Assembly (NCBI RefSeq): GCF_024198235.1
Contig: NZ_JAKCFB010000014.1
Coordinates: 62,001 to 126,000, forward strand
Length of the DNA stretch: 64,000 nucleotides
From: Myxococcus dinghuensis
GTDB lineage: Bacteria > Myxococcota > Myxococcia > Myxococcales > Myxococcaceae
Direction of reading: 5' to 3'
Of this stretch, positions 1 through 64,000 are shown piece after piece. Each line of letters opens with the position of its first letter. Positions within the stretch are counted from its first letter, which is position 1. The notes beneath the pieces are model-generated. The model ran no database searches. It was not told the DNA's origin and worked only from the letters and a program-made list of their open reading frames with translations. The position numbers and the translations under genes are program-made.

Positions 1-1
1 C

Positions 2-2065
2 CTGGACTCGCTGGCGACGCTCGGCTACCCCGGCATGGGGTACGGCATCCGCTACGAGTTCGGCATCTTCACGCAGGACATCGTGGACGGCTACCAGGTG
101 GAGCGCGCCGACGAGTGGCTCAAGTTCGGCAACCCGTGGGAGATCGTCCGGCCGGAGAAGGCGGTGCCGGTGCGCTTCTTCGGGCGGGTGGAGCACCACC
201 AGGGGCCTGACGGCAAGCCCGTGGCGCGCTGGGTGGGCGGCAAGACGGTGGTGGGCGTGCCGTACGACACCCCCATCGCCGGCTACCACAACGACACCGT
301 CAACACCCTGCGGCTGTGGCAGGCGCGCGCGTCCGAGGAGTTCGACCTGCTGCTGTTCAACGCGGGCGACTACGAGCGCTCCGTGGTGGAGAAGAACGAC
401 TCGGAGGTCATCTCCAAGGTCCTCTACCCCAACGACGCCTTCCAGGCCGGCAAGGAGCTGCGGCTCAAGCAGCAGTACTTCTTCGTCGCCTGCTCCATCG
501 CGGACATCGTCCGGCGCTACCTGAAGAACCACACCGACTTCAGGGACTTCCCCAACAAGGCGGCCATCCAGCTCAACGACACGCACCCGGCCATCGGCGT
601 GGCGGAGCTGATGCGCGTGCTGGTGGACGAGCGGCGGCTGACCTGGGACGAGGCGTGGTCCGTCACCCAGGGCGTGTTCGGCTACACCAACCACACGCTC
701 CTGGCGGAGGCGATGGAGAAGTGGCCGGTGACGCTGTTCGAGCGGCTGCTGCCCCGGCACCTGGAAATCATCTACGAAATCAACACGCGCTTCCTGCGCC
801 AGGTGCAGATCCGCTACCCGTACGACCAGGAGAAGCTGCGGCGGATGAGCCTGGTGGAGGAGGGCGCGGAGAAGAAGATCCGCATGGCGCACCTGGCGGT
901 GGTGGGCAGCCACAGCGTCAACGGCGTGGCCGCGCTGCACACGGACCTGTTGCGCCGGGACGTGCTGCCGGACTTCGCGTCCATGTATCCGGAGCGTTTC
1001 AACAACAAGACCAACGGCGTGACGCCGCGCCGGTGGCTGGCGTGGTGCAACCCGCGGCTGTCCAAGCTCATCACCTCGCGCATCGGCGAGGGGTGGGCCA
1101 CGGACCTGGACAAGCTGCGGGAGCTGGAGCCGCACGCGGAGGACCCGGCGTTCCGCCAGGCGTTCCGCGAGGTGAAGCGCGCCAACAAGGAGGACCTGTC
1201 CCGGCACATCCAGGACCTGCGCTGGGTGCAGCTCAATCCGGACGCCATCTTCGACGTGCAGATCAAGCGCCTGCACGAGTACAAGCGGCAGTTGCTCGAC
1301 GCGGTGCACATCGTCGCGCTGTGGATGCGGGCGCGCCGAGACCCGAGCACCATCGTCCACCCGCGCGCGTTCATCTTCGGCGCCAAGGCCGCGCCGGGCT
1401 ACCACCTGGCGAAGCTGACCATCCGGCTCATCAACGGCATCGCGGAGGTGGTCAACAGCGACGCGGGCACCACGGGGTTGCAGGTGGTGTTCGCGCCCAA
1501 CTACCGGGTGAGCCTGGCCGAGCGCATCATCCCCGCGGCGGACGTGTCCGAGCAGATCTCCACGGCGGGCATGGAGGCCTCCGGCACGGGCAACATGAAG
1601 CTGATGCTCAACGGCGCGCTGACGCTGGGCACGCTGGACGGCGCCAACGTGGAGATTCGCGACGCGGTGGGCGACGAGAACTTCTTCCTCTTCGGCCTCA
1701 CCGCGGACGAGGTCATCGCGCGCAAGCGCGCCGGCTACCGGCCGCGCGAGGAGTACCAGCAGAACCAGGAGCTGCGCGAGGCGCTGGACCTCATCTCCAC
1801 CGGCTTCTTCTCCCCGGAGGACAAGAACCTCTACAAGCCCCTGGTGGACAGCCTCCTCGACGAGGACCGCTACCTGGTGCTGGCGGACTTCGCGTCGTAC
1901 GCGGCGAAGCAGGACGAGGTGGTGCGCGCCTACCAGGACGCCGACGGCTGGACGCGCAAGTGCATCATCAACGTGGCCCGCGCCGGCATCTTCTCCTCCG
2001 ACCGCACCATCAAGCAGTACGCCGAGGAGATCTGGCGCATCCAGCACACCGCCGTGGAGCCCTGA
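2..2065 (+). CDS. glgP: glycogen/alpha-glucan phosphorylase (C-terminal part)
   Basis: Releases glucose-1-phosphate from glycogen or maltodextrins using pyridoxal phosphate; cytoplasmic. The reading frame is open from the first bases of the window (LDSLATLGYPG before the first Met), so the start lies upstream and 687 residues are visible; whole enzymes are usually about 810-840. Family hallmarks are YGIRYEFGIF near the start, the KRLHEYKRQ block near residue 420, and the PLP-site signature EASGTGNMKLMLNGAL near residue 525, which contains the PLP-binding Lys. Everything from the substrate-binding loops to the C-terminus looks intact. The substrate (glycogen or maltodextrin) cannot be told from sequence alone. 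Confidence 0.96.
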   Translation: MDSLATLGYPGMGYGIRYEFGIFTQDIVDGYQVERADEWLKFGNPWEIVRPEKAVPVRFFGRVEHHQGPDGKPVARWVGGKTVVGVPYDTPIAGYHNDTVNTLRLWQARASEEFDLLLFNAGDYERSVVEKNDSEVISKVLYPNDAFQAGKELRLKQQYFFVACSIADIVRRYLKNHTDFRDFPNKAAIQLNDTHPAIGVAELMRVLVDERRLTWDEAWSVTQGVFGYTNHTLLAEAMEKWPVTLFERLLPRHLEIIYEINTRFLRQVQIRYPYDQEKLRRMSLVEEGAEKKIRMAHLAVVGSHSVNGVAALHTDLLRRDVLPDFASMYPERFNNKTNGVTPRRWLAWCNPRLSKLITSRIGEGWATDLDKLRELEPHAEDPAFRQAFREVKRANKEDLSRHIQDLRWVQLNPDAIFDVQIKRLHEYKRQLLDAVHIVALWMRARRDPSTIVHPRAFIFGAKAAPGYHLAKLTIRLINGIAEVVNSDAGTTGLQVVFAPNYRVSLAERIIPAADVSEQISTAGMEASGTGNMKLMLNGALTLGTLDGANVEIRDAVGDENFFLFGLTADEVIARKRAGYRPREEYQQNQELREALDLISTGFFSPEDKNLYKPLVDSLLDEDRYLVLADFASYAAKQDEVVRAYQDADGWTRKCIINVARAGIFSSDRTIKQYAEEIWRIQHTAVEP

Positions 2066-2080
2066 GCGCGGGCGCGCCGT

Positions 2081-2126
2081 GCGCCACGAGTCCCGCCGGG
2101 CCCTTCCGCCCAGGCGCTCGTGGCGC
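2081..2126 (+). terminator. inverted repeat after glgP
   Basis: GCGCCACGAG (2081-2090) pairs perfectly with CTCGTGGCGC (2117-2126) across a 26-base loop, 16 bases after the glgP stop. No T-run follows, so it could be a factor-assisted terminator or only a stabilising 3' hairpin. Confidence 0.4.
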
Positions 2127-2263
2127 GCGCCGCGCGTATCGCGTGACACAGGACGGCCCGTCGCCCTGACGACGCGCCGCGCAATGACTCGCGGACAGAA
2201 TCGACGACGCAGTGCGACACCGAACGAATGTCTCGTCCGGCGGGGCTGACGCGTCGCGATGTG

Positions 2264-2279
2264 TTGACTCGGGAGTCAA
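2264..2279. promoter_or_regulatory. palindrome TTGACTC-GG-GAGTCAA, candidate operator
   Basis: Perfect 7-base arms with a 2-base centre, 156 bases before the lipase start codon and in the only long gap of this area. Such a palindrome is a plausible dimeric repressor or activator site for lipase control. The left arm also resembles a -35 box (TTGACT), but I could not find a good -10 at normal spacing. Confidence 0.4.
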
Positions 2280-2434
2280 TCCTGCTGCATTCATACGCCG
2301 GGTGTTCGGGATTCACCTGTTGATGCGGTTGCAGTGAGACATTCGCGGTGCCCCGCGAGGCGTCGTGGAATCCCGAGGCCCGGTTCCGACGTGCACTGGT
2401 TGCGACAGGCATTCCCCCCAGCAAGGAGCACCTC

Positions 2435-3544
2435 ATGAAGCAACAGCCACTGTCCCTGGCCGTCCTGGCCCTGGTCGTCGCGGGTATTTCGCCCTCCGCC
2501 ATGGCGGCCGCGGAGCGCACCACCTATCCCGTCGTCTTCGCGCACGGGCTCGGCGGCTTCGACAACATCCTCGGGTATGACTACTGGGGAGATGATTTCG
2601 GTGTGTTCGTCGGCGACCCGTGCAACGAGTTCCTCGAGATCACGTGCAACAGCGGCATCGACGTGAACCAGCGCTCGTTCGTGGCCGCGGTCCAGCCGCT
2701 GCATGACTCGGACGTCCGTGGGCTGCAGCTGGCCAACGAAATCGAGGGCTACATGGCGACCGCGGGGACGAAGTACGTGAACCTCGTGGGCCACTCGCAG
2801 GGCGGCATCGACGCGCGCAAGGCGGCGCGGGTGCTGCGCGAGCGCAAGGGCTACACGGTGGTGAAGTCGCTGGTGAGCGTGTCGTCTCCGCACCGCGGCT
2901 CGCCGGTGGCCAAGTTCATCCTCGACCTGGGGCCGGGGGTCACCAGCGTGCTGGACGCGCTGTTCCGCATCTACGGCGACGTGGTGTACGGGCCGGGCAA
3001 CGACGCCTATGCGTCCGTGAAGTCGCTCGTCTACAACGACTACGACGCCAACGACGGCAAGGCGACGGGCGCCAAGCGCTTCAACACCAACTACAACATC
3101 AGCGCCAGCTACGCGTCGAACTACGCCTCTCTGATGACGGCGCAGAGCGGCCTGAGCGTCAACCCGGCGCTGTACCTGCTGCGCGGCTTCTATTTCGACA
3201 TCGACGGTGACGGCTACTGCGTGGACGACTGCGACAACGACGGCGCGGCCGGCAAGGGCAACGGCGTGCGCACGGGCAACGACGACGACGGCCTGGTGGG
3301 CATCAACTCCCAGCAGATGGGCTACCGCCTGCGTTACACGGAGCGGCTGGGCCTGGACCTGGTCTCCGTCGACTCCGCGCTGGGCTACGTGTCCGACATC
3401 AACGCGCCCAACGCCTCGCAGATGACGTCCTCCTCCAGCCTCATCAACCAGGACCACCTGGACGTCATCGGCCTGGGGCCCGACACGTTCAGCGAGATGG
3501 AGTTCTACGCGGCCATCTTCGACTACATCGCGAAGAACGACTGA
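2435..3544 (+). CDS. secreted triacylglycerol lipase (Pseudomonas family I type)
   Basis: Extracellular lipase hydrolysing long-chain acylglycerols. The Met at 2435 follows AAGGAG and gives a clean Sec signal peptide (MKQQPLSLAVLALVVAG..AMAAA) on a 369-residue protein; an upstream in-frame GTG would only add an Arg-rich stretch. Visible features are the oxyanion-hole segment VVFAHGLGGFDN (34-44), nucleophile Ser121 in GHSQGG, catalytic Asp285 in NDDDGLVG (family motif NDGLV) and catalytic His341 in NQDHLD. Just before the Asp lies an Asp/Gly-rich segment (255-285, with DIDGDG and DCDNDG) that looks like a calcium-binding insert, with Cys262 and Cys266 inside it. The next gene encodes its probable foldase. 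Lipase assignment is firm; substrate range is unknown. Confidence 0.92.
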   Translation: MKQQPLSLAVLALVVAGISPSAMAAAERTTYPVVFAHGLGGFDNILGYDYWGDDFGVFVGDPCNEFLEITCNSGIDVNQRSFVAAVQPLHDSDVRGLQLANEIEGYMATAGTKYVNLVGHSQGGIDARKAARVLRERKGYTVVKSLVSVSSPHRGSPVAKFILDLGPGVTSVLDALFRIYGDVVYGPGNDAYASVKSLVYNDYDANDGKATGAKRFNTNYNISASYASNYASLMTAQSGLSVNPALYLLRGFYFDIDGDGYCVDDCDNDGAAGKGNGVRTGNDDDGLVGINSQQMGYRLRYTERLGLDLVSVDSALGYVSDINAPNASQMTSSSSLINQDHLDVIGLGPDTFSEMEFYAAIFDYIAKND

Positions 3545-3564
3545 GCCCCCATCCAGCCGTCGTC

Positions 3565-3590
3565 GGGGAAGGGCCCTCTCGGCCCTCCCC
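3565..3590 (+). terminator. hairpin between lipase and foldase genes
   Basis: GGGGAAGGGCC (3565-3575), loop CTCTC, then GGCCCTCCCC (3581-3590): a 10-base-pair stem with one bulge, 20 bases after the lipase stop and 14 bases before the foldase ribosome-binding site. It could act as a partial terminator or mRNA stabiliser so that more lipase than foldase is made. No T-run follows. Confidence 0.35.
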
Positions 3591-3614
3591 TCTCTGAAGC
3601 CCCAGGAGGTCGTC

Positions 3615-4685
3615 ATGCGACAGCGCACCCAGGTCTTGTTGGCGGGAGGAGGCATCCTCCTGCTGCTCGGTGCACTCGCGCTCCTGGGGCGCACCGGGAC
3701 GCAGGCGGCGGCCGCGAGGGCCACCGAGGCGCGAGCCGCGACGCCCGCGGCCGGCGCCGTGGCCCCGGTGGCGCCCGCCCCCACGCAGGTCGCCGCCGTC
3801 GGGGCGCCCGCGCCCTCCGCCGTGGCGGAGCCGACGCAGGACGCGGAGCTGGAGGCGCTGGCCGCCTCGCTGCGCGAGAAGTACGGGGCGAAGCTGGACG
3901 AGCCCTACATCCAGATACGCATGCTGGAGGAGCTGATGCGCTACTTCCAGCAGCGGTATCCGGACCGCTGGCGGGAGGAGCTGCTCGCGTTCCTGAAGCG
4001 GGCCTTCCCGGAGCGCTACGACGCCCTCGAGGCGATGCTGCGCAACCGCGTGGACTACGAGAAGTGGGTGCGCGACAACGAGCCATACCTGCGCGGACTG
4101 ACGGACGCCCAGCGGCGGGCGGCGACCTGGGACGCGCGCAACCGGCTCTTCGGCAAGGAGGCGGCGGAGCGCATCTGGGCGGGGGAGCTGCGCAACCAGG
4201 CCATGGCGGACACGCTGCGGACGCTGGACGCGACGGATGGCGCGCTGGAGCAGAAGCTCTCCACGTACAAGCAGCGCATCCAGGAGATTCACGGCGAGAA
4301 CGCGGACGCGTACCTCGCCCGCCACCAGCAGGAGGCGATGGACCGATTCCTGGACCTGGGCACCATCCAGGCGGAGCTGGGGGCCATGTCCCCCCAGGAG
4401 CGCTCGCGCAGCCTGCGCACCGTGCGCCGGGAGATGGGCCTGGACGACGAGGCGCTGAAGCGTTGGGACACCCTGGACCAGAACCGGGATGCCCGCTGGG
4501 ACGCGGGCGCGCGCTACATGACCGAGCGACAGGCCGCGAGCCAGGAGCTGTCCGGCGAGGCGCTGGAGGCGAAGCTCGCGGAGCTGCGCACCCGCTACTT
4601 CGGAGCCGAGGCGGACACCATCGCCCAGGAGGAGGCCAGCGGGTTCCTGCGCTTCGAGCGCCCCCGCCAGTGGGGACGCAACTGA
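3615..4685 (+). CDS. divergent lipase-specific foldase (Lif-like), membrane-anchored
   Basis: Probably folds the preceding lipase in the periplasm before its export. AGGAGG sits 5 bases before the ATG. The 356 residues begin with a single N-terminal membrane anchor (about 7-25), then an Ala/Pro-rich linker (30-75), then an all-helical region. This region shows the Lif landmarks: a YxxYxxE-like start of the extended helical arm, R..LFGKEAAERIWAGE near residue 180, a long Arg/Gln/Glu-rich helix, and a final RYFGAEADTIAQEE segment matching the family end motif. The RxxFDY motif of the first mini-domain of Pseudomonas/Burkholderia foldases is not visible, and that domain seems reduced. Position directly after a family I lipase strongly supports the role. 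Alternative: an unrelated coiled-coil membrane protein. Confidence 0.75.
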   Translation: MRQRTQVLLAGGGILLLLGALALLGRTGTQAAAARATEARAATPAAGAVAPVAPAPTQVAAVGAPAPSAVAEPTQDAELEALAASLREKYGAKLDEPYIQIRMLEELMRYFQQRYPDRWREELLAFLKRAFPERYDALEAMLRNRVDYEKWVRDNEPYLRGLTDAQRRAATWDARNRLFGKEAAERIWAGELRNQAMADTLRTLDATDGALEQKLSTYKQRIQEIHGENADAYLARHQQEAMDRFLDLGTIQAELGAMSPQERSRSLRTVRREMGLDDEALKRWDTLDQNRDARWDAGARYMTERQAASQELSGEALEAKLAELRTRYFGAEADTIAQEEASGFLRFERPRQWGRN

Positions 4686-4731
4686 CGTCCGACCCGGGTC
4701 GATGATGCGGTCCACCGCGCCATCGCGGCGC

Positions 4732-4757
4732 CCTGCGTCCTCGCTCACGGACGCAGG
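4732..4757. terminator. hairpin between convergent foldase and dehydrogenase genes
   Basis: CCTGCGTCC (4732-4740) and GGACGCAGG (4749-4757) form a perfect 9-base-pair stem with an 8-base loop in the 59-base convergent gap; it overlaps the dehydrogenase stop codon. It could end transcripts from either side. No T-run. Confidence 0.45.
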
Positions 4758-5761
4758 AGGGCCTTGATGGCACGCCGCTCATCCATCGCACGGTACCCCT
4801 CCGCGACCTGCGCGAGCGGAAGCGTGAGGTCGAAGACCTTGCCGGGGTCCACCTTCCTGCTCCACACGCGTGCGATCAACTCGGGCAGGAACCGACGGAC
4901 GGGAGCCGGTCCGCCGTGAAGGTGGACATGGGAGTAGAACAACCCCTCTCCCGCGAGTTGAACACCGTGCGGGACCCCCACGTAGCTCACGAAGCCTCCC
5001 GGCCGCGCCGCGCCGATCGCTTGCAGCATCGACTCCTGTGTCCCCACGCACTCGAGGACGGAGTCCGCGCCGATGCCCTTCGTCAGCTCCTTGATGCGCG
5101 CGACGCCCGCCGCGCCGCGTTCCGTCACGAGGTCCGTCGCACCGAATTCGCGGGCGAGGACCTGCCGCGCGGGGTGTCTGCTCATCGCGATGATGCGCTC
5201 AGCCCCCTTCTGCTTCGCGGAGAGCACCGCGAGCAAGCCCACGGCGCCGTCACCGACGACCGCGACGGTCGAACCCGCCTTCACGTTCGCCGCGTCCGCC
5301 GCGAACCATCCCGTCCCGAAGACATCGGAGACCGCGAGCAGGCTCGGAACCAGGTCATCCGGAGGTACCTCGGGCGTGGCCACGAGCGTTCCATCCGCGA
5401 GCGGCACACGCAACCTGGGGGCCTGCGCCCCACTGACGCTCTCGCGGTGCTGACAGGAGGTCTGGTAGCCGGCCTTGCAGTGCGGACAGGTATTGTCGGA
5501 GGCGAAGAACGAACCGATGACGAACTGGCCCGGTCTGACCGACTTCACCGCGCAACCGACCTCTTCGACGATGCCGCAGTACTCGTGCCCCATGGGCATC
5601 GGCTGCTCGACAGCCTGGATGCCCCGATAGGGCCACAAGTCGGAGCCACAGACACAGGTCGCGGAGAGCCGGATGACCGCGTCGGTCGGAGCGATGATTC
5701 GAGGCGTCTCGCGCTCCTCGAAACGCACGTCACCGGGACGATGCAGGACAGCACCTTTCAT
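4745..5761 (-). CDS. zinc-dependent alcohol dehydrogenase family protein
   Basis: Medium-chain NAD(P)-dependent alcohol/polyol dehydrogenase; cytoplasmic. The Met at 5761 is chosen because AGAAGGAG lies just upstream and the protein then starts in the family style (MKGAVLHRPGDVRFEE), giving 338 residues. Catalytic-zinc ligands are Cys38 (CVCGSD), His59 and Glu60 (GHEYCG). The structural-zinc lobe has Cys92, Cys95 and Cys103, with Asp89 where many members have a fourth Cys. A Rossmann loop VVGDGAVG follows. It is divergent from the cupin lipoprotein and aldo/keto reductase genes, which suggests a shared redox or quinone/aldehyde detoxification job, though that is inference. The substrate cannot be read from the sequence. 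Confidence 0.9.
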   Translation of the reverse strand: MKGAVLHRPGDVRFEERETPRIIAPTDAVIRLSATCVCGSDLWPYRGIQAVEQPMPMGHEYCGIVEEVGCAVKSVRPGQFVIGSFFASDNTCPHCKAGYQTSCQHRESVSGAQAPRLRVPLADGTLVATPEVPPDDLVPSLLAVSDVFGTGWFAADAANVKAGSTVAVVGDGAVGLLAVLSAKQKGAERIIAMSRHPARQVLAREFGATDLVTERGAAGVARIKELTKGIGADSVLECVGTQESMLQAIGAARPGGFVSYVGVPHGVQLAGEGLFYSHVHLHGGPAPVRRFLPELIARVWSRKVDPGKVFDLTLPLAQVAEGYRAMDERRAIKALLRP

Positions 5762-6278
5762 GGCAGGGCTCCTTCTCTCGGGGTCTCGCGCCTGAATCTG
5801 CGTTTCGGACTCCCGAATGGGTAGGTGCTTCACCTCGAACGGGCTGTTCCGCGCGGCTCGACCATCGAAGGCGCGGGGATGGATACAAGGCGGTCGCACG
5901 CTCGAATGGCCTCAGCCGCGCCGCGCGCGAACCGGGGGATTCCCGCTCGACCGTCAGCCGGGTGGCGCGCCAGGAGCCGAGCGCGGCGCGGTGCTCGCGC
6001 CGGTGGTTCCATTGTTCATTCCTCCTTAACAGCTCGTTTCCCACGGCCTCCTAGTCGAGAGGCCACGCACGCCTTACGCTCCTTCTCGGACACGCCAGGA
6101 TGGCGTCTGTCAGGCGCGCTCCGGCCCCTTGGTTTCCTGCTCGGGTCGAGGGCAACTGGCGCCCCTGAGACCCATGAGAGGGCCCTATGAAGACACCTGC
6201 GTCGCTGGCAGCGCGGAATTCCGTGCTCGCCTCGGATTCAATGGCTGACGCTTGCCTGGAGGAAGGCAGGGCAAGGGA
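5762..6278. other. 517-base divergent intergenic region
   Basis: Must contain the promoters of the minus-strand dehydrogenase and the plus-strand cupin lipoprotein genes. No regulator gene is present. On the minus strand a perfect AAGGAGG (complement of 6021-6027) stands 8 bases before an ATG at 6012 that opens a 60-codon frame ending at 5830. Its Arg/Ala/Pro-rich product looks like no known protein, so I treat it as doubtful. GGCCTC/GAGGCC arms near 6043-6062 could form a short hairpin. Confidence 0.5.
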
Positions 6279-7151
6279 ATGAGGACCCCGCTTGCACTCG
6301 AGCTCACGTTCGCGCTCATCGCCGCGAGCGGGTGCCGAGCCTCGACGGAAGCGCATACCGGGTCGCCCGCCGGGTCGCCTCCCGGAGGGGACGGAGCGAT
6401 GACCATCCAGCGCAGCGGCTCGCGGCCCACGACCCTGGGGCCGGCCGCCCACTTCACCGGCACCGTGACGGTCGTGCCGCTCTTCCAGGCGATGGAGCAC
6501 CGTCACGCCTCGGCGGGCTCCGTCTCGTTCGCGCCGAACGCACGCAGCGCCTGGCACAGCCACCCCGCCGGGCAGACCCTGGTCGTCACCTCGGGGACGG
6601 GTTGGGTGCAGCAGTGGGGTGCCGAGCGGCAGGAGATTCACGTCGGAGACGTCATCTGGACGCCCCCCGGCGTCAAACACTGGCACGGCGCCACCAGCAC
6701 CACGGCGATGACCCACACCGCGATTCAAGAGAGTGTCGACGGGAAGGTCGTCGAATGGATGGAGCACGTCACGGACGAGCAGTACGACGCGGCGCTGTCT
6801 CCCCCCGCGCCCGCCTCATCCGCGCGTGCGGCGATGACGGTCCGCATCGCCGAGCTCGACATCGACCCTGCTCGGCTCGAGACGTACCTGGCGATCGTAC
6901 GACCGGAGATGACGGAGTCCATCGCGAAGGAGCCAGGGGTCGTCGCGCTCTATGCCGTGGCCGCGAAGGATGACCCGGCGAAGCTGACGTTCCTCGAACT
7001 CTACGCGAACAACGCGGCCTATGAGCTGCACCGCGCGACGCCCCACTTCCAGCACTACCTCCAGGCGACGAGCGGGATGATTGTGTCGCGTCGACTGCGG
7101 GAGGCCGTCCCGCTCCAGCTCAGCAGCCAACCCATCCCACCCGTCCCTTGA
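6279..7151 (+). CDS. lipoprotein with cupin domain fused to an ABM (antibiotic biosynthesis monooxygenase-like) domain
   Basis: The ATG at 6279 is preferred to the TTG at 6252 because it gives a proper lipoprotein signal, [19 protein letters not shown], with lipobox AASGC (Cys19); 290 residues. Residues about 60-165 form a cupin barrel: HSHPAGQ (metal-binding His pair), [17 protein letters not shown] and [10 protein letters not shown]. Residues about 185-280 form a small ferredoxin-like ABM fold (start [23 protein letters not shown] near the end). Both domains occur separately as small oxidoreductase or stress enzymes; fusion on one lipid anchor is unusual. It lies 35 bases before the aldo/keto reductase gene, so the two are probably co-transcribed. 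Function unknown; quinone or carbonyl stress is a guess from context. Confidence 0.82.
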
Positions 7152-7159
7152 ACAGGTGA

Positions 7160-8182
<1,023 letters not shown>

Positions 8183-8248
8183 TGGGGACCCGGCCATTTC
8201 CCCGGGAGGAGAGGACGCGACTGACGCAGGCCCCCGCCCCTCACGCGC

Positions 8249-8659
8249 TCACAGGAAGCGGGCGCGGAGTTCGGGCGTGGGCATGCGGCAGGCCTCGGCC
8301 TTGCCGAACAGGCGGTAGCGGTTGCGCGCGATGAGGCCGTAGACGACGTCGCGCAGGGGCCTGGGCACCAGCATGAAGGCGTAGAGCAGCTTCCAGGCGC
8401 CGCTCAGGCGTCGCACGACGCGGAGGGCCGCAGTGGAGCGCTCGTAGACGCGCCCGTCCTCCACGAGGATGAAGCTCTGGGGGTCCATCTCCGGAACGCG
8501 CCCCAACGGGGCCAGGAGCGCGGCGGCCTGCTCGGACTGGAGCGCGGCGAAGCGGATGTGGGCGCCCGGGTCCCGGTCGATGATGAAGTTCACCGCGCCA
8601 TTGCAGAGGTTGCAGACGCCATCGAACAACACCACCGGCTTCGGGTTCGCCGCATCCAT
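8249..8659 (-). CDS. DCC-family (DUF393) thiol-disulfide oxidoreductase-like protein
   Basis: 136 residues with the defining DGVCNLCNG motif (about 14-22) close to the N-terminus and the FAALQSEQAAALLAPLG and Y.LIARNRYR.FGK segments typical of YuxK/DCC proteins. The family is predicted to have a thioredoxin-like fold, but its reaction is not settled. It is convergent with the aldo/keto reductase gene and looks monocistronic. Confidence 0.88.
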   Translation of the reverse strand: MDAANPKPVVLFDGVCNLCNGAVNFIIDRDPGAHIRFAALQSEQAAALLAPLGRVPEMDPQSFILVEDGRVYERSTAALRVVRRLSGAWKLLYAFMLVPRPLRDVVYGLIARNRYRLFGKAEACRMPTPELRARFL

Positions 8660-8802
8660 CCCTCGACCTCCGTGCCCTAGAGATAGTCCGGAGGCCCGCC
8701 CGGCGCCACTCGGACGCCCTCCCCGTCCGTCCTCGGACGCCAGGAGACACGGGGACGGGGTCGAACCGACGACCCCGCCCCCGGGGATTCAGCCCTGCGG
8801 GC

Positions 8803-9669
8803 TTACTTCACCTCGATGAAGGCCACGGGCGTTCCGCTGTTGGACCACGACAGGGCCTGGGCGCAGCTGTATGTCCACTGGGGCGCGGCCCACACGGGAT
8901 AGAGCCCCGGTTGGGTCGGCGCGGTCAGGGAGAAGGACTGGTCCGTGGCGTTCACCACGCCCTGGCCACTGTAGATGCACTCCTTGGAGCCCTCCTCGAT
9001 ACCGAAGACGACCTGGGAGACGCAGTACGGGCAACCGCCCTTCGCCGCGTCGATGGTGTAGTTCGTGGTGATCGTGACCTTGTCTCCCGGGAATACGTTG
9101 ATCTTGTGCGAGCCGTTCCCGTTCAGCCGGACGTTCGTCACGGAGCCCCAGCCCCAGTCCCACGGGTCTCCGTGCACGCCGAGCAGCCCGAACGCCGGTC
9201 CACCCTCGGTGACACGGAGCGCCTCGGCGCAATCCGGCGTCCGCGCGTGGTTCGCGTAGACCGGGAAGATGCCGAGGGTCGATGGCGCGAGCAGCTTGAC
9301 GGCGGCGCTGCTCTGCACCGGCCCGACGCCGTCGTAGAAGCACTCACGCCCTCCCCCCACGACCCCCAGCACCAGTTGATTGCTGCAACCGATGCAGGGG
9401 TCCGCCGCCACGAAGTAGTCCGTGGACACGGAGAACAGCTGGCCCGGCGCCGCCGCCACCGTCCGGTGCCCCGAGTCCAACTGCAGGTCCGTCACGTTGG
9501 CGAACGGCGGCCACGCGAAGGAGTTGGTGGGCGGAATGACGACGGCGCGCTCCGTCTCCGCCAGCACGGGCGAGGACTCCATCCCTGGCGGTGGCGCGAC
9601 CTCACATCCCGCGAGCCCGACTCCCGCAATGGCAATCCAGCCCCACGGCCTCATGGTCTTCAAGGACAT
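8803..9669 (-). CDS. internally duplicated Cys-rich lipoprotein, function unknown
   Basis: The Met at 9669 follows AGGAGG and gives a lipobox (GVGLAGC) within the first 25 residues; 288 residues. After a short linker the protein holds two copies of a domain of about 110 residues. Copy 1 has DPCIGC..LVLGV..ECFYDG..PVYANHARTPDCAEAL; copy 2 has GGCPYC..VVFGI..ECIYSG..PVWAAPQWTYSCAQAL. Each copy carries CxxC plus two further Cys at matching places, so two disulfides per domain are likely. I do not recognise the family. Exported and lipid-anchored; role unknown. Confidence 0.8.
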   Translation of the reverse strand: MSLKTMRPWGWIAIAGVGLAGCEVAPPPGMESSPVLAETERAVVIPPTNSFAWPPFANVTDLQLDSGHRTVAAAPGQLFSVSTDYFVAADPCIGCSNQLVLGVVGGGRECFYDGVGPVQSSAAVKLLAPSTLGIFPVYANHARTPDCAEALRVTEGGPAFGLLGVHGDPWDWGWGSVTNVRLNGNGSHKINVFPGDKVTITTNYTIDAAKGGCPYCVSQVVFGIEEGSKECIYSGQGVVNATDQSFSLTAPTQPGLYPVWAAPQWTYSCAQALSWSNSGTPVAFIEVK

Positions 9670-9758
9670 ACAGCCTCCTGGCACAGGGCCTGTCATGGGC
9701 AAGGGCCCATTCCCCACCCACGCAGACCACGCCATTCGACGGCGCCAGGATTTGCTTG

Positions 9759-10784
9759 TTATTTCCGGGGCGCGCCTGACTGGGGCTGTCCGGTGAAGTA
9801 GGCCTTCTTGATGAGCCGTCCGCAGAGCACCGCCCTGCCGGAGGGCGTCTCGTCCAGGGGCGTGGAGACGCGCTGGGTCACGGCCCCGAGCAGGTGCTCG
9901 CTCGCGACGACGAGGTAGGTGCTCCGGTCCTTGGATATCCACGGATAGAAGCCCAACAGGCCCGCGCTGCTGAAGCCGCCACTCCATTCCGGCCCCTCGT
10001 CCGGCTCCACCCAGTGGGCCAGCGAGTAGTGCGCCGGCTCCTCCAGGAACCAGGGGCTGTCGCCGGTGTTCCCGCATGCGGCGGTCGCGCAGACGCTCGA
10101 GGTCCCCAACAGCCCCCCGAGCTTCAGCGAACCCGTCATGAGCCCCCGGAGGAACTTCGCGTACTCCCCCGGAGCCATCCGCACGCCCCCCGCGACGTTG
10201 ACGCTGGTGAAGGAGAGGTCCACGTGCAGGCGGCCCTCCAGCGCCTCCTCCAGCTCGCGCACGGTCGCCGCCCCCAGGCCCATCGCGTAGTCCGCGTGCG
10301 CTTCCAGGTGCCCCGGCTGGTAGACGAACTGCTTCGGCGACCGGGGCAGATAGAGCCCGAGCGGCCCCAGGATGTCGCCGCTCAGGTTGCACCCATGCAC
10401 CGTGGAGCGTCCCTTCCTGCACTCGGAGCTCCGCCCCGCCGCGAGCCGGGGCGTGGTGCTGATGAACGTCAGGAAGGGCACGTCCACGTCGACGCGGAGC
10501 TGCCCGTCGAGCACCTGCGCGACATAGGCCCCGTAGAGCCACTTCGACGCGGAGGCGACATTCATGGGACGGGTCGCCGTGGGCGCCAGCAGCCCCACGG
10601 ACACCCCCACCACCTTGCCCTCCGCCGTCCCCATCTCCCAGTAGAAGGGGCGCACCTCCCGACAGATGTTCTGGGTGGAGGCCGCCGTCTCCGTCGCCGC
10701 CTCGACGGAGCGGGATGAAGGCGCCGCCACGACCGAGGTCGACGCGAGCACGCTCCACAGGAGGACCACGATTCGAATACGCAT
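9759..10784 (-). CDS. secreted serine hydrolase of the beta-lactamase/PBP-like fold
   Basis: Start at 10784 gives a Sec signal peptide (MRIRIVVLLWSVLASTSVVA, then AAP) and 341 residues. Ser78-x-x-Lys81 (SASK) after a VGLLAP segment matches the nucleophile motif of serine beta-lactamases and penicillin-binding proteins. The later YxN and KTG/HxG motifs are not clear, so the enzyme may be a divergent or inactive member. Cys residues after position 120 suggest disulfides in the exported protein. The lipoprotein gene at 8803-9669 follows on the same strand after 89 bases. I see no reason to call it an antibiotic-resistance enzyme. Confidence 0.7.
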   Translation of the reverse strand: MRIRIVVLLWSVLASTSVVAAPSSRSVEAATETAASTQNICREVRPFYWEMGTAEGKVVGVSVGLLAPTATRPMNVASASKWLYGAYVAQVLDGQLRVDVDVPFLTFISTTPRLAAGRSSECRKGRSTVHGCNLSGDILGPLGLYLPRSPKQFVYQPGHLEAHADYAMGLGAATVRELEEALEGRLHVDLSFTSVNVAGGVRMAPGEYAKFLRGLMTGSLKLGGLLGTSSVCATAACGNTGDSPWFLEEPAHYSLAHWVEPDEGPEWSGGFSSAGLLGFYPWISKDRSTYLVVASEHLLGAVTQRVSTPLDETPSGRAVLCGRLIKKAYFTGQPQSGAPRK

Positions 10785-10866
10785 GGAGGGGCTCTCCGGA
10801 GCCGCCATCTTCCACGATGCGCGAGGCGGGGACCACCGCGACGGCCCCCGACCTCGACTCACCCCA

Positions 10867-11223
10867 TCACAGGTCCGTGGCGGCGGCGTCCACACCTCCC
10901 GGGTTGTAACACCCCTGCGAGGTCGCGATGCAGTAGGGGTGCATCAGGCTGCCATCCGAGTACATGTACCCGGGACAGCAACGCTGGCCCGATGAGCACG
11001 TGCCCGAGGAAGAGCACCGCGGGCGACAGGTGCCCCCCACGCACGTGTTCGACGAGGAACACGCTCCCGCCATCGTGCCGTCGTTGACGCAGGCCAGGGC
11101 CTGCTGGCTCGTCGTCCCCGACGCGTCCTCGAGCGGGGACTCGGGCTCGGTGGTTCCACCACAAGCGATGATTCCAGACACACACAACAGCATGGCCATC
11201 CACAATCGCAGCGGCTTTTGCAT
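10867..11223 (-). CDS. small Cys-rich lipoprotein
   Basis: 118 residues. The signal MQKPLRLWMAMLLCVSGIIAC has a lipobox (GIIAC). The mature part has a Ser/Thr/Glu-rich spacer and then a dense Cys region (ACSSSNTCVGG, CRPRCSSSGTCSSGQRCC) resembling the short Cys-rich segments common in myxobacterial surface lipoproteins. Lies 82 bases upstream of the SxxK hydrolase gene on the same strand. Function unknown. Confidence 0.75.
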   Translation of the reverse strand: MQKPLRLWMAMLLCVSGIIACGGTTEPESPLEDASGTTSQQALACVNDGTMAGACSSSNTCVGGTCRPRCSSSGTCSSGQRCCPGYMYSDGSLMHPYCIATSQGCYNPGGVDAAATDL

Positions 11224-11402
11224 GACACCCCCACTGTTGATTGAAGCACCTGAATCCTAGCATCTCGGCGCGGGTGTGCGTGATTGATGCGCCGCGCGCA
11301 TGGATGAAGTGCCCAGACCTCACTCGCACCACGGGAGCGCACACGGCACAACCCTCCTCGTGACGGACCGGCGCTCCGGACCGGCGTCGAGGAGGAAGAC
11401 CG

Positions 11403-11906
11403 ATGACGATGCAAACAGAGACATGGCGTGTCGCGAAGCGCTCCGCGTGGGCCTCGGGCGCGGTGCTCGTCCTGACGAGCGTGCATCACGCCTACGGGGC
11501 CTATCGCTATGCCACGCCCTGGCGACTGCACGTCGTGGGCATCGCGGTGGTCGCGGCGCTGGGGCTGATGGGGGCGCTGGCGTGGCTGCGTGCGCGGCCG
11601 ACAGGCGGCTCGGGGTGGGCCGCGACGGGGTTGTTCGCCCTGGTCACCCTGGCCATTCCCGTGGGAATGATTGGCGCATACGAGGGGCTCTACAACCATC
11701 TCCTCAAGAACATCCTCTTCTTCGGAGGGACCTCCCCCGCCCTGCTCCTGCGGCTCTTTCCGCCACCCACCTACGAGCTGCCCAACGACGTGCTCTTCGA
11801 GCTCACAGGCTCGCTCCAGGTGCTCCCCGCCGTCATCGCGGCCCAGGCGCTGCTCCAGTTCCTCCGGGCTCGGAAGGACCGGCGTGTGGCGGTGCGCCCC
11901 ACCTGA
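11403..11906 (+). CDS. conserved four-helix membrane protein, function unknown
   Basis: 167 residues with four hydrophobic segments (about 14-34, 43-62, 72-92 and 132-152) and a charged C-terminus (RARKDRR). An adenine/GA-rich stretch with GAGGAGGAAGACCG precedes the ATG at 11403 as ribosome-binding site. The loop between helices 3 and 4 holds LYNHLLKNILFF and RLFPPPTYELPND. No catalytic motif seen; it does not match a family I can name. Confidence 0.72.
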   Translation: MTMQTETWRVAKRSAWASGAVLVLTSVHHAYGAYRYATPWRLHVVGIAVVAALGLMGALAWLRARPTGGSGWAATGLFALVTLAIPVGMIGAYEGLYNHLLKNILFFGGTSPALLLRLFPPPTYELPNDVLFELTGSLQVLPAVIAAQALLQFLRARKDRRVAVRPT

Positions 11907-12024
11907 TGCTCCGAACGCATGCCCCCCCGCGCGGGGTGCGTCGACGGCGATGAGCGGGTGCGTCATGCGCGGGCGCGAGCCATCATGCCGCCCGCGAATC
12001 CACGCGGGTCCCCCCGGGCAGCCC

Positions 12025-12342
12025 ATGCTCCACGTCCTCCACCTGACCTATCGACACTCGGAGCAAGCGGCGGCCCCTCATGTCGCGGACCATGTCCGCT
12101 TCCTCGAGGAGCATCACCGCGCGGGGACGTTCCTCTTCTCCGGCCAGACGGAGCCCACCGCGCACGGCGGCGTCATCCTCGCGAAGGGCGTGGACCGGGC
12201 CACCGTGGAGCGCATCGCCTCCGAGGACCCGTTCGTCCTCGCGGGCGTCGCCGGCTACAGCATCCTGACGCTCACGCCGGGCCGCGTACATCCGGCGCTC
12301 GCCCCGCTGCTCGGGGTCGACGCCTCACGCGTCCGCGGCTGA
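12025..12342 (+). CDS. YCII-family protein
   Basis: 105 residues: a small dimeric alpha/beta-barrel protein related to muconolactone isomerase-like YciI. Typical elements are MLHVLHLTYR at the start, HVRFLEEHHRAGTFLFSGQ (putative active-site His within the helix and the FSG turn), and RIASEDPFVLAGVAGYSI near the end. The ATG at 12025 is the family-conserved start; in-frame sequence upstream is not protein-like. Enzymatic role unknown. Confidence 0.83.
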   Translation: MLHVLHLTYRHSEQAAAPHVADHVRFLEEHHRAGTFLFSGQTEPTAHGGVILAKGVDRATVERIASEDPFVLAGVAGYSILTLTPGRVHPALAPLLGVDASRVRG

Positions 12343-12359
12343 GGCAGGACCCTCTCCGA

Positions 12360-12393
12360 GGAGCCCGGGCGCGCCACTCCGCGCCTGGGCTCC
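12360..12393. terminator. strong hairpin between convergent YCII and M3 peptidase genes
   Basis: A 14-base-pair stem (12360-12373 with 12380-12393, one G-T wobble) and a 6-base loop fill the middle of the 62-base convergent gap. GGAGCCC and GGGCTCC are the outer arms. It likely ends transcripts from both sides. Confidence 0.6.
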
Positions 12394-12404
12394 GGGGCAC
12401 GAGG

Positions 12405-14357
12405 TCAGGCCGCCTTGTTCAGCCACGCCTCGTAGGCGTGGAAGTCGTAGTCACGGCCCAGGAAGGCGTGCACCAACCGGGCGGCATCGTCCGAGCCTCC
12501 CGGCTCCAGCACCGCGCGGCGGTACGCCTTCGCGGGCGCGGACGACAACAGGCCCTCGCGCTGGAACACGGTGAAGAGGTCCTTCGCGATGACCAGCGAC
12601 CACATATACGTGTAGTAGTTCGACGAGTACCCCTCGAGGTGCCCGAAGGACAGGTGGAAGTACGTGCCCTCGACGTAGGGGAACGGCGTGTACTTGCCCT
12701 GCAGCTCGCGCACGAGCGCGGTGGCGTCCAGTTGCGCCGGGTCCCTGCGATAGATTTCCAGGCTGAGCGCCGCGTAGAACATCTGCTGACGCACCCACAG
12801 CCCCTTGCCGAACTCATCCGCGCGGCGCATCCGGGTGACCAGCTCCGCCGGCAGCGGCTCCCCCGTCTGGTAGTGCTTCGCGAAGGTCTGCAGGCTCGCC
12901 GCGTCGCGCGCCCACTCCTCCAGCATCTGCGACGGCGCCTCCACGAAGTCCCACTCCGTGCGCACGCCGGAGACCCCGGCCCAGCGCGTGTGCCCGCCGA
13001 AGATGTGGTGCAGCAGGTGGCCGAACTCGTGGAGGAACGTCTCCACGTCGTCGTGCTGGAGCAGCGCCGGCTCCGTGCCGGGCTTGGGGAAGTTGCACAT
13101 CAGCACGCCCTCCGGCAGCCGCCGCCCCGCCTTGCCGCTGGCGAGCACGAACTGCGCCGCGTGCTTGTACTTGTCCGCCCGGGGGTGCATGTCCAGGTAG
13201 AAGCGGCCCAGCAGCGCGCCGTCCTCCAGGACGTCATAGGCCTCGACGTCCGGGTGCCACACCGTGGCGTCCGCCACCTTGCGGTACGTCACGCCGAACA
13301 TCTTCGCCGTGAGGTCCAGCATGCCCTGCTTCACGCGCGTGTACTCGAAGTAGGGCCGGACCGCCTGCGAGTCGAACGCGTACTGCTCCGCCTTGATGCG
13401 GTCCTCCAGGTACGCCTGGTCCCACGGATTCACCCGCTCGGCGCCCGGCTCGTCCCGGCGCTTGCGCTCCAGCAACGTGCCGTAGTCGCGCTCCATGCGC
13501 GCGCCTGAGGCGGTGGCGATCTTCGCGATGAAGTCCGCGGCGGCCTTCTCGTCGCGAATCATCTTGTCCTCCGTCGCGTAGGCCGCCCAGTTGCGGTAGC
13601 CCAGCAGCGTGGCCAGCTCGTGGCGACGCGCCACCATGCGCTGGAGCACGTCCAGGTTGGCGGGGTGCCCGCGCATGCGGAACACGCGCCACATCTGCTC
13701 GCGCGCCTTCGCGTCCCGCGAGTACGTCATGAAGGGGACGATGTCCGGGTAGTCCGTGGTGATGCGCACCTGCCCGTCCGCCCCGGGCGGGTGGGCGCGC
13801 ACGTAGTCCTCCGGCAACCCCTCCAGCGCGGACGGCGGCAGCGACACCGTCCGGGTGTCCTGGAGCATGTTGCGGCTGAACTCCTGGCCGATGCGGACCA
13901 GCTCCTCCTGGAGCTCCTTCACGCGGGCCCGGGTGGCGTCGTCGCGGTCCACACCCGAGCGGCGGAAGTCGCGCAGGACCTTCTCCATCCACTTGCGCGT
14001 CCGCGCGTCCTGGCCGGAGAGGTCCAGGGAGGACAGGACGTCGTAGACGCCCCGGTCCATGCGGATGTCGGTGGCGAGCGTCTCCAGCGCCTGCTCGGCC
14101 GCCTCGGCGCCGTCGCGCATCGCGGAGTCCGGATGGGAGTTGCGCGCCACGCTCGCCTGGGCCGCCGCGTCGTCGAGGGAGGCCATGGCCTCGTCGTAGA
14201 CCTCCAGCACCTGGCTCACGTCATAGGGCGGGCGCAGGGACTTGAGACGGGCGATTCCGGCGCGCGCGGCGGCCATGGCCTCCTCACCCGATTGGCGGAA
14301 CGCCTCGGGCGGGCAGGTGATGTGGCGGACGGCGTCGGGAACGAGCGTTTCGGACAC
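12405..14357 (-). CDS. M3-family metallo-oligopeptidase
   Basis: Zinc endopeptidase acting on short peptides (thimet oligopeptidase/oligopeptidase A type); cytoplasmic or exported status is unclear as no signal peptide is seen. GTG at 14357 is taken as start because AGGAGA lies 9 bases before it; 650 residues. The zinc site HEFGHLLHH (HExxH, near residue 443) is followed by the third-ligand segment typical of the family (EAPSQMLEEW about 28 residues on). The C-terminal YEGYSSNYYTYMWS-like block, here LEGYSSNYYTYMWS, is conserved for substrate binding. Length and order fit a full enzyme. Confidence 0.94.
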   Translation of the reverse strand: MSETLVPDAVRHITCPPEAFRQSGEEAMAAARAGIARLKSLRPPYDVSQVLEVYDEAMASLDDAAAQASVARNSHPDSAMRDGAEAAEQALETLATDIRMDRGVYDVLSSLDLSGQDARTRKWMEKVLRDFRRSGVDRDDATRARVKELQEELVRIGQEFSRNMLQDTRTVSLPPSALEGLPEDYVRAHPPGADGQVRITTDYPDIVPFMTYSRDAKAREQMWRVFRMRGHPANLDVLQRMVARRHELATLLGYRNWAAYATEDKMIRDEKAAADFIAKIATASGARMERDYGTLLERKRRDEPGAERVNPWDQAYLEDRIKAEQYAFDSQAVRPYFEYTRVKQGMLDLTAKMFGVTYRKVADATVWHPDVEAYDVLEDGALLGRFYLDMHPRADKYKHAAQFVLASGKAGRRLPEGVLMCNFPKPGTEPALLQHDDVETFLHEFGHLLHHIFGGHTRWAGVSGVRTEWDFVEAPSQMLEEWARDAASLQTFAKHYQTGEPLPAELVTRMRRADEFGKGLWVRQQMFYAALSLEIYRRDPAQLDATALVRELQGKYTPFPYVEGTYFHLSFGHLEGYSSNYYTYMWSLVIAKDLFTVFQREGLLSSAPAKAYRRAVLEPGGSDDAARLVHAFLGRDYDFHAYEAWLNKAA

Positions 14358-14495
14358 GGGCTGCTCTCCTGGTCGTGCGAAAGGGGACGATGGGGGCAAA
14401 GGTAATCCGCCCTTTCGTCCGGAGCAGCAGGGATTGGCGGGCGGACGGCCCGATGCCGGACAGATTCCCCCAGGCCCCCGTCACCAGGAAACGAA

Positions 14496-14527
14496 GAGGC
14501 CGCCCTGCGTGCAGCCAGGGCGGCCTC
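14496..14527 (-). terminator. intrinsic terminator of the large lipoprotein gene
   Basis: Perfect 12-base-pair stem (14496-14507 with 14516-14527) around an 8-base loop, 26 bases past the stop of the minus-strand gene. On that strand it is followed by TTCGTTTCC, a fair T-rich tail for a GC-rich genome. Confidence 0.7.
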
Positions 14528-14552
14528 TCCTCTCATCGGGAATGAGCCAGGA

Positions 14553-17500
14553 CTACGGCCGCTCGGTCGGGCTCGTCGAGCACTGCGGCTGACGGGTGGC
14601 GCGCGTCACGAAGTCCTGCGCGTTCTGGTTCGAATCCGTTCCGTTGCCCTTGTTGGCGTCGATACCGCCCACCGCCATGGTGGCCGACGTGGACGTGGGC
14701 AGCGCCTTGCGCTCGAGGCTTCCCCCCGCGGCGGGGTGGGCAGGCGCCGCCGTGCCCTCGGGCGCGTTCGCGGTCCCCCACCCCAGCACGTCCACCGCCA
14801 CCTCGTTCGGGTTCGTGAAGAGCCCCGGCCCGATGCGCACGTGGCCACCGCCGGTCGTGGAGCCAGCCATGTCGAAGTTGCTGTAGGTGGCGTCGGGCGG
14901 CGTCGTGGCGCCCCCCGTGAAGGCGGTGTGCGCGACCAGGAAGTACCCGTGGGCGCGGATGACCTTGCCCGCGGGGATGGTGACGCTGCCGGAGTAGGCC
15001 GCCCCCGTCGCCGACTTGTACTGCACCAGCCAGCCGCCGATGTTCACGTCCGCGTTCGTCGGGTTGTAGAGCTCGATGTACTCGTCCGTCTGCGCCGAGA
15101 CACCGCGCCCGCTGACCTCGCTGATGACCACGTGGTTCGCCACCGGCGGCGGCTCCTCCACCGACACGGTGCCGTAGTGCGGCGTCACGCCCTGCGACAC
15201 GACCCCGTCCTGGTCGCAGTACGTCCAGACATCCGAGCCCGCCGGGCCCCGGGTGAACCGGTAGCGGAAGCCATAGAGGTAGTTGCCCACCGCGGGGATA
15301 CGCAGCGTCGCCTCCATCTGGTCATCCGTCCGCCCCTCCGCGACGTAGCCCGTCGCGAAGCTCGCGGGCACCCACGTCCAGGACTCCGGATGGTCGGGGT
15401 CCGTGCCGTACCCCAGCTCACCGGCGACGAACGGGAAGTAGTCGTTGCCCGCCGTGTTCCCCGACGTCACGCGGCCTTCCGCGAAGCGGCTGGTGACGAG
15501 GGCCTCCTCGTTGGGGGCCAGGGGCTCGGAGAAGGACTTCGGCGTGTCGATGACGCAGTTGTCCACGGGCGCATCGTAGGTGATGCCGCACGTGTCGCTG
15601 GCATCTCCCGGGGAGCCGTGGTTGCCACCCGCGAGTTCCTCGGTGGCGAGGCACCAGAACCAGGCGTAGCGGTTGACGTGCGCGCCCTGGACCACGGAGG
15701 ACAGGCTGATGGCCGCCCCCGCCGCCGAGGGGAACGCCTCGTCGTACATCAGGGTGTCCAACACCACGCCCTCCAGGCGCACCGCGAACTGCCCCGTGGG
15801 CGCCAGGTCCAGGGCGTTGCCGTAGGCCACGTCCGCGAGCACGCCACCGTTGGTCTGGAGGTTCGCGTCACTCGCGAACACGAACGAGTCGTGCGCGCCG
15901 ACCACCACCGCCGCGCCCGCGCCCCGGTCCAGCGTGAAGAGTCCCGCCACGGGGCTGACGACCTCGATGGACACCCCGTTGATGTTCACCGGGTGGTCCG
16001 TGGTGTTGGTCAGCTCCACGTACTTCGTGGTCCCGTTGGTCGGGGAGTGCATCAGCTCGGTGATGACCAGCTCGTTCGCCGCGGGCGCCGCGGCCGTGGT
16101 GCACGCGCCCTGGAAGCAGACGCCATCCAGGCCCGTGCACGCCGTGGCCGTGGGGGTGTACTGGCAGGTCGGCGCGCCGGCCTCGAGCACACACTCGGCC
16201 GCGTACGTCACCCGGTCCACGCCGTTCTCCGCGCACGTCGCGGCGCGAGGCTCGCAGACCACGTCGTCGCAGGCGCTGGGCGTGCGGAGCGAGGTGGTGG
16301 TGAGCGCGCTCGCGTTGTCGCTGCCGTCGAACACGCGCACCGCGAAGTGGTACGTGCGACCCGGCGACAGCCCCGACGCGACGGCCTGCTCCTCCGTGCC
16401 CGGCTCGCCAGGGAGGCTCGTGGACACCAGCGTCCCCGTGCCGAAGTTCGCGTCGGTCAACGGCGACTGGGCGTAGCGCAGCTCGTAGCGCGCCGCGCGG
16501 CCATCCAGGCCGTCATCGCCCGTCGCCCGCCAGCGCAGGCGGATGGCCTCGTCACCCTCCACCGTGGCCGACAGCGTCGCGACCGCCGCGGGCGCCACGT
16601 CGTCGACGACCGTGAGCGCCGCGGTGGCCAGGGTGAAGCCCGAGCCCACCGACTGCGCGACCAGCGAATACTGCCCCTCCTCGTCGACGGCGAGGTCCGC
16701 GAAGGCCGCCACGCCCGACGCCGCGTCGCGCGTCAGGGTGCCGCGCAGGGAGGTGGCCCCCGCGCTCCCCGTGAGCGAGACCGTCACGGAAGCAGAGGCG
16801 GTCGGCACGGTGTTCCCGAACGCGTCGTCCACCGACACCCGCACCTCGGCCAGCGTCTGACGCACGGACACCGACGCCGGGCTGGCGGCGATGCGCAGCC
16901 GCGTGGGGGCGGCGGCCGCCACCGTGAGCGACTGGGAGGCGGACGCGCCGAGCGTCGTGTCCGAGAACGTCACCGTCTGGGCCCCCGCCGTGCGCAGCGC
17001 CACGGAGAAGGAGTAGGCCCCCTTGTCCTGGGAGGTGAAGGCGTGGGACGCGACGGGCTCCGCCTGCGGGTCCGTCGTCGCCACGTTCACCGTTCCGGCG
17101 TAGGCGGTCGCGACGTTGCCGAAGCGGTCCTTCGCCGTGACGGTGAAGCCATACGCGACTCCCGCGGTGTACGGGCCTGGCACCAGCGACACCGTCAGCG
17201 ACGCGGCCGCGTCGGGGATCATCCAGAAGAACTCGGAGTTGATGAGGGACTCGTCCGCCGTGTCCTGGAACATGAGGAGGATGTCTCCCGCCCGGGCGAA
17301 CGTGACGGTGAAGACGTGCTCGCCCGCGTCCGCCTCGGTGAAGGTGTAGTCGGCGGGCAGCGTGGCCGTGGTGTCGTCCGACGAGAACTTCACGGTGCCG
17401 CGATAGCCTGGGACCCGGTTGGAGAACTCATCCCACGCCATGACGGACACCTGGAGCGGCACGCCCACCGTGTGAGGCTCCACGGACGTCGGCATCACCA

Positions 17501-20108
17501 GGTATCGCGTCACGCCAGGCTGCACCTGGGTGGAGGCCGTCACGGCCAGCGCCCCGAGCAGCTCCTTCGCGGTGAGGGCGCGCGCGCCCGCGGTCTTCAG
17601 CGTGGCGGTGAACGTGTGCTGCCCGGCGTCCGCCGCGGTGAAGCGATACTCCGCGGGGAGCGTGGCCTGGGTGTCGTCGGACTGGAAGGCCAGCACGCCC
17701 CGGTAGCTCGGGACGAGGTTGCCGAAGTTGTCACGCACCGACACGGTGAAGCCCTGCTGCGTCCCCGCGCCCACGCTGGCCGCCAGCCCCGAAATCTCCA
17801 GGTGGTGGGCCACGTCGCTCGTCACCTCCAGCTCCACGGAGGCCGTCAGGGACGGGGCGGCGGTGTCCGTCGCCGTCACCCGGCGCGTCCCCGAGGTGGC
17901 CAGCGTCACGCCCGTGAAGGTGTGGTGCCCGGCGTCCGCCGCGGTGAAGGTGTAGTCGGCCGGGAGGCCGGCCTGCGGGTCGGTCGACGTGAAGTGCACC
18001 GTGCCCGTGTAGCCCGGCACCAGGTTGTCGAACGCGTCCCGCGCCGCCAGCTCGAAGTCCCGCGCCTGCCCGGCGACGACCGGCGACGCCGGCCCGGTCA
18101 GCACGAGGTGGTGCACGGCGGCCGCGGAGATGACGAAGGCGCCGCTCTCCACGGACAGGCCCTCGGCGCTCGCGGAGAAGCGGAACTCCCCCGCGCGGTC
18201 CACGCGCACGCCCGTGAACGTGGCCACGCCATTGACGGCCACCACCTGACGCGGCTCGAAGGCGGAGCCGCCCACCAGCGTCAACAGGACCGGCGAGTCC
18301 GCGGACGGGGCGACGGCGCCGTTCGCGTCCAGCAGCGCGACACGGATGTCCGCCAGCGCCACGCCCGCGACGCCGTTGGCCGGCTGCTGCGTGAAGGCGA
18401 TCTGCTTGACGAGCGCGTTGCGCGTCTTGAGCATCAGGTCGTTCGAGTACGTGGTGTTGCCCTGGTTGTCCGTCACCGCCAGCACGACGTGGTAGACCTG
18501 CGCGGAGGACAGGCCGGTGAGCGTCGCGGACTCGGTCGTCCCCGGCGCGGCGGGCGCCCCCACTCCGCCCACGGGCGTCGCCGCCTGGAACTCGGCGGGC
18601 GTGGTGATGGGCTGGGTGGAGTAGCGCAACTGCTGCGACGTCGCCGTGCCCGTGTCGCCGTCATCTCCGACCGCCAGCCACGTCACCGTGGCGGAGTCGG
18701 TCGTGAGCGCCGCCACGGACAGCACGGGCTTCGCCGGCGGCACGTCGTCGACGATGGTCAGCGCGGGGCTCCGCGCCCCCGTCAGGCCCGAGGCGCTCGC
18801 CGTGAGGTGGACCACGCCGTCCGTGTGGACCTGGAGCGAGGAGAAGGTCGCCACGCCGTCCACGGGCGTGACCTGGAGGACCCCCGTGAGCAGGGACGGA
18901 TTCATCCCGTCCAGCGCCACCGACACCGGCGGCGAGCCCGCCGACACCGCGTTGCCGAAGGCGTCCTGGAGGGCCACCGACACCGGCGGCAGCGTCACGT
19001 GGATCGACGCCCGCTCGGGCACCGTCGCGAAGGCCAGGGCCGCGAGCGGGCCGGCCGCCACGTCGATGTCCTGGACGGAGCGCAGCGACGAGGAGGGCGT
19101 CGCGTCCGCAATCGTGACGGTCTGGGCGCCCGCGCGGCGCAGGGTGACGCCGGTGAACGTGAAGACGCCGCGGTCCTGCTCGGTGAAGGTGTGGGACACC
19201 GGCAGCGTGGCGAGGCCGTCCGAGGAGGTGACGACCACCGTGCCCCGGTAGCCCGTCGCCACGTTGCCCATCGCATCCGACAGCTTCGCCTCGAGGCTCA
19301 CGGCCTCACCCGCGGTGGTGGCGCGCGGCGCGGACGTGGACAGCACCACCGCGTCGTTCGCGACGACGTCGAAGGTCGCCGTGCGCGCCGGAGCCACTCC
19401 GTCCGACCCGGCATCGAGCCGATAGCCCGTGCTCGCCAGCGTCAGGACCACATCCGGGAAGACGGCCACGCCGTTCACGGCGGTCTGCGTCAGCGTGCCC
19501 GTCAACTCGGCGGCCGCCGGAGAGGCAGACAGGGACAGCGTCACCGCGCCGTTGGCGCTCTGCACCACGTGCCCCCAGTCGTCGACGAAGCGGACCTCGA
19601 GCCCCGGGATGGGACGGCCGGCGATGGCGTCGTGCGACGCATCGGAGAACTCCAGCCGCGTGGCCGGCGGGCTGACGAAGGTCAGGGTGGGCCGCGCGTT
19701 CAGCACCACCGGGCCCTCGCTCCCCTTCGCGAGCACCGTCACCGTGACGCGCTTGACGCCCGCGCGCGTGGACGTGACCGTCGCCGTCGTCAGTCCCTCG
19801 GCGTTCGTCTCCGCCGCCGGCTGCACCGCGTTGCCCTCGCCCTCGACCGCGACCTCCACGTGGCGACCCTTCAGGGGCAGCCCGTTCTTCTGGCGCACGG
19901 CGATGGTGACGATGGCCTGGTCCACGCCGTTCGCAAGCAGCTCGCGCTCCGGCGTGAGCACCACCTGGGACACCGCGGCGTCGGGGACCTCCGAGACCGG
20001 CGGCTGAGGTGTGGGCTGCGGATCGTCTCCCTTGCAGCCCAGCGACACACCGAGGCACAGCACGCTCAACGCCAACAAGCGGGTGAGCGAGGATACGCGT
20101 GCGGACAT
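14553..20108 (-). CDS. very large surface lipoprotein with Ig-like repeats, fibronectin III and lamin-tail domains
   Basis: Start at 20108 (GGAGA 5 bases upstream) gives the lipobox LGVSLGC and 1851 residues. After a big-1-like Ig region come five recognisable copies of a filamin/Ig-like repeat. Their core is (P/T)GYRGTV..SxD..ATLPxxYTFTxxDxGxHTFT; their coding blocks lie near 19250, 18015, 17710, 17405 and 17105. Two fibronectin III-like domains (near 18730-18430 and 16600-16290) show TVTWLAVGDDGD and RLRWRATGDDGLDG. A short Cys-rich linker follows, then two lamin-tail domains (NELVITELMHSP..YVELTN and NHVVISEVSGRG..YIELYNP) flank a domain of unknown type. Such proteins are exported, lipid-anchored adhesin or matrix proteins; the specific partner is unknown. 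Confidence 0.88.
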   Translation of the reverse strand: MSARVSSLTRLLALSVLCLGVSLGCKGDDPQPTPQPPVSEVPDAAVSQVVLTPERELLANGVDQAIVTIAVRQKNGLPLKGRHVEVAVEGEGNAVQPAAETNAEGLTTATVTSTRAGVKRVTVTVLAKGSEGPVVLNARPTLTFVSPPATRLEFSDASHDAIAGRPIPGLEVRFVDDWGHVVQSANGAVTLSLSASPAAAELTGTLTQTAVNGVAVFPDVVLTLASTGYRLDAGSDGVAPARTATFDVVANDAVVLSTSAPRATTAGEAVSLEAKLSDAMGNVATGYRGTVVVTSSDGLATLPVSHTFTEQDRGVFTFTGVTLRRAGAQTVTIADATPSSSLRSVQDIDVAAGPLAALAFATVPERASIHVTLPPVSVALQDAFGNAVSAGSPPVSVALDGMNPSLLTGVLQVTPVDGVATFSSLQVHTDGVVHLTASASGLTGARSPALTIVDDVPPAKPVLSVAALTTDSATVTWLAVGDDGDTGTATSQQLRYSTQPITTPAEFQAATPVGGVGAPAAPGTTESATLTGLSSAQVYHVVLAVTDNQGNTTYSNDLMLKTRNALVKQIAFTQQPANGVAGVALADIRVALLDANGAVAPSADSPVLLTLVGGSAFEPRQVVAVNGVATFTGVRVDRAGEFRFSASAEGLSVESGAFVISAAAVHHLVLTGPASPVVAGQARDFELAARDAFDNLVPGYTGTVHFTSTDPQAGLPADYTFTAADAGHHTFTGVTLATSGTRRVTATDTAAPSLTASVELEVTSDVAHHLEISGLAASVGAGTQQGFTVSVRDNFGNLVPSYRGVLAFQSDDTQATLPAEYRFTAADAGQHTFTATLKTAGARALTAKELLGALAVTASTQVQPGVTRYLVMPTSVEPHTVGVPLQVSVMAWDEFSNRVPGYRGTVKFSSDDTTATLPADYTFTEADAGEHVFTVTFARAGDILLMFQDTADESLINSEFFWMIPDAAASLTVSLVPGPYTAGVAYGFTVTAKDRFGNVATAYAGTVNVATTDPQAEPVASHAFTSQDKGAYSFSVALRTAGAQTVTFSDTTLGASASQSLTVAAAAPTRLRIAASPASVSVRQTLAEVRVSVDDAFGNTVPTASASVTVSLTGSAGATSLRGTLTRDAASGVAAFADLAVDEEGQYSLVAQSVGSGFTLATAALTVVDDVAPAAVATLSATVEGDEAIRLRWRATGDDGLDGRAARYELRYAQSPLTDANFGTGTLVSTSLPGEPGTEEQAVASGLSPGRTYHFAVRVFDGSDNASALTTTSLRTPSACDDVVCEPRAATCAENGVDRVTYAAECVLEAGAPTCQYTPTATACTGLDGVCFQGACTTAAAPAANELVITELMHSPTNGTTKYVELTNTTDHPVNINGVSIEVVSPVAGLFTLDRGAGAAVVVGAHDSFVFASDANLQTNGGVLADVAYGNALDLAPTGQFAVRLEGVVLDTLMYDEAFPSAAGAAISLSSVVQGAHVNRYAWFWCLATEELAGGNHGSPGDASDTCGITYDAPVDNCVIDTPKSFSEPLAPNEEALVTSRFAEGRVTSGNTAGNDYFPFVAGELGYGTDPDHPESWTWVPASFATGYVAEGRTDDQMEATLRIPAVGNYLYGFRYRFTRGPAGSDVWTYCDQDGVVSQGVTPHYGTVSVEEPPPVANHVVISEVSGRGVSAQTDEYIELYNPTNADVNIGGWLVQYKSATGAAYSGSVTIPAGKVIRAHGYFLVAHTAFTGGATTPPDATYSNFDMAGSTTGGGHVRIGPGLFTNPNEVAVDVLGWGTANAPEGTAAPAHPAAGGSLERKALPTSTSATMAVGGIDANKGNGTDSNQNAQDFVTRATRQPQCSTSPTERP

Positions 20109-20278
20109 GAAGGTCTCCGACTCCGAGCCGTCGCCTCCCCAAGGGCGACTCGGCTCAGGAGTGAAGCGTCTTCTAGCAGACATCTCCCACGGCCTCTCAA
20201 GGCCAGGGAGAATGTTGCAGTCCCATCATACGGAGTCCCTGGGAGGTCCGAACCGCCCCATCCTCCCTGTGAGGCGCG

Positions 20279-21082
20279 CTACATGCCGAGCGCGGACATG
20301 AGCGCGGCGCCGCCCAGCAGGGACTGGCCGCCGTCGCAGACCATGATGGAGCCGGTGATGTAGGAGGCGGCGTCCGAGGACAGGAACAGGGCCAACCGGG
20401 AGATGTCCGCCTTGGTGCCGAAGCGTTGCAGGGGCAGGGCCTGGGCGAGCTTCTGGTGGCCCTCCTCGCTGGGCGCGAGCCGGCGCATGCCCTCGGTGTC
20501 CTCGATGGGGCCGGGGGTGATGGCGTTGACGCGCACGCCGGCGCCGCCCCACTCCAGGGCCAGCACGCGGGTGAGCATGTCCACGCCCGCCTTGGCGGCG
20601 CAGACGTGGGCCTGCATGGCCATGGGCAGATAGGCCTGGGGCGCGGAGATGTTGATGACGGAGGCCCCGGGCTTGCGCAGGTGCTCGAAGCCGGCGCGAC
20701 ACAGGTTGAAGGTGCCGAGCACGTCGATGTCCATGACGGCCTTGAAGCCGTTGGAGGAGATGCCCAGCGCGGGCGCGGGGAAGTTGCCGGCCGCGCCACA
20801 GACGAGGATGTCGAGCTCCCCGTAGGCGTCCTTCACCTGCTCCAGCGCCTTCTGGATGGCGGCGAAGTCGCGCACGTCCGCGGCGACGCCCATGGCGGCG
20901 CCGTGGGCCTGGAGGCCCTTCACCGCGCCCTCCAGCTTCTCCACGTTGCGGCCGTTGATGGCGACCTTCGCGCCCGCCTTCACGAACGCCTCGGCGATGC
21001 CGAGGTTGATGCCACTGCTGCCGCCCGAGATGAACGCCACCTTGCCCGCCAGCAGCCCGTCCTTGAACACGCCATCAGCCAT
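20279..21082 (-). CDS. short-chain dehydrogenase of the 2,4-dienoyl-CoA reductase (peroxisomal DECR) type
   Basis: Probably reduces 2,4-dienoyl-CoA with NADPH during breakdown of unsaturated fatty acids. The Met at 21082 follows AGGAGA and gives 267 residues. The Rossmann motif is ISGGSSGINLG (19-28). At the usual YxxxK site it has His159-V-C-A-A-Lys163, not Tyr. DECR2-type enzymes share this replacement, together with the following KAGVDMLTRVLALEW and PGPIEDTEGMRRL. A different substrate is possible. An ECH1-type isomerase gene, which would act in the same pathway, lies 5 kb away. It is divergent from the U32 gene, with 115 bases between start codons. Confidence 0.85.
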   Translation of the reverse strand: MADGVFKDGLLAGKVAFISGGSSGINLGIAEAFVKAGAKVAINGRNVEKLEGAVKGLQAHGAAMGVAADVRDFAAIQKALEQVKDAYGELDILVCGAAGNFPAPALGISSNGFKAVMDIDVLGTFNLCRAGFEHLRKPGASVINISAPQAYLPMAMQAHVCAAKAGVDMLTRVLALEWGGAGVRVNAITPGPIEDTEGMRRLAPSEEGHQKLAQALPLQRFGTKADISRLALFLSSDAASYITGSIMVCDGGQSLLGGAALMSALGM

Positions 21083-21197
21083 GACTCGTCTCCTGTGGAA
21101 ACAACCCTGCGGCGACTTGACCAGAACATGGCGCACTGCGTCCACGGCGGCGTGAGGACGGGCGAAACGTCGTGGACGCTGTGTTAGAGGACCCGGC

Positions 21198-23831
21198 ATG
21201 CGTCGTCGCCCCGAAATCCTCGCCCCCGCTGGAGACCTCGACTCGATGAAGGCCGCGCTGGCCAGCGGCGCGGACGCCATCTACTTCGGGCTCGACGAGG
21301 GCTTCAACGCGAGGGCCCGGGCGGAGAACTTCTCGCTCGCCCGCCTGCCGGAGACGCTCGCCCGCGTCCACCGCGCCGGGGCCCGGGCCTACCTGACGAT
21401 GAACACGCTGGTGTTCGAGCCGGAGCTGCCGGTGCTGGAGGACATCCTGCGCCGCGTGGCCGCCGCGGGCGTGGACGCGCTCATCGTCCAGGACCCGGCG
21501 GTGGCGCTCGTCGCGCGCGCGGTGTGTCCCCGGATGGAGGTGCATGCCTCCACGCAGATGACCATTTCGAGCGCGGAGGGCACGCGCTTCGCGCGCGGGC
21601 TGGGGGTCACGCGCGTGGTGGTGCCGCGCGAGCTGTCGGTGGCGGAGATCGCCCGGCTGGCGACGGAGACGGACCTGGAGCTGGAGGTCTTCATCCACGG
21701 CGCGTTGTGCATGTCGTGGAGCGGCCAGTGCCTCACCAGCGAGGCGTGGGGCGGGCGCTCCGCGAACCGCGGCCAGTGCGCGCAGTCGTGCCGGCTGCCG
21801 TACGACCTGGTGGTGGACGGGCAGACGCGCGACCTGGGCGACGTGCAGTACCTGCTCAGCCCCAAGGACCTCGCGGGCGTCATGGCGGTGCCGAGGCTCG
21901 TCGACGTCGGCGTGCATTCGTTGAAGATCGAAGGCCGGCAGAAGGGACCGCAGTACGTGGCCACGGCGGTGCAGGGCTACCGGCGCTGGGTGGACGGCGT
22001 GGCGGCGGGCAAGGCGGACACGGGGGCGCTGCGCAAGGACCTGGCGGACATGACGCTGTCGTACAGCCGGGGCTTCTCGCACGGCTTCTTCGCGGGCTCG
22101 GACCACCAGACGCTGGTGGAGGGCCGCTTCCCCAAGCACCGGGGCGCGTACCTGGGCGTCGTGGAGTCGGTGCACGGCCGGGACGTGCGCGTGGTGGAGG
22201 ACCCGGAGGGCCGGCCGTGGACGGGCGGCCTGGGCCAGGAGGACGCGGAGGCGCGGCCGGAGGGTCCCCAGGGCAAGGTGTCCTCGCCGCTGGAGAGCGA
22301 GACGCCGGTGGCGGCGGAGGTGTCGCCGCGTCCGGGCATGGGCGTGGTGTTCGACGACGGCCACCCCGAGGACAAGCACGAGGCCGGCGGGCCGCTGTTC
22401 CGCGTGGAGCGCAAGGGGCACGGCTGGGTGCTGGGCTTCGGCAACCCCGGGCCGGACATGTCCCGCGTCGCGGCGGGCCAGCGCGTGTGGGTGACGAGCG
22501 ATCCCGCCCTGGTGAAGCGCACCGAGGAGCTGCTCGCGCAGGACGAGCCCGAGGGCCGCGTGCCGCTGACGCTGAGCGTGTCGGGCGCGGCCGGGGCGCC
22601 GCTGACGGTGACGGCGCGGGTGCGCGGGGGGCATGTGGCCACGGCGTCGAGCGCGGTGGCGTTGTCCGAGGCGCGGGGCGGCGGCATCGACGCGGCGCTG
22701 TTGAAGGACAAGCTCGCGGCGCTGGGCGGCACGCCCTTCCATCTGGCGGAGCTGGACACCGCGGGGCTCGCGACGGGGCTGCACCTGCCGGTGTCGGAGC
22801 TGAAGGCGCTGCGGCGCACGCTGGTGGCGGAGCTGACGGAGTCGGTGGCGCGGGGCCCGGTGCGCGAGGTGCGCGAGACGCCGGTGCTCGAGGAGGTGCG
22901 CGCCGCGATTCGCGAGCGCGTGGTGGCGCCGTCCGCGGCCACCGAGGGCGCGCGCTTGCTCCCCTTGTGCCGCACGGAGGAGCAGTTGGAGGCGGTGATT
23001 GCCGCCGGCCTGCCGGAGGTGGAGCTGGACTGGATGGAGCTGGTGGGGCTCCAGCGGGCGGTGGAGCGGGCGCGCGCGGCGGGGCTGCGGGTGACCATCG
23101 CCACCGTGCGCGTGCAGAAGCCCGGCGAGGAGGGCTACGACGCGCGCATCGCGAAGCTGAAGCCGGACGCGGTGCTCGCGCGGCACTGGGGCGCGATGAT
23201 GCACTTCCTGGAGCGGCCCTTCGCGCCGGGGGAGACGCGGCCGGCGCTGCACGGCGACTTCTCGCTCAACGTCACCAACTCCGTGACGGCGCTGCACCTG
23301 CTCGGGCTGGGGCTGGACACGCTGACGTTCGCGCACGACCTGGACGCGGTGCAGTTGGGGGCGATGCTGGAGCACCTGCCCGCCGAGCGCTTCACGGTGA
23401 CGGTGCACCACCACATCTCCACGTTCCACACCGAGCACTGCGTGTACTCCCACACGCTGTCGCACGGGCGCGACTTCCGCAGTTGTGGACGGCCGTGTGA
23501 GCAGCACCGCGTGTCCCTGCGGGACCACAAGGGCCTGGAGCACCCCGTCGTGGTGGACGTGGGCTGCCGCAACACGGTGTTCAACGCGCAGGCGCAGAGC
23601 GCGGCGTCGCTGGTGCCGTCGCTGCTGGCGCGCGGCGTGCGGCGCTTCCGCGTGGAGTTCGTGCGCGAGTCCCGCGAGGAGGCCACCCGCGTGCTGGGCG
23701 CCTACCAGGAGCTGCTCGCCGGCCGCATCTCCCCCGCGGAGGCCGTGCGCCGCGCGGCGGTGCATGAACAGTTCGGCGTCACGAAGGGCACGATGAAGGT
23801 GCTCAACCCGACCTTCACCGTGCAGCGCTAA
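21198..23831 (+). CDS. peptidase U32 family protein (RlhA-like, with C-terminal extension)
   Basis: U32 proteins of this branch carry an iron-sulfur cluster; E. coli RlhA helps hydroxylate a 23S rRNA cytidine. The 877-residue protein starts with the TIM-barrel block EILAPAGDLDSMKAAL..GADAIYFGL. The U32 signature lies near residue 165-200 (EVFIHGALCMSWSGQCLTS, then GGRSANRGQCAQSCRLPY) and supplies the Cys cluster. A second half with a further barrel-like region (DFSLNVTNSVTALHLLGL) and Cys near 745-760 (CVYSHTLSHGRDFRSCGRPC) is typical of the long form. A U32 rRNA-modifying role is likely, a true peptidase role unlikely. Confidence 0.9.
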   Translation: MRRRPEILAPAGDLDSMKAALASGADAIYFGLDEGFNARARAENFSLARLPETLARVHRAGARAYLTMNTLVFEPELPVLEDILRRVAAAGVDALIVQDPAVALVARAVCPRMEVHASTQMTISSAEGTRFARGLGVTRVVVPRELSVAEIARLATETDLELEVFIHGALCMSWSGQCLTSEAWGGRSANRGQCAQSCRLPYDLVVDGQTRDLGDVQYLLSPKDLAGVMAVPRLVDVGVHSLKIEGRQKGPQYVATAVQGYRRWVDGVAAGKADTGALRKDLADMTLSYSRGFSHGFFAGSDHQTLVEGRFPKHRGAYLGVVESVHGRDVRVVEDPEGRPWTGGLGQEDAEARPEGPQGKVSSPLESETPVAAEVSPRPGMGVVFDDGHPEDKHEAGGPLFRVERKGHGWVLGFGNPGPDMSRVAAGQRVWVTSDPALVKRTEELLAQDEPEGRVPLTLSVSGAAGAPLTVTARVRGGHVATASSAVALSEARGGGIDAALLKDKLAALGGTPFHLAELDTAGLATGLHLPVSELKALRRTLVAELTESVARGPVREVRETPVLEEVRAAIRERVVAPSAATEGARLLPLCRTEEQLEAVIAAGLPEVELDWMELVGLQRAVERARAAGLRVTIATVRVQKPGEEGYDARIAKLKPDAVLARHWGAMMHFLERPFAPGETRPALHGDFSLNVTNSVTALHLLGLGLDTLTFAHDLDAVQLGAMLEHLPAERFTVTVHHHISTFHTEHCVYSHTLSHGRDFRSCGRPCEQHRVSLRDHKGLEHPVVVDVGCRNTVFNAQAQSAASLVPSLLARGVRRFRVEFVRESREEATRVLGAYQELLAGRISPAEAVRRAAVHEQFGVTKGTMKVLNPTFTVQR

Positions 23832-23880
23832 CGGAGCGTGGCCCCCGCGGGAGCAAGCAGCTACGGCGGGACAGCGCGAA

Positions 23881-24549
23881 TCAGCGGGGCCGCGTCTGGC
23901 CCGACCTCGTCAGGACGACATGCGTGGCCTTGCTCGTGGCGACGTGCTCCGAGCACACGTAGCCCAGGCTCGCCACATCGAGTCCCGCGAAGAGGTGCTC
24001 GCCCTTCCCCAGGAGCACGGGGGAAATCGCGAGATGGAGCTCGTCGATGAGCCCGGCGGCGAGGTACTGGCGGATGGTGGCGGCGCCTCCGCCCAGCCGG
24101 ACGTCACGGCCCTGCGCCGCCTCCTTCGCGCGACTCAGGGCGGCGTGGATTCCCTCCGTCACGAAGTGGAACGTCGTCCCCCCCTCCATGGTGATGGACG
24201 GGCGGGCATGGTGGGTGAGCACGAAGACGGGCACATGGTAGGGCGGATTGGTGCCCCACCAGCCCTTCCAACCGTCATCGAGCCAGGGGCCGCGCACGGG
24301 CCCGAACATGTTCCGCCCGAGAATCCAGGCGCCCATGTTCTCGAAGCCACGCGCGGCGAAGTCGTCATCGGGACCGGTGCTCCTCGCGTCGCCACCTTCA
24401 CCATGGAGCTTGTGGAACGTGCGCGTGCCCACGAGCCACTGATGCAACGCGGGGCCCCCGACCCCGAGCGGTTGCTCCAGCCCCTGGTCGGGACCGGCAC
24501 CGTAACCATCGATGGAAATCGAGAATGAACTGACCTTGAGCTTCGACAT
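23881..24549 (-). CDS. dihydrofolate reductase-like (RibD C-terminal domain) protein
   Basis: 222 residues from the Met at 24549. It has the SFSISIDGYGAGP start typical of stand-alone RibD_C/YwjB-like reductases, then GAWILGRNMFGPVRGPW, HVPVFVLTHH, FVTEGIHAALSRAKEAAQGRDVRLGGGAATIRQYLAAGLIDEL (the NADPH-binding GGG region) and HLAISPVLLGKGEHLF. The family binds NADPH on a DHFR fold, but most stand-alone members have no known substrate. Monocistronic by spacing. Confidence 0.88.
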   Translation of the reverse strand: MSKLKVSSFSISIDGYGAGPDQGLEQPLGVGGPALHQWLVGTRTFHKLHGEGGDARSTGPDDDFAARGFENMGAWILGRNMFGPVRGPWLDDGWKGWWGTNPPYHVPVFVLTHHARPSITMEGGTTFHFVTEGIHAALSRAKEAAQGRDVRLGGGAATIRQYLAAGLIDELHLAISPVLLGKGEHLFAGLDVASLGYVCSEHVATSKATHVVLTRSGQTRPR

Positions 24550-24712
24550 GGACGTCACTCCTCTGGACGCGGGGCTCGCCCGCCCGTGGTTTTCGACCAC
24601 CTTCGTGACGACGACGAACCAGGCAGGGGCCGATCGACACGTGACATCCCGAGACAGCATTTTTCACGGCCCGTGGTCACCTCGAGGGGGACTGGCGGGA
24701 GGCCCAGGGGCC

Positions 24713-25750
24713 CTACCGCGTGGAGCCCGAGCCTCGCGAGAGGCGCAGGACGGCGAGGAAGACCTCGTCCAGGTCGTCGCCGTCGAGGCCCTCGGCCGCC
24801 CCCCAGTCGCGTCGCACCCGGCGCATGGCGGCCTCGCGCTCGGCGTCTGGGAACGGCAGGGCGTGCGCCTCCTTCACGCGCGCGGCCTCCTGGACGAGCC
24901 GGGCGCGCCGGGCGAGCAGGTCCACCAGCGCCTGGTCCAGCGCGTCGATGCGCTCGCGGACGTCCGCGAGGGCGGGCGGCGGGGGCACCTGCTCCACCGG
25001 GGGCTTGCCGGAGGCATCCGCGTCGAGCCCCTGATGCAGTTGGGTGAGCGCGTCGAGCAGCCGCACCCGCGCCTCGCGCGCATAGGGGTTCTCCGACTGG
25101 ACGACGGCGAACAGGTGCGGCACCTCCAGGCGCGCGTACTCCTCCAGGCGCGCCATGGGCTGGAAGCTGGGCGGTGCGAACGGGAGGTCGCGGCCCGCGC
25201 GCGCCTTCACCAGCCCGTGGGCCAGGAAGAACGTGAGCACGTGCGTGCGCGCCATCAGCTCGTCATGCGCCTCGGGGGACAGCTCCGTCACCTCGCACCC
25301 CAGCCGCTCGAACAGCTCGCGTGCCCGGCGCACCGCCTCCGGATGCAGCTCGTTGGGACACACCACCGTGCGCCGCGCGTCCCCTCGCGCCAGGCTCGCG
25401 GGGCCGAACAGGGGATGCGTCCCCGCCCAGGGGATGTCGCGGCCCAGCACGGACGCCAGCATCTGCACCGGCCGCACCTTCACGCTGCCGACGTCGAGGA
25501 CGATGTGCCGGGGCGTCAGCAGCGGCTTCAGCGCCTCCAGCGACGCCCGCATCAGCGACACGGGCATCGCGAGCACCAGCAGCGAGGCCCCCCCGACGAG
25601 CTCCTCCAGCGACGCCGCCTGGAGCTTCGGAGGCACCTCGTCCTGACGCGGGTCCAACACGCGATGCGCGATGCCCGCATCCGACAACAGCCCCGAGAGC
25701 GCCCGGCCGAAGCGGCCGTAGCCCAGCAATCCCACCGTCTCCGTCGTCAC
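24713..25750 (-). CDS. tyrA: prephenate dehydrogenase with C-terminal chorismate mutase domain
   Basis: Tyrosine biosynthesis: chorismate to prephenate to 4-hydroxyphenylpyruvate; cytoplasmic. 345 residues. The N-terminal dehydrogenase half has the NAD loop GLLGYGRFGRA (7-17), DVGSVK, and the catalytic-His segment GTHPLFGP. Residues about 262-340 form an AroQ-type chorismate mutase: VRERIDALDQALVDLLARRA, AARVKEAHALPFPDAEREA, and a closing GLDGDDLDEVFLAVLRLSR. In E. coli TyrA the mutase is N-terminal, so the order is reversed here. Follows the isomerase gene by 79 bases on the same strand and may be co-transcribed with it and dnaE. Confidence 0.9.
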   Translation of the reverse strand: MTTETVGLLGYGRFGRALSGLLSDAGIAHRVLDPRQDEVPPKLQAASLEELVGGASLLVLAMPVSLMRASLEALKPLLTPRHIVLDVGSVKVRPVQMLASVLGRDIPWAGTHPLFGPASLARGDARRTVVCPNELHPEAVRRARELFERLGCEVTELSPEAHDELMARTHVLTFFLAHGLVKARAGRDLPFAPPSFQPMARLEEYARLEVPHLFAVVQSENPYAREARVRLLDALTQLHQGLDADASGKPPVEQVPPPPALADVRERIDALDQALVDLLARRARLVQEAARVKEAHALPFPDAEREAAMRRVRRDWGAAEGLDGDDLDEVFLAVLRLSRGSGSTR

Positions 25751-25829
25751 TCGGAACTCCCAGGCCCGGATGTCCGAGGAATCCTCGCACTCCGGGCGCG
25801 GCGGCAGAAGGCCCCACGGGGGCGGGGTG

Positions 25830-26657
25830 TCATCGACCCTGGAAGTGCGGGGTGCGGCGCTCGGCGAAGGCGCCGAAGGCCTCCGTCAGGTCGAGCGACT
25901 GGAGGAACGCGGCGTTCCACACGGCCACGTAGCGCAGGCCATCCTCGATGGACTTGCCCGCGCAGTACTCCATCACCTGCTTGGCGCCCTGCACGACGAG
26001 CGGCGGGTTCTCCGCGACGCGCTTCGCGATGGCGCGCGCCTCGGTGAGCAGCGCCTCCGGCGTGGCGAAGACGTCGTTCACCAGCCCCATCCGCAGCGCC
26101 CGCTCCGCCTCCACGTCGCGGCCGGTGTAGGCCAGCTCGCGCGTGTTCCCCTCGCCGATGATGCGCGGCAGGCGCTGGAGCGCGCCCATGTCCGCGACGA
26201 TGCCCACCTTCACCTCGCGCAGGGAGAACTTCGCCTCCCGCGAGCAGTAGCGGAAGTCGCACGCGGCGATGAGGTCCATGCCCGCGCCGATGCACCACCC
26301 GTGCACCGCGGCGATGACCGGCTTGCGACAGCGGGCGAGCCCCTCCGTCGCCTGCTGCATGTCGCCAATCAACTGGAGCAGCTTCGTGCGCTCGTAGGCC
26401 AGGTTGGCATCACCGGTGAGCAGCGGCCCCAGCGACTCCATCATCCCCATCAGGTCCAGGCCGTAGGTGAAGTGGCTGCCCTCGCCGCGCACGAGGATGA
26501 CGCGCACGGCCTCGTCCGCGTCGAGCGCGCGGATGGCCTGGGGCATCTCCCGCCAGAAGTCCGGACCCATGGCGTTGCCCCGGCCCGGCCCCATCAGGAC
26601 CAGCTCCGCGACGTGGTCCGACTTCTCGATGCGCAGCGACTTGTACGTGGCGTCCAT
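25830..26657 (-). CDS. enoyl-CoA hydratase/isomerase family, ECH1-like dienoyl-CoA isomerase
   Basis: Probably delta3,5-delta2,4-dienoyl-CoA isomerase, an accessory enzyme of unsaturated fatty acid beta-oxidation. The Met at 26657 is chosen (GGGAGG 6 bases upstream); 275 residues. The crotonase-fold block KPVIAAVHGWCIGAGMDLIAAC and the segment LREVKVGIVADMGALQRLP match mitochondrial/peroxisomal ECH1, including all three acidic catalytic positions (Asp of GMDL, Glu of LREV, Asp of VADMG). Plain enoyl-CoA hydratases have a different pattern at these sites. On the same strand 96 bases after dnaE. Confidence 0.88.
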   Translation of the reverse strand: MDATYKSLRIEKSDHVAELVLMGPGRGNAMGPDFWREMPQAIRALDADEAVRVILVRGEGSHFTYGLDLMGMMESLGPLLTGDANLAYERTKLLQLIGDMQQATEGLARCRKPVIAAVHGWCIGAGMDLIAACDFRYCSREAKFSLREVKVGIVADMGALQRLPRIIGEGNTRELAYTGRDVEAERALRMGLVNDVFATPEALLTEARAIAKRVAENPPLVVQGAKQVMEYCAGKSIEDGLRYVAVWNAAFLQSLDLTEAFGAFAERRTPHFQGR

Positions 26658-26753
26658 GACGGCCTCCCTGTCGAGGGAGGCCACCGTAGCGCAGTCACGT
26701 CGGCGCGGGGCGATGGCGTCCCGGCTCCGGTCGCCCGCCCCGTCACCCAGCCA

Positions 26754-29700
26754 TCAGCCGAACTCCACCACGCGCATGCCGAACAGGCGGTCCACCGCCA
26801 GGAGCAGGTCGTCGTGCACCTGCACCTTGAGCGACGTGTTGCCGATGAGCGCCTCGCCCTCGCCCTTGAAGAGCACGCTGACCGCGACCGGGGTGGCGCC
26901 CGCGTACTGCTTCGCCAGCGCGTTGAGCTTCTGCAGCCGCTCCTCGGTGAGCAGGTCCGCCGGCACGCGCAGCTCCAGGCGCTTGGTGCGCTTCTCGCGC
27001 ACGGACTTCAGGCTCTGGATGTCGTCGACGATGAGCTCCGCCATGGGCGTGTCCTCGTCGCGCTGGCTGATCTGCACCGTGCCGGACACGAGGATGGGGT
27101 CGTCCGACTTGAGCAGGTGCTCCCAGTGCTCGAAGCCCGGCTTGGGGCCCTGCTTCGACCACTTGCCGTCCTTGCCCATCACGCTGCGCGTGCCGTCCTT
27201 GCCGGGGAAGCACACCAGCTCGATGGAGCCGGACAGGTCCTCGATGGTCACCCACGCCATGCGCTTGCCCGTCTTGGTGGGCCGCTCGCGCAGCGCCGCG
27301 ACGATGCCGGCGACGGTGATCTTGTCGTCCTTGCGCGCGCGCTGCACCGCGGTGATGGGCTTGGCGTAGCGCTTGAGCTCCTTGTCGTACTGGTGCAGCG
27401 GGTGGCCGGACACGTAGAAGCCGATGGCCTCCTTCTCCAGCGCCAGCCGCTCCTTCTCCGACCACTCCTCCACCTGGACGTAGTCGTCCTGGAGGCCGCC
27501 GCCACCGCCCGACGACGGGGCGCCGAGCATGCCGAACAGCGAGCTCTGCCCCGCGGCCTTGTCCTTCTGGCTGGCCGAGCCGCGGTTCATCGCCTTCTCG
27601 ATGGTGTCGAAGATCTGCCGGCGCGAGCGCTTCTCGAAGTCGAAGGCCCCGGCCTTCACCAGCGCCTCGAGCACCTTGCGGTTGACGCGGCGGCTGTCCA
27701 CGCGCTCGGTGAAGTCGAAGAGGCTCTTGAAGGGCCCCTCCTTGCGCGCCTCGAGGATGGACTCGATGGCGTTCTCGCCCACGCCCTTGATGGCGCCCAG
27801 GCCGAAGCGGATCTTCCCCTCCACCGCGCCGAAGTGCAGGTCGGACTGGTTGACGTCCGGCGGCAGCACCTGGAGGCCGGACTCGCGGGCCTCGCCGATG
27901 TGCTTCACCACCTTGTCCGTGTTGTCCTTCTCGCTGGAGAGAAGGGCCGCCATGAACTCGCAGGGGAAGTGCGCCTTGAGCCACGCGGTGTGGATGGTGA
28001 CGAGGCCGTAGGCGGCCGAGTGGCTCTTGTTGAAGCCGTACTCGGCGAACTTCTCCATCAGGTCGAAGATTTCGCCGGCGACCTTGAGGTCGACGTTGTT
28101 CTTCGCGCAGCCCTCGAGGAAGCCGGCGCGCTCGGCCTGCATGACCTCGGCCTTCTTCTTGCCCATCGCGCGGCGGAGCAGGTCCGCGCGGCCCAGGGTG
28201 TAGCCACCCAGGACCTGCGAGATCTGCATCACCTGCTCCTGGTACACGATGACGCCGTACGTGTCCTTGAGCACCGGCTCCAGCGCGGGGTGCGGGTACG
28301 ACACCTTCTCCCGGCCGTGCTTGCGGTTGATGAACACGTCCACCATGCCGGAGTCCAGCGGACCCGGGCGGTAGAGCGCGCCGGCGGCGATGACGTCTTC
28401 GAAGCAGGACGGCTTGAGCTTCACCACCATTTCGGTGAAGCCGCTGGACTCCATCTGGAAGACGCCGGCCGTGTCGCCCTCGGCCATCAACTGCCAGACC
28501 TTGTCGTCGCCGAGCGGAATCTCGTGGCGGGGGATGTCCTTGCCGTGGTTGCGCTTGACCAGGTCCAGCGCGTGCTGAATCACGGTGAGCGTCTTCAGGC
28601 CCAGGAAGTCGAACTTCACCAGGCCCGCGGCCTCGACCTCGTCCTTGGCGAACTGGGTGATGAGCGTCTTCTCACCCGGCGGCTGGTAGACGGGCACGAA
28701 CTCCCACAGCGGCTTGTCCGCGATGACCACGCCCGCCGCGTGCATGCCGGGCTGGCGGTGCAGGCCCTCCAGCGCGAGCGCGATCTCGAGCACGTCCTTC
28801 GTCGTGACGGGCTTGCCCTCGACCTCGCCGATGTTGGAGGGCTTCTCCATCATCTCCTTGAGGCGAGGCTCCATCTCGATGGCCTCCTTCAAGGTGATGT
28901 TGAGCACCTCCGGCACCAGCTTGGCGATGCGGTCACCCTCGCTGAACGGCAGCGCGAACACGCGGCACACGTCGCGCAGCACGCTCTTGGCCTTGAGCGA
29001 GCCGAAGGTGATGATCTGCCCCACGTTCATCTCGCCGTACTTGCGACCGACGTACTGGATGACCTCGTCGCGCCGGTCCTGGCAGAAGTCGATATCGAAG
29101 TCGGGCATCGACACGCGCTCCGGATTCAGGAAGCGCTCGAACAGGAGGTTGTACGGGATGGGGTCCACGTCCGTGATTCGCAGCGCGTAGGCCACGAGGC
29201 TGCCCGCGCCGGAGCCACGGCCCGGGCCCACGGGGATGCCCATCTTCTTCGCCCAGTTGATGAAGTCCTGGACGATGAGGAAGTAGCCGCTGAACCCCAT
29301 CTTCTGGATGACGCCGATCTCCAGCGACAGGCGCGCCTGGTACTGCTCGCGGTCGATGGGGTAGCTGACGGTGGCCGCCAGCTCATTGAAGCGCTCGCGC
29401 AGGCCCTCGTAGGCCAGCTCTGCCATGTAGCTGTCGGGCGTGTGGCTGTCGGGCACCTTGAAGGTGGGCAGCATGGGCTTGCCCAGCTTCAGCTCCAGGG
29501 TGCACTGCTCGGCGATGCGCTGGGTGTTGTGGACCGCCTCCGGCGTGTCCTTGAAGAACTCCAGCATCTCCGTGGGGCTGGTGACGTAGAGCTTGTCCGT
29601 GGAGTGCTTGAGGCGCTTGTTGTCCGCCAGCGTCTTGCCGCTGGCGATGCACATGAGCAGCTCGTGGGCGCGCGCGTCCTCGCGCTTGATGTAGTGCGCG

Positions 29701-30308
29701 TCCGCGGTGGCGCACAGCGGGAGGTCCAGGTCCCGCGACAGCTGCATCAGGTTCGCGTTCGCCTTGTCCTGCTCCGGCATCCCGTTGGACTGCACCTCCA
29801 GGAAGAAGTGCCCGGGCTCGAAGATGTCCTTGTACTCCTGCGCCGCGCGGCGGGCGTGGTCCATGTCGCCGCGGAAGCACGCGCTGGTGATTTCGCCGCC
29901 CAGGCACGCGGTGAGGGCGAACAGGCCCTTGCTGTGCTCCGCCAGCACCTTCTTGTCGATGCGGGGGTGGTAGTAGAAGCCCTGCATGTACGCGGTGGAG
30001 GACAGGTAGCGGAGGTTGGCGTAGCCCTCCGCGTTCTTCGCGATGAGGATGAGGTGGTGGGACACCTTCTCCGAGCGGTCCTCGCGGCCCTTGGGCCCCG
30101 CGACGTACGCCTCCATGCCGAGGATGGGCTTGATGCCCGCGTCCTTCGCCTTCTTGTAGAAGTCGATGGCGCCGAACATGTTGCCGTGGTCCGTCACGGC
30201 CACGCTCGTCATCCCCTTCTCCTTCACCGTCTTGATGAGGTCCTTCATCCGGATGGCCCCATCGAGCAGTGAGTAGAGGGTATGCAGGTGAAGGTGGGTA
30301 AAGGACAT
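26754..30308 (-). CDS. dnaE: DNA polymerase III alpha subunit
   Basis: Replicative polymerase subunit. The Met at 30308 gives the conserved start MSFTHLHLHTLYSLLDGAI of the PHP domain (PHP 1-280). The C-family polymerase core follows, with the catalytic acidic motif PDFDIDF near residue 400 and the GRGSGAGSLVAYAL block just before it. Helix-hairpin-helix sequences (KIRFGLGAIKGVGENAIESIL near 830) come next, then an OB fold near 990-1075 (ITVAGIVAALRERPTKTG..WVTIEDLSGSIE). 1184 residues, normal for the DnaE1 type. No clear Shine-Dalgarno before the start. Full length and intact. Confidence 0.97.
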   Translation of the reverse strand: MSFTHLHLHTLYSLLDGAIRMKDLIKTVKEKGMTSVAVTDHGNMFGAIDFYKKAKDAGIKPILGMEAYVAGPKGREDRSEKVSHHLILIAKNAEGYANLRYLSSTAYMQGFYYHPRIDKKVLAEHSKGLFALTACLGGEITSACFRGDMDHARRAAQEYKDIFEPGHFFLEVQSNGMPEQDKANANLMQLSRDLDLPLCATADAHYIKREDARAHELLMCIASGKTLADNKRLKHSTDKLYVTSPTEMLEFFKDTPEAVHNTQRIAEQCTLELKLGKPMLPTFKVPDSHTPDSYMAELAYEGLRERFNELAATVSYPIDREQYQARLSLEIGVIQKMGFSGYFLIVQDFINWAKKMGIPVGPGRGSGAGSLVAYALRITDVDPIPYNLLFERFLNPERVSMPDFDIDFCQDRRDEVIQYVGRKYGEMNVGQIITFGSLKAKSVLRDVCRVFALPFSEGDRIAKLVPEVLNITLKEAIEMEPRLKEMMEKPSNIGEVEGKPVTTKDVLEIALALEGLHRQPGMHAAGVVIADKPLWEFVPVYQPPGEKTLITQFAKDEVEAAGLVKFDFLGLKTLTVIQHALDLVKRNHGKDIPRHEIPLGDDKVWQLMAEGDTAGVFQMESSGFTEMVVKLKPSCFEDVIAAGALYRPGPLDSGMVDVFINRKHGREKVSYPHPALEPVLKDTYGVIVYQEQVMQISQVLGGYTLGRADLLRRAMGKKKAEVMQAERAGFLEGCAKNNVDLKVAGEIFDLMEKFAEYGFNKSHSAAYGLVTIHTAWLKAHFPCEFMAALLSSEKDNTDKVVKHIGEARESGLQVLPPDVNQSDLHFGAVEGKIRFGLGAIKGVGENAIESILEARKEGPFKSLFDFTERVDSRRVNRKVLEALVKAGAFDFEKRSRRQIFDTIEKAMNRGSASQKDKAAGQSSLFGMLGAPSSGGGGGLQDDYVQVEEWSEKERLALEKEAIGFYVSGHPLHQYDKELKRYAKPITAVQRARKDDKITVAGIVAALRERPTKTGKRMAWVTIEDLSGSIELVCFPGKDGTRSVMGKDGKWSKQGPKPGFEHWEHLLKSDDPILVSGTVQISQRDEDTPMAELIVDDIQSLKSVREKRTKRLELRVPADLLTEERLQKLNALAKQYAGATPVAVSVLFKGEGEALIGNTSLKVQVHDDLLLAVDRLFGMRVVEFG

Positions 30309-30633
30309 GGTCGGGGAAGAGTAGAGCCCGGCATGGGTCCTGGCCACTCCCTGTTGCGGCCTTTCGTCCGGTGTCCCGGAGGCCGGTAAATCGGCCCGGG
30401 AAGGCGTTCTTTCCAGAGTGGAAATCCGGCCGGGCCGAAGGCGCGCCGGGGTCTCCTACCCGGCGTCCAGGCGGGCTCACCCGAAGCGAGAATGACAGGG
30501 GGCGGGGGCTTCACACTTCTTCACGCCGGGTACAAGCCCGCGCAAAAGCCCCCCGGCACATTGGGCAGCGTCGCCACACCGGCGCGCAGCCACCCGGGCC
30601 CGGGGACGGGCCCTCGAACCAGGAGTCAGGACC
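30309..30633. other. 325-base divergent region between dnaE and the Spy-like gene
   Basis: Holds the promoters of dnaE and the Spy-like gene; no gene seen. GGGGGCTT (30504-30511) and AAGCCCCC (30546-30553) could close a long-loop stem in the leader of the Spy-like transcript; a smaller CGGG/CCCG stem lies inside it. Confidence 0.45.
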
Positions 30634-31080
30634 ATGAAGAAGAAGCTCACCCTCGCGGCCACCGCCATCGTCGCCGTCGTGCTGCTCAGCGGCTTCGCCG
30701 TGCGCGGGGGTCACCGCTGGGGACACGACCCGGAGCGCATCCGGCAGATGGTGTCGTGGAAGTTGAACGACAAGTTGGACGACCTCGACGCGACGGACGC
30801 GCAGCGCCAGTCCATCAACGCGGTGAAGGACCGGCTCCTCGACGAGGGCATGAAGCTGGCGGAGGCGCAGCGCGGGGTGCGCTCGGAGGTGGTCACCCAG
30901 CTCGAGTCGGCGACGCCGGACGCCAAGCGCCTGCACGCGCTGGTGGACGAGCGCATCGAGGCCATGCGCGCCTTCGCCCACCAGGCGACGGACGCCGCGC
31001 TGGAGGTCCACGGCACGCTCTCCCCGGAGCAGCGCAAGGAGCTGGCCACCGAGTTCCGCGAGCGCACCGGCGTGAAGTAG
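30634..31080 (+). CDS. Spy/CpxP-like periplasmic protein
   Basis: 148 residues: signal peptide MKKKLTLAATAIVAVVLLSGFAV, then an all-helical mature part. Two LTxxQ-like turns (LDATDAQRQ near 48 and LSPEQRKEL near 130) mark the CpxP/Spy or heavy-metal-sensor family (LTXXQ). Such proteins are periplasmic chaperones or envelope-stress modulators. CAGGAG precedes the ATG. No sensor kinase gene next to it; GW/GH-rich start of the mature part (GGHRWGHD) might bind metal, which is conjecture. Confidence 0.8.
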   Translation: MKKKLTLAATAIVAVVLLSGFAVRGGHRWGHDPERIRQMVSWKLNDKLDDLDATDAQRQSINAVKDRLLDEGMKLAEAQRGVRSEVVTQLESATPDAKRLHALVDERIEAMRAFAHQATDAALEVHGTLSPEQRKELATEFRERTGVK

Positions 31081-31174
31081 GCCGCCTCCCCTCCCCGTCC
31101 CCCACTCAACGGGCCTCGGGTCCGTGGGGTGGGAGTGGGTAGGCACGGAGGCGTCAGGCACATAGGTTGGATGC

Positions 31175-31969
31175 GTGAACTACACCGACTATGCGCGACG
31201 CATCCGTGCCTTCGAGAGCCTCGGCGAGGTGGCCGAGTACGGCCAGGTCCTCGAGGGCGGACAGCCGTACCCGCTCCTGCGCTTCACCCTTCCCGGAGAA
31301 CGTTGGCTGGTCATCACCTCCGGGTTCCACGGAGAGGAGCCCGCGGGCCCGCTGACGCTGGCCGAGCACCTGCCGGAGGTGGTCGCCTTCGCGCGCGAGC
31401 GTCGGGTGGGCCTGCGCGTCTACCCGTGCATCAACCCGTCCGGCTTCGAGGCGGGCACGCGGTACAACCTGAGCGGCGAGAAGCCCAACAACGACTTCCT
31501 CCGCTACGAGGTGGCGCCCGGGGAGTGGCGCGGCGAGCTCACCGGCGCGCAGGACTACCTGCGCTGGGCGCTGTTCGACGGCGGGCCGAAGGAGACGCGC
31601 GCGGTGCGCTCGGACCTGGCGCGCTTCGCGCCGCCCGTCGCCGCGCTCGACATCCACCAGGACAACTACCAGAGCAGCGCGCTGACGTACGCGTACACCT
31701 TCGGGGACAAGGGGGCCTACCTCCCGATGATGCGCGCCGCGGAGCGCTACGCCACCGTCATCCGCTCGCAGAAGGTGGACGAGCACAACGTCACGGACCC
31801 GGACGGCTTCATCGAGTACCACGACGGGAGCGTCACCGACTGGTACATGCGCCAGGGAGTCCCCTACACCGCGACGCTGGAGACGAGCACGCACACGCCC
31901 ATGGACGCGTGCCACGCGGTGAACATGCTCTGGATTCGCGGCTTCATCGACCTGGCCTCGCGTCGCTAG
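31175..31969 (+). CDS. M14-like zinc carboxypeptidase/deacylase
   Basis: 264 residues from a GTG start. Putative zinc ligands: HGEE (HxxE) within VITSGFHGEEPAG near residue 52, and the third-ligand His in ALDIHQDN near 160. YPCINPSGFEAGTRYN matches the substrate-binding Arg/Asn region of the M14/succinylglutamate desuccinylase superfamily, and YTATLETSTHTP near 230 carries the catalytic Glu. No signal peptide, so probably cytoplasmic. Substrate unknown. Its last 4 bases overlap the end of the convergent solute-binding gene. Confidence 0.82.
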   Translation: MNYTDYARRIRAFESLGEVAEYGQVLEGGQPYPLLRFTLPGERWLVITSGFHGEEPAGPLTLAEHLPEVVAFARERRVGLRVYPCINPSGFEAGTRYNLSGEKPNNDFLRYEVAPGEWRGELTGAQDYLRWALFDGGPKETRAVRSDLARFAPPVAALDIHQDNYQSSALTYAYTFGDKGAYLPMMRAAERYATVIRSQKVDEHNVTDPDGFIEYHDGSVTDWYMRQGVPYTATLETSTHTPMDACHAVNMLWIRGFIDLASRR

Positions 31970-33171
31970 CGCGACGCCAGCACGCGCGTCCACAGGGCCA
32001 GCAGCTCGCGCACCACGCGCGGCTGGGGCACCTCCGCCACGGGTGGCACCTCCACGCGGACCCCGTGCGACGCCAGGCGCGTGAAGGGGTTGTCCGCGGC
32101 CTCGGTCCTCAGCGGCACCGTCGGGTCCGCCGGGCGGAAGCCGAACGCCAGGGCCCGCTCCTGCACGGGGCGGCTGCGCAGGTAGCGCAGCCACTCGAGC
32201 GCCGCGGCCTTCTGCGCGGGCGTCACCCAGTCGCCCTGGAGCACCGCAGCCGGGTGGTCGCTCCACAGCGTGAGCGACGGGTAGTAGACGCGCAGGTCTC
32301 CCCAGCGCCCCTGCGCGTGCGAGAGCTGGGAGATGGCCAGGCTCTCGTACACCACGGCGATGTCGTAGCGGGACGGGCCGAAGCGGACCATGTCCGCCAT
32401 GAAGGTGCCGGTGGAGGGCTCGAAGCGGGTGACGCCCCGCTCCAGCGCCTTCATCCAGTCCTGGTAGCGCGGGTCGAGCAGGTCCCCCACCGTGAGGCCG
32501 GCCCGCTTGCCGTAGTACTCCAGCGTGGCCAGCAGCAGCGTCTGGAGCCCGGAGTTCGAGCGCGTGGGGTCCGTGTGGCCCAGCTTGACGAAGCCCCACT
32601 CGGGCTTGCCCCCGATGGCGGGCCAGCCCTGGGGGCTCGTCACCGCCTTCTGGAGGACCTTCCAGGAGACGGTCCCCCCACCGCTCGCCTTCTTCAACAC
32701 CTCCGCGCGGTCCTCCCAGACGACGAAGACCAGGGGCGTGATGACCAGCGGCGCCGGCGCCTCGTCGCCCTGGGGCGCGAACAGCGGGCCCCGCTCGGCG
32801 TCCGTGGCCCAGTCCGCGGCGAGCAGGCGCAGCACCGCGCTGTCCGCGGGGCTCCACACCGTGGGCTTCTCCCGCCCGTCGAGGATGGCCTGCGCCGCGT
32901 CCAGCGAGCCCAGCCCCAACAGCTTCAGGCGGATGGAGGGGTGCTCCTGCTGGAACGCCGCGGCGGCGGCCTCCACCCACTCCTTCTTCTCCGTGCTGTA
33001 GAGGAAGGAGACCTCCGTCACCTCGCCGGGCCGCGACGGGCGCGGCGCGACGGGCGCGCTCGTGCCCGCCTCGGGGGCTCCCGGCGACGACGGGGCGCGC
33101 CCCGAGGTCAGGTAGAGGACTCCGCCCAGCGCGACGAAGACTCCGATGATGATGAGAAACCTGGGCGTCAT
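31966..33171 (-). CDS. extracellular solute-binding protein (ABC-type), membrane-tethered
   Basis: 401 residues with an N-terminal uncleaved-looking membrane segment (MTPRFLIIIGVFVALGGVLYL), a Pro/Ser/Ala linker, then a type II periplasmic binding fold: VSFLYSTEKKEWVEAAAAAFQQEHPSI at the start, GKPEWGFVKLGHTDPTRSNSG (ligand-binding Ser/Thr-rich loop) and YDIAVVYESLAI. It looks like the molybdate/iron-type binders. No permease or ATPase genes adjoin it, so it may serve as a sensor or with transporter genes elsewhere. Confidence 0.83.
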   Translation of the reverse strand: MTPRFLIIIGVFVALGGVLYLTSGRAPSSPGAPEAGTSAPVAPRPSRPGEVTEVSFLYSTEKKEWVEAAAAAFQQEHPSIRLKLLGLGSLDAAQAILDGREKPTVWSPADSAVLRLLAADWATDAERGPLFAPQGDEAPAPLVITPLVFVVWEDRAEVLKKASGGGTVSWKVLQKAVTSPQGWPAIGGKPEWGFVKLGHTDPTRSNSGLQTLLLATLEYYGKRAGLTVGDLLDPRYQDWMKALERGVTRFEPSTGTFMADMVRFGPSRYDIAVVYESLAISQLSHAQGRWGDLRVYYPSLTLWSDHPAAVLQGDWVTPAQKAAALEWLRYLRSRPVQERALAFGFRPADPTVPLRTEAADNPFTRLASHGVRVEVPPVAEVPQPRVVRELLALWTRVLASR

Positions 33172-33206
33172 GGACCGACTCGTCCCCCTCGCTCCGGCAC
33201 GCGCGC

Positions 33207-34076
33207 CTATCCCGCCAGGCGCGCGAGCCTCCCGGCCAGGTGCGAGTCACCGCTCGCGTCCAGGCCCTTCACGAATGCCGACAACGAGCCACCGGAGGCC
33301 TCCAGGTGGTCCGCCACGTGGGGCGCGAGCTGGCTCCAGCGCTTCGCCCACCCGTCCTCGGAGGGGCTGCCGCGCGTCCCCGGGCGGGTCGCCAGGAGCT
33401 GCCCCAGCCGCAGCGCGAGCTCCGGCTCGCCGAGCGCGTCCGCCTGGCTCGCGATGGTCGCCGCGCCGGGAGGCCGGGTGGCGGCGGGCGCGCTGCGCCA
33501 CTGCTCCGCCGCGCGCTGGAAGGCCGCCGTGTCCAGTTCGCCCAGGAGCGCGAGCGCGTGCCGCAGCGGCAACCGCCCCTCCTTCGCCGGCGCCACCACC
33601 CGCGCCATCAGCGCGGAGAACGTCGCGTCCAGTTCCGGGTGCTTCGCGGGGTCCACGCCGCCCAGGGCGCGCAGGGAGCGGCGCGCGGCGCGGGCACGAG
33701 ACGTCACCTCCCAGCTGCGCCAGCCCAGCCGCGCGCGCAGGGCCGCGAGCGCGTCCGCGGCGATGCGCAGGGACTCGGGCGTGGGCGAGGCCACGGGGAC
33801 GCGCCGGGGGAGGGGCGGCTTCTGGGGCGGGGCCGGCGGGGCCGCGACGGCGGGGGCCGCCTCGCCTCCGGCGGTCACCTCGCGGTAGCCCTCACGCACC
33901 TTCTCCGCGACCTTCTTCTCGTACTCCTTCTGGGCACCCGCGGCGTCCGGGAAGGCCTTCTCCTTGCGCTGCCCCGCGGTGCCGATGCGACCGAACGTGA
34001 CGACGAAGACGTTGCCCTGCACCTCCGGCTGCCAGAACTTGGAGCTGGTCCCCTCGACGAACTCGAACCTTCTCAT
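33207..34076 (-). CDS. WGR-domain protein
   Basis: 289 residues; AGGAGGAAGGG stands before the ATG at 34076. Residues 1-75 form a WGR domain (RRFEFVEGTSSKFWQPEVQG, then FGRIGTAGQRKEKAFPDAAGA..YEKKVAEKVREGY), a nucleic-acid-binding module known from PARPs and bacterial stand-alone proteins. A Pro/Ala linker (80-105) joins it to an Ala/Leu/Arg-rich helical C-terminal region of unknown type. Role unknown; no PARP catalytic domain and no MoxR/VWA partner next to it. Confidence 0.85.
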   Translation of the reverse strand: MRRFEFVEGTSSKFWQPEVQGNVFVVTFGRIGTAGQRKEKAFPDAAGAQKEYEKKVAEKVREGYREVTAGGEAAPAVAAPPAPPQKPPLPRRVPVASPTPESLRIAADALAALRARLGWRSWEVTSRARAARRSLRALGGVDPAKHPELDATFSALMARVVAPAKEGRLPLRHALALLGELDTAAFQRAAEQWRSAPAATRPPGAATIASQADALGEPELALRLGQLLATRPGTRGSPSEDGWAKRWSQLAPHVADHLEASGGSLSAFVKGLDASGDSHLAGRLARLAG

Positions 34077-34139
34077 GGTGGCCCTTCCTCCTCGCGCGTC
34101 GGCCGCCGCCCAGGCTACCGCACACGCGACATGCGCGCC

Positions 34140-35135
34140 TCACGCCACGCGCGCGGTCCGCTCCTGGAAATCGGCTTCCATCTCCTTCAGCCCCAGTCCC
34201 CGGGGCATCCGCCCCTCGTAGCCCAGCTCCAGGCGGGCCTTTTCATCACTCACCGTGACTTCCCGTCCAATCAGCAGCAGCTCGGTGCGGCTGATGGGGG
34301 GCCGGCCCGGCAGGCCGAAGACGCCCCACGCCACGTCCGACAGCGTGGCCACGGTCGCGGCCAGGCCGAACGGCATGCTGGCGTTGCCCGGGTCCACCCC
34401 CTGCGACTTGAGCATGGCGGTGACGAAGTCGCGGAACACCACGGGCTCGCCGTCGGTGAGGAAGTAGGCCTGTCCGCCCCGCCCCTTCTCCGCCGCCAGC
34501 AGCATGCCCTCCACGCAGTTGGCGACGTGGCAGGTCGAGGTGAGGTACCGCCCGTCGCCAATCCACTTGAAGCGGCGCGACTTCACCGCGTCCACCATCT
34601 GCGGCAACACCGACGTGTCGCCCTTGCCCCACACGAGCCGGGGCCGCACCGCCACGGTGGTGAGCGAGGCGGAGTTGACGCTGAGCACGCGGCGCTCGGC
34701 CTCGCCCTTGGTGGACGGATAGTCCCCGATGGGGCGCTCGGGCAAAGGCCACGTCTCGTTGGCGCGGACCAGGGGCGTGCCGTCCACCAGCACCGCCTCC
34801 GTGCTGACGTGCACCAGCCGCTTCACGCCCGCGGCGACCGCCGCCTCCAGCACCCGCTCCGTGCCGCGCACGTTCGCCTCGTAGTACTCCGCGCGGCGCG
34901 CCCACGACTTCACCACCGCGGCGGAGTGGAAGACGACGTCGCAGCCCTCCATGCCCTCCTTCAGGCGGACCGCGTCGGACAGGTCGCCCTCGAAGGGCTC
35001 GGCGCCCGCGGCCGTCACCGCCGCCACGGCCTCCGGGGAGCGCGCCAGCGCGCGCGACGTGTCGCCCCGCGACTTCAGCGCCGCGATGAGGTGTCTGCCC
35101 ACGAAACCGGACCCGCCGGTGACGAACGCCCGCAT
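34140..35135 (-). CDS. NAD(P)-dependent epimerase/3-beta-hydroxysteroid dehydrogenase-like extended SDR
   Basis: 331 residues from the Met at 35135, which puts the Rossmann motif VTGGSGFVGRHL at the very N-terminus as usual. The catalytic Tyr/Lys pair is in YPSTKGEAE, after a Ser/Thr-rich VHVSTEAV strand. RPRLVWGKGD and DGEPVVFRDFV segments fit the 3-beta-HSD/epimerase branch acting on sterols, lipids or nucleotide sugars. Myxobacteria do make sterol-like lipids, but the substrate cannot be read here. Confidence 0.88.
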   Translation of the reverse strand: MRAFVTGGSGFVGRHLIAALKSRGDTSRALARSPEAVAAVTAAGAEPFEGDLSDAVRLKEGMEGCDVVFHSAAVVKSWARRAEYYEANVRGTERVLEAAVAAGVKRLVHVSTEAVLVDGTPLVRANETWPLPERPIGDYPSTKGEAERRVLSVNSASLTTVAVRPRLVWGKGDTSVLPQMVDAVKSRRFKWIGDGRYLTSTCHVANCVEGMLLAAEKGRGGQAYFLTDGEPVVFRDFVTAMLKSQGVDPGNASMPFGLAATVATLSDVAWGVFGLPGRPPISRTELLLIGREVTVSDEKARLELGYEGRMPRGLGLKEMEADFQERTARVA

Positions 35136-35250
35136 GGACTGCTCCCGAGAAGTGAGGTCTCGGGCTCCTACCACCACCCGCCCTCGACGCGGTAGCCACC
35201 TGGCGGCCCGGGTGCCCCTCCCATCCCGTGGGAGGGGCGCCCGGGGTCCG

Positions 35251-36432
35251 TCAGAACATGTCGCGCATCGAGGGCGTGGGGCCGTGGAGCAGCCGCTGGG
35301 CGACCTGGACGGAGGCGTCGTCGGCCTGGAGGAGGCCCATGGCGCGCAGCGCGTCCGCGGACGCGAAGCCCGTGTAGAGCGAGGCGAGCTGTCGCACGTG
35401 CAGCCGCATCCGGCCCTCGCCTCCCCGCGTCACGCGGGCCGCGCCGGACGCGACCTCCAGCACGAAGCGCCCCTGGTTCTCCGGGAAGAGGTCGTCCTCC
35501 ACCTCCAGGTGGAGCACGCCCGCGGCGTCCGGAGGCCAGCCTCGGGCCTCCAGCGCGGCGGCCACGTCCAGCACCCGCGCCATCCAATGCATGTACAGCT
35601 TCACCGAGTAGTCCTGCTCGCGCAGCAGCCACAAGAGCGGCTCGTCCACGCCGCCGAACCACACCGCCTCCGTGCCCAGGGAGTGGTGGTCCCCGAGGAA
35701 GCGCAGGAGCCGCCGGGCCGCCACGGGCGTGGTCGCGACCACGTCCGTCACTCCGAGTTCGTACTTCAGGTCCTTCTGGGGCCGGCGCGCCAGGTACACG
35801 TAGCCCTCCACGCCCGCGTCGCCCTCCACGAGGAAGCCGTGCACGGTCTCCGTGCGGGGGTTGCGCACGCGGGTCCAGGAGAACGCGCCCCGGTCCAGCC
35901 ACCCTTGCCGGTGGCGCGCGACGCGGGTGTAGCAGGCGGTGATGGCCGCCTCGTCCGCGGCCTCGATGGCCCGCAGCCGCAGGCCGCGCTCGTCCGTCCC
36001 CAGCGACGACACGGGGACGCGAATCTCGTAGCGGCCTCCGGCCAGCTCGTAGCCCACGCGCCGGTAGAGCGGCTGCGTCGCGGGGTAGAGGATGGACAGC
36101 GGCGCGCCCTCCGCGCGGACCTCCCGGAGCAGGTGGCGCATCAGCCGCGTGGCCGTGCCCTGCCCGCGATGCAGGGGGTGGACGCCCACGCCGCCCACGC
36201 CGATGACGGGGACGCTGCGCCCGCCGTACCACTGCCCCATGCGCAACAGGCCCAACGTGGCGCCGACCTGGCCCTTCTCGCGCAGCAGTCGCAGGTTGCC
36301 CAGGTCCTGGCGCTTCTTCCAGCCCTCGCAGTCCTCCGGCGTCATGGCGTAGGAGTGCATCAGGATGTCGATGACGGCGGCGACCTCCCGCTCGTCTCTC
36401 GGGGGGCCAAAGTCGTCCTGCGTCGCGTCCAC
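35251..36432 (-). CDS. Eis-like GNAT N-acetyltransferase with SCP2-like C-terminal domain
   Basis: Acetyl-CoA-dependent N-acetyltransferase; Eis proteins act on amines including aminoglycosides, but the natural substrate is unknown. 393 residues from a GTG start. First GNAT domain: GVGGVGVHPLHRGQGTATRLM (acetyl-CoA loop) followed by LYPATQPLYRRVGYE with the catalytic Tyr region. A second GNAT-like middle part and an SCP2-like end follow. The chain ends in Phe (SMRDMF), matching Eis enzymes whose C-terminal carboxylate serves in catalysis. I would not call it a resistance gene. Confidence 0.87.
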   Translation of the reverse strand: MDATQDDFGPPRDEREVAAVIDILMHSYAMTPEDCEGWKKRQDLGNLRLLREKGQVGATLGLLRMGQWYGGRSVPVIGVGGVGVHPLHRGQGTATRLMRHLLREVRAEGAPLSILYPATQPLYRRVGYELAGGRYEIRVPVSSLGTDERGLRLRAIEAADEAAITACYTRVARHRQGWLDRGAFSWTRVRNPRTETVHGFLVEGDAGVEGYVYLARRPQKDLKYELGVTDVVATTPVAARRLLRFLGDHHSLGTEAVWFGGVDEPLLWLLREQDYSVKLYMHWMARVLDVAAALEARGWPPDAAGVLHLEVEDDLFPENQGRFVLEVASGAARVTRGGEGRMRLHVRQLASLYTGFASADALRAMGLLQADDASVQVAQRLLHGPTPSMRDMF

Positions 36433-36600
36433 GTGTTCCGTCCCTTCATGATGCGGGGGGCCCGCATCCTACCGCCGTCCCTCCATGGGGCGGCCGGTCC
36501 AGGACTGCTGTCGTCGCGACGCGGCATGGGCTGACCCACCGAAGGCTGGGCGGGGTGCGTCATCGTCGGGTGCACAAGCCGGCTGCTAGGCTCGTGGCAC

Positions 36601-37007
36601 ATGGGGCGCTTGCGTGACTGGAAGTACAAGCTCGGCCTGGGTGGTGCCTGCGACCTGTGCCAGCAGACGCTCCGGCGGGCGCCGACCCTCGTGGGCTTCT
36701 CGCGGCTCGCCTGCCCCGACTGCGCCGAACGCCACTTCGCGAAGCACGGGCGGCCGGACCTCGTGGACCAGGCGCTCACCGCGGGCCTGCACCTCATGGC
36801 GCGAGAGGCGTGGCCTATTCGGTCATCGCGGGACACGTCGAGCGAATCATCAAGGCCGTGCTCGCCCTCTCCGTGCTTGGGGGCGTGGGCGCGTTGCTCT
36901 ACGTGGGCATCACGCGCGTCCAGCTGCCGGTGGCCCTGGCGGTGCTCGTGGGCGGCGTCACGTTGGTCGCGACCCTGTTGATGCTGCTGTTGCCCGGCCG
37001 GCGGTGA
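36601..37007 (+). pseudogene. zinc-ribbon plus two-transmembrane protein, frame interrupted near 36800
   Basis: The frame opening at 36601 encodes a credible 70-residue start with two CxxC knuckles (CDLCQQ at 17-20 and CPDC near 40), suggesting a zinc ribbon. It then becomes Ser/Arg-rich nonsense. From 36810 a frame one base earlier encodes two clear membrane helices (IIKAVLALSVLGGVGALLYV and VALAVLVGGVTLVATLLMLL) and stops at 37007. Joining them needs one missing base between about 36798 and 36812. Either a sequence error, a true frameshift, or a separate 65-residue membrane protein starting at GTG 36810 with a poor ribosome site. Confidence 0.5.
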
Positions 37008-37535
37008 CTACGGCTGGACGCGCTTCATCTTCGCGTAGAAGGACGGCGTGAGCAGGTAGGCGAAGGTCGCGTCGCCGAAGCCCAGCAGGTCCCCGTCGCG
37101 CACGTGCATCTCGCCGCCGGACGCGACCTCCTTGGCGTTCACGAACGTGCCGTTGCTCGACTTGAGGTCGACGATGGTGGTGCCCACCTGCGGCCCCCAC
37201 CAGCACAGCTTCGCGTGGCGCTTGGAGACGGAGGGCTCGTTGACCACGAGGTCGCAGTCGGGCTGACGCCCCACGGTGAGCACGTCCTCTCCGCCCACCG
37301 GCGGCAGCATGGCCACGGTGAGGGCGTCGAAGTGCAGCCAGAGCGCCACCTGTTGCCGCTCGAGGCTGGGGATGTCGCGGGCCATCGTCGTGCGCGCCGC
37401 GCCCATCTTCAGGGCCAGCTGCGCCATCACCGGGCTGGGGGGCTTCTGCACGAGCACGAAGGGCCCCACCTGTTTGCAGAAGAACGGCTCGGTCAGGCGC
37501 TTGCTCAGCGCGCGCAGCTCCTGAACGGTCATCAT
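37008..37535 (-). CDS. FHA-domain protein
   Basis: 175 residues. The forkhead-associated domain occupies about 80-155: LTVGRQPDCDLVVNEPSVSKRHAKL (Gly-Arg, Ser and His of the phosphothreonine pocket), then DLKSSNGTFVNAKEV. FHA modules read Thr phosphorylation by Ser/Thr kinases, which are abundant in myxobacteria. The N-terminal 75 residues are of unknown type. Start is one of two tandem Met codons (37535 or 37532). Its stop abuts the end of the plus-strand gene. Confidence 0.9.
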   Translation of the reverse strand: MMTVQELRALSKRLTEPFFCKQVGPFVLVQKPPSPVMAQLALKMGAARTTMARDIPSLERQQVALWLHFDALTVAMLPPVGGEDVLTVGRQPDCDLVVNEPSVSKRHAKLCWWGPQVGTTIVDLKSSNGTFVNAKEVASGGEMHVRDGDLLGFGDATFAYLLTPSFYAKMKRVQP

Positions 37536-37644
37536 CGAAGAAGTCCCCCTGCGGTGGTCGGCGCGCGATTCTGGGGCGGACCGGGCCCCGCGTCGAGTCC
37601 TCTTCCGTCATCACCGGTTCGAGGAGGTGGCGCGGACAGGCCCC

Positions 37645-38784
37645 TCAGCGACGGCGACCCGTCGCGACCGCCGGCTCGGCGAGGGGCGGGGACAGTGCCT
37701 CGCGCTCGAAGGACACCCTGGTGCGCTGTGCGAGCCACAGGCCCAGGTGCTCGACCTCGCGCGCGTCCTTGGAACCGCGAATCAGCGCCACCTTCCCGTC
37801 CTGTTCATCGTGCAGCCAGAGCGCCCATGAGTGGTCGCCGTCCTCGTCGTCCCGCTGCGCCGTCACCACCAGCCTGCGCACACGGTGCGCCTGGCGGCGG
37901 GAGGAGAAGCGTCCCTGGGTGACGCGGACGAAGCGCTCCGGGCCGACCTCCCACCATTGGAGTCCCCAGGATTCGCGCCAGGCCTGCCGCGCCGTCAGCC
38001 AGGTGAGCGCGGCCAATCCCAGGGTGGCCAGCGTCTCGATGACGCCATCCGCGCCGAAGAGCCGGCGCCACAGCAGGATGCCCAGGTTGAAGGCGAGCAG
38101 CCCCGCCGTCACCCACCACGCCCACGCGGCGATGCGGCGCACCCGCGCGGCCTTCCGCAGCACCGTGCGTCCAGCGCGCTCGGAGACGACCTCGCGATTC
38201 ATGGGGACGTGCGACGCGAGCGCAGCGTCCTCCAACGGAAGCCGGGAGAACTCGCGCCACCAGCGCAGCAGCTCCGTGTGTTGGTCCTTCGTTCCGGCGC
38301 TGGCCAGCGTCACCTTGCGCCCCGTGCGCAGCAGCCCCACCACCGCGCCAACGCCTTGCAGCGGGTAGAGGTCCACCAGGTCAGCGAACGCCACGCGCTG
38401 GACGCCGAAGCGGAAGGGCCCCAGCCGGGACGCGCGCTCCACGCCGCGCCGGTCGAAGGACAGGTGCTCGGCGCCCGCCAGCGCTGCGAACAACCCGAAA
38501 GCCACCGCGAACCCGGCGGGGGTCCAGAGCGCCAGCCAGAACGACAGGAACAGCGGCGTCAGCGTCACGCCCACGTCGCCTTGTCCCGTCAGCCCCCGGA
38601 GCTGCGACAAGGGCACGGACCGCGACAACTCACCGACGAACGTCGCCAGGATTTGGATGGCGAGCACCTCGCCGACGACCCAACCCATCAGCCAGAACCC
38701 ACAGAAACCCGCCAAGAAGAGCCTCGACCAGCCCCCGGGCGCAAGCCTCGCCCGCCAGGTCTCTCCCTCCTTCTGAAGCCACAT
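37645..38784 (-). CDS. membrane protein of unknown function, intact copy of a tandem duplicate
   Basis: 379 residues with two pairs of hydrophobic segments. The first pair (about 20-50 and 75-105) follows the basic start MWLQKEGETWRARLAPGGW; the second (about 220-245 and 250-275) is preceded by IAAWAWWVTAGLLAFN. Between them lies a soluble part with SFDRRGVERASRLGPFRFGVQRVAFADLVDLYP, which resembles bacterial PH-like domains in outline only. The C-terminus is soluble and charged. A damaged paralog lies just upstream (38949-40086). Function unknown. Confidence 0.75.
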   Translation of the reverse strand: MWLQKEGETWRARLAPGGWSRLFLAGFCGFWLMGWVVGEVLAIQILATFVGELSRSVPLSQLRGLTGQGDVGVTLTPLFLSFWLALWTPAGFAVAFGLFAALAGAEHLSFDRRGVERASRLGPFRFGVQRVAFADLVDLYPLQGVGAVVGLLRTGRKVTLASAGTKDQHTELLRWWREFSRLPLEDAALASHVPMNREVVSERAGRTVLRKAARVRRIAAWAWWVTAGLLAFNLGILLWRRLFGADGVIETLATLGLAALTWLTARQAWRESWGLQWWEVGPERFVRVTQGRFSSRRQAHRVRRLVVTAQRDDEDGDHSWALWLHDEQDGKVALIRGSKDAREVEHLGLWLAQRTRVSFEREALSPPLAEPAVATGRRR

Positions 38785-38948
38785 GGGGTGCCTTTCCCCG
38801 TCCCCGCGGCCGTCATGGCCGCGCGCCCTTCTCCAGATGCGCCCGGCGCTCGCGGAAACCCTGTCACCACATTGTCACCCGGGCGCCACGCGACGGACGT
38901 CCTCCGCGCCACGAAGGGCTCCCGCGCTGGAGGAGCGAGCCCACGGAC

Positions 38949-40086
38949 TCATCCCGCGCGACCGTCGGTCGCCACCGCCAATGGGGCGGGCGTCACGGTC
39001 AGCGCCTCGCGCTCGAAGGGCACCCCGGTGCGCTGCGCGAACCACAGCCCCAGGTGCTCGACCTCGCGAGGTTCGTCTGAGTAGCGAACCAGGGCCACCT
39101 TGCTGCCCTCCCCATGCAACCAGAGCGTCCACTCGTGGTCGCCGTCGTCATCGTCCCGATGAATCTCCACCACCAACCGCGAGACACGGTGCGCCTCGCG
39201 CCGGAGGGAGAAGGGGGTCTTGATGACGTGCACGAAGTGCCCTGAACCAACCTCCCACCACTGGAGGGCCCAGGTGTTGCGCCAGGCCTTTCGCGCCGCC
39301 GCCCAGGTGACGACGACCAGCCCCAGGGACGTGAGCGTCTCGGGGACACCCTCCGCGCCGAAGCGTCGACGCCACAGCAGGAAGCCCAGATTGACGGCCA
39401 GCAGCCCCGCCGTCACCCACCAAGCCCACGCGGCGAAGCGACTCGCCCCGGGGGCCTCGCGCATCACGGTGACGCCCTCTTGTTCGGAGAGCACCTCCCT
39501 GCCCGCGGGGACCCGCATCGCGAGCTCCCATCCTGCAACGGGAGCTGGGTGAGTTCACGCCACCGGCCCAACAACTCGGCGTGCTGTTCGTACCTTCCTC
39601 CACTGGCCAGCCGCACGGTGCATCCCGCGCGGAGGAGCCCCATCACCGAGCCATCCCTCTGCGACTGATAGAGGTCCACGAGGTCGGCGAACGCCACGCG
39701 CTCGAAGCCATGGCGAAAGGGCCCCAGGTTCAACCAACGCTCGACCCCCCGCGGGTCGAAGGAGAGGTGCTCGGTGCGCGCCATCGAACGCAGCAACACG
39801 AACGCCACCAGGGGCCAATGAGGGTCCAGAGAACCCATCCGAACGACACGAACAGCGGCGTCAGTGTCCCAACCAGGGACCCATTCCCATCCAACCCCTG
39901 GAGCGGCGACAGGGACCGCGGTCGAGAGAGCTTGCCGACGAACGTGGTGATGCCGTCGAGGGCACACATCTCCCCGACGAGCCAGACGGAAAGCCAGAGC
40001 GCACAGGCGCCCGCCAGGAAGAACCGCGACCAGCCTCCGGGAGCCAGCCGTGCTCGCCAGGTCTCGCCTTCCCGCCAGAGCCACAT
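38949..40086 (-). pseudogene. frameshifted paralog of the membrane protein at 37645-38784
   Basis: Reads MWLWREGETWRARLAPGGW from 40086, then loses frame near 39811-39816 at a GGGG/CCCC run. It continues one frame over (TEHLSFDPRGVERWLNLGPF, VAFADLVDLYQSQ) to about 39535, and shifts again between about 39519 and 39535 into the frame encoding REVLSEQEGV, AAWAWWVTAGLLAVN and LHGEGSKVALVRY up to 38949. Protein similarity to the intact copy is continuous across both breaks, and each break fits a single lost base. Likely a decaying duplicate; sequencing error at two sites is the alternative. Confidence 0.78.
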
Positions 40087-40211
40087 GGTGTGTCCATCCA
40101 TCTCTCACCCCGTGTCTGTCATCGCCGCGCCCTTCGCCAACTCCTCGCCCGCGCGGAACCCCTGCCACTGCATTGTCACCCAGGAGCCACGCGACTGGTA
40201 TCCTCCACGCC

Positions 40212-40406
40212 ATGAAGCGCCCCTCCGAGCCGGATGCGCCCGCGATGCCGTCGCTGCTCGTCTTCGCCATCGCGGTGCTGCTCTTCGGCTCGCCGCTGAG
40301 GCGGGTGTGGCTCTCGGAGGAGGCCCCGGGCTATCTGCCCTTCGTCGTGTGGCTGGGGGTCATCGCCCTGGGCGGATGGGCGGCGCGCCATGGCGGTGAC
40401 CCGTGA
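40212..40406 (+). CDS. 64-residue membrane peptide coupled to the sensor kinase
   Basis: MKRPSEPDAPAMPSLLVFAI start, two hydrophobic segments (about 13-28 and 41-56) and a basic C-terminus (WAARHGGDP). Its stop overlaps the kinase GTG start in the four-base GTGA at 40403-40406, so the two are translationally coupled. A small open frame (CbrX) has been described before the related kinase gene cbrA in Pseudomonas with the same sort of overlap; sequence identity to it is not claimed. Likely an accessory or translational-coupling peptide of the transporter-like kinase. Confidence 0.72.
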   Translation: MKRPSEPDAPAMPSLLVFAIAVLLFGSPLRRVWLSEEAPGYLPFVVWLGVIALGGWAARHGGDP

Positions 40407-43371
40407 CGCTCGAGCTGGGGCCGCTGCTCGCCGCGTCCATCGCCTACCTCCTGGTGCTGTTCTTCGTGGCGTACGCGGCGGAGCGCAACCTCATCCCCTC
40501 TCGCGTCACCCAGCACCCACTGGTGTACGCGCTGGCGCTCGGCGTCTATGCGACGTCCTGGTCGTACTTCGGCAGCGTGGGCTACGCGGCGCGACACGGC
40601 TTCCGCTACCTGGGCATCTACCTGGGCGTCACCCTCGCCTGCCTGCTGGTGCCCGTGCTGTGGCGCCCGCTGCTGCGGCTGACGCGCGAGCTGCAACTCA
40701 CCTCGCTGGCGGACCTGCTCGCCTTCCGCTACCCCGGCCAGTCCACCGGCACGGCGGTGACGCTGTTCATGCTCGCCGGCAGCCTCCCCTACCTCGCGCT
40801 CCAGGTCCGCGCGGTGGTGGAGTCCGCGAAGGTGCTCAGCCCGTCCGCCTCGCCCACGCTGGTGGGCACCAGCTTCTGCGCGGTGCTCATCGTCTTCTCC
40901 GTCCTCTTCGGCGCGCGGCACCTCACCCCGCGCGAGCGACACGAGGGCCTCATGCTGGCCATCGCCTTCGAGTCCGCGGTGAAGGCCGTGGCCCTGGTCG
41001 CCGTGGGCGCGTGGGCCGTGTCGTCGGTGTTCGGCGGCGTGGATGGGCTGTGGGCGTGGCTGAAGGCGCATCCGGAGGCGGTGCAGCAGCTCCAGCGCCC
41101 CGCGCGCGAGGCCTCCTGGGCGCCCCTGCTGGTGCTCTCCTGCGCGGCCGCGTTCCTCACGCCGCGCAGCTACCACGTCGCCTTCACGGAGGCCCCGGAG
41201 CGCGACGCCCTGTCCACCGCGACGTGGGCCTTCCCGCTGCTCCTCCTGGTGATGAACCTGGCGGTGCCGGTGCTGCTGTGGGGCGGCGAGGCCCTGGGAC
41301 TCCCCTGGCCCGCGGACTTCCACGTGCTCGCCGTGCCCGCCTCGCAAGGCGCCACGGGCCTGGCGTTGGTGGCCTTCCTGGGCGGCGTGTCCGCCTCCAG
41401 CGCCATGGTCATCGTCACCACGCTCGCGCTGGCGCCCATGTGCCTGACGCACCTGGTGCTGCCGCTGGGCTACGCGCGCGGTCAGCCCCACCTGTACGGC
41501 TGGCTCCTGTGGGCGCGGCGACTGCTCATCGCGCTCATCATCCTGGCGGGCTACGGCTTCTACCGCCTGCTCGACACGCGCGGCCTGGGACTGGTGGACC
41601 TGGGGCTGGTGTCCTTCGTCGCGGTGGCGCAGTTCGCCCCAGGCGTGCTGGGCCTGCTGTTCTGGAAGCGGGGCACCCGCGCGGGCCTGCTCGCGGGCCT
41701 GCTCGCGGGCGCCTGCGCGTGGGTGGTGACGCTCGTCGTCCCGATGTGGGCCTCGCGCGAGCTGGTGGCGTGGACACATGACCTGGCGGTCCACATGGGC
41801 TTCCCCGAGGACGAGCCGTGGGGCTTCGCCACCTTCGCCTCGCTGACGCTCAACGCGCTGGCCTTCGTGGGCGTGTCGCTGGCCACGCGGCAATCCGAGT
41901 CCGAAGCGGAGGCGGCGCGGGCGTGCACGCGCGAGACGCCCTCGCTCGTCCCAGGAGGCGTGGAGGCCCGCTCGCCCGGAGAGTTCCGCGAGCGGCTCGC
42001 GCCCCTGCTCGGCGAGGAGGCCGCGACGGCGGAGGTGGACCGCGCGCTGGAGGGCCTGGACATGGCGCCGGACGAGCGTCGTCCCCTGGAGCTGCGCCGG
42101 CTGCGCGACGGCGTGGAGCGCAACCTGTCCGGCCTGCTGGGGCCCGTGCTGGCGCGGCTGACGGTGGAGGAGGCCCTGCGGTTGGGGCCCGGCCCCCGCG
42201 CGGCCCTGGCCGAACAGCTGCGCTTCGTGGAGGAGCGCCTGCGCGACGCGCGCGAGGCCCAGGGGCCCGTGGAGGCGGTGCGCCGCTACCTGCGCCGCAT
42301 CCTGGAGGACCTGCCGCTGGGCGTCTGCGCGGTGGGACCGGATGGCGAGGTGGTCATCTGGAACGCGGCGCTGGAGCGACTGTCCGGAGTAGAGGAGCAC
42401 GCGGCGCGTGGCCATCCCCTGGCGGCCCTGCCTCCACCCTGGGGGCCCCTGCTCTCCGGCTTCGCCGCGGGCGAGCAGGCGGACATCGAAGCGCGGCTCT
42501 CCCTCGTCGGCGCCGAGCGCACGCTGCGACTGCACCGCTCGCGGCTGACCCAGGACGAGGAGGGCGGCGGCGCGTCGCAGGGCATGGCGCTGCTGGTGGA
42601 GGACCAGACGGAGCGCAAGGCGGTGGACGCGCGCATGGCGCACCAGGACCGGCTCGCGTCGCTGGGCCGGGTGGCGGCGGGCGTGGCGCATGAAATCGGC
42701 AACCCGCTCACCGCCATCGCCAGCCTCACGCAGAACCTCAAGTACGAGCTGGACGACGCGGACGCGGTGAAGGAGCGCACGGGCCTCATCCTCCAGCAGA
42801 CGCGCCGCATCGACGCCATCGTCCGGATGCTGGTGGGCTTCAGCCACGCGGGCACGGTGGGCGGCGAGGCGCGGCCCTTCGCGCGGGTGGAGGTGGGCCC
42901 GCTCCTGGCGGAGTCCGTGGCGCTGGCCCGCATGGCGCGCGGCGCGTCGAAGTCGCGAGGCGTGTCCTTCGAGCACCGCAGCCCGGAGGGCCTGGTCATC
43001 CTCGGGGACTCGCAGCGGCTGGAGCAGGTGCTGGTCAACCTGCTGACCAACGCGGTGGACGCCTCGCCCGAGGGCGCGCGCGTGGAGTTGGAGGCGGAGG
43101 CCGTCGACGGGAACATCCACCTGCGGGTGCTGGACCGGGGCCACGGCATCCCCGGGGAGCTGACCCAGCGCGTCTTCGAGCCGTTCTTCACCACCAAGCA
43201 ACCGGGAGAGGGCACGGGCCTGGGGCTCGCCCTGGTGGCGGGCATCGTCCGGGAGCACGGTGGCGCCATCCAGATGGACAACCGGCCCGGGGGAGGGACT
43301 AGCGTGACGGTGAGCCTCCCCGCCGCGCGCGGGACCGCGCCCACCGCGCGCCCGGCTCCGGGGGCTTCCAC

Positions 43372-43375
<4 letters not shown>
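40403..43375 (+). CDS. sensor histidine kinase with sodium:solute symporter input domain (CbrA/CrbS type)
   Basis: 990 residues. About 1-490 is a sodium:solute symporter-like domain with some 13 membrane helices ([49 protein letters not shown]). A linker helix region follows, then a PAS domain (about 630-735; [20 protein letters not shown]). The kinase core has His763 in [13 protein letters not shown], the N-box LTNAVDAS, and ATP-lid boxes DRGHGIPGE and [10 protein letters not shown]. It overlaps the next gene by ATGA. Relatives sense or transport His/Pro or acetate and control carbon use; the acetate genes 1.6 kb downstream point to acetate control here. Confidence 0.93.
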
Positions 43376-44745
<1,370 letters not shown>

Positions 44746-44799
44746 TTGTCATCTCGCGCACCGCCCCCCCACCGTCGCGGCCCGCGTCAATCATTGCCG

Positions 44800-44870
44800 C
44801 GCCGCGCAAATCGTTACGACGCGCCGCGCGAATCGTTACCGGGGTAACGCCCACGTCACCTTCGGTAACG
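44800..44870 (+). promoter_or_regulatory. repeated GTTAC/GTAAC boxes, candidate enhancer sites
   Basis: Two 18-base direct repeats (44800-44817 and 44822-44839, one mismatch) start exactly 22 bases apart, about two helical turns. The second runs into a perfect palindrome CGTTACC-GG-GGTAACG (44834-44849). An imperfect copy CGTCACC-TTC-GGTAACG follows (44854-44870). They lie 55-125 bases before the -24 element, the normal place for sigma54 activator binding. Probably bound by the regulator encoded just upstream; this is inference. Confidence 0.6.
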
Positions 44871-44923
44871 TCCTGACGCGACGAGCCAACCTGCAACGTC
44901 CTGAATCCAGTACGTGCGGGCGT

Positions 44924-44939
44924 TGGCCGGAGTGTTGCT
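44924..44939 (+). promoter_or_regulatory. sigma54-type -24/-12 promoter candidate
   Basis: TGGCCGGAGTGTTGCT matches the consensus TGGCACGN4TTGCW at all but two positions (C and G in place of A and C), with GG and GC at the correct 12-base distance. Predicted start is near 44950, only about 3 bases before the porin ATG, so either the mRNA has almost no leader or the match is fortuitous. Confidence 0.5.
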
Positions 44940-44952
44940 CTGGGAGCGCGGC

Positions 44953-46062
44953 ATGTCCCCAGCCCCGTCCCGCCCGCTGTCGGTCCTGGCCGCGCTCGTC
45001 GTGGCGCTGCTCCCCCTCCACTCCGCCCTCGCGGGGAAGCTCACCATCAACGACGAGGCGAACCTCAACATCGCGCTGTTGCTCCAACCCCAGGCGCAGG
45101 TCATCAAGGACGCGACGCCGCTGGGGGGCGTGGGCACGGACTTCTTCCTCCGCCGCGTGCGCCTGCTCGTCTACGGCAGCGTGACGAAGCGGCTGTCCTT
45201 CTTCATGGAGACGGACCAGCCCAACTTCGGCAAGGACGGCAACTTCAACGCCCAGTTCTACGTGCAGGACGCGTTCGTGTCCTACGAGTTCCTGGACAAG
45301 GTCTGGGTGGACGTGGGGCTCATCATCGCGCCGCTGTCGCGCCACAACCTGCAGGGCGCCATCGCGCTCAACACGGTGGACTTCCACTCCAACCTGGTGC
45401 GCTTCACCGCGGGGATGGGGAAGGTCTGGCGCGACGTGGGCGTGCAGTTGCGCGGCTTCGTGGGGCCCGTCGGCTTCCGCGCCGCCATCCTCAACGGCCA
45501 GGAGGGTGTGCGGCTGGAGAATGGCACCACCGTCAACCCGGATGACCTCCCGCGCGGCGTGGCGATGGTGCGCTGGAACTTCCTCACGCGCGAGGAGGAC
45601 CTCTTCTTCCAGGGCATCTACTTCGCGGAGAAGACGCACCTGTCCATCGGCGCGGGCGCGGACTACCAGCCCAACGCCGTCGCCAGCGCCACGGGCAAGC
45701 ACGACTCGGCGGCGTTCTCCGCGGACGTCTTCCTCGACCTGCCCTTCAGCGCGTCGCAGGAGCTGGTCTTCCAGAGCACCGTCTTCCACTACCGCCAGGG
45801 CATGGACAACCCGCAGAGCGGCACGGGCCTCCTGTCGGAGCTGGGCTACCGCTTCGGCAAGGTGGAGCCGGTGGTCTCCGCCGAGTACTTCAACTCGCGG
45901 GTGCACGCGCAGGACGCCGTCGCGCTGCGCCCCGGCGTCAACCTCTGGTTCATGAAGCACACCTTCAACCTGAAGACGGAGCTGGCCCTCACCCGCGTGG
46001 GTGAGCTCTCCGAGGCGGAGACCGGCATCACCGGCACCGCCCAGGTCCAGTTCTTCTACTGA
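44953..46062 (+). CDS. outer-membrane porin (OprO/OprP-like beta barrel)
   Basis: 369 residues from the ATG at 44953 (GGGAG just upstream). Signal peptide MSPAPSRPLSVLAALVVALLPLHSALA. The mature part alternates polar and hydrophobic residues as beta strands: FFLRRVRLLVYGSVTKRLSFFMETDQPNFG, WVDVGLIIAPLSRHNLQGAIALNT and DVGVQLRGFVGP. It ends FFY, with the aromatic terminal residue needed for barrel insertion. LRRVRL..G and KLSF-type segments match phosphate-selective porin O/P family proteins. Standing first in the acetate gene set, it probably lets small carboxylates pass the outer membrane. Confidence 0.85.
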   Translation: MSPAPSRPLSVLAALVVALLPLHSALAGKLTINDEANLNIALLLQPQAQVIKDATPLGGVGTDFFLRRVRLLVYGSVTKRLSFFMETDQPNFGKDGNFNAQFYVQDAFVSYEFLDKVWVDVGLIIAPLSRHNLQGAIALNTVDFHSNLVRFTAGMGKVWRDVGVQLRGFVGPVGFRAAILNGQEGVRLENGTTVNPDDLPRGVAMVRWNFLTREEDLFFQGIYFAEKTHLSIGAGADYQPNAVASATGKHDSAAFSADVFLDLPFSASQELVFQSTVFHYRQGMDNPQSGTGLLSELGYRFGKVEPVVSAEYFNSRVHAQDAVALRPGVNLWFMKHTFNLKTELALTRVGELSEAETGITGTAQVQFFY

Positions 46063-46098
46063 CCCCTCCCCTTCCCCCATTCCCACCAGGAGCCCCGG

Positions 46099-48063
46099 AT
46101 GACCACGTCGACGGAAGCACTCTTCCCGCCGAAGGAGCACTTCAGCAGCCACGCTCACGTGCAGAGCCTGGAGGACTACCAGCGCCTGTACCGCCGCAGC
46201 ATCGAGCAGCCCGAGGCCTTCTGGGGCGAGATGGCCCAGCAGCTCACCTGGTTCCATCCGCCGGAGACGGTGCGCGAGGTGAACGCGGAGCAGGTGGACT
46301 TCGCCTGGTTCACGGGCGGCAAGCTCAACGCCGCCTTCAACGCGGTGGACCGCCACGCGCGCGAGCGCCCGGGCAAGGCCGCCATCCTCTGGGCGAAGAA
46401 CGAGCCCGGCGAGTACGAGACCATCACCTTCCGGGACCTCCAGCACCACGTGGGCCGCGTGGCCAACGTGCTCAAGGCCCACGGCGTGCGCAAGGGTGAC
46501 CGCGTCTGCATCTACCTGCCGATGATTCCGGAGCTGGCCTACACCATGCTCGCCTGCGCCCGCATCGGCGCGGTGCACTCGGTGGTGTTCGCGGGCTTCT
46601 CGTCGGAGTCGCTGCGCGAGCGCATCCTCGACTGTGGGGCGAAGGTGCTCGTCACCGCCAACGAGGGGCCGCGCGGCCCCAAGAGCGTCCACACCAAGGC
46701 CATCTCGGACGAGGCGGTGGAGGGCCTCACCCAGGTCAGCTCCGTGCTCGTCGTGCGCCGCACCTCCCGCGACGTCCCCATGACGGACGGCCGCGATTAC
46801 TGGCTGGACACGGAGATGGCGAAGCACCGGGGTGTCTGTCCGGCGGAGTGGATGGACGCCGAGGACCCGCTGTTCATCCTCTACACCTCCGGCTCCACGG
46901 GGAAGCCCAAGGGCGTGCTGCACACCACGGGCGGCTACCTGGTGTACGCGGCGACGACGCACCGCTTCGTCTTCGACGTACGGCCGGACGACATCCACTT
47001 CTGCACCGCCGACCTGGGCTGGGTGACCGGGCACACGTACCTGCTCTACGGCCCGCTCATCAACGGCACCACCACCGTGCTCTTCGAGTCCACGCCGACC
47101 TACCCGGACGCGGGTCGGCTGTGGCGCGTGGTGGACGACCTGAAGACCACCAACATCTACACCGCGCCCACCGCGCTGCGCGCGCTCATCAAGGAGGGCG
47201 ACGCGTGGGTGAAGCGGTCCTCGCGCAAGTCGCTGCGCCTGCTGGGCAGCGTGGGCGAGCCCATCAACCCGGAGGTGTGGCGCTGGTACCACGACGTGGT
47301 GGGCGAGCAGCGCTGCCCCATCATCGACACGTGGTGGCAGACGGAGACGGGGGGCATCCTCATCAGCCCGCTGCCCGGCGCCACGCCGTGCAAGCCCGGC
47401 TCCGCCACCCTGCCCTTCTTCGGCGTGGAGCCGGTGTTGCTGGACGACGAGGGCCGCATCATCGAGGGCAACGGCGTCAGCGGCAACCTGTGCCTGGCCC
47501 GCTCCTGGCCCGGCCAGGCGCGCACGCTGTACGGCCACCACCAGCGCTTCAAGGACACGTACTACTCGCGCTTCCCCAACCTGTACTTCACCGGCGACGG
47601 CTGCCGGCGCGACGAGGACGGGTACTACTGGATCACCGGCCGCGTGGACGACGTGCTCAACGTGTCCGGCCACCGCCTGGGCACCGCGGAGGTGGAGAGC
47701 GCGCTGGTGGCCCACGAGGCCGTGGCCGAGGCCGCGGTGGTGGGCTTCCCCCACGACATCAAGGGCACGGGCGTGTGCGCGTTCGTCACGGTGAAGCCGG
47801 ACTGGCAGGAGACGTCCTCCGAGCAGATGGTGGGCGCGCTCAAGGAGCAGGTGCGCCACGTCATCGGCCCCATCGCCACGCCGGACCGGGTGGTGGTGGT
47901 GCAGGGGCTGCCCAAGACGCGCTCGGGGAAGATCCTCCGGCGCATGCTGCGCAAGATCGCCTCCGGCGAGACGGAGAACCTGGGCGACGCCAGCACGCTG
48001 GCCGACCCCGCCGTGCTCGACGAGCTGCTCACCCAGGCGGCGCCCGCGCGCGCCAAGCCGTAG
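46099..48063 (+). CDS. acs: acetyl-CoA synthetase
   Basis: AMP-forming acetate:CoA ligase, activating acetate for central metabolism; cytoplasmic. 654 residues, normal length. Adenylation motifs: YTSGSTGKPKG (P-loop, near 263), TWWQTETGG (near 415), YWITGRVDDVLNVSGHR (hinge region, near 515), and PKTRSGKILRRMLRKIA at about 608-624, whose Lys is the usual acetylation and catalytic site. 36 bases after the porin gene and 28 before yjcH, in one apparent operon. Confidence 0.97.
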   Translation: MTTSTEALFPPKEHFSSHAHVQSLEDYQRLYRRSIEQPEAFWGEMAQQLTWFHPPETVREVNAEQVDFAWFTGGKLNAAFNAVDRHARERPGKAAILWAKNEPGEYETITFRDLQHHVGRVANVLKAHGVRKGDRVCIYLPMIPELAYTMLACARIGAVHSVVFAGFSSESLRERILDCGAKVLVTANEGPRGPKSVHTKAISDEAVEGLTQVSSVLVVRRTSRDVPMTDGRDYWLDTEMAKHRGVCPAEWMDAEDPLFILYTSGSTGKPKGVLHTTGGYLVYAATTHRFVFDVRPDDIHFCTADLGWVTGHTYLLYGPLINGTTTVLFESTPTYPDAGRLWRVVDDLKTTNIYTAPTALRALIKEGDAWVKRSSRKSLRLLGSVGEPINPEVWRWYHDVVGEQRCPIIDTWWQTETGGILISPLPGATPCKPGSATLPFFGVEPVLLDDEGRIIEGNGVSGNLCLARSWPGQARTLYGHHQRFKDTYYSRFPNLYFTGDGCRRDEDGYYWITGRVDDVLNVSGHRLGTAEVESALVAHEAVAEAAVVGFPHDIKGTGVCAFVTVKPDWQETSSEQMVGALKEQVRHVIGPIATPDRVVVVQGLPKTRSGKILRRMLRKIASGETENLGDASTLADPAVLDELLTQAAPARAKP

Positions 48064-48091
48064 TCCATCCCCGTCGCACAGGAGGCAAGAC

Positions 48092-48370
48092 ATGTCCGGC
48101 AATCCCCAAGAGGACGCCCTGGAAGCACTGGCCGCCGCGCGCTGGCGCGTGGCCGCGGTGCTGACGGTGGCCACGCTGGTGGCGTACTTCGGCTTCATCC
48201 TGCTGGTGGCGTTCAACAAGCCGCTGATGGGCGAGCAGCTCACCCCCGGGCTGTCCGTGGGCATCGTCCTGGGCGCGGTGGTCATCGTCACCGCCTGGGC
48301 CCTGACGGGCCTCTACATGCTGTGGGCGAACGGCAAGTACGACCGCGCCCTGCACCAACTCCGTCGCTGA
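48092..48370 (+). CDS. yjcH: DUF485 membrane protein (YjcH-like)
   Basis: 92 residues with two membrane helices (about 24-46 and 60-81): [28 protein letters not shown] and [24 protein letters not shown]. This is the DUF485 protein always found before actP in acetate operons; its role with the permease is not fully known. AGGAGG stands before the ATG. 13 bases separate it from actP. Confidence 0.93.
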
Positions 48371-48383
48371 AGAGGGCCTGCGC

Positions 48384-50021
48384 ATGAACCCGACCTCGGT
48401 CTCCCCCACGCAGCTCGGCCAGCCCAACAGCACGGCCATCGGCTTCTTCATCCTCTTCGTCGGCGTCACCCTGGGAATCACGTACTGGGCGGCGCGCAAG
48501 ACGAAGACGACCTCGGAGTTCTTCGCCGCCGGCGGCGGCGTCAGCGCCCTGCAGAACGGCTTCGCGCTCGCGGGCGACTACATGAGCGCGGCGAGCTTCC
48601 TGGGCATCGCGGGCCTGGTGGCCACCTCCGGCTTCGACGGCCTCATCTATTCGGTGGGCTGGCTGGTGGGCTGGCCGGTGGTGACGTTCCTCATCGCCGA
48701 GCCGCTGCGCAACCTGGGCAAGTACACCTTCGCGGACGTGGTGGCCTACCGGCTGCGCCAGACGCCGGTGCGGCTGTCCGCGGCGGTGGGGACGCTCACG
48801 GTGGTGAGCTTCTACCTGATCGCTCAGATGGTGGGCGCCGGCAACCTCATCCACATGCTGTTCGGCCTGTCCTACGAGATGGCCGTCGTCATCGTGGGCG
48901 CGGTGATGATCCTCTACGTGCTGTTCGGCGGGATGATCGCCACCACCTGGGTCCAGATCGTCAAGGCGGTGCTGCTCCTGGGAGGCGCCACGGGCCTGGC
49001 CGGCGCGGTGCTGTACAAGTTCGGCTTCAACCCCGCGACCCTCTTCAACGAGGCGGCCACGCGGTACGGGCCGCAGGTGCTGGCGCCGGGCGCGCTGGTG
49101 AGCAACCCGCTGGAGACGGTGTCGCTGGGGCTGGCGCTGATGTTCGGCACGGCGGGCCTGCCGCACATCCTCATGCGCTTCTACACGGTGCCGGACGCGA
49201 AGGCCGCGCGCAGCAGCGTGTTCTACGCCACGGGGCTCATCGGCTACTTCTACCTGGTGACGTTCATCCTCGGCTTCGGCGCGTCCGTGCTGGTGGGGCG
49301 GCAGGCCATCACCGGGGTGGACAAGGGCGGCAACATGGCGGCGCCCATGCTGGCGGAGGTGGTGGGCGGCACGGGCTTCCTGGGCTTCATCTCCGCGGTG
49401 GCCTTCGCCACCATCCTCGCGGTGGTGGCCGGCCTGACGCTGTCCGGCGCGGCGGCGCTGTCGCACGACCTGTGGTCCAGCGTGGTGCGCAAGGGCGAGG
49501 CGCCAGAGCACGAGCAGCTCAAGGTGGCGCGGCTGGCGAGCCTCTTCCTGGGCGTGCTCGCCATCGTCCTGGGCGTGGTCTTCAAGGGGCAGAACGTGGC
49601 CTTCATGGTGGGGCTGGCCTTCGCCATCGCCGCGAGCGCCAACTTCCCCGCGCTGCTGTTGTCCATGGCGTGGAAGGGCTTCACCACGCGCGGCGCGGTG
49701 GCGAGCATGCTCACCGGCGCCATCAGCTCCGTGCTGCTCATCTTCCTGTCGCCCACCGTACAGGTGGACCTGCTGAAGAACGCGACCGCGCTGTTTCCGC
49801 TGAAGAATCCAGGCATCATCACGATTCCGCTGGCCTTCGTCGTGGGAGGAATCGTTTCGCTGCTGTCTCCGGAGCGCGAGGCCTCCTCGCGCTTCGCCGA
49901 GGTGAAGCACCGGATGCATGTCGGCCTGGGCAAGCCCTCGCCGGTGGCCGCCGTCCCCTCGACGGCCACCGCCTCGGCGGCATCCACGCCTTCCGCCACG
50001 GCCACGCCCAGCAAGGCGTGA
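48384..50021 (+). CDS. actP: cation/acetate symporter
   Basis: Sodium:solute symporter family permease for acetate and similar short carboxylates in the inner membrane; 545 residues, about 13 helices. Family landmarks: [77 protein letters not shown] and the C-terminal [14 protein letters not shown]. An Ala/Thr/Pro-rich tail (last 40 residues) is species-specific. Last gene of the acetate unit and followed by a terminator hairpin. Confidence 0.95.
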
Positions 50022-50336
50022 GCGTGCGTCACACACGCCCTCCTCTTTCATTGCTCCTGGGGAGGAGGGCAGGGACGGGGACTCAGGCTTCCAAGGGGCC
50101 TGGGTCCCGTCCCCTTTTCACCCGCCGGTGCGCGCCGCGAGCAGCCCCGTCGCCCGCCCCCTGAAGCCAGGGAGGCCGGACGGCCGAGGGCCCCGGGCGC
50201 GCCCGCCCCACTCCACCCGAGAATCCTTTCGCGCCCCGCATGGCTCTCACGGGCGCACCCCGTCATCATGGCGGGGTGACCGGGGGCGTCGAGACCCGCC
50301 CCTGCTCGGACTCTCTTCTCGTCGGGTGTGGCTTCG
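50022..50336. other. 315-base gap between actP and the YeeE-like genes
   Basis: Holds the two hairpins that follow actP (50037-50070 and 50072-50118). The rest, to the start of the next gene, is GC-rich without a gene or a promoter motif that I can identify. Confidence 0.5.
50072..50118 (+). terminator. terminator after actP
   Basis: GGGACGGGGACTCAGGC (50072-50088) pairs with GCCTGGGTCCCGTCCC (about 50098-50113) in a long stem with one bulge and one mismatch, then CCTTTT. A smaller 9-base stem (GCCCTCCTC 50037-50045 with GAGGAGGGC 50062-50070) lies between it and the actP stop. Confidence 0.65.
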
Positions 50337-50762
50337 ATGAACTCCTACCTCCTTCCCCTGCTGGGCGGCGTCCTCATCGGCGTGGCCGCCTCGCTCCTCT
50401 TGCTCTTCAACGGCCGCGTCGCGGGCATCAGCGGCATCCTCGGTGGGCTGCTGGCCCCCGCTCCCGGCGAGGCCGGCTGGCGGGGCGCCTTCCTCCTGGG
50501 GCTCGCGGGCGGTGGCGTGCTGCTGGCGCTCGTCCGGCCGCACGCCTTCGGAGCCCCCGTGGTGCCGGGGCTCGGGGTCGCCGTCGTCGCGGGGCTGCTG
50601 GTGGGTTTCGGCACGCGGCTGGGCAACGGCTGCACGAGCGGCCACGGCGTCTGCGGGCTGGCGCGGGGCGCGGGGCGCTCGCTGGTGGCGACGCTGGTGT
50701 TCATGGCGACGGGCGCGCTCACCGTCTTCGTCGCGCGGCACGTGGTGGGGGGCGCGCCATGA
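50337..50762 (+). CDS. YeeE/YedE-family transporter, N-terminal half-protein
   Basis: 141 residues with four membrane helices, starting at the ATG at 50337 (a GTG at 50328 is the other choice). [20 protein letters not shown] and [16 protein letters not shown] are typical. [16 protein letters not shown] carries the conserved Cys thought to relay thiosulfate or sulfane sulfur in the TsuA/YeeE family. Overlaps the second half by ATGA (50759-50762), so the two are made together. Also known as the PmpA/PmpB split form. Confidence 0.88.
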
Positions 50763-51202
50763 AGGCCTCGCTCGCGGCGGGACTGGCCGGGCTGCTGTTC
50801 GCGGTGGGCCTGGGGCTGGGCGGCATGACGGACCCGGCGAAGGTGGTGGGCTTCCTCGACGTGGCGGGCGCGTGGGACCCGAGCCTCGCGTTCGTCATGG
50901 CGGGCGCGCTCGGCAGCCACGCGCTGCTGCGGCGCCTCATCCTGCGCCGACGGCGGCCGGTGCTCGCGCCCGCGTTCCCCACCGCGGGCACGACGCGCGT
51001 GGACGCGCGGCTCGTTGCGGGCGCGGCGCTCTTCGGCGTGGGCTGGGGACTGGCGGGCTACTGCCCGGGGCCCGCGCTCGTGGTCCTGCCCGTGGGAGGC
51101 GCGACGGTGCTGCTCTTCGTCGTCGGAATGGTGGTGGGGATGGGCGCCTTCCGGTGGTGGGAATCCCGGCTCACGGCACGCACGCAGGCCCAGCCAGGCT
51201 GA
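50759..51202 (+). CDS. YeeE/YedE-family transporter, C-terminal half-protein
   Basis: 147 residues with about four membrane helices. [47 protein letters not shown] and [16 protein letters not shown] (second conserved Cys) identify the partner half. Together the pair would form the inner-membrane sulfur-compound channel that is one polypeptide in E. coli YeeE. No rhodanese or sulfurtransferase gene is adjacent. Confidence 0.88.
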
Positions 51203-51386
51203 CGCAGGAGCCGCTGTCGGACGTCCGCGGCACGTGCGGGCTAAGGGAAACCCCTTGCTGCGGGCTCCCAAACTCAGACTCCCGGGCATGTGAATTGATT
51301 GGGACATCACATCCGCACACAAGCGGCGCTTGAATCACAGCCCGCGGGATACTGGGCGCATGCGTGGTCGCTAGGATGGGTCCCCG

Positions 51387-52967
51387 ATGCCACGCGCAGC
51401 GAATAGGATTCTGGACGTCGACGAGGAAAAGCTCGTCCACCAGTTCCCCGGGCTGGACCGAAAAGCGGTGGGGGCGTTCTTCACCCCCGCGCCGCTGGTG
51501 GAGCGCACGCTATCGCTTGCGATGGCGCACCTGGGGGACGGGCCACTCACTGTCATCGATCCGGCCTGCGGGGCCGGAGCGTTTCTCTCGGCCGCCGCCA
51601 AGCTCTGGCCCGGCGCCCGACTCTGCGGGTTGGAGCTGGATCCAGCCGTCGCCCGGCTGTGTCAGGCCCGAGTCCCCAGCGCGGAGGTGCGCGAGGGTGA
51701 CGCGCTGCGCGCGGGGATGGACCCCATCCTGGCCACGGTGTCCCCGGACCACCGTGAGCTGTGGGTGGGCAATCCGCCCTACAACGGCACGTCCCCCGTG
51801 CTGAAGGACCCCAATGCCTACGCGAAGCTGCGGGCGCTGCTCCCGTTCGCGCTTCCACCGGGCACCAGCCTGCGGGACGACTTCGCGTTCTTCCTGCTGG
51901 TGGCGGCGCAAAGACTCTCCACGCGCCCGGGGGTGCTGGCCTTCATCACGCCCGCGAGCCTGTTGGATGCCTTTCTCTACGCGCCCCTGCGCCAATCCCT
52001 CACACGCACCCTCGCCTTGCGGGAGGTGGTGGACCTGGGCCCTGGCGCGTTCGCGGGCACGCAGGTGCGCACCTGCATCACCGTGTGGTCATCCATTCCA
52101 GGCCACATGGACCCGCCGCGCTTCGAGCGCAAGGGCAGCTTCCAGCACTTCACGCCGGAGGCCCCGGAGTGGCGGCTGGCGCCCACGACGCCGGAGGCCA
52201 GCGCGCTGGACGCGCGGTGGAGCGCGCTCGGCGAGCCGCTCACCACGCTGGTGCCGGTGAGCCTGCCCGGGGTGAAGACGCGCTTCGACGAGCTGCTGGT
52301 GGACGCGGACCCGCAGCGCCTGCTCGAGCGCATCCGCGCCTTCGCCGCCGCCACCGAGGAGTCGCTGCCCGAGTTCGCGCGGGCCCACGGCCTGCCGGAG
52401 GAGCTGCTGCCCAAGCTGCGGGCGCTGAAGGTGGGGACGCCGCTGGAGGTGGACGCGCGCCACCTGCGCCCCTTCTTCCGCTATGGCGGAGCCCGGCACC
52501 GCGGCACCCTGCCGCCCGAGGCGCGCGCCTACTGCTACCTGGACCGGCGCCTCATCCCACGCGGGGACCACCGCCTGCGCGGGCCGTACGACCCGCACGT
52601 CGGGGCGGTGAAGCTGCTCTTCAACGTGCGGGAGCTGCCCCTGTCCGCGGCGCTGCTCGAGGAGGAGGGCTGCGTCCACGACCACCGGCACGCGCGCTTC
52701 GCGCCGCTGTACGTGCCCCAGCGCCTCCGCGACGAGGGGCTGCGGGTCACACGCTCGGTGGAATCCGCGGACGAGCTGGGCCCGCTGGTGCCGAACCTGT
52801 CACCGCGCGGGTTGGAGTGGGCGGAGACGCTGGGCGGCCCGCAGGCCGCGTTCCAGGCCATCGTGCGGTTCCTCAACAGCGCCGACGTCCAGCGCAACTG
52901 GGCGCCCGCGTTCGGCGCTTCACGCGTGGTGCCCGTTCCACTGGTGACGTCGGAGTCCCAGCAGTGA
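51387..52967 (+). CDS. solitary N6-adenine DNA methyltransferase
   Basis: 526 residues. SAM-binding motif DPACGAGAFLSAAA near residue 56 and catalytic motif NPPYNG near 128 define an N6-adenine methylase of the gamma/TaqI-like class (SAM motif before the catalytic one). FFTPAPLVERTL at 31-42 is the usual entry segment. The C-terminal half (about 300-526) would be the target-recognition region. No nuclease motif is seen in the protein and no endonuclease gene stands nearby, so it may be an orphan methylase. It could also modify RNA or protein; DNA is favoured by family. Confidence 0.85.
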   Translation: MPRAANRILDVDEEKLVHQFPGLDRKAVGAFFTPAPLVERTLSLAMAHLGDGPLTVIDPACGAGAFLSAAAKLWPGARLCGLELDPAVARLCQARVPSAEVREGDALRAGMDPILATVSPDHRELWVGNPPYNGTSPVLKDPNAYAKLRALLPFALPPGTSLRDDFAFFLLVAAQRLSTRPGVLAFITPASLLDAFLYAPLRQSLTRTLALREVVDLGPGAFAGTQVRTCITVWSSIPGHMDPPRFERKGSFQHFTPEAPEWRLAPTTPEASALDARWSALGEPLTTLVPVSLPGVKTRFDELLVDADPQRLLERIRAFAAATEESLPEFARAHGLPEELLPKLRALKVGTPLEVDARHLRPFFRYGGARHRGTLPPEARAYCYLDRRLIPRGDHRLRGPYDPHVGAVKLLFNVRELPLSAALLEEEGCVHDHRHARFAPLYVPQRLRDEGLRVTRSVESADELGPLVPNLSPRGLEWAETLGGPQAAFQAIVRFLNSADVQRNWAPAFGASRVVPVPLVTSESQQ

Positions 52968-53074
52968 ACATCCCGCTTCGAGCGGCCCGCATGGTTTCCC
53001 ACCGGGCCGCTTGAACAACCGCTAGTGTCCGCCCGTCGCTGAGCACACATCTCCTCAGGAGGAAGGACACTCTC

Positions 53075-53659
53075 ATGAAGATCCGAGCGCTGCTGACCGC
53101 CACCGTCCTCACCGCCGCCGCCCCCGCGCTGGCCCAGGCGCCCCAGGCCGCGGCCCCCGCGCCGGCGGAGCAGCCCCCCGCCGCCGCCGCGCCGAAGCAG
53201 CCCGCGCCGAAGAAGGGCGAGACGGCGAAGGCCGTGATGCGGGACGCCCAGGGCAAGGACCTGGGTGAAATCACCCTCGAGCAGACGGCCGGTGGCGTCG
53301 TCATCAAGGGCACCCTGACCAACCTGGCGCCGGGCGAGCACGCCATCCACATCCACGAGGTGGGCAAGTGCGAGGCCCCGGACTTCAAGACGGCGGGTGG
53401 CCACTTCAACCCGACGAAGAAGGCCCACGGCATCATGGCCACCAAGGGCAAGCACCACGGCGACCTGCCCAACCTCTACGTGGACCCGGAGGGCAAGGTG
53501 CAGTTCGACACGTTCGCCACCGGCGGCCTCACCGTGAAGTCGCTGTTCGACAAGGACGGCTCCGCCATCGTCGTCCACGCCAAGCAGGATGACTACTACT
53601 CCGACCCGACCGGCGACGCCGGTGGCCGCATCGCCTGCGGCGTGGTGGAGAAGCAGTAA
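53075..53659 (+). CDS. sodC: Cu/Zn superoxide dismutase, periplasmic
   Basis: Dismutates superoxide in the periplasm. 194 residues: signal peptide MKIRALLTATVLTAAAPALA, a 35-residue Ala/Pro linker, then the SOD barrel. Metal ligands are visible in HAIHIHEVG (two Cu His), GGHFNP (bridging/Zn His), HHGDLPN (Zn His and Asp) and the last Cu His in VVHAKQDDY. The disulfide Cys pair is in GKCEAPDF and RIACGVV. AGGAGGAAGG precedes the ATG. All catalytic residues are intact. Confidence 0.96.
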   Translation: MKIRALLTATVLTAAAPALAQAPQAAAPAPAEQPPAAAAPKQPAPKKGETAKAVMRDAQGKDLGEITLEQTAGGVVIKGTLTNLAPGEHAIHIHEVGKCEAPDFKTAGGHFNPTKKAHGIMATKGKHHGDLPNLYVDPEGKVQFDTFATGGLTVKSLFDKDGSAIVVHAKQDDYYSDPTGDAGGRIACGVVEKQ

Positions 53660-53678
53660 CCCGTCGGTCGTGTTCGTG

Positions 53679-53714
53679 GCTTCCCGCCGAGTGCCTCACG
53701 GCCAGGCGGGAAGC
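53679..53714. terminator. hairpin between convergent sodC and lipoprotein genes
   Basis: GCTTCCCGCC (53679-53688) pairs perfectly with GGCGGGAAGC (53705-53714) around a 16-base loop, 20 bases past the sodC stop and overlapping the last codons of the opposite gene. Probable two-way terminator; no T-run. Confidence 0.5.
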
Positions 53715-54217
53715 TCACGGCGCCACGCGAAGCGCCTCGCGCAGACGGACTCCTGGGGTTTATGGAAGGTGAGGAGATAGGACCCCTGCACCAGTTCGCA
53801 GCGATTGCGCCGGCACACGGCGCCGCTCGGCCTGGAATTGATGACGCCGCAGATGATGGCGCACTTCAGCTGCTCGGCCTTGGCCTTCCCCTTCGCCTCC
53901 CACCACGCACGATTCACCGCGACGAAGGCAGGCTCGGCAATCCCCAGGGTCGTCCAGATGAGGACATCGTCGCAATCCCGGTCCTCTCGGCACGTGGCAC
54001 GAGACTCCAACTCCAACAGGAACCGCATCGCGGGAGGGTTGCACTCGGGCCTACCGGCGCTCGGGCCTGGAGGCAGCCCCTCTTCCGCCAGGCATTGGCT
54101 CAGCGCGAGTTGCTCCGACGGAAGGTAGTTCGAGGGGCGACGGGCGAGGCAGCCCGACAGGCCACAGGCCAGCATCCAGACGACAGGGACGGAGACACGT
54201 CGCGACAAGGCGCTCAT
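53696..54217 (-). CDS. hypothetical lipoprotein
   Basis: 173 residues; signal MSALSRRVSVPVVWMLACGLSGC with lipobox GLSGC (Cys23). The mature part has paired Cys (CREDRDCDDV, CAIICG, CRRNRC) suggesting disulfides, and the motif EPAFVAVNRAWWEAKGKAKAEQLKC. It resembles a recurrent myxobacterial lipoprotein type but I cannot name a family. Function unknown. Confidence 0.75.
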   Translation of the reverse strand: MSALSRRVSVPVVWMLACGLSGCLARRPSNYLPSEQLALSQCLAEEGLPPGPSAGRPECNPPAMRFLLELESRATCREDRDCDDVLIWTTLGIAEPAFVAVNRAWWEAKGKAKAEQLKCAIICGVINSRPSGAVCRRNRCELVQGSYLLTFHKPQESVCARRFAWRRELPAWP

Positions 54218-54392
54218 CGAGCCGGCGACGGTAGCACGACCCCATCACCGCCCTCGGAACCCCTCACATCCAACGACGACCCCTCGGCGCGGGCCGCGGC
54301 GCGCTCGGATGAGCGACACGGCGCGACGTCACCACCGGTGGACGCCACTCCGGCCCCTGGCCCCGCGACGCGCGGAGCGGAAGCCCCCCGGC

Positions 54393-55985
54393 TCAGTGGA
54401 CGGGTCGGGCGACGGCGGCGCCCGCCGGCTCCTGCACGGGCGCGAAGCGCAGGTCCTGGAAGTCGAAGCTGAAGTCGGTGAGCGGCGACACGGGCTGCAT
54501 CCGCATCTCCCCCAGCGAACCATCCGGCTTGAGCGTGAAGGACACGAACGCGTCCGCGTTGAGCGAGCGGTCCCTCCAGCGCGCGACGAACGTGTCGTAT
54601 TGCCAGTGCTCCAGGTCGCCCACGAGTCCCGGCGTGCGGCCGAAGCGCAGCACCAGCTTTTCGCCCTCGCGCACCAGCGTCACGTCGCCGTACCACGGGT
54701 CGCGGAACTTCCCGGCGTACGCCTCGAGCGGCAGCGACGGCTTGGACTGCGTGTTGCGCCCACCCTGGAGGCCCGCGAGCTGTCCCTCCGCCTTGGCCCG
54801 CTTCGCGTCGTCGTCCGCCTTGAACGCGGCCACCCAGTCCGTCGCGGGCGCGCCCAGGTACGCGTCGAGCACCGTCCACAGGGGCACCTCGAAGCCGCCG
54901 CGCTCCTCCTGGTTCGTCAGCACGGCGATGCCCAGGTTCAGCTCCGGCACCAGCAGCACACGCGAGTAGTAGCCCGGCAGCGCGCCGCTGTGCCCCACCA
55001 GCTTGTAGCCCCGGTAGTCCCGCAGCGACCAGCCCAGGGCATAGGCCGCGAAGTTCGCGCGCAGCCCCGTCAGCGCCTTCGACGGCTCGGGGACGGACAT
55101 CACCGTCTGCGCCGCCCACATCTCCTTCGACTGCGCCTCGCTGAACAGGCGCTTCTTCCCCTCCGTGCCCGGAACCACGCCCCGGCCCAACTGCGTCAAC
55201 ATCCACTTCGCCAGGTCGTTCACCGTGGAGTTGATGGCCGCCGCGGGCGCGTTGTTGTCGAAGCCCATGGGGGAGATGGGCTTGAGCACGCCGTCCGCCT
55301 TGGCGTGCGGCGTCGCCACGTTGGCGCTCACGCGCAGCGCCTTGGACAGCGTGCTGCTGTCCTTCATGGCCAGCGGCAGGAAGATGCGCTCGCGCACGAA
55401 GTCGCGCCAGTGCCGGCCGCTCACCTTCTCGATGACCTTGCCCGCGACCAGGTAGAGGATGTTGTCGTACGCGTAGCGGCTGCGGAAGCTCGTCGCGGGC
55501 GCGATGTGGCGCAGCTTCGCGACGATTTCGTCCTCGGTGAAGGTGGACTGCGGGAAGTACAGCAGGTCCCCCGCGCCCAACCCCAAGCCGCTGCGGTGGA
55601 CGAACAGGTCGCGCACCGTCATCTCGCGCGTGACGTACGGGTCGAACATCTGGAAGGACGGCACGTGGTCCACCACGCGGTCGTCCCAGCTGAGCTTCCC
55701 CTCGTCGACGAGCATCGCCACGGCGGCCGCCGTGAAGGCCTTGCTGTTGGAGGCGATGGCGAACAGCGTGTCCGCCGTCACCGGCGCCGCGTCGCCCAGC
55801 TTGCGCACGCCGTAGCCCTTGGCCAGGACGACCTTGCCGTCCTTCACCACCGCCAGCGCCACGCCGGGCACGTCGAACGTCTTCAGCGTGCGCTCCATCG
55901 TCGCGTCCAGGTCCGGCGGCAACGACTGCGCGAGCGACGGGGTCAGCGGCAGGAAGACGACGAGCAGCGCGAGGACATGGCGCAC
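54393..55985 (-). CDS. serine hydrolase of the beta-lactamase class C family
   Basis: 530 residues from a GTG at 55985, which gives a signal peptide (RHVLALLVVFLPLTPSLAQ). The nucleophile motif is Ser79-x-x-Lys82 (SNSK) in TLFAIASNSKAFTA; the YxN motif is in YAYDNILY; the HxG motif is HSGALPG. The C-terminal 150 residues (DDDAKRAKAEGQLAGLQ onward, SFDFQDLRF at the end) form a DUF3471-like lipocalin-type domain often fused to this family. Members are esterases, D-amino peptidases or peptidoglycan hydrolases; a resistance role is not implied. Confidence 0.9.
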   Translation of the reverse strand: MRHVLALLVVFLPLTPSLAQSLPPDLDATMERTLKTFDVPGVALAVVKDGKVVLAKGYGVRKLGDAAPVTADTLFAIASNSKAFTAAAVAMLVDEGKLSWDDRVVDHVPSFQMFDPYVTREMTVRDLFVHRSGLGLGAGDLLYFPQSTFTEDEIVAKLRHIAPATSFRSRYAYDNILYLVAGKVIEKVSGRHWRDFVRERIFLPLAMKDSSTLSKALRVSANVATPHAKADGVLKPISPMGFDNNAPAAAINSTVNDLAKWMLTQLGRGVVPGTEGKKRLFSEAQSKEMWAAQTVMSVPEPSKALTGLRANFAAYALGWSLRDYRGYKLVGHSGALPGYYSRVLLVPELNLGIAVLTNQEERGGFEVPLWTVLDAYLGAPATDWVAAFKADDDAKRAKAEGQLAGLQGGRNTQSKPSLPLEAYAGKFRDPWYGDVTLVREGEKLVLRFGRTPGLVGDLEHWQYDTFVARWRDRSLNADAFVSFTLKPDGSLGEMRMQPVSPLTDFSFDFQDLRFAPVQEPAGAAVARPVH

Positions 55986-56081
55986 GCGGAGGACTCCAGG
56001 AAGAGGGCGTTCTCCCCTGTCTAGCGCACCCGTCGCCCACGCTACAGCGCCCGGCGTTGCGCCAGGCGCCGTCACACCGCG

Positions 56082-58361
56082 TTACACGTAGCCGAAGCGG
56101 CGGCGCGCGAACCACTCCGCGCCCAGCAAGCCGACGAGCGCCACCAGGTAGTACCAGCGGTCCCACAGCGGCTGGTCCTTCGCGCGGCCCACCTCCACCA
56201 CCGGCGGGTCCAGCAGCGGCACGTCCGGCAGGCCGTCCTGCGGCAGCTTGTACGCCTTGCCGCCCGTCACCTTCGCGACCTGCTCCATCAGCTCCGGCCG
56301 CACGGAGGCGTCCGACAGCTCCGGCCCCACCGCGCGCACCGCCACCGCGTCCTCGCCCTGCCCCAGGTCCGTCTCGCCCTTCTTCGCGGAGGCCAACAAC
56401 TTGTACGGCCCCGGCGCCGGCGGCGCGAACTCCAACCGCACCACGCCGTCCACGCCCGTGGCGCCGGTCTGCACCGCCACCGGCTTCTGCGTGGCCACGG
56501 AGAACAGCTCCACGCGCACCTGCGCGTCCTGCGCGGGCTGGTAGTCCGCGCTGCGCGCCTGCACCACCACGCCCACCGGCCGCCCCGGCTCCACCGACGG
56601 CGGGTCCGCCGTCACCTTCAGCGTCGTCAGGTCCGGGTCGCGCACCAGCCACCGCAGCGCGTTGCCCCAGAAGCGGTCATACGCGCGGTTGGGCGAGCCG
56701 TCGCGGTGCGCGGCGAAGGCCCAGTACCAGGACGCGTCCGTCGCCATGACGAGCGCGCGGCCCCGGCCGTAGTCCCACACCGCCACGAGCGGCGCGTTCT
56801 TCCCGTTGACCGTCTGGTGCGGATGCTCCAGCAGCACCGTGGCGCCCGGGCGGGCCTGCGTGAGGTTGATGCCGGGGATGGGCGGCAGCTCCGCCCACGC
56901 GGCCTCGGTGCTCGACGCGCCCGTGCCGATGGCCGTCACCGGGTGGCGCAGCCCCTCCGGCGTCAGGCGCGCGGTGAAGGGCTCCGGGTTGGCGGGGCCC
57001 GCCGCGGCCACGGGCAGGGCCTCCATCAGCGTGGGCATCGTCGCGCGGCCCTCGCCCAGCACGCTGTCGCCGCCGATCATCACGAAGGCGCCGCCGTTGT
57101 GGATGTAGCGCTCCAGGTTGCGCTCGTACTCGGCGATGGACAGCGACGGGTCCGCGTGCCCGAAGTTCTGGAAGACGACGACGTCGAAGGTGTCCAGCTT
57201 CGTGTCGAAGATCTCCTCCATGGGGAACGGGATGAGCGACAGCTCGCGCTCGCTCGACACGCCCGGGTCGTCCGACAGCGTGCGCAGGATGTAGAAGCTG
57301 ATGAGGTCCACGTTCGCGTCCTGGCGCAGCAGGCCGCGCAGGTAGCGCTCGTCCCACGACGGCCGGCCCACCACCAGCAGCACACGCACGCGGTCGCGGA
57401 TGACCTTCAGCGTGAAGGAGCGGCTGTTGTTGTCCGCCACCGCCTCGTCCGGGAAGGTGGGCACCGACACCGTGTAGACGAAGCGCCCGGTCTGGTCCGG
57501 CGTGAAGGTGAAGGACACCTGCTTCACGTCGTCGTTCGTCTCGAAGCGCACCGTCTTGCTCGCCACCGTCTTGCCCTCCTGGCCGAGCACGACGGGCACC
57601 TCCTGCCCCCGGAAGCCGCGGCCATGCACCTCCGCCTCCACGGTGAGCGAGTTGCGCACGAAGGCGAAGTCGTCGACCTTGAGGCCCTCGATGGCCAGGT
57701 CCTTCAAGGCCTCCTGCCCCACGGTGAAGGTGGAGACGGGCACGCCCAGGTCCGCCAGCGCCGCGCGGGCGCGCCCCACCACGCCCGCCTTCAGCTCCGT
57801 GTTGTCCGCGCCGTCGCTGAACAGGAGCACGCCGGACAGCTTGCGCGAGCCCTGCCCCGCCCCCGCCGACGAGCGCAGCGCCGCCAGCAGGTCCGTGGTG
57901 CCCGCGCGCGCCGGGTCCTTGGCCAGCGACGCGGGCGTCACCGGGGCCAGCTCCGGGTCGAAGCCGTACATCTCCACCGTGAAGCGGTCCTGGAGCGCCG
58001 CCAGCGACGGCGCGGCCTTCTCCAGGAAGGCGGCCACCTGCGCGCTGCGCGTGGGGCCGTTGGGTTCGGACGGGAAGCCCATGGACGCCGAGCGGTCCAC
58101 CAGCACCGCCACGCGGTTCTTCATCCGCGCGACCTGCAGGTGACGGATGCCCGGCTCCAGCAGGAAGAAGAGCGCGGCCACGCCCGCGGCCAGCCGCAGG
58201 GTCCACAGCAGGACGCGGCGCCCGCGCGAGGGCTCACGACGCACGCCCCAGGCCGCCAGGCCCACGCCCAGCACCAACCCGAGCGCGAGCGCGACGAGCG
58301 CCCACGAGGGCAGCGGGGAGAGGCTGACGAGCTTCCAGGCGTTGAAGGTGGGGGAGTTCAT
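56082..58361 (-). CDS. membrane protein with VWA and glutamine amidotransferase-like domains
   Basis: 759 residues: two N-terminal helices (about 17-38 and 50-68), a von Willebrand A domain starting with the metal site DRSASMGF (near 88) and continuing through LLFSDGADN, Ig-like strands, then a GATase1-like region (VLLVVGRPSWDERYLRG, NGGAFVMIGGDSVLGEG) and a C-terminal helix before RRRFGYV. This architecture is found with MoxR ATPase, DUF58 and DUF4159 genes. The DUF4159 gene directly precedes it (9 bases apart, GAAGAG ribosome site), so they are co-translated. Role: an envelope complex of unknown purpose. Confidence 0.87.
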   Translation of the reverse strand: MNSPTFNAWKLVSLSPLPSWALVALALGLVLGVGLAAWGVRREPSRGRRVLLWTLRLAAGVAALFFLLEPGIRHLQVARMKNRVAVLVDRSASMGFPSEPNGPTRSAQVAAFLEKAAPSLAALQDRFTVEMYGFDPELAPVTPASLAKDPARAGTTDLLAALRSSAGAGQGSRKLSGVLLFSDGADNTELKAGVVGRARAALADLGVPVSTFTVGQEALKDLAIEGLKVDDFAFVRNSLTVEAEVHGRGFRGQEVPVVLGQEGKTVASKTVRFETNDDVKQVSFTFTPDQTGRFVYTVSVPTFPDEAVADNNSRSFTLKVIRDRVRVLLVVGRPSWDERYLRGLLRQDANVDLISFYILRTLSDDPGVSSERELSLIPFPMEEIFDTKLDTFDVVVFQNFGHADPSLSIAEYERNLERYIHNGGAFVMIGGDSVLGEGRATMPTLMEALPVAAAGPANPEPFTARLTPEGLRHPVTAIGTGASSTEAAWAELPPIPGINLTQARPGATVLLEHPHQTVNGKNAPLVAVWDYGRGRALVMATDASWYWAFAAHRDGSPNRAYDRFWGNALRWLVRDPDLTTLKVTADPPSVEPGRPVGVVVQARSADYQPAQDAQVRVELFSVATQKPVAVQTGATGVDGVVRLEFAPPAPGPYKLLASAKKGETDLGQGEDAVAVRAVGPELSDASVRPELMEQVAKVTGGKAYKLPQDGLPDVPLLDPPVVEVGRAKDQPLWDRWYYLVALVGLLGAEWFARRRFGYV

Positions 58362-58370
58362 CCAGGCTCT

Positions 58371-59138
58371 TCAGCGCCGCTTGTTGAGGATGAGCGGCAG
58401 GTGGACGGCGTCGTCCTTGTAGTCCAGGCAGAGGGCGTACATGCACACGTTGATGCCCAGGCGCACGGCCAGCTCGCGCTGGGGCTCGCCGCCGGGGCTC
58501 ACGTCGAACTCGTAGTCCCCGGACTCGTTGCGGCTCCACGCCCCGGCCAGGTCGTTCTGCGAGTACAGCACCGCGGCGCGCTTGCCCAGGGTGGCCGCCA
58601 GCATCTGGGGCTTGTTGAGCAGCCGCCCCGGGGCCGAGTCCAGCAGGAAGAAGGACTTGTACACCACGTGGTTGGAGGGGACCTCCGCGAGCCGGTTCTG
58701 GGGCAGCACGCGCGCCATCTCCCGCCGGAAGCTGGCGTCGAAGCCGGCGCCGTCGCTGGCGTCGTTGGCGTCCGCCAGCATGAAGCCGCCGTACGTGAGG
58801 TAGCGGCGCAGGTTGGTCACCTCCGCGTCGCCCAGCGCGGGGAAGGCGCCGTCGCCGCCGAAGTAGAGGAACGGATACTCGAAGAGGTCCGGGCTGCTCA
58901 GCGGGAAGGGGCGCGCGTCGGGGACGACCTCCACGGACGTGCGCCGCTGCAGCTCCCAGGCGATGCGCCGCAGGCCCGACAGCCGCCCGTCCCAGCGTCC
59001 CCCGTGCTTCGCGACGGCGGGGATGAAGCGGCTCTTCTCGCCGAAGGCGTGCGCACGCCCCGCCAGCAGCGGGACGAGCGCGGCGGAGCCGAGCAGGAGG
59101 TTTCGACGGGTCAGGCGCCGCGCGGACATAAGACGCAT
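58371..59138 (-). CDS. DUF4159-domain protein with Tat-like signal
   Basis: 255 residues. RRLTRRNLLLGSAALVPLLAG at the N-terminus is a twin-arginine type signal; Met at 59126 is an equally possible start and neither has a clear ribosome site. The DUF4159 body shows RRIAWELQRRTSVEVV, FPFLYFGGDGAFPALGDAE (as YPFLYFGGDG), NLRRYLTYGGFMLADAND and VVYKSFFLLDS. The family is thought to be periplasmic with a GATase-like fold. First gene of a two-gene unit with the VWA protein. Confidence 0.87.
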   Translation of the reverse strand: MRLMSARRLTRRNLLLGSAALVPLLAGRAHAFGEKSRFIPAVAKHGGRWDGRLSGLRRIAWELQRRTSVEVVPDARPFPLSSPDLFEYPFLYFGGDGAFPALGDAEVTNLRRYLTYGGFMLADANDASDGAGFDASFRREMARVLPQNRLAEVPSNHVVYKSFFLLDSAPGRLLNKPQMLAATLGKRAAVLYSQNDLAGAWSRNESGDYEFDVSPGGEPQRELAVRLGINVCMYALCLDYKDDAVHLPLILNKRR

Positions 59139-59186
59139 CTATATACCGTCGACGGGTCCTCGCATTCCCCGGTATAGAGCGCCCCC

Positions 59187-59450
59187 ATGGCAAAAGGCGG
59201 ACAGACGCCCCCGGCCCCCGGCTCCCCGGAGCTCCGCGCGGCCTGGGCCCGGAAGGAGGCCGGCGACGTCGCCGGGGCGCGGCGCGACGCCGAGCGTCTC
59301 CTGTCGGGCACTCCCTCCCCCGAGGACCGGGCCGAGGCCGAGGAGCTGCTGCGCCGCACCGCCACGCCCCGCGGCCTCTACGCCTTCGCGCTCGTGGGCG
59401 CCGCCGTCTTCGTCCTGCTGCTGCTGTTGGCGCTCACCCGGTACGCTTAG
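59187..59450 (+). CDS. small C-terminally anchored membrane protein
   Basis: 87 residues: a soluble start with helix-pair character (AAWARKEAGDVAGARRDAERLL, like half a TPR unit), then one membrane helix at about 64-84 (LYAFALVGAAVFVLLLLLAL). Tail-anchored layout. No family recognised. Probably runs with the next gene (32 bases). Confidence 0.7.
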   Translation: MAKGGQTPPAPGSPELRAAWARKEAGDVAGARRDAERLLSGTPSPEDRAEAEELLRRTATPRGLYAFALVGAAVFVLLLLLALTRYA

Positions 59451-59482
59451 ACTCGGAAGACGCGCGTCCTCGTCGCAAGGAG

Positions 59483-60202
59483 ATGGAGCCCATGGAAGGC
59501 CTCCTCCAGGCCCTCAAGTCGTATCAGGAGTTCAACCCCTCGGGCTGGGTCGGCATCTACCGCCTGCTGCCCATGTGGGCGGGCATCATCGCCTGCGTGC
59601 TGGGGCTGACACTGCTGCTCGTCGGCGGCGGACCGCGCATGTTCCGGGTGCTCGCGGGGCCCATCGGCGCGCTGCTGGGCCTGCTGTGGACGGGCGTGGT
59701 GCTCGCCAAGCTGGGCCTGCCGGAGGTGGATCCGCGCATGCCCTCCATCGTGGCCGCGGTGCTGCTGGTGCTGGGGTTCGCCTTCCCCCCCGCCGTCACC
59801 TTCATCGGCCTGGGCATCCCGCTGGGGCTGGTGGCCGGGCAGATCGCCGGGCCCCAGGACTTCCTGCTCGGCTTCGCGCCGGGGTTCATCATCGGCGGGC
59901 TGGTGGGCGCGCTGCTGCACCGCGTGTTCAGCGCGCTGGTGGCGGCCGCGGCGGGCGGCTGGGTGCTGGTGATTGGCGCGCTGGCGGCCCTGCACCAGTT
60001 CGGCGGGCTGGTGGCCGCCGTGGCGAGCCGCCCCTGGGGCGTCATCGTCGCCGCGGGCCTGTTCGCCATCGCCGGCGCCGTGTACCAGTTGGCCATGCGG
60101 CCTTCCCCGGAAGAGTCCGACAAGCTGCGCGCCGAGAAGGAACGGCAGAAGCTGCGCCAGGCGGAACAGCGGGCGCTCGAGAAACGTTGGGGGGTCAAGT
60201 AG
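59483..60202 (+). CDS. multi-pass membrane protein, DUF4203/TMEM198-like
   Basis: 239 residues with about seven hydrophobic segments rich in Gly/Ala/Leu (e.g. AGIIACVLGLTLLLVGGG, RVLAGPIGALLGLLWTGVVLA, VTFIGLGIPLGLVAGQIAG, FIIGGLVGALLHRVF). It ends in a charged helix (DKLRAEKERQKLRQAEQRALEKR). The overall pattern resembles DUF4203/TMEM198-type proteins; function unknown. AAGGAG precedes the ATG; a second Met is 3 codons on. Confidence 0.75.
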   Translation: MEPMEGLLQALKSYQEFNPSGWVGIYRLLPMWAGIIACVLGLTLLLVGGGPRMFRVLAGPIGALLGLLWTGVVLAKLGLPEVDPRMPSIVAAVLLVLGFAFPPAVTFIGLGIPLGLVAGQIAGPQDFLLGFAPGFIIGGLVGALLHRVFSALVAAAAGGWVLVIGALAALHQFGGLVAAVASRPWGVIVAAGLFAIAGAVYQLAMRPSPEESDKLRAEKERQKLRQAEQRALEKRWGVK

Positions 60203-60295
60203 CCAACCCCCCGGGGTCGCTGGCCGCGCTTTACCTCCACCGGCGTGGCGCGTACATTCCGCCCCCTTTCCCCCCGGAAATCCCCCGAAGGAGCA

Positions 60296-61738
60296 ATGGG
60301 TCAGGCCAGGCGCAAGGAGAAGGAAAAGCAGCCGGAGTCCCCTCCCGAGCCCACGCCCGGGCAGGAGTCGGTCACCCCGAAGGCGGCATGGCAGAAGCCG
60401 CAGGGGCTGACGCGTCGCGGCTGGGCCGTGCTCGCCGGCGTCATCCTGTTCATCCAGTTCCCGCTCATCCACTACGTGTTCCTGCGCGGGGACGCGGAGG
60501 TGACGGCGCAGGTCCCCTACAGCCAGGACTTCGACGACCCGGCGGTGGTGAAGCGCGACTTCTCCTCCGTGGGCGGCTACTGGCGGGTGATGCGGGGCGA
60601 GCTGCTGGCGCCCGGCGTGAAGAACAACCCGCTGTGGCTCCAGGCGCCGCTGCCGGACGACGTGGCCATCGAGTTCGACGTCCGGTCGGAGATGCCGGAG
60701 GGCGACATCCGGGTGGAGGTGTTCGGCAACGGCATGGACCCCGCCTCCGGCTACACGCTGGTCCAGGGCGGGTGGAACAACTCCACCTCCGTGCTGGCGC
60801 GCCTGGACATCAACGCGCAGTCGCTCGACGTGCTCAAGCGCCGCGCGGCGCGCAAGGCCGAGGGCGGCGGCGACGCGAGCCTCGCCAGCGTCTTCAGCGA
60901 CGACACCCGCGTGCGGGTGGAGGCGCGCAACACGCCCGTGCAGGCGGGCCGCACGTACCACTGGCGCATCGAGCGCCGGGGCACGCTGCTGCGCTGGTCC
61001 ATCGACGGGGAGCCGTTCCTGGAGCTGGATGATCCGCGCCCGCTCGGGGGCCCCGGCCACGACCGGCTGGGCCTGTCCGGCTTCGAGTCGCAGATCTACT
61101 TCGACAACCTCCGCGTGGACTCGCCGGAGCGGCTGCCGGCCCGGGCCCGTCCCGCCGCGCCCCAGGTTCCCGCCGGCCCCTTCGCGGACGACTTCAACCG
61201 CGACACGCTGGGCGACGACTGGAACGTCACCAACCCGGACGCGGTGAAGCTGGTGGACGGGGCGCTCGTGGTGGAGCTGCTCCACAACCGCCCCGTGTGG
61301 CTCAAGCGCCCCCTGCCGCGCGACGCCACCATCGAGTTCGACGCCTGGACGGACAGCCCCGAGGGCGACATCAAGGTCGAAGCCTGGGGTGACGGCCGGT
61401 CGTTCTACAACGGCGACCTGCGGCTGCAGTACACGGCCACCGGCTACGTCTTCATCTTCGGCGGCTGGCGCAACACCCAGTCCGTCATCGCCCGCCAGAA
61501 CGAGCACACCGCCGACCGCTCGGTTCGCGACGGCGCCGCCGTGGTGCCGGGCAAGCGCCACCACTTCAAGCTGACCCGCCGGGGCGACACGCTCGCGTGG
61601 GAGCTGGATGGGCAGCCCTTCCTCACCCTCAAGGACCCCGTCCCCCTGGAGGGAGCGCGCAACCAGTACTTCGCCTTCTCGGGATGGAAGACCCGGGTCC
61701 ACTTCGACAATCTGAAGATCGAGCCGCTGGCCCCCTAG
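60296..61738 (+). CDS. membrane-anchored protein with two tandem DUF1080/lectin-like domains
   Basis: 480 residues; the ATG at 60296 follows AAGGAG (60288-60293). A Lys/Glu/Pro-rich start is followed by one membrane helix (about 42-62), so the rest lies outside the cytoplasm. Two concanavalin-like beta-jellyrolls follow: SQDFDDPAVVKRDFSSVGGYW..IYFDNLRVD (about 78-275) and ADDFNRDTLGDDWNVTN..VHFDNLKIE (about 295-478). They share IEFD..EGDI.VE, GG W.N..SV.AR and FSG(W/F) elements, so one arose from the other. Likely glycan-binding, no catalytic residues evident. Confidence 0.8.
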   Translation: MGQARRKEKEKQPESPPEPTPGQESVTPKAAWQKPQGLTRRGWAVLAGVILFIQFPLIHYVFLRGDAEVTAQVPYSQDFDDPAVVKRDFSSVGGYWRVMRGELLAPGVKNNPLWLQAPLPDDVAIEFDVRSEMPEGDIRVEVFGNGMDPASGYTLVQGGWNNSTSVLARLDINAQSLDVLKRRAARKAEGGGDASLASVFSDDTRVRVEARNTPVQAGRTYHWRIERRGTLLRWSIDGEPFLELDDPRPLGGPGHDRLGLSGFESQIYFDNLRVDSPERLPARARPAAPQVPAGPFADDFNRDTLGDDWNVTNPDAVKLVDGALVVELLHNRPVWLKRPLPRDATIEFDAWTDSPEGDIKVEAWGDGRSFYNGDLRLQYTATGYVFIFGGWRNTQSVIARQNEHTADRSVRDGAAVVPGKRHHFKLTRRGDTLAWELDGQPFLTLKDPVPLEGARNQYFAFSGWKTRVHFDNLKIEPLAP

Positions 61739-61758
61739 CGGACAAGGAAAGTCACACC

Positions 61759-63330
61759 GTGCGCAGAGTAGGCATCTTCGGATGGGGCGTCGTCGCCCCC
61801 CGGTCCAGGAACATCGAGGCGTTCGAGAAGAACCTCTCGTCGTCCGAGAGCTGGCTGTCTCCCTTCAATGGCTTCGGGCCGGACAACTTCCTGGTCGGCA
61901 TGCCGGAGTTCGACCTGGCCGAGTACAAGCCGTGGATCGACGAGCGCTTCCCGGCCAACCGCTTCTCCATGCTGGAGCGGAAGATGGGCCAGCCGACGCA
62001 GTTCGCCATCGGCGCGTTCATCCAGTCGCTCTCGCAGAACCCGGGCATCGAGCAGGAGCTGCAGGCGCTCGGCCCCCGCGCGCACGTGTACGTGGGCACG
62101 GGCCTGGGCGACCTGCCCACCATCCAGGCCATCTCCCTGGACCTGCACCGCGCCCAGCGCCGGTGGGACCGCTTCTGGGCGTCCCCGGAGCGCAACGCCA
62201 GCCTGCGCCAGTGGCTGGAGACGCGCGAGGCGCTGCCGGGCCTGCCCCCGGAGCCCGCCAGCGTGGACGAGCTGGCGCGCGACGAGGCCGAGGAGGCCTG
62301 GTGGCACTACTGGACGGGCCGCTCCACGGAGCTGCGCGACTACCTGGCGGAGCTGCGGGACATCGAGGCCATCGGCGTGCCGGAGGGCGCGGACGTGGAG
62401 TCCGCCAAGCTGGCCGTCATCAAGGAGAAGCGCACCCGCAACGCCCGGCTGCAGAAGAAGTGGAACGCGCCGGAGCCGCCGTGGAACGCCGTCTCCTCCA
62501 ACGTGCTGTGGAACATCCACAACACGCCCGCCTCGCAGATTTCGATGCTGGGCCACATCACCGGCATGACGTTCGCCCCCGTGGCGGCGTGCTCGTCCTT
62601 CGGCTACGGCCTGAAGCTGGCGATGAACGCCATCCAGTTGGGTGAGGCCAAGGCGGTGGTGATGGGCATGACGGACGCGGCGCCCAACCCGCTGGTGGTG
62701 GGCGGCTTCTACAACGCGCGCGTCATCTCCGCGGACGCGGCCATCTCCAAGCCGCTCACCGCGCTCCGGGGCACGCACATCGCCGGCGGCGCCGTGGTCT
62801 GGGTGCTGGGAGACTGGGAGTACTTCACGTCCAAGGGCTTCAAGCCGCTGGGCATGGAGCCCGTCGCCGTGGGCGTCACCGCGGACGCCGACCACATCAT
62901 CACCCCGTCCAAGGAGGGCCCCACGCTGGCCATCCGCGAGGCGCTGGCCGCCGCGCAGTGCACGCCCTCGGACCTGGGGAGCTGGGACCTGCACGCCACC
63001 GCCACGCCGGGGGACTACCTGGAGGTGCAGAACCTGCGGGACGTGATGCCGGAGTCGGTGCTCATCACCGCGCGCAAGGGCACGTTCGGCCACGGCATGG
63101 CCGCCGGCGGCGGCTGGGAGCTGACGGCGCAGTACCTGGGCTACCAGCGCGGCAGCATCTTCCCCACGCCGCTGAAGCGCTCGGAGCTGAACCAGCAGAT
63201 CTCCCAGGTGCACGGCCGCTACGTCTTCGACGAGGCGGTGGCCACGCCCGCGGGCTGCGCCGGCAAGCTGTCCATGGGCGTGGGCGGCATCAACGCCTGC
63301 GTCATCTCCCGTCCCTACGAGAAGGAGTAG
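61759..63330 (+). CDS. enlarged beta-ketoacyl synthase (FabF/KS type)
   Basis: Condensing enzyme for acyl chains on ACP. GTG start at 61759 with AAGGAAAG upstream; 523 residues versus about 410 for FabF. Active Cys278 in APVAACSSFGYG; first His in DLHATATPGD (near 412); second His in GTFGHGMAAGGG (near 445). All three catalytic positions are present. About 115 extra residues (roughly 125-245, Trp/Glu/Arg-rich, with RDEAEEAWWHYWTG) lie between VYVGTGLGDLP and the Cys. Alone, without ACP or ketoreductase nearby, so its pathway is unknown. Confidence 0.88.
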   Translation: MRRVGIFGWGVVAPRSRNIEAFEKNLSSSESWLSPFNGFGPDNFLVGMPEFDLAEYKPWIDERFPANRFSMLERKMGQPTQFAIGAFIQSLSQNPGIEQELQALGPRAHVYVGTGLGDLPTIQAISLDLHRAQRRWDRFWASPERNASLRQWLETREALPGLPPEPASVDELARDEAEEAWWHYWTGRSTELRDYLAELRDIEAIGVPEGADVESAKLAVIKEKRTRNARLQKKWNAPEPPWNAVSSNVLWNIHNTPASQISMLGHITGMTFAPVAACSSFGYGLKLAMNAIQLGEAKAVVMGMTDAAPNPLVVGGFYNARVISADAAISKPLTALRGTHIAGGAVVWVLGDWEYFTSKGFKPLGMEPVAVGVTADADHIITPSKEGPTLAIREALAAAQCTPSDLGSWDLHATATPGDYLEVQNLRDVMPESVLITARKGTFGHGMAAGGGWELTAQYLGYQRGSIFPTPLKRSELNQQISQVHGRYVFDEAVATPAGCAGKLSMGVGGINACVISRPYEKE

Positions 63331-63331
63331 C

Positions 63332-63901
63332 TCAGGGGTGGGCGGAGCGCGCCTCCGCCTCCAGCCGCGCGGCGGACCCCGGGTCGATGCGCTGGAGCAG
63401 CAGCAGCTCCAGCTCCAGGTCCCGCGCGTAGTTCTGCCGGGTGGGCAGCACGCCGGAGGTGCTCGCGTTGTTCACGGCCACCGAGCGCTCCTCGCGGCCC
63501 TTGAGCGTGCTGGCGTCGCCCACGCTGCCCTGCACGTAGCCCACGCCGGTGGGCTGGGTGACGCGGTCGCCGCGCATCACCCGCAGGACGACGCCGCCCT
63601 GGGCCCTGGAGACCCCCTCCACCAGGTAGCGCGAGGCGGCGGAGGCGCCCAGGGTGCCGCCCCCGGAGTCGCGCCACTCCGTCTCCAGCACGTAGCTGCC
63701 CGGGGCCTCCTTCCACGAGTAGCCCCGCTCCTTCAGCAGCGCCTTCACCTGGGGCCAGAGCTCCGCCAGCGGCTGGCGGTAGACGTGGGTGGCCGCCTTG
63801 TCGCGCAGGTAGTTCTGGCGCAGCGAACCCGCGCAGCCCGACAGGGCCAACCACGTGGAGACGGCCAGACAGACGCCCGCGGCGCGGATGAAGCCAGTCA
63901 T
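63332..63901 (-). CDS. outer-membrane lipoprotein, function unknown
   Basis: 189 residues; signal MTGFIRAAGVCLAVSTWLALSGC with lipobox LSGC (Cys23). Mature start AGSLRQNYLRDKAATHVY, then KALLKERGYSWKEAPGSYVLETEW, a shape seen in small outer-membrane lipoproteins that carry a BamC-like fold; the C-terminus is a Glu/Leu-rich helix (DLELELLLLQRI). Ends one base from the convergent synthase gene. Confidence 0.78.
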   Translation of the reverse strand: MTGFIRAAGVCLAVSTWLALSGCAGSLRQNYLRDKAATHVYRQPLAELWPQVKALLKERGYSWKEAPGSYVLETEWRDSGGGTLGASAASRYLVEGVSRAQGGVVLRVMRGDRVTQPTGVGYVQGSVGDASTLKGREERSVAVNNASTSGVLPTRQNYARDLELELLLLQRIDPGSAARLEAEARSAHP

Positions 63902-63952
63902 GGGACCCCCGGAGTGCGCTCTCCCGGGGGGCCATGATAGCGCCAGGCGGCC

Positions 63953-64000
63953 TCACCCCTTGGGCGTGGCCACCAGGTCGAAGTCCGGGATGTGTTCGCG
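63953..64000 (-). CDS. C-terminal end of a gene running off the window
   Basis: The complement of 63953-64000 reads REHIPDFDLVATPKG and then TGA. It matches the codon style of the region and sits 51 bases before the start of the lipoprotein gene on the same strand. Only 15 residues are visible, so the product cannot be named. Confidence 0.45.
   Translation of the reverse strand, partial: REHIPDFDLVATPKG

Follow-up and report, generated by a model that had tools for sequence, protein, structure and literature searches.

The closest described systems are the classical foldases Lif, LipB and LipH (PF03280), with structures from B. glumae (2es4), A. baumannii (9g8u) and the P. aeruginosa MD1 (5ovm). 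In Pseudomonas the MD1 is a three-helix bundle; the MD1 motif RXXFDY(F/C)L(S/T)A has been described as a conserved feature of every foldase family, with loss of activity on mutation (PMC7046727). In the known complexes the MD1 is centred on the C-terminal helix of the lipase, and the more stable grip on the N-terminal part comes from the EHD and MD2 (PMC13381987). Classical foldases are also present in the same bacterial family and phylum as the locus reported here (L042-L056, L108-L122); they have the same lipase-then-foldase order, keep R..[FL]F[DNS]YYLSA, are partnered by classical GHSHGG lipases, and some of them share genomes with the divergent type described below. Acinetobacter CpaB can be likened by description, being membrane-anchored and dedicated to one T2SS client (PMC4713064), although its client is a metalloprotease and not a lipase. 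Among the papers searched, none on myxobacterial lipase-foldase pairs of the present type was found.

The pair analyzed here lies in the window, i.e. the whole stretch of 64,000 nucleotides of Myxococcus dinghuensis DNA that was studied. The foldase has in common with classical Lif a membrane anchor, a low-complexity linker, the helical order MD1-arm-MD2 and a neighbouring lipase gene, and the sequence similarity of its type to classical Lif runs over the arm and MD2. It differs in having ExL[MV]RxF and not RxxFDY, in an extra N-terminal MD1 helix which replaces an extended segment, in staying below the Pfam cut-off, and in a partner lipase with an anionic C-terminal helix and a long insertion. 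From the sequences, their conservation, the fold match and the co-occurrence in genomes we infer a chaperone activity, and we consider it quite probable that the foldase is a membrane-anchored steric chaperone dedicated to this lipase, belonging to a deeply diverged Lif lineage without RxxFDY in which the contact of the first domain seems to have been rewired.

Features of the locus

The features of the locus are assembled in Table 1. The earlier note had described a lipase and a membrane-anchored helical protein encoded 70 bases apart, and both open reading frames were found as described. The intergenic hairpin may set the ratio of lipase to foldase; G+C-rich hairpins of differing sequence were seen between the two genes in many, not all, of the paired loci (L007, L012, L016, L018, L026, L028, L058, L062).

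Table 1. Coordinates of the lipase-foldase locus and its features (positions in the window)
Feature	Position	Strand	Remarks
Glycogen phosphorylase gene	35-2065		Precedes lipase gene
Lipase gene	2435-3544	+	369 aa, N-terminal signal sequence, divergent family I type
Predicted catalytic Ser121 codon (GHSQGG)	2795-2797	+	Sequence, alignment to 1ex9
D-rich, Ca-binding-like lipase insertion with two Cys, DIDGDGYCVDDCDNDGAAGKGNG	3182-3280		Conserved across lipase family, absent in classical lipases
Lipase C-terminus past catalytic His, DHLDVIGLGPDTFSEMEFYAAIFDYIAKND	3455-3544	+	Anionic helix, predicted to face foldase first domain
Intergenic hairpin, G+C-rich, without T run	3565-3590	+	RNA fold of intergenic stretch
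Ribosome-binding site AGGAGG of foldase gene	3604-3609	+	Strong site by sequence; precedes foldase ATG
Foldase-like gene	3615-4685	+	356 aa, starts 70 bases past lipase
Predicted membrane anchor, about residues 8-25	3636-3689	+	Hydrophobic run seen by inspection; same position across 39 orthologues
Disordered linker rich in Ala and Pro, residues 26-73	3690-3833	+	Low pLDDT; poorly conserved
First helical domain (MD1 equivalent), residues 75-154, four helices	3837-4076	+	AF2 models
Motif E105-E-L-M-R-Y-F111	3927-3947	+	Family ExL[MV]RxF, in place of RxxFDYF
Extended helical arm (EHD equivalent), about residues 156-257	4080-4385	+	AF2; PF03280 hits in orthologues
Second helical domain (MD2 equivalent), about residues 260-345	4392-4649	+	AF2; profile alignment to classical foldases

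Relation of the second protein to Lif foldases

The window foldase has no significant match to PF03280 (Lipase_chap), and its match to the NCBIfam lipase-chaperone model is collinear and sub-threshold (E 1.5, residues 173-336 on 168-324). At E 0.01 PF03280 matches 10 of the 39 window-type members. When 145 genomes of the order were scanned at the curated cut-off of 25.7 bits, more than a dozen orthologous loci exceeded this value or attained it together with in-frame neighbours (G115, G117, G082 and G084 are examples). The profile check which the earlier note had proposed thus gives a divided answer, the window protein alone falling below the cut-off but several of its orthologues lying above it.

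The fold comparison agrees with a relationship to Lif. When the foldase model was compared with the PDB by Foldseek, the first two matches were the two chains of the B. glumae foldase 2es4 (probability 0.99, E 0.054). The VIA ranking placed 2es4 first (Z 8.9, 222 residues) and 9g8u, the A. baumannii LipB, second (Z 8.7, 228 residues), with the next unrelated chain at 6.2, and these values are to be read with the caveat that Z below 13 may be chance for helical folds. These two were the only full-length Lif structures found among the ranked chains; their matches cover foldase residues 70-353 with moderate scores and rmsd of 6.8-7.5 A. A profile of the chaperone domain aligned collinearly with the classical foldases at a score of 32.9, against 19.8 or less in 40 column shuffles and 14.2 in the reversed control. 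A PDB profile search with the alignment of the foldase family gave chance matches only. When the MD1 was searched alone by fold, neither 5ovm (the Pseudomonas MD1) nor any other foldase was among 80 ranked chains; the MD1 region falls within the whole-chain fold alignment, and its homology to the classical MD1 is unproven.

The claim of a divergent Lif relative is therefore borne out by the orthologues that pass PF03280, by the fold match to 2es4 and 9g8u and by a profile alignment above shuffled controls. It is on these three lines, and not on the LFG.EA words of the earlier note, that the assignment rests. The window foldase combines a predicted anchor and variable linker, a helical MD1-arm-MD2 fold and a LipA-type lipase partner, as Lif proteins do, and it is a real and conserved, and probably a functional, variant of the Lif steric chaperones. 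On its sequence it is set apart from the classical members, as the defining motif RxxFDY is absent, and it was not filed as a classical Lif for this reason.

Foldase architecture and the replacement motif

The AlphaFold2 model, for which 39 orthologues were the input, has a pLDDT of about 90 or more at residues 81-350 and of less than 50 at residues 1-72. The MD1 helices are predicted at residues 75-93, 97-114, 119-130 and 132-154, the last three corresponding in their order to the MD1 bundle of Pseudomonas and the first one being additional. The first domain predicted alone is a compact bundle with a pLDDT of 94. A reduced first domain, which the earlier note had offered as one possibility, is contradicted by these models, since the domain is predicted as a full-sized and complete helical bundle both within the whole chain and alone. 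The MD2 equivalent contains the stretches LDQNRDARW and YMTER, and the PF03280 hits in orthologues span the arm and MD2 regions.

RxxFDY, strict or relaxed, is absent from the window foldase and its 38 aligned orthologues (0/39), in agreement with what had been noticed for the window protein. In its place all 39 window-type foldases have ExL[MV]RxF, in which E105, L107, R109 and F111 never vary; position 110 holds Tyr, Phe or His in 38 of them. The two motifs were set in register on the basis of an MD1-only profile alignment (weak, E 0.33), a whole-domain profile alignment and the helix pattern; this pairs E105 with Arg, M108 with Phe, R109 with Asp, Y110 with Tyr and F111 with the aromatic that follows, and it keeps the core positions named for the Pseudomonas MD1 (I93, F97, F100; PMC7046727). 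This register of E105xxM108R109Y110F111 on RxxFDYF is likely, and it is not taken as established because the MD1 alone failed to retrieve 5ovm. Within it ExL[MV]RxF is apparently a charge-swapped counterpart, in which Arg and Asp have become Glu and Arg. The likeness to RxxFDY that careful alignment brings out is hence partial: the aromatic at the Tyr position is retained, but the two charged residues are replaced.

Two other readings of the first domain were set aside. The register R102xxE105, with RMLEEL on RxxFDY, is less likely, as the invariant E105 would occupy the core Phe position and the profile alignment picked E105 on Arg. The PF03280 range (about 26-190) was considered as a sign of a missing MD1; in classical proteins the model begins about 40 residues past the motif, so that the range of the hit is uninformative on the motif.

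The lipase and its C-terminal helix

The best PDB match of the lipase is P. aeruginosa LipA (1ex9, E 2.4e-19, 28-306 aligned), its Pfam matches are alpha/beta-hydrolase, and it contains the GHSQGG nucleophile, NDDDGLVG and DHLD motifs. It appears by these features to be a LipA-type lipase of family I, an alpha/beta hydrolase with GxSxG, Asp and His. The earlier assignment to family I stands with the correction that the enzyme is divergent, with a long insertion and a longer segment before the His, about 45 extra residues lying between acid and histidine in comparison with classical lipases.

The net charge of the last 20 residues is -4 in the window lipase and -3 to -6 in the lipases paired with a window-type foldase, against +2 to +4 in 27 classical lipases taken from the same bacterial family. 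For the first MD1 helix the mean net charge is -1.5 in classical foldases vs +0.3 in the window type. A matched charge reversal between the C-terminal helix of the lipase and the foldase MD1 is suggested by these values; it is only suggestive because the paired lipases have a higher acidity over their whole length (body charge -18 in window-type lipases vs -2 in classical ones). Part of the difference in the helix may reflect this general acidity, though it is larger per residue.

Distribution of the pair in genomes

The co-occurrence was counted from strong matches in 145 genomes of the order, the units being genomes and not independent events. The window-type foldase is present in 46 of the 145 genomes, each of which also has the lipase family; the lipase family is present in the same 46 genomes and in one more (G093), whose contig ends inside the lipase. 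The two genes are adjacent in 37 of the 46. In the other nine genomes (G100, G103, G106, G107, G115-G119) the foldase has no neighbouring lipase and stands after the glycogen phosphorylase gene, while a lipase of the family is located elsewhere. A tblastn search of the loci tested found no lipase remnants beside the unlinked foldases, and no foldase was found beside the distant family lipases in the loci read (L098, L102, L107). One clade (L032-L035, L071-L074) has kept the foldase gene without a neighbouring lipase.

The unlinked foldases retain ExL[MV]RxF, and their median dN/dS of 0.26, vs 0.19-0.46 in the paired groups, indicates purifying selection. With the motif kept, the dN/dS low and the lipase elsewhere in the genome, these sequences fit an unlinked foldase that would act on its distant lipase in trans.

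Proposed mechanism and alternative explanations

In the proposed mechanism the lipase and foldase would both cross via the Sec pathway, and the N-terminal helix of the foldase would retain it in the inner membrane. The flexible linker would then present the helix crescent of MD1, arm and MD2, which is expected to wrap the lipase in the periplasm and, as the Pseudomonas and Burkholderia foldases do, to drive it to its active fold ahead of export. The MD1 helix equivalent to the RxxFDY helix would bear the invariant ExL[MV]RxF, with Arg/Asp exchanged for Glu/Arg, and the lipase helix which it touches would have switched its sign too, from cationic to anionic. The earlier note had offered a different contact as one of its alternatives, and this alternative fits best, as the invariant motif lies in the equivalent helix and the lipase helix is oppositely charged; the contact itself we infer from this pairing.

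It may also be that the foldase acts via MD2 and the arm only, with the MD1 as a structural cap, RxxFDY dispensable for this lipase and ExLMRxF packing the bundle. HDX of P. aeruginosa LipH, in which the EHD and MD2 contacts are stable and those of MD1 transient (PMC13381987), would suit such a division of work, as would a short paralogue type without MD1 in five genomes and the resemblance of F111, L107 and M108 to core residues. We regard it as unlikely, since all 39 members have the polar residues E105 and R109, a constancy beyond the needs of packing, the MD1 is of full length and confidently predicted, and the short paralogues adjoin a different hydrolase. A partner in secretion or retention (membrane tether, T2SS adaptor or lipase inhibitor) which has the Lif fold and does not fold the lipase has a precedent in Acinetobacter CpaB, a membrane-bound T2SS chaperone of a protease for which a wider class was proposed (PMC4713064); the homology here is directly to Lif proteins, and the lipase is of the LipA type, the known client class of Lif, which makes such a role quite improbable. 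An unrelated helical protein that resembles Lif through a widespread arrangement of helices would accord with the modest fold scores, the rmsd of the matches and the Z warning, but it is hardly credible when the two full-length Lif structures that were found head the ranking, orthologues independently pass the PF03280 cut-off, and gene neighbourhood and co-occurrence agree with Lif.

In the rewired lineage preferred here RxxFDY would have been replaced in nature by an invariant and oppositely charged motif. Together with the oppositely charged client helix this lineage offers a direct test between a contact that coevolves with the client and a universal mechanism.

Other Lif-like genes and additional lipase copies

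In relatives within the Myxococcaceae, 17 loci (L079-L095) have Lif-like genes beside a gene for an EEP-fold protein (17/17), the Lif-like gene lying within about 34 bases upstream wherever measured. These Lif-like proteins match PF03280 above the cut-off (E 8e-9 to 5e-13) and, like the window foldase, are without RxxFDY; their neighbour is Exo_endo_phos/sphingomyelinase-like and not a lipase, with a signal peptide, an Exo_endo_phos match at E 1e-4 and a weak sphingomyelinase match. A plasmid search for this type gave no match. They are possible steric chaperones for a non-lipase client. In a further group (L066-L070) short Lif-like proteins of 247-250 aa without MD1 are encoded beside an SGNH hydrolase (5/5). 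Their second half aligns to the MD2 region of the window foldase, their genes begin two bases downstream of the SGNH/GDSL hydrolase gene, and the hydrolase has a signal or lipoprotein-like leader.

The adjacency of Lif-like genes to EEP-fold and SGNH genes suggests client switching, and if these neighbours are true clients, such steric chaperones extend beyond lipases. We put forward tentatively, and with more doubt than confidence, that the Myxococcaceae diversified Lif into dedicated foldases, namely a charge-swapped lipase type (acting in trans in nine genomes), an EEP-fold type and an MD1-less SGNH type; on this view RxxFDY would serve as a contact specific to the client and would not be universal to the folding mechanism.

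A second lipase of the same family, 65% identical, is present in the genome of the window (G000:C61:53815-54891, L097). No foldase was seen beside this copy, and as it is unaccompanied, one foldase may serve two lipases in this genome. Tandem copies of the lipase were found in other genomes (L099, L100, L101).
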